Shown here: positions 1 through 10,198 of the stretch, one piece after another | How the letters are laid out: each line of letters starts with the position of its first letter | Numbering within the stretch: position 1 is the stretch's first letter | Source of the DNA: Bacteroidota bacterium | GTDB taxonomy: Bacteria; Bacteroidota; Bacteroidia; Flavobacteriales; Crocinitomicaceae | Reading direction: 5' to 3' | Length of the DNA: 10,198 nt | Assembly (NCBI GenBank): GCA_005798205.1 | Contig: SYKJ01000103.1 | Location: 1-10,198, forward strand | Made by a program: the position numbers and the translations under genes | Notes under the pieces: generated by a model | What the model was told of the DNA's origin: nothing | What the model saw: the letters and a program-made list of their open reading frames with translations, nothing else | The model's database searches: none

Positions 1-432
1 GAGGAAACTAAAAAACAGGCTATTCAATTAAAGGATTATCCAAAACTTAAGCGTGGCGAAAATGTAATTTTAGAAAATGGAGAAATTATCGACTTCAAAA
101 GCTGTGTTTTTGATCCAAAAAAACCGCTTTCCTATGCCTATTGCTCCGATACCTACCCAAGTGCAAAATACATAAATTCGATTCGTAAAGCAGACCTTCT
201 TTACCATGAGGCAACATTTACGGAAGAACATGCAGGTCGTGCAAAGTTAACACTCCACAGTACTGCGCAACAAGCCGCGGAGATAGCACAAAAAGCAAAT
301 GTCAAAAATCTCATTATCGGTCACTTTTCCTCTCGTTATGAAAATGGGGAAGAACATTTACGCGAAGCAAAAAAAATATTTGATAATACAAGTGTTGCGG
401 AGGATGGAATTGTAATTGATTTGACATTGTAA
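1..432 (+). CDS. rnz: Ribonuclease Z, C-terminal part (5' end outside window)
   Basis: The first 143 codons are open from the window edge to a TAA at 430-432. They encode the C-terminal half of a zinc-dependent tRNA 3'-processing endonuclease of the metallo-beta-lactamase superfamily, which removes 3' trailers from tRNA precursors in the cytoplasm. The family signatures are in order: YCSDT, whose Asp is a metal ligand in RNase Z; LLYHEATF; HST followed by QAAEIA, where the His is the proposed catalytic helper in characterised RNase Z; and GHFSSRY, with the last metal-binding His. The full protein is normally about 300 residues, so roughly half is missing here because the window starts inside it. 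The stop lies 21 bases before the next gene on the same strand, so read-through transcription into the HMGR fusion gene is possible. Identification is secure. Its link to the lipid genes downstream is probably only positional. Confidence 0.93.
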   Translation, partial: EETKKQAIQLKDYPKLKRGENVILENGEIIDFKSCVFDPKKPLSYAYCSDTYPSAKYINSIRKADLLYHEATFTEEHAGRAKLTLHSTAQQAAEIAQKANVKNLIIGHFSSRYENGEEHLREAKKIFDNTSVAEDGIVIDLTL

Positions 433-453
433 AAAATCTTGAAATCAATTTAA

Positions 454-2847
454 TTGAAGAAAAAATTATATTTTAGCATTCTTTTAAAAAAATTGAGTAA
501 AATTCCTATAATTCCTGGACGAGGTCTAACGACAAAAACTGCTACAGACTTGAGATTAGACTTTCTAAAATCGGAAAATCTTAAACTCGAAGCTATTGAA
601 GAACATCATCTAGATATTAAATCTATTCAAAACAACATAGAATCATTTATTGGGAGCATTGAAATACCAATAGGAATAGTAGGGCCCATAGTTTTCAATG
701 ATAATGATTCAAAAGAATTTGTTTATGCCCCAGTTGGTACATTAGAGGGCGCATTGGTTTATAGTATGAATCGTGGGGCAAAAGTTATTGCGTTAAGCAA
801 TGGTTTTACAGCAAAAATTCATTGGCAATATATGGTTAGAACTCCCATTATATTATTAGAAAATCTTAATTATGCACAAGCAATAATAAATTGGATAAAT
901 TCCCATTTTTCGGAAATTAAAGACGTAGCACAAGGATATTCCAACCATGCAAATTTATTACGCATAGAAACAGATTTAATTGATTTTTCTATCAACATAA
1001 AATTTATCTATAATACTGGTGATGCAGCAGGGCAAAATATGACTACCACTTGCACATGGCATGCTTTACTATTTATTGTAAATTCCATAAAACAGGAGTT
1101 TCCTGATACTATTTTTGATTACATCATAGAAGGAAATGCAGCTTCAGACAAAAAAATAGCATTGCAAAATATTGAAAAAGGTAGAGGAATTCGCGTAAGT
1201 GCTGAATGTAACATATCACGACAGGTAATTAAAGATGTATTAAGAACAACACCAGAGAAAATCTTAAAATTTTATTTGGCTTCGAAAAAAAATTCTGACA
1301 GCGTTGGAATGATAAGTTATAATGTTAATGTTGCAAATGCTATTGCTGCTATTTTTGTAGCAACTGGCCAGGACTTGGCGTCAATTCATGAATCTAGTTC
1401 TGGAATTTTACATTTTGAGCCCTTAGGAAATGAGTTAATACCTGATGGAATTCGAATAGCCCTCACTTTACCTAATCTAGTAATTGGTACAGTTGGCGGC
1501 GGCACAAATTTAAAAAAACAATCAGAAGCTTTGCAAATCATGGATTGTTTGGGGTCTGGAAAAGTTGAAAGATTTGCAAAATTAATTGCAGGTTTTTCAA
1601 TGGGTCTGGAATTTTCAACCTTTTCGGCTGTCATAAGCGGAGAATTTGCTAAATCACATGAAAAATTAGGCCGCAACAAACCTGTTTCATGGTTACTAAA
1701 ATCAGAAATTTCACCTGCCTTCCTCAATACTCATTTGCTAGAGTTAAATCCTGAATGGCAGATAAAAGAACTTTTTTGGTGTAATGATAACACTTTGGAT
1801 AATGGGATAATTACCAACATTACCAGTAGAATTACAAATAAATTAATAGGGTTTTTACCTTTAAGATTAGAGTTAAAAAATGGTGCTATAAAACCATTAT
1901 TAATTAAATCTAAGGCCAAAGATATTGAGTGCTTAAAAGGATTTCATATGATTTTAGCATCAGTTGATCCATTACTTTCTGATTTGATTAACAAACAACA
2001 AAAAGAAATAGAATTTTATAAATGTCACGAAAAAGAATTATTTATATACGAACATCTTCAAAAAAAGGGTTTTCTAGCAATGCCGATTTTCTTTGGAAAG
2101 CATATAAATGCAGAAAGAGAAATATATTTATTGTTAATGGAGTGGATTTGCGATAATGAAATTCAGCTAATAAACAGTGAAAACAATCCTGAAAAATGGA
2201 CTGAGGAATGGATTAACTCAAGCTTAACCGAAATTCATGCAGCCCATAGTATGCTAGAATCATTACCAATAGAACACCCTGAACTTCTGAGTACTTTTCA
2301 ACCATGGAAATCTATTGATTTATATGAAAAGCTTGTTGATATTCTAATAGATGTTTGCGCTATTGATTCTCAATTAGAAGTCCTCAAAAACATAAAAGTA
2401 AGTCTGCTAAATATAGAAGAAGATTACAAAAAAATTAAATGGCCACGAACACCTATTCACAACGATTTTAACCCTAGAAATATACTAATTCGATCCAATA
2501 ATATGCCCTGTATTTTTGATTGGGAATTAGCTATGATTGATTTTCCACAGCGAGATATTATTGAATTTTTAAGTTTTGTACTTCCTAAGGATTTTAAAGC
2601 CGAGTCTTTAATTAATTATTTACGTAATCACTATAATAGCATCGTTTTGAGAAAAGGGCCAGGTTATAATTTAAAATTCAAAGATTATTTAATAGCTGCA
2701 GAAATGTCAGTGAGAACCTATATCTGTTGTCGAATATCATTTTATGAAGTTTCTGGAATTATAGCTAAATATGATTTTTCTGAGCGTATTTTAAGAGTTG
2801 CAGTAAGAATTCAAAAAGTTATTATCACAGAGCTAAAAAATTTATAA
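454..2847 (+). CDS. HMG-CoA reductase fused to an APH/choline-kinase-fold kinase
   Basis: Residues ~15-415 are a class I-like 3-hydroxy-3-methylglutaryl-CoA reductase, the NADPH-dependent enzyme making mevalonate. Visible signatures are IPIGIVGP (71-78), GTLEGAL (95-101), TGDAAGQNM (188-196, the DAMGMN-type cofactor motif), EGNAASDKK (226-234), GQD (305-307), GTVGGGT (345-351) and KSH (400-402). All four catalytic residues known from class I enzymes have counterparts: E98, K233, D307 and H402. Residues ~460-797 form a kinase of the aminoglycoside phosphotransferase/choline kinase fold: a candidate ATP-binding lysine at K485, the catalytic-loop signature HNDFNPRN (H669, D671, N676) and a metal-binding FDWE (D689). 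Both halves look intact. The start is TTG at 454, directly after an in-frame TAA at 451-453; no ATG occurs before residue 105. A TTG at 493 (residue 14) is an alternative. The gene sits 21 bases after rnz and 9 bases before the CarS-like gene, suggesting co-transcription with the next two genes. The kinase substrate is unknown; mevalonate, a polyprenol or a head-group alcohol are guesses. Confidence 0.9.
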   Translation: MKKKLYFSILLKKLSKIPIIPGRGLTTKTATDLRLDFLKSENLKLEAIEEHHLDIKSIQNNIESFIGSIEIPIGIVGPIVFNDNDSKEFVYAPVGTLEGALVYSMNRGAKVIALSNGFTAKIHWQYMVRTPIILLENLNYAQAIINWINSHFSEIKDVAQGYSNHANLLRIETDLIDFSINIKFIYNTGDAAGQNMTTTCTWHALLFIVNSIKQEFPDTIFDYIIEGNAASDKKIALQNIEKGRGIRVSAECNISRQVIKDVLRTTPEKILKFYLASKKNSDSVGMISYNVNVANAIAAIFVATGQDLASIHESSSGILHFEPLGNELIPDGIRIALTLPNLVIGTVGGGTNLKKQSEALQIMDCLGSGKVERFAKLIAGFSMGLEFSTFSAVISGEFAKSHEKLGRNKPVSWLLKSEISPAFLNTHLLELNPEWQIKELFWCNDNTLDNGIITNITSRITNKLIGFLPLRLELKNGAIKPLLIKSKAKDIECLKGFHMILASVDPLLSDLINKQQKEIEFYKCHEKELFIYEHLQKKGFLAMPIFFGKHINAEREIYLLLMEWICDNEIQLINSENNPEKWTEEWINSSLTEIHAAHSMLESLPIEHPELLSTFQPWKSIDLYEKLVDILIDVCAIDSQLEVLKNIKVSLLNIEEDYKKIKWPRTPIHNDFNPRNILIRSNNMPCIFDWELAMIDFPQRDIIEFLSFVLPKDFKAESLINYLRNHYNSIVLRKGPGYNLKFKDYLIAAEMSVRTYICCRISFYEVSGIIAKYDFSERILRVAVRIQKVIITELKNL

Positions 2848-2856
2848 GAATTTTAT

Positions 2857-3441
2857 ATGTTTAATATTGATTCTTTTCAAAATATTTTTCTTTGGGGTGC
2901 GATAATTCCTTTAATTCTTAGTAACATTTTGCATATGCTTGTGGTGAAGAAAAATTATCTCAATTTTTTGAATTTCCCTATTCACGAAAAATGGTTTGGT
3001 GAAAATAAAACATACCGTGGATTTTTGATAGTCCCATTATTAAATGGTCTGCTATTTATGATTTTAAATTGGCCAGGGGGTTTATTAAGATCTACCTCAA
3101 CCCAAAATTTTTCAATTCAAAATTCTTTACTCAATCTTGACTCCATTTATGTACTTTTTCTGATAGGATTCATTTTTGGAATATTTTATGTAAGTTTTGA
3201 ATTGCCAAATTCATTAATTAAAAGGAGCTTAGGTATTAAAGCAGGTGAAAGTAGTAAAAGAGGACAACTATTTTTTAAAGCACTTGATAAAACTGATTCA
3301 GCATTTGGCTTAAGTTTATTTTTTGGCTATTTAAATAATTTTAATCTACAGCTTATGCTAACTTTCTTCGTAATTGCAGTATTTTTACATGTTATACTAT
3401 CACTTTTATTGGTGGCATTGAAAATCAAAAAGAAATTTTAA
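2857..3441 (+). CDS. CDP-archaeol synthase (CarS)-like membrane cytidylyltransferase
   Basis: This 194-residue polytopic membrane protein resembles CarS (formerly DUF46). In archaea that enzyme uses CTP to activate unsaturated archaetidic acid before head-group attachment, and it is related to bacterial CdsA. The sequence shows GENKTYRGF (48-56), matching the family's G-x-N-K-T-W-x-G-F region, then ELPNSLIKRSLGIKAGE (115-131) and LDKTDS (143-148), matching the conserved PNSFIKRRLGIKPG and LDxxDS regions of CarS/CDP-diglyceride synthetases that bind CTP and metal. About five hydrophobic stretches surround these motifs, and the length is close to that of archaeal CarS. The ATG at 2857 lies 9 bases after the HMGR fusion and the stop lies 11 bases before the CDP-alcohol phosphatidyltransferase, the enzyme class that would consume a CDP-activated lipid. 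Whether the substrate is an ether-linked isoprenoid glycerol phosphate or another lipid phosphate is not shown. Family assignment is good; exact activity is inferred. Confidence 0.78.
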   Translation: MFNIDSFQNIFLWGAIIPLILSNILHMLVVKKNYLNFLNFPIHEKWFGENKTYRGFLIVPLLNGLLFMILNWPGGLLRSTSTQNFSIQNSLLNLDSIYVLFLIGFIFGIFYVSFELPNSLIKRSLGIKAGESSKRGQLFFKALDKTDSAFGLSLFFGYLNNFNLQLMLTFFVIAVFLHVILSLLLVALKIKKKF

Positions 3442-3452
3442 ATGACGCGCAG

Positions 3453-4046
3453 ATGACAATATCATCAAAACCAAAAGAAAATCGCTGGAATCTGCCGAAC
3501 TTAATCAGTTTATATCGACTAGTATCTTTTCCCTTTCTTCTTTATTTAATTTATATTGAGAATGAATCCTTATTTGCTCTTTTGCTTTGTATAAACTTGA
3601 TTAGCGATATCATAGATGGCTTGATTGCAAGAACTTTTAAATTACAAACAGAATTTGGAGCCCGTTTAGACTCACTCGCTGATTGGGGCACTTATATTCT
3701 AGCATTTCTGGGAATTTATCAATTCAAAATGGAAGAACACCAAGCTGATTTTTGGCTACTATATGTCTTTATTGGATTAATAATTTTTTATAATATATTT
3801 TCATTTATTAAATTTCGACGCTTACCAAGTTTACATATGTTTAGCGCAAAAATAGGTGGGTATTTACAAGGAATATATTTCTTTAGCCTTTTTGCCTTTG
3901 GATTCTACCCTCCCATATTTTACCTAGCCATGATATGGGGTTGGGTAAGTAGTATAGAAGAAATAATTATCCTGATTTATTTGAAAAAGTTGCGTTCGAA
4001 TGTTAAAGGATTATATTGGGTCTTAAAGTCTGGTCAACGTCAATAA
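3453..4046 (+). CDS. CDP-alcohol phosphatidyltransferase
   Basis: A 197-residue membrane enzyme of the CDP-OH phosphatidyltransferase family, which joins a CDP-activated lipid to a polar alcohol (serine, inositol phosphate, glycerol phosphate and similar) with release of CMP. The full signature is present near the N-terminus with exact family spacing, D-x2-D-G-x2-A-R-x8-G-x3-D-x3-D, at D52, D55, G56, A59, R60, G69, D73 and D77. The four aspartates bind the two metals and supply the catalytic base. Several hydrophobic helices follow, and the length is typical. The ATG at 3453 is chosen because an earlier ATG at 3442 is in another frame and stops after four codons. It is the third gene of the HMGR/CarS-like run, so its lipid donor is plausibly the product of the preceding gene. 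The acceptor alcohol cannot be read from the sequence. The 3' end overlaps by 7 bases with the convergent methyltransferase gene. Confidence 0.88.
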   Translation: MTISSKPKENRWNLPNLISLYRLVSFPFLLYLIYIENESLFALLLCINLISDIIDGLIARTFKLQTEFGARLDSLADWGTYILAFLGIYQFKMEEHQADFWLLYVFIGLIIFYNIFSFIKFRRLPSLHMFSAKIGGYLQGIYFFSLFAFGFYPPIFYLAMIWGWVSSIEEIIILIYLKKLRSNVKGLYWVLKSGQRQ

Positions 4047-4615
4047 ATACCGGGGAATAATTTCCAGGTTTTTGTTTTGTATTCAAGATAAGCCTCTCCA
4101 AAATGGGACTCTAACACTTCTTCTTCTACTAATATTCTTGAGTAAGTGGAAAACCATACAGCACTGATAATTATAACAATACATAAAATGCTGTGAAACG
4201 ATAATGCATAGCCAAGACCATAAATATACATTCCGGTATAACTCGGATGTCTGACCCATTTATATAGTCCATCTTTTTTTAATTTATGATCTTTCAAAAT
4301 ACTCACTTTAACTGTAAAAGCTCTCTTGAGACTCAAAATAGCTCCCCATCTCAAAGCCATTCCCAAGATAAAAAGAATTGCAGAAATACAATCCAACCAA
4401 AATAAATTCGAAGAGTCCCAGGAAAATTTCCAAGGATCGATCCACGCAACTAAAAATGCCACAATAACTGATCCGGGCATTAGAATTCTAAATATCAAAA
4501 TAGTTTTATCGTCTTTTACAAATTGTAGGTCTTTCTCCTTGGCATTTTTTAAAATGTTTGCGGTAATTCCTGATAAGGCGACTATCAAAAACATGAAAAT
4601 AGATAACCAGCCCAT
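4040..4615 (-). CDS. ICMT/PEMT-family membrane methyltransferase
   Basis: A 191-residue integral membrane protein of the isoprenylcysteine carboxyl methyltransferase / phospholipid methyltransferase superfamily, which uses S-adenosylmethionine to methylate lipids or lipid-linked groups at the membrane. The C-terminal half carries the hallmark SAM-binding signature: GLYKWVRHPSYTG (116-128), then RILVEEE (160-166), FGEAYLEY and a terminal FPGIY. The N-terminal half is made of hydrophobic helices, beginning right after the start. The ATG at 4615 (reverse strand) follows the desaturase gene by 22 bases, so the two are probably one transcript. The 3' end overlaps the convergent CDP-alcohol phosphatidyltransferase gene by 7 bases. 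Bacterial members rarely have a proven substrate, so the true acceptor could be a phospholipid head group, an isoprenoid or something else. Because it runs opposite to the HMGR/CarS genes, a role with them is only suggested by proximity. Confidence 0.82.
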   Translation of the reverse strand: MGWLSIFMFLIVALSGITANILKNAKEKDLQFVKDDKTILIFRILMPGSVIVAFLVAWIDPWKFSWDSSNLFWLDCISAILFILGMALRWGAILSLKRAFTVKVSILKDHKLKKDGLYKWVRHPSYTGMYIYGLGYALSFHSILCIVIIISAVWFSTYSRILVEEEVLESHFGEAYLEYKTKTWKLFPGIY

Positions 4616-4637
4616 AATTTTAATTAAACTTATGAAT

Positions 4638-5528
4638 TTAAGATTTTACTTTTGTTTGGCTTTGGGAATCAGCTACAAAATGTTTAAATTGAGGGTCAAA
4701 CAATACGCCTCTAATAGCTCGGTAAACAGAAGTAGTTTTGGGTTTTTTCAACAAACCAATCCATAGAGTCAGCCAAGATAGTTGGGGGGCTTTATGGTGA
4801 ACATCATGATTTCCTATTCCCATTCCCAGTGGAAACCAAAATGTATTACTCTCATGTTCGTTATTATATCCAAGATGCTCGCACCAATGCCTTAAGATAC
4901 TAAAAACATTCATCATAAATAAACTTAAAATCAAAAACAGAAAATTCGGTTTGACTAGAAAAATAATTCCAATCGAAATGGCCGATGCCCAAACCATGTT
5001 GATGTAATTTATCTGAGGAGATTTAACTTGCTTCTTTTTTTTTGCCAGGCTTCCTTGTTGAGAAATGATTAAATACAACGTAAATAACAAAGGAATCAAA
5101 TTACACATTAAATAAAAATAACGATGATTTGTATACAAATGCTTTTTCACATCTGGCCACAGTGGATCAATTTCTGTATTAGTATTTGCGTGGTGAACAA
5201 GATGAAATTTTCTGAATGCTTCGGCATAAAAAGGTAAGAGCATGAGGCCCGAACCAAAATTCATGATTATTCGGTCGTATTTCGTTCTTGTAATTGATTT
5301 ATGAGCGCCATCATGCACAACAACAATGAAGAAAGCATGACTAATCATTCCTGAGAATAGAACTACCCAATAATGTCCTTCTGAAAATAAATTCATCAAT
5401 TGTCCGAGAGCTAAATACAAGCAAAAAGCAACGATTAAAGTCATCAATGGTATGAACCAACTGATTTTACGCAATTTACGTTCAATTTGAATTTCATATT
5501 CGTGACCAAGTGCATTTTCAGAAACCAT
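4638..5528 (-). CDS. Fatty-acid-desaturase-family membrane di-iron enzyme
   Basis: A 296-residue membrane di-iron oxygenase of the fatty acid desaturase superfamily. The histidine boxes are all present: HDGAH (H72, H76), HLVHH (H109, H112, H113) and HDVHH (H241, H244, H245), with extra histidines at H214 and H218 in HWCEHLG. Two pairs of hydrophobic stretches lie before and between the boxes, as expected for this fold. Such enzymes use molecular oxygen and reduced electron carriers to desaturate or hydroxylate acyl chains, sphingolipid-type lipids or carotenoids. The AFRKFHLVHHANTNTEIDP region also fits carotenoid hydroxylase/ketolase relatives, so an acyl-lipid desaturase and a carotenoid-modifying enzyme are both possible. 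The ATG at 5528 follows a promoter-like box. It is the first gene of a pair with the methyltransferase 22 bases downstream and is divergent from the unknown gene at 5591. Confidence 0.85.
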   Translation of the reverse strand: MVSENALGHEYEIQIERKLRKISWFIPLMTLIVAFCLYLALGQLMNLFSEGHYWVVLFSGMISHAFFIVVVHDGAHKSITRTKYDRIIMNFGSGLMLLPFYAEAFRKFHLVHHANTNTEIDPLWPDVKKHLYTNHRYFYLMCNLIPLLFTLYLIISQQGSLAKKKKQVKSPQINYINMVWASAISIGIIFLVKPNFLFLILSLFMMNVFSILRHWCEHLGYNNEHESNTFWFPLGMGIGNHDVHHKAPQLSWLTLWIGLLKKPKTTSVYRAIRGVLFDPQFKHFVADSQSQTKVKS

Positions 5529-5550
5529 GAGGTTATTTGAAGTGTTTAAG

Positions 5551-5558
5551 CAAAAATA
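5551..5558 (-). promoter_or_regulatory. Candidate Bacteroidota -7 box upstream of the desaturase gene
   Basis: On the reverse strand this reads TATTTTTG, an exact match to the Bacteroidota -7 consensus TAnnTTTG, with 22 bases between its end and the desaturase start codon. I could not find a convincing -33 TTG element at the usual distance upstream, so this is a half-supported promoter. Confidence 0.4.
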
Positions 5559-5590
5559 AGCATTTACATAAATTTATTTACTTTTATTAT

Positions 5591-6112
5591 ATGATTTATG
5601 TTCGAATTTTTCATGGTTCGTTCGCTAAGCTATTTAGCGGAGACAAATACCGTGAACTTGGAGGTTTATTTGGCGGTCATGTTGCCGTACAAGTGGATGA
5701 TCGTGTTTATGGTTTTTACTATGCGGATAGAGCGAAAATTCACATTTTTCCGAATACAAAAAATAAAAGTTCCATCTTTCAAAATCAATCCCTTGAGGAA
5801 TGGAATGACATTGTGAAGTTTAAAAAAGAAACAATCATTTCAATTCCTGCAACAGACGAGGAAAAACAAGAAATTAAAGCGTTTTATGAACGAAATGTAG
5901 CCAATCCTGAATGGGATTATTCCTTCTGGGAAGAGCGATGTGCATCTAGTTGTTTTCGATTATTGGTAAAATACCACAAAGTTTCTCCAGGCTCTAGATT
6001 TTTGAAAGCCTTTTTTCCAGGACAGTTGATTCATACATTAAAACGTGAAGCAAAAAAAAGAGGTTATGCGGTAAAAGTCAAACAAGGCGATTCACGCAGG
6101 ATTTGGCTTTAA
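5591..6112 (+). CDS. Unknown protein, possible permuted papain-like (LRAT/YiiX-type) fold
   Basis: A 173-residue protein that I do not recognise as a named family. I prefer the ATG at 5591. The frame extends upstream to a TTG at 5537, but that would put the start within 9 bases of the divergent desaturase gene and add 18 residues with no visible conserved motif. Near the N-terminus, GGLFGGHVAVQ (H30) is followed by a short beta-like segment and VYGFYY; further on, RCASSCFRLL contains C117 and C121. A His in a GGHV setting followed much later by a Cys at the start of a helix is the order seen in circularly permuted NlpC/P60 proteins such as LRAT and YiiX relatives, which are lipid acyltransferases or amidase-like hydrolases. 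That match rests on pattern alone. The C-terminus is basic. There is no signal peptide or clear membrane helix with the ATG start. It ends 13 bases before the convergent dikinase gene. Confidence 0.6.
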   Translation: MIYVRIFHGSFAKLFSGDKYRELGGLFGGHVAVQVDDRVYGFYYADRAKIHIFPNTKNKSSIFQNQSLEEWNDIVKFKKETIISIPATDEEKQEIKAFYERNVANPEWDYSFWEERCASSCFRLLVKYHKVSPGSRFLKAFFPGQLIHTLKREAKKRGYAVKVKQGDSRRIWL

Positions 6113-6125
6113 GAAAGTGCAGGAA

Positions 6126-8753
6126 TTAAGCTATTTTCTCAACAATTCCCGTTGTTCCGTTTACCCGAATTCGATCACCAGTTTTTATTAATAGTGTGGC
6201 ATCCTGGACAGCAACTACGACCGGAATTCCCAATTCTCGACCAACAATAGCAGTATGGCTCAATAATGAACCTTTTTCAGTGACCAATGCAATTGCCTGA
6301 GACATTAAAAATACCCATCCCGGATCAGTCATTTTACTAATTAAAATTTTACCTCTCACATTGGCTGTCAAAACTGGTTCTATAACAACAAGTGCCTCTC
6401 CCTCAACAACTCCTTTTGAAACCGGAACTCCTTTCAATAGTTGCTTTTGATTGAAACTATCGCGCGTAAGGTCTTCTAAATAAGTATCAAAATCAGGTTT
6501 TTCTGCCCTATTGTATATAATACGATCTGGTAAACGAAGTTTTTTATAATCAGAATATATTTTTTTACGTTCTACAATCTGATTTTTAAAACTTTCAGTC
6601 GACTGACAGCAGAATGATTTTACTTCATTTAAATCGAGGTAGAATATATCTTCTTTAGTCTCTATATGATTTTTACTAACCATTGATTCGCCAATTGCCA
6701 AGAAAATATCTTTGGATGTTCCGTAAACACGCGTTCGGCAATAACGCATATTTTCACGATTAGCTAAACCATATCGTGAAAGTCCTAAAACCCATTTAAA
6801 ATACCAAGTTTTTGGCATCCACCACTTAAGTTTTGAAGATACAATTTGAAAGGCATTTTCATAAATTTTCGCTTGTTTTTCTTTAAAATTAGCGGAGGTA
6901 ATATTGGAATCTAATTGGGATTTTATTAGTTGAACCAGCAAAATAGGACTTTGGCGAGGAGATTTAATTTCCAATTTTAGTTCCTCCAAAGTTCGATCGC
7001 CGAAACGCTTTAAATATTCTTTACAATCCGTATAAAATTGAGTTGATTCAATTTTTTTAAGAATTTCTCCATCTTCTAATTTGAAAATTTCCATCAAAGC
7101 GGAATTAGATTTTACCTGATCTTTAAGCTTTAAAAATGCTAAAATTGCCAACTCGGATTCAACCGATCCTTGTCCAACAATTAATTCGTTGGCCAACTCT
7201 TTATTTTCTGATATTTTTGAGTTAATAATAAAGTCCTGCAACCATCCAAATGTTTTGAAAGCCAAGTAATCATTTACAATAGTCAAATGATATTTCTCAA
7301 AAGTCATCTCTATCGATTCTTCAAGATGATACCATAGCTTTTCGGCTGAATTCTTATGGGATTCAAAATTTTGAAAATGTCTATATGCCTTATTAAAGTA
7401 CTTAAAAAAAAGTTTATTTCCTCTTTTATAATTTAGAATTAACCACAAGACAGATAGAGCAGTCTTTATTTTTCCAAGCAATGAAAACTGGTAGGAATCA
7501 CTTGCGGAATCAGGTAAGCCAACTGCATTCTCCCATGCCTCCATGGAGCGTCTAGAGTTATAAACTAATGCCATCATTTTATACCAATTATCCAAACGAT
7601 AATAGACCCTACCGTAAAAATGTTCAACTAAATTATTGAATACATTATTACTAGAGTCAAATTTTTTACTTGAAATCCAAAAAGCTTTAGCACTTCTTCG
7701 AAATAAATTGCTGTAAGCCATAGAAGCAAAAGAAAAACTCAATGGTAAAGTAATTCCAGGGTAACTTTCAATGATATTTGTATTGTCCAGTACATTCAAT
7801 TTTTCAATCTGAATGGTAGTAATCGGTCGCATTTGAAGAATGTATAATTCACCTATATCATCAAAAACGAATTCTATATCAGCAGGTTTTTTTAGGAGCT
7901 TTTCAGCTTGGATTACGGAATCAAAAACGATTGTAATTTCCTCATCTTTTAATACTGGCTTTTGTTGTAAATCAGGAGCTAAAGGAGCCAAATGAATACC
8001 ATTATGCTCATCAAAGCACAAGGAATTTTCTTTTATTGCTACACTATGCGTTATACTCTTATTGGCTCTGTTAATATAAAAACAATCTGTTTCAACTTTA
8101 TCCATCACTATTCCTTCACCAATACCATAACCACAGTTTATGACTGAATCAGCTAAATTTCCATTTGAGTTCATAGAAAATGCAATACCAGCTTTTTCAG
8201 CAAAAATCATTTTTTGAAGAACAATAGCATATTGTATATTTTGGATAGGTAAATTGTGGAATTTTCGATAGCTAATTGCACCAAAACTCCATGCTGAAGC
8301 TAATGATTCTTTGATATTTTTTATGAGTTTATCCGGTGTGGTGTATAGAAAAGTGCTATGTTGACCCGCAAATGAAATATCCGATGAATCTTCAGACATA
8401 GCTGATGATCTGACAGATATAAAATATTCCTTTCCAAATTCTTTCTCACAAAGCTGAAGTATTTGACTTTTTATTTCTTTTTTTATTTCAAACGATGTTA
8501 TCAAAGATTGGCAATCTAAACATAGTTCATTTAACTCCTCTGGAGCTAATTCTTTTTTAACTTGAAATGCAATTTTTATTTTTTTTTCAATTTCATAGAT
8601 AACTGAACCAAATATGATTTCTATGTCATACTTTGATATCGTAATAAATGGCGGCACACGAAAACCAGCTTTACTTAGAACTTTTAAATTGAATGCTTTC
8701 CCTCCAATTTCTGTTATTTGGACTGCTTTTTTTTCAAATAAATTAGTTGTCAA
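6126..8753 (-). CDS. RPH-like dikinase: PEP-synthase-type ATP-binding domain plus phosphohistidine swivel domain
   Basis: An 875-residue cytoplasmic phosphotransferase. Residues ~1-320 are the PPDK/PEP-synthase N-terminal ATP-binding domain: GGKAFNLKVLSKAG (17-30), VRSSAMSED (114-122), and the closing segment with DIEFVF (302-307) and LYILQMRPIT (313-322). Residues ~325-760 are a variable middle domain with YPGITLPLSFSF, GRVYYRLDNWY and a late KEDIFYLDL segment. The C-terminus is the swivelling domain GSLLSHTAIVGRELGIPVV, with the phospho-accepting histidine at H833. The PEP/pyruvate TIM-barrel of true PEP synthase or PPDK is absent. Size and order match rifampin phosphotransferase (about 865 residues), which moves the beta-phosphate of ATP through the histidine to a small molecule. 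The start is TTG at 8753; no ATG occurs before residue 119, and the ATP-binding domain needs the earlier start. It lies 3 bases after the UbiA stop, in the same frame, so it is surely co-transcribed. The substrate is unknown; a prenyl or lipid alcohol is an inference from the partner gene. Confidence 0.87.
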   Translation of the reverse strand: MTTNLFEKKAVQITEIGGKAFNLKVLSKAGFRVPPFITISKYDIEIIFGSVIYEIEKKIKIAFQVKKELAPEELNELCLDCQSLITSFEIKKEIKSQILQLCEKEFGKEYFISVRSSAMSEDSSDISFAGQHSTFLYTTPDKLIKNIKESLASAWSFGAISYRKFHNLPIQNIQYAIVLQKMIFAEKAGIAFSMNSNGNLADSVINCGYGIGEGIVMDKVETDCFYINRANKSITHSVAIKENSLCFDEHNGIHLAPLAPDLQQKPVLKDEEITIVFDSVIQAEKLLKKPADIEFVFDDIGELYILQMRPITTIQIEKLNVLDNTNIIESYPGITLPLSFSFASMAYSNLFRRSAKAFWISSKKFDSSNNVFNNLVEHFYGRVYYRLDNWYKMMALVYNSRRSMEAWENAVGLPDSASDSYQFSLLGKIKTALSVLWLILNYKRGNKLFFKYFNKAYRHFQNFESHKNSAEKLWYHLEESIEMTFEKYHLTIVNDYLAFKTFGWLQDFIINSKISENKELANELIVGQGSVESELAILAFLKLKDQVKSNSALMEIFKLEDGEILKKIESTQFYTDCKEYLKRFGDRTLEELKLEIKSPRQSPILLVQLIKSQLDSNITSANFKEKQAKIYENAFQIVSSKLKWWMPKTWYFKWVLGLSRYGLANRENMRYCRTRVYGTSKDIFLAIGESMVSKNHIETKEDIFYLDLNEVKSFCCQSTESFKNQIVERKKIYSDYKKLRLPDRIIYNRAEKPDFDTYLEDLTRDSFNQKQLLKGVPVSKGVVEGEALVVIEPVLTANVRGKILISKMTDPGWVFLMSQAIALVTEKGSLLSHTAIVGRELGIPVVVAVQDATLLIKTGDRIRVNGTTGIVEKIA

Positions 8754-8756
8754 GAG

Positions 8757-9773
8757 TTAAAATATTTGATAATGTATAAGCGTATTAATCAGAAGGTTAA
8801 TAAAAAAAATGGAAGTAGTAAATAGTGCAACATTTGTGAGAACATTGTATTTATTAATTGGTTTCAGTAAGAATCTCAGATAAAAGAATAGCACTACCAA
8901 CATGATTATAACTACGATATAATTATATGCTGGGCTAAATTCCATAGTTCTACCAATATATATGTGTATAAATCCAACAATTAAAAAAAATGCTAAGGGT
9001 ATAATTGTAGCAGCTTTTATGCCAATTACCATTGAAAATGTTTCGTATTCTGTTTCCATGTCTGCTGATCGAATTTTACGTGAAATCTCCCAAGCAGTAA
9101 TTGGCATCGAAACAATTAATAAAAGACAAACGTGAATCCACTGGAATGACTCATATTCTGAACCTGTTGCCAATGCTGTATGAAGAAGAAAGAAATTAAT
9201 TACATAAGGAAGTGGTTGATGATTTAACATGGTAATAAAAATATGTTCGCGATGAAATTTTTCTGCAAAAAACCACTTAAAAGTTAATACTGCATAGGTG
9301 ATCATTATAGCAAAAACCATTAAAGTTTGTTGGCCCCAAATGAAATTAACAAGCAATAGAATAATAAAACTACTTAAACTCAATAATTGAATATCGCGCT
9401 TTAAAACTAATTTCCTTGCTGTTGCTCGATGAGGGAAAAGTTTTGCGTCTAAATCAAAATCTTTCAAGTCGTCAAAAGTTCTCATTAAAAGCATCATGAA
9501 AAAAGCGGTAACTACTCCAGCAATTGCAGTAGAGTCAACAACAACTTCTGACCCAGCTTTATAAATTGAATCTAATAAATTGGATGAAGTCCCACGATTT
9601 TGTTTAAAAATTTTAAATATAGGAGTATTTAAAATCTGAGTTACAATATTTACACAAAAGTATAAGGAAACTACGTAAGGTATATAAATAGCTATTGGAA
9701 ACATCTCTTTGGAGTAAATCCAAGCTCGAATCCAAAAATTATTGGGTGTCTCTGATGTTCTTAACTGAGTCAT
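8757..9773 (-). CDS. UbiA-superfamily membrane prenyltransferase, divergent
   Basis: A 338-residue polytopic membrane protein with about eight or nine hydrophobic helices. The first aspartate-rich motif is RTFDDLKDFDLD (98-109) followed by FPHR (113-116). It fits the UbiA NDxxDxxxD plus RPxR pattern with Asp replacing Asn, and in known enzymes it binds the prenyl diphosphate through magnesium. The second motif is altered: where UbiA, MenA and DGGGP synthase have KDxxDxxGD, this protein has WEISRKIRSADMETEYETFS (228-247), with a Glu and a basic patch before acidic residues. I associate this pattern with a little-studied bacterial UbiA branch rather than with quinone or heme O enzymes. The family transfers a prenyl chain to an aromatic or, in archaea, to geranylgeranylglyceryl phosphate. 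The ATG at 9773 follows a promoter-like box, and the dikinase gene follows after 3 bases. Family membership is likely; substrate and even retained prenyltransfer activity are open. Confidence 0.8.
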   Translation of the reverse strand: MTQLRTSETPNNFWIRAWIYSKEMFPIAIYIPYVVSLYFCVNIVTQILNTPIFKIFKQNRGTSSNLLDSIYKAGSEVVVDSTAIAGVVTAFFMMLLMRTFDDLKDFDLDAKLFPHRATARKLVLKRDIQLLSLSSFIILLLVNFIWGQQTLMVFAIMITYAVLTFKWFFAEKFHREHIFITMLNHQPLPYVINFFLLHTALATGSEYESFQWIHVCLLLIVSMPITAWEISRKIRSADMETEYETFSMVIGIKAATIIPLAFFLIVGFIHIYIGRTMEFSPAYNYIVVIIMLVVLFFYLRFLLKPINKYNVLTNVALFTTSIFFINLLINTLIHYQIF

Positions 9774-9802
9774 TTTAGATAATTATTAATTAAGTTAAAT
9801 TA

Positions 9803-9810
9803 CAAAAATA
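9803..9810 (-). promoter_or_regulatory. Candidate Bacteroidota -7 box upstream of the UbiA-dikinase operon
   Basis: On the reverse strand this reads TATTTTTG, matching TAnnTTTG exactly, in the 56-base AT-rich gap between the permease and UbiA genes and 29 bases before the UbiA start codon. The same nine bases (TTATTTTTG) stand in front of the desaturase gene. No clear -33 TTG was found, so the call is tentative. Confidence 0.4.
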
Positions 9811-9829
9811 ATTATTTTACTCTGTTAAA

Positions 9830-10198
9830 TTACCTTTGAGAAAATCTGAATAGAACGTAAGCAACTAGTGCAAACAAGATATTCGGAATCCAAACGGCCA
9901 ATAATGCTGGGAAACCAACATTCAAAGCAGCAACAGTCATCATTTTCATTGCAAAAATATAGATAAAGACAAAACCCAATCCAATTGCAATATTAATTCC
10001 TATTCCACCTCGTTTTTTTCGCGAGGAAACAGAAACTCCAATAATTGTTAAAATATACGCTGCAAAAGGGTAAGAAGTGCGTTGATGTAATTCAATTTGA
10101 TAGTACGGTACAGATGCAGAACCTTTTGATTTTTCTCTAGAAATTAATTGTCTCAGTTCTACAAAAGACATTGTCTCAGCAATGTTCTCTCTTTGAGC
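9830..10198 (-). CDS. LptF/LptG (YjgP/YjgQ) family permease, C-terminal part (5' end outside window)
   Basis: The reading frame is open from the window edge to a TAA at 9832-9830 and gives the last 122 residues of a YjgP/YjgQ-family membrane protein. These are the transmembrane subunits of the ABC exporter that lifts lipopolysaccharide from the inner membrane to the periplasmic bridge. Family features visible are ETMSFVELRQLISREKSKG, then YYQIELHQRTSYPFAAYIL, SSRKKRGGIGINIAIGL and the near-terminal WIPNILFALVAYVLF, making three or four C-terminal helices. An ATG at 10171 lies inside the conserved region, so it is internal and not the start. Full members are about 350-500 residues, so most of the protein is outside. 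LptF and LptG cannot be told apart here. It lies 56 bases upstream of the UbiA gene on the same strand, and an own promoter is likely for UbiA. Confidence 0.88.
   Translation of the reverse strand, partial: AQRENIAETMSFVELRQLISREKSKGSASVPYYQIELHQRTSYPFAAYILTIIGVSVSSRKKRGGIGINIAIGLGFVFIYIFAMKMMTVAALNVGFPALLAVWIPNILFALVAYVLFRFSQR

Follow-up and report, generated by a model that had tools for sequence, protein, structure and literature searches.

The locus examined here, carried by a 10,198-nucleotide stretch of a Crocinitomicaceae (Bacteroidota) contig, hereafter the window, may be one version of a broader polar-lipid pathway, as yet undescribed, that would be built on three core enzymes: an HMG-CoA reductase (HMGR)-like reductase, a UbiA-like membrane transferase and a PPDK-like dikinase. 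We give this reading an even chance. In the proposed scheme, the HMGR-like domain would reduce an acyl-CoA (either not HMG-CoA or HMG-CoA not bound for IPP) to a primary alcohol, which the APH-type kinase fused to it would phosphorylate. The UbiA-like and PPDK-like enzymes would attach or activate a hydrophobic part, the CarS-like enzyme would convert the lipid phosphate to a CDP-lipid and the CDP-alcohol phosphotransferase would swap CMP for a polar head. The desaturase, the ICMT-type methyltransferase and the YiiX-like protein would tailor the chain or the head. We infer every substrate, the order of the steps and the lipid nature of the product from observed gene content and conservation, active-site changes, the pathway context of the hosts and the CarS fold of a predicted model.

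The original prediction placed four families tied to archaeal membrane lipid synthesis (HMGR, CarS-like, CDP-alcohol phosphatidyltransferase and UbiA) within 9.3 kb, and family-model searches recovered all of them there. On the + strand, the HMGR-like reductase fused to an APH-type kinase (454..2847; PF00368 309 bits, PF01636 44 bits) is followed by the CarS-like membrane CTP transferase (2857..3441; NCBIfam PRK04032, E 4e-8) and the CDP-alcohol phosphatidyltransferase (3453..4046; PF01066, CDP-OH_P_transf, 78 bits). The - strand carries the ICMT/PEMT-type membrane methyltransferase (4040..4615; PF04140 73 bits) and the fatty-acid-desaturase-family enzyme (4638..5528; PF00487, FA_desaturase, 60 bits), both also predicted, as well as the PPDK/PEP-synthase-like, Rph/PigC-like dikinase (6126..8753; PF01326, PPDK_N, 188 bits; PF00391, PEP-utilizers, 80 bits) and the UbiA-like integral membrane transferase (8757..9773; PF01040 33.3 bits, under the Pfam cut-off of 34.2). 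A putative YiiX/NlpC-like protein, possibly a lipid transacylase or hydrolase, is encoded on the + strand at 5537..6112. The two ATP-dependent phosphotransferases that had been announced correspond to the APH kinase of the fusion and the PPDK-like protein. The locus is flanked by partial genes for RNase Z (1-432) and LptG (9830-10198). No RNA family reached its gathering score in the window, and promoter and terminator scans of it gave no excess over shuffles.

The fusion is composed of an HMGR-like domain (approximately residues 14-410) and an APH-type kinase (approximately residues 440-797) with the motifs HNDFNPRN and DWE. Its start is likely the TTG at 493, giving 784 aa, the length of the database protein P0001, which shares 98% identity with it across the kinase half, the part used in the search. 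The catalytic Glu98, Lys233, Asp307 and His402 are retained in the window's HMGR-like domain. In an alignment of 81 loci (the window and the best 80 of 486 related places, many on short contigs), E98 is conserved in 78 of 78 readable sequences and K233, D307 and H402 in 81 of 81, H402 with one gap on realignment. The substrate pocket departs from this conservation. Position 226, equivalent to human Ser684, which PMC3875450 lists as a substrate-pocket residue of HMG-CoA reductase, is Glu in 77 loci and Asp in the other 4, and is acidic in all 112 further relatives examined; position 292 (human His752) is Asn in 81/81 loci. Both Ser and His are retained in the human, Methanothermococcus and Streptomyces HMGRs, the last (S. 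xanthophaeus) encoded among mevalonate-pathway genes, and in the tree these three canonical enzymes group together on a branch of their own, separate from the fusion and operon proteins. They were taken as controls because the second HMGR of the fusion genomes is of what we presume to be a class II-like type in 19 of 20 retrieved regions (19 genomes) and is unusable as a direct Ser684 control. Ala occupies the Ser684 site in three variants outside both groups (L132, L111 and the Alteromonas locus L115). Judged from this sequence alignment, the HMG pocket of the fusion appears to be altered. The fusion resembles class I HMG-CoA reductase (human, archaeal) in family, catalytic Glu, Lys, Asp and His, and the Arg at human R871, but differs from it by the acidic residue at Ser684, the Asn at His752, the attached APH kinase and its separate branch, and by being the sole HMGR of six DXR-positive genomes.

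The isoprenoid pathways of the hosts were assessed in 29 fusion-bearing genomes scored for mevalonate-diphosphate decarboxylase (MVD), DXR and other HMGRs. In 22 genomes, MVD scored strongly (141-187 bits, with 5 matches exceeding the curated cut-off), DXR was missing and at least one other HMGR was present; six had DXR, the fusion as only HMGR and no convincing MVD (a single match of 23 bits); one had neither MVD nor DXR. A sample of 25 genomes carrying stand-alone relatives contained 22 with strong DXR and without convincing MVD, and 3 with strong MVD. DXR without convincing decarboxylase is thus seen in 28 of the 54 genomes examined for this subfamily. A role of the fusion as its host's mevalonate-pathway HMGR was rejected on this MVD/DXR split and on the second HMGR of the MVD genomes. 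The HMGR-like reductase is not linked to the supply of isoprenoid building blocks and probably does not have the function known from textbooks. Mevalonate might still be made from HMG-CoA for another purpose than IPP, the fused kinase yielding phosphomevalonate as lipid backbone or head. The conserved catalytic residues, the conservation of the pocket equivalents of Arg590 and Lys692 and the fusion of a kinase to the reductase are in its favor; we know of no other reaction for the HMGR fold, and leucine breakdown could provide HMG-CoA in MEP hosts, which keeps mevalonate in play. We nevertheless consider this route unlikely given the acidic residue at Ser684 and the Asn at His752 throughout the loci. 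HMG-CoA synthase went unmatched in the 6 DXR-type fusion genomes, an absence that is unusable since PF01154 and PF08540 each match only 7/29 genomes and miss most mevalonate-type ones.

The association of genes in the locus exceeds chance. A CarS-like gene is present in 44/81 loci, directly after the fusion and on the same strand in 44/44, and a PPDK-like gene in 37/81. The CDP-alcohol gene occurs in 28 loci and coincides with the CarS-like gene in 27, the ICMT/PEMT-type gene occurs in 12 (12/12 with the CarS-like gene), a desaturase from any of three clusters in 26, and the 5537-6112 gene is retained alongside the cluster in 8. CarS-like, PPDK-like and UbiA-like genes are found together in 18/81 loci. 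The original prediction would have been refuted, in its own terms, if the + and - strand arms did not co-occur in other genomes; they do so in these 18 loci, and the neighbor survey does not refute it. That the arms are independent clusters brought together by chance is very improbable in view of these 18 loci and of the stand-alone HMGR-like, UbiA-like and PPDK-like genes shared by 7/25 further genomes. Such independence would agree with 11 Kordia-type loci containing HMGR-kinase, CarS-like and CDP-alcohol genes without the PPDK/UbiA arm, and with six Kordia/Winogradskyella genomes (G005-G009, G018) that have the fusion, CarS-like and CDP-alcohol genes and in which no match to the window's PPDK-like protein at 1e-10 or to its UbiA at 1e-3 was detected. 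These loci with the + arm only speak against a strict two-arm unit. The core is not universal, and the Kordia/Winogradskyella genomes, the loci with neither CarS-like nor TMPK-like genes and most stand-alone relatives count against the pathway reading, as does the scarcity of the fusion itself, the centre genome being alone with it in a phylum sample of 296. Relatives within the broader subfamily include proteins of Bacteroidota, Streptomyces, Pseudomonas and Myxococcota, among others.

The CarS-like protein is a putative CTP transferase. Its predicted model has the CarS fold by VIA comparison, which it shares with the CDP-archaeol synthase CarS; it differs from this enzyme by its score on the NCBIfam CDP-archaeol synthase model PRK04032 (33 bits vs a cut-off of 148), by the lack of a Pfam CarS match to the 2857-3441 protein and by its other genomic partners. 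Foldseek with the predicted models of the CarS-like and YiiX-like proteins returned no match at E<=0.001, and no CarS-like relative was found in the viral contigs searched. CarS-like and TMPK-like genes occur in 44 and 15 of the 81 loci respectively, never together (Fisher 1e-6), and neither is present in 22. The two may be alternative activators of the phospho-alcohol; their distribution requires just 2 switches on the tree of those loci, so this exclusion is a lead rather than a proof.

The UbiA-like family retains a DDxxDxxxD-type motif (D101, D105 and D109 in 20/20). UbiA prenyltransferases carry a second Asp-rich motif. At that position the family has ExxRK (E229 in 19/20, R232 and K233 in 20/20), which aligns weakly with the NDFKSVEGD stretch in chlorophyll synthase. 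Identity between the UbiA-like proteins of window and operon types is just 17-24%, a point against a shared pathway. According to PMC10994848, UbiA enzymes require a second Mg2+, and the membrane phosphoribosyltransferase Rv3806c, of UbiA fold, has one metal-binding Asn/Asp site and a Lys/Arg diphosphate cluster. The single Asp motif and ExxRK of the window's family recall this arrangement, but Rv3806c is not among the chains matching the window UbiA at E up to 1.

An archaeal-type isoprenoid ether lipid built on glycerol-1-phosphate was the main reading of the original prediction, which also allowed for a different product altogether. The latter is the better-supported half: a polar lipid is plausible from the CarS fold, the CDP-alcohol phosphotransferase, the UbiA-like protein, the YiiX/CLN5-like fold and the BtaA-like enzymes found in relatives, but the archaeal-style ether lipid is unsupported because the HMGR is untied to isoprenoid supply, its pocket is altered, the second Asp motif of UbiA is absent and GGGP synthase is unlinked. 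The CarS fold speaks for such a lipid, as do the closest solved structure by UbiA profile (DGGGP synthase 6m31, E 6e-7) and weak matches of DGGGP-synthase models to two operon-type UbiA-like proteins (26 and 16 bits). In NCBIfam, the window UbiA itself matches no models other than PRK13592 (89.6 bits) and PRK12884 (18.5 bits), and both scores fall below cut-off. GGGP synthase is matched in 22/29 fusion genomes, also in favor of the ether lipid, yet is adjacent in 1/81 loci (phmmer, one query; an extra 20-bit match in L035). PF01884 (GGGP synthase) had no match in 7/29 genomes, among them that of the isolate Polaribacter filamentus, whose locus is of clade B. G1P dehydrogenase (PF13685) was matched in 25/29 genomes (21 over cut-off) but also in 13/14 controls, so this test is not discriminating. 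Proposed archaeal lipid genes of the FCB group likewise include UbiA-family and CDP-lipid steps (PMC7852524). In the Ca. Cloacimonetes MAGs of that paper, the genomes have co-localized GGGP and DGGGP synthases with no CarS detected, whereas window-type loci have a CarS-like protein and unlinked GGGP synthase. The ether lipid was rejected as main reading on GGGP synthase linkage, UbiA motifs and models and the decarboxylase/DXR split, and we regard it as highly unlikely.

The PPDK-like protein combines ATP-grasp and phospho-His domains. Its nearest solved chains, 5fbs/5hv2, are labelled PEP synthase (E 2e-58), and its LLSHTAIVGRE follows a SHxAxxxRE pattern seen in 30/37 relatives. At E up to 0.05, Pfam matches only PPDK_N and PEP-utilizers, without the TIM-barrel domain (PF02896, which we take to be the PEP/pyruvate-binding domain of PEP synthase). 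Aligned relatives of the 5537-6112 gene imply a start at 5588; the predicted model of its product suggests a YiiX/CLN5-like fold by VIA comparison, and the phrogs library gave no match to 5588-6109. PPDK-like proteins also score on models of the condensing enzymes PigC and RedH, and PKS and further carrier-protein genes are found close to a Streptomyces fusion. These features would fit a prenylated or acylated natural product that diffuses (a pigment, a quinone or a signal) instead of a membrane lipid; the CarS fold and the CDP-alcohol phosphotransferase, BtaA-like and PlsC-like partners are lipid-type enzymes and make such a product improbable. An inspection not directed at such genes noticed no NRPS or PKS gene in the window or in the neighborhoods listed.

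In the wider polar-lipid pathway that we favor, a related operon pairs a similar core with a BtaA-like 3-amino-3-carboxypropyl transferase, a GNAT protein, a kinase-like membrane protein and an acyl ligase, which would install another head group. The full HMGR-like/UbiA/PPDK/BtaA/GNAT/ligase/kinase-like block is present in 7 of the 25 genomes with stand-alone relatives; the 18 others lack an adjacent UbiA/PPDK/BtaA block, although in one case the gene lies where its contig ends. In L046, L051 and L079, the fusion adjoins UbiA-like, BtaA-like and GNAT parts, and a Streptomyces fusion has a TMPK-like kinase and a GH3 protein as neighbors; both observations favor the wider pathway. The BtaA-like proteins carry the DUF3419 label. 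The membrane protein beside BtaA had no Pfam match in three scanned, hence its kinase-like label comes from an RKxxH pattern, presumably that of dolichol/phytol kinases. BtaA-like proteins in this block and beside three fusion genes recall betaine lipid synthesis; the window differs by having no BtaA, and to our knowledge betaine-lipid synthesis involves no HMGR-like, UbiA-like or PPDK-like partner. More tentatively, and with more doubt than confidence, these loci might specify a new class of bacterial membrane lipid. Its backbone alcohol would be derived from an acyl-CoA by the HMGR-like reductase and not from glycerol phosphate, its core joined by the UbiA-like and PPDK-like enzymes, and its head either phospho (fused kinase, CarS-like enzyme and CDP-alcohol transferase) or amino-carboxypropyl (BtaA-like block).

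HMG-CoA reductase is among the best-known enzymes of biochemistry, and genome annotation infers mevalonate synthesis wherever the family is matched. The lipid route suggested by the conserved partners was not found in the open PMC papers searched. If our reading is true, part of the bacterial mevalonate-pathway annotations is wrong, and a lipid class may await discovery in genera of which some members are in culture, for example Kordia, Polaribacter, Niastella and Aestuariivivens.

Annotation of the window from its ORF list, Pfam and NCBIfam bore out the gene families named in the original prediction, which had proposed a locus for an archaeal-style or other isoprenoid polar lipid. After an RNase Z gene cut by the window start, the plus strand carries an HMGR-like reductase fused to an APH-type kinase in one ORF (454-2847), followed successively by genes for a CarS-like protein and a CDP-alcohol phosphotransferase, all three assigned by Pfam/NCBIfam. 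The minus strand carries an ICMT-type methyltransferase with a desaturase beside it, as well as a PPDK-like protein with a UbiA-like protein beyond it; LptG lies past the latter. Both predicted phosphotransferases are present, one being in fact fused to HMGR. A 191-codon ORF (5537-6112, plus strand), located between these two minus-strand pairs, is a conserved protein gene, and the tRNA-Val (cac) called within it by ARAGORN (5710-5788, plus strand) is probably a false positive.

The kinase half of the fusion matched 329 proteins in a protein search, and both Pfam domains are present in the best 120 of these. A public-genome scan gave 486 relatives, the best 80 of which were fetched and, with the window, form a set of 81 loci. 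Many lie on short contigs, so the counts are lower bounds: the CarS-like gene was found in 44 loci, the PPDK-like gene in 37, the CDP-alcohol transferase in 28, a desaturase in 26 and a UbiA-like gene in 23 (any of three clusters for each of the last two), a TMPK-like kinase in 15, ICMT in 12 and a YiiX-like gene in 8. When present, the CarS-like gene is always directly 3' of the fusion on the same strand (44/44). CarS-like, PPDK-like and UbiA-like genes occur jointly in 18 loci, and 22 have neither a CarS-like nor a TMPK-like gene. The window UbiA and PPDK found no match in six Kordia/Winogradskyella genomes searched, so the minus-strand arm is not universal.

Four layouts were distinguished among the 81 loci. 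Layout A is the window arrangement. Layout B (ten loci, e.g. L059 of Polaribacter filamentus) comprises the fusion, CarS-like, PPDK-like and small UbiA-like proteins, a class I methyltransferase and a desaturase, with a PlsC-like gene in nine of the ten; its UbiA-like proteins were recognised by eye, through a DD...D motif, and the two scanned had no Pfam match. Layout C associates the fusion with TMPK-like kinases and mostly also NTP_transf_5, PPDK-like and epimerase genes. Layout D, of Kordia type (11 loci), contains the fusion, CarS-like, CDP-alcohol transferase and GtrA genes. On a plasmid of Streptomyces NBC_01435 (L113, 13209-18121, plus strand), genes for a GH3 protein, the fusion and a TMPK-like kinase are consecutive, the kinase being a relative of cluster 9 (52 bits). 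PKS and other carrier-protein genes lie near this fusion.

Thirty loci were chosen for comparison with the host isoprenoid pathway and 29 genomes were analysed, that of L013 being left out. At least one further HMGR was found in 22 of them, all of which lack DXR and match mevalonate-diphosphate decarboxylase strongly (141-187 bits; five of these matches exceed the curated cut-off). In six others, which encode DXR, the fusion is the sole HMGR and decarboxylase is not convincingly matched (one match of 23 bits); one genome has neither enzyme. Many fusion genomes are metagenome-assembled with completeness not given, which makes these absences weaker than the presences. In a phylum sample of 296 genomes, the fusion was found in the centre genome only, and 25 others encode reductase relatives without the kinase. 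Strong DXR without a convincing decarboxylase characterizes 22 of these 25 and the reverse 3, one DXR match (23 bits) and two decarboxylase matches (about 20 bits) having been set aside. This split indicates an uncoupling of the reductase from IPP synthesis in 28 of 54 genomes (6/29 and 22/25). Judging from gene content, the fusion reductase is unlikely to serve as the mevalonate-pathway enzyme of its hosts.

An archaeal ether-lipid pathway was considered through GGGP synthase, which was matched in 22 of the 29 genomes. Among the 81 loci, phmmer with the L078 protein as query found it in L078 alone, apart from a match of 20 bits in L035. The L078 gene is about 2.7 kb away from the fusion and adjoins phosphopantetheinyl-transferase-like and PnuC-like genes (named by eye). 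Polaribacter filamentus, an isolate carrying a clade-B locus, gave no GGGP synthase match. PMC7852524, which deals with archaeal-lipid genes in the FCB group, reports GGGP and DGGGP synthases lying together and the absence of CarS; the arrangement seen here is thus a different one.

Alignment to solved enzymes showed that the catalytic residues are kept in the reductase. The HMGR pocket residues include Ser684 and Lys692, according to PMC3875450. At the site matching human Ser684, 77 of the 81 loci have Glu and 4 have Asp; at the site matching His752, all 81 have Asn. The reductase half matched 869 proteins; among the 120 listed, 112 were new, with an acidic residue at the first position in all 112 and Asn at the second in 106; Streptomyces, Pseudomonas and Pendulispora are among the sources named. 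The 25 stand-alone genomes have Glu (24) or Ala (1) at the first position and all retain His at the second, so that the His752 change marks part of the subfamily only. A Streptomyces enzyme amid mevalonate-pathway genes retains both Ser and His. The reductase pocket is, on these alignments, altered, and the acidic residue would presumably disfavour a carboxylate substrate.

When 52 chosen sequences were placed in a tree (midpoint drawing), the three canonical enzymes grouped on a single branch, away from the fusions and operon members; the S. xanthophaeus branch is long. Closest to the canonical side is a branch of L134/L139 and the Ala variants (L132, L111, Alteromonas). L134 and L139-L152 are HMGR-like proteins that stand alone, are long (514-588 aa), carry ESNFATDKK and occur in many DXR-positive Bacteroidota; they lack UbiA/PPDK, and an acyl-ligase-like gene adjoins L134, L151 and L152. 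They make up another orphan branch within the subfamily. HMGR-like genes on Alteromonas (L115) and Vibrio fluvialis (L116) plasmids have AANLDTDKK and FLDGNLSGDKK, respectively, in the Ser684 region; their listed neighbours include no mevalonate genes. L111 (G010), a third HMGR of the L030 genome (419 aa), has a further variant pocket, AANFDTDKK.

Seven of the 25 stand-alone genomes (L125-L130, L133), five DXR-type and two decarboxylase-type (G093, G187), share one block of seven gene types: acyl ligase, GNAT, HMGR-like, UbiA-like, PPDK-like, BtaA-like (DUF3419) and a membrane protein whose motif resembles that of dolichol kinases. Against the fusion-locus profiles, the block UbiA-like proteins score 203-248 bits (profile already including L046, L051 and L079) and the PPDK-like proteins 678-831 bits (already including L046 and L051); direct identity between operon and window UbiA-like proteins is 17-24%. 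Additional divergent UbiA/PPDK/BtaA or PPDK/ligase blocks (L137, L138) were seen in G026 and G028, respectively, which carry the fusion elsewhere. Three fusion loci bridge the window and BtaA-block types. In L046 and L051, UbiA-like, PPDK-like and BtaA-GNAT fused proteins adjoin the fusion, and an acyl ligase is also present; in L079 (Myxococcota), UbiA-like, BtaA-like, fusion and GNAT are consecutive. Besides its window-type locus (L008), genome G004 contains a further block, UbiA-PPDK-BtaA-GNAT-ligase (L136), which has no reductase within the stretch covered. From the shared block, the bridging loci and this double occurrence, we read these loci as encoding what may be a single pathway core with exchangeable head-group modules.
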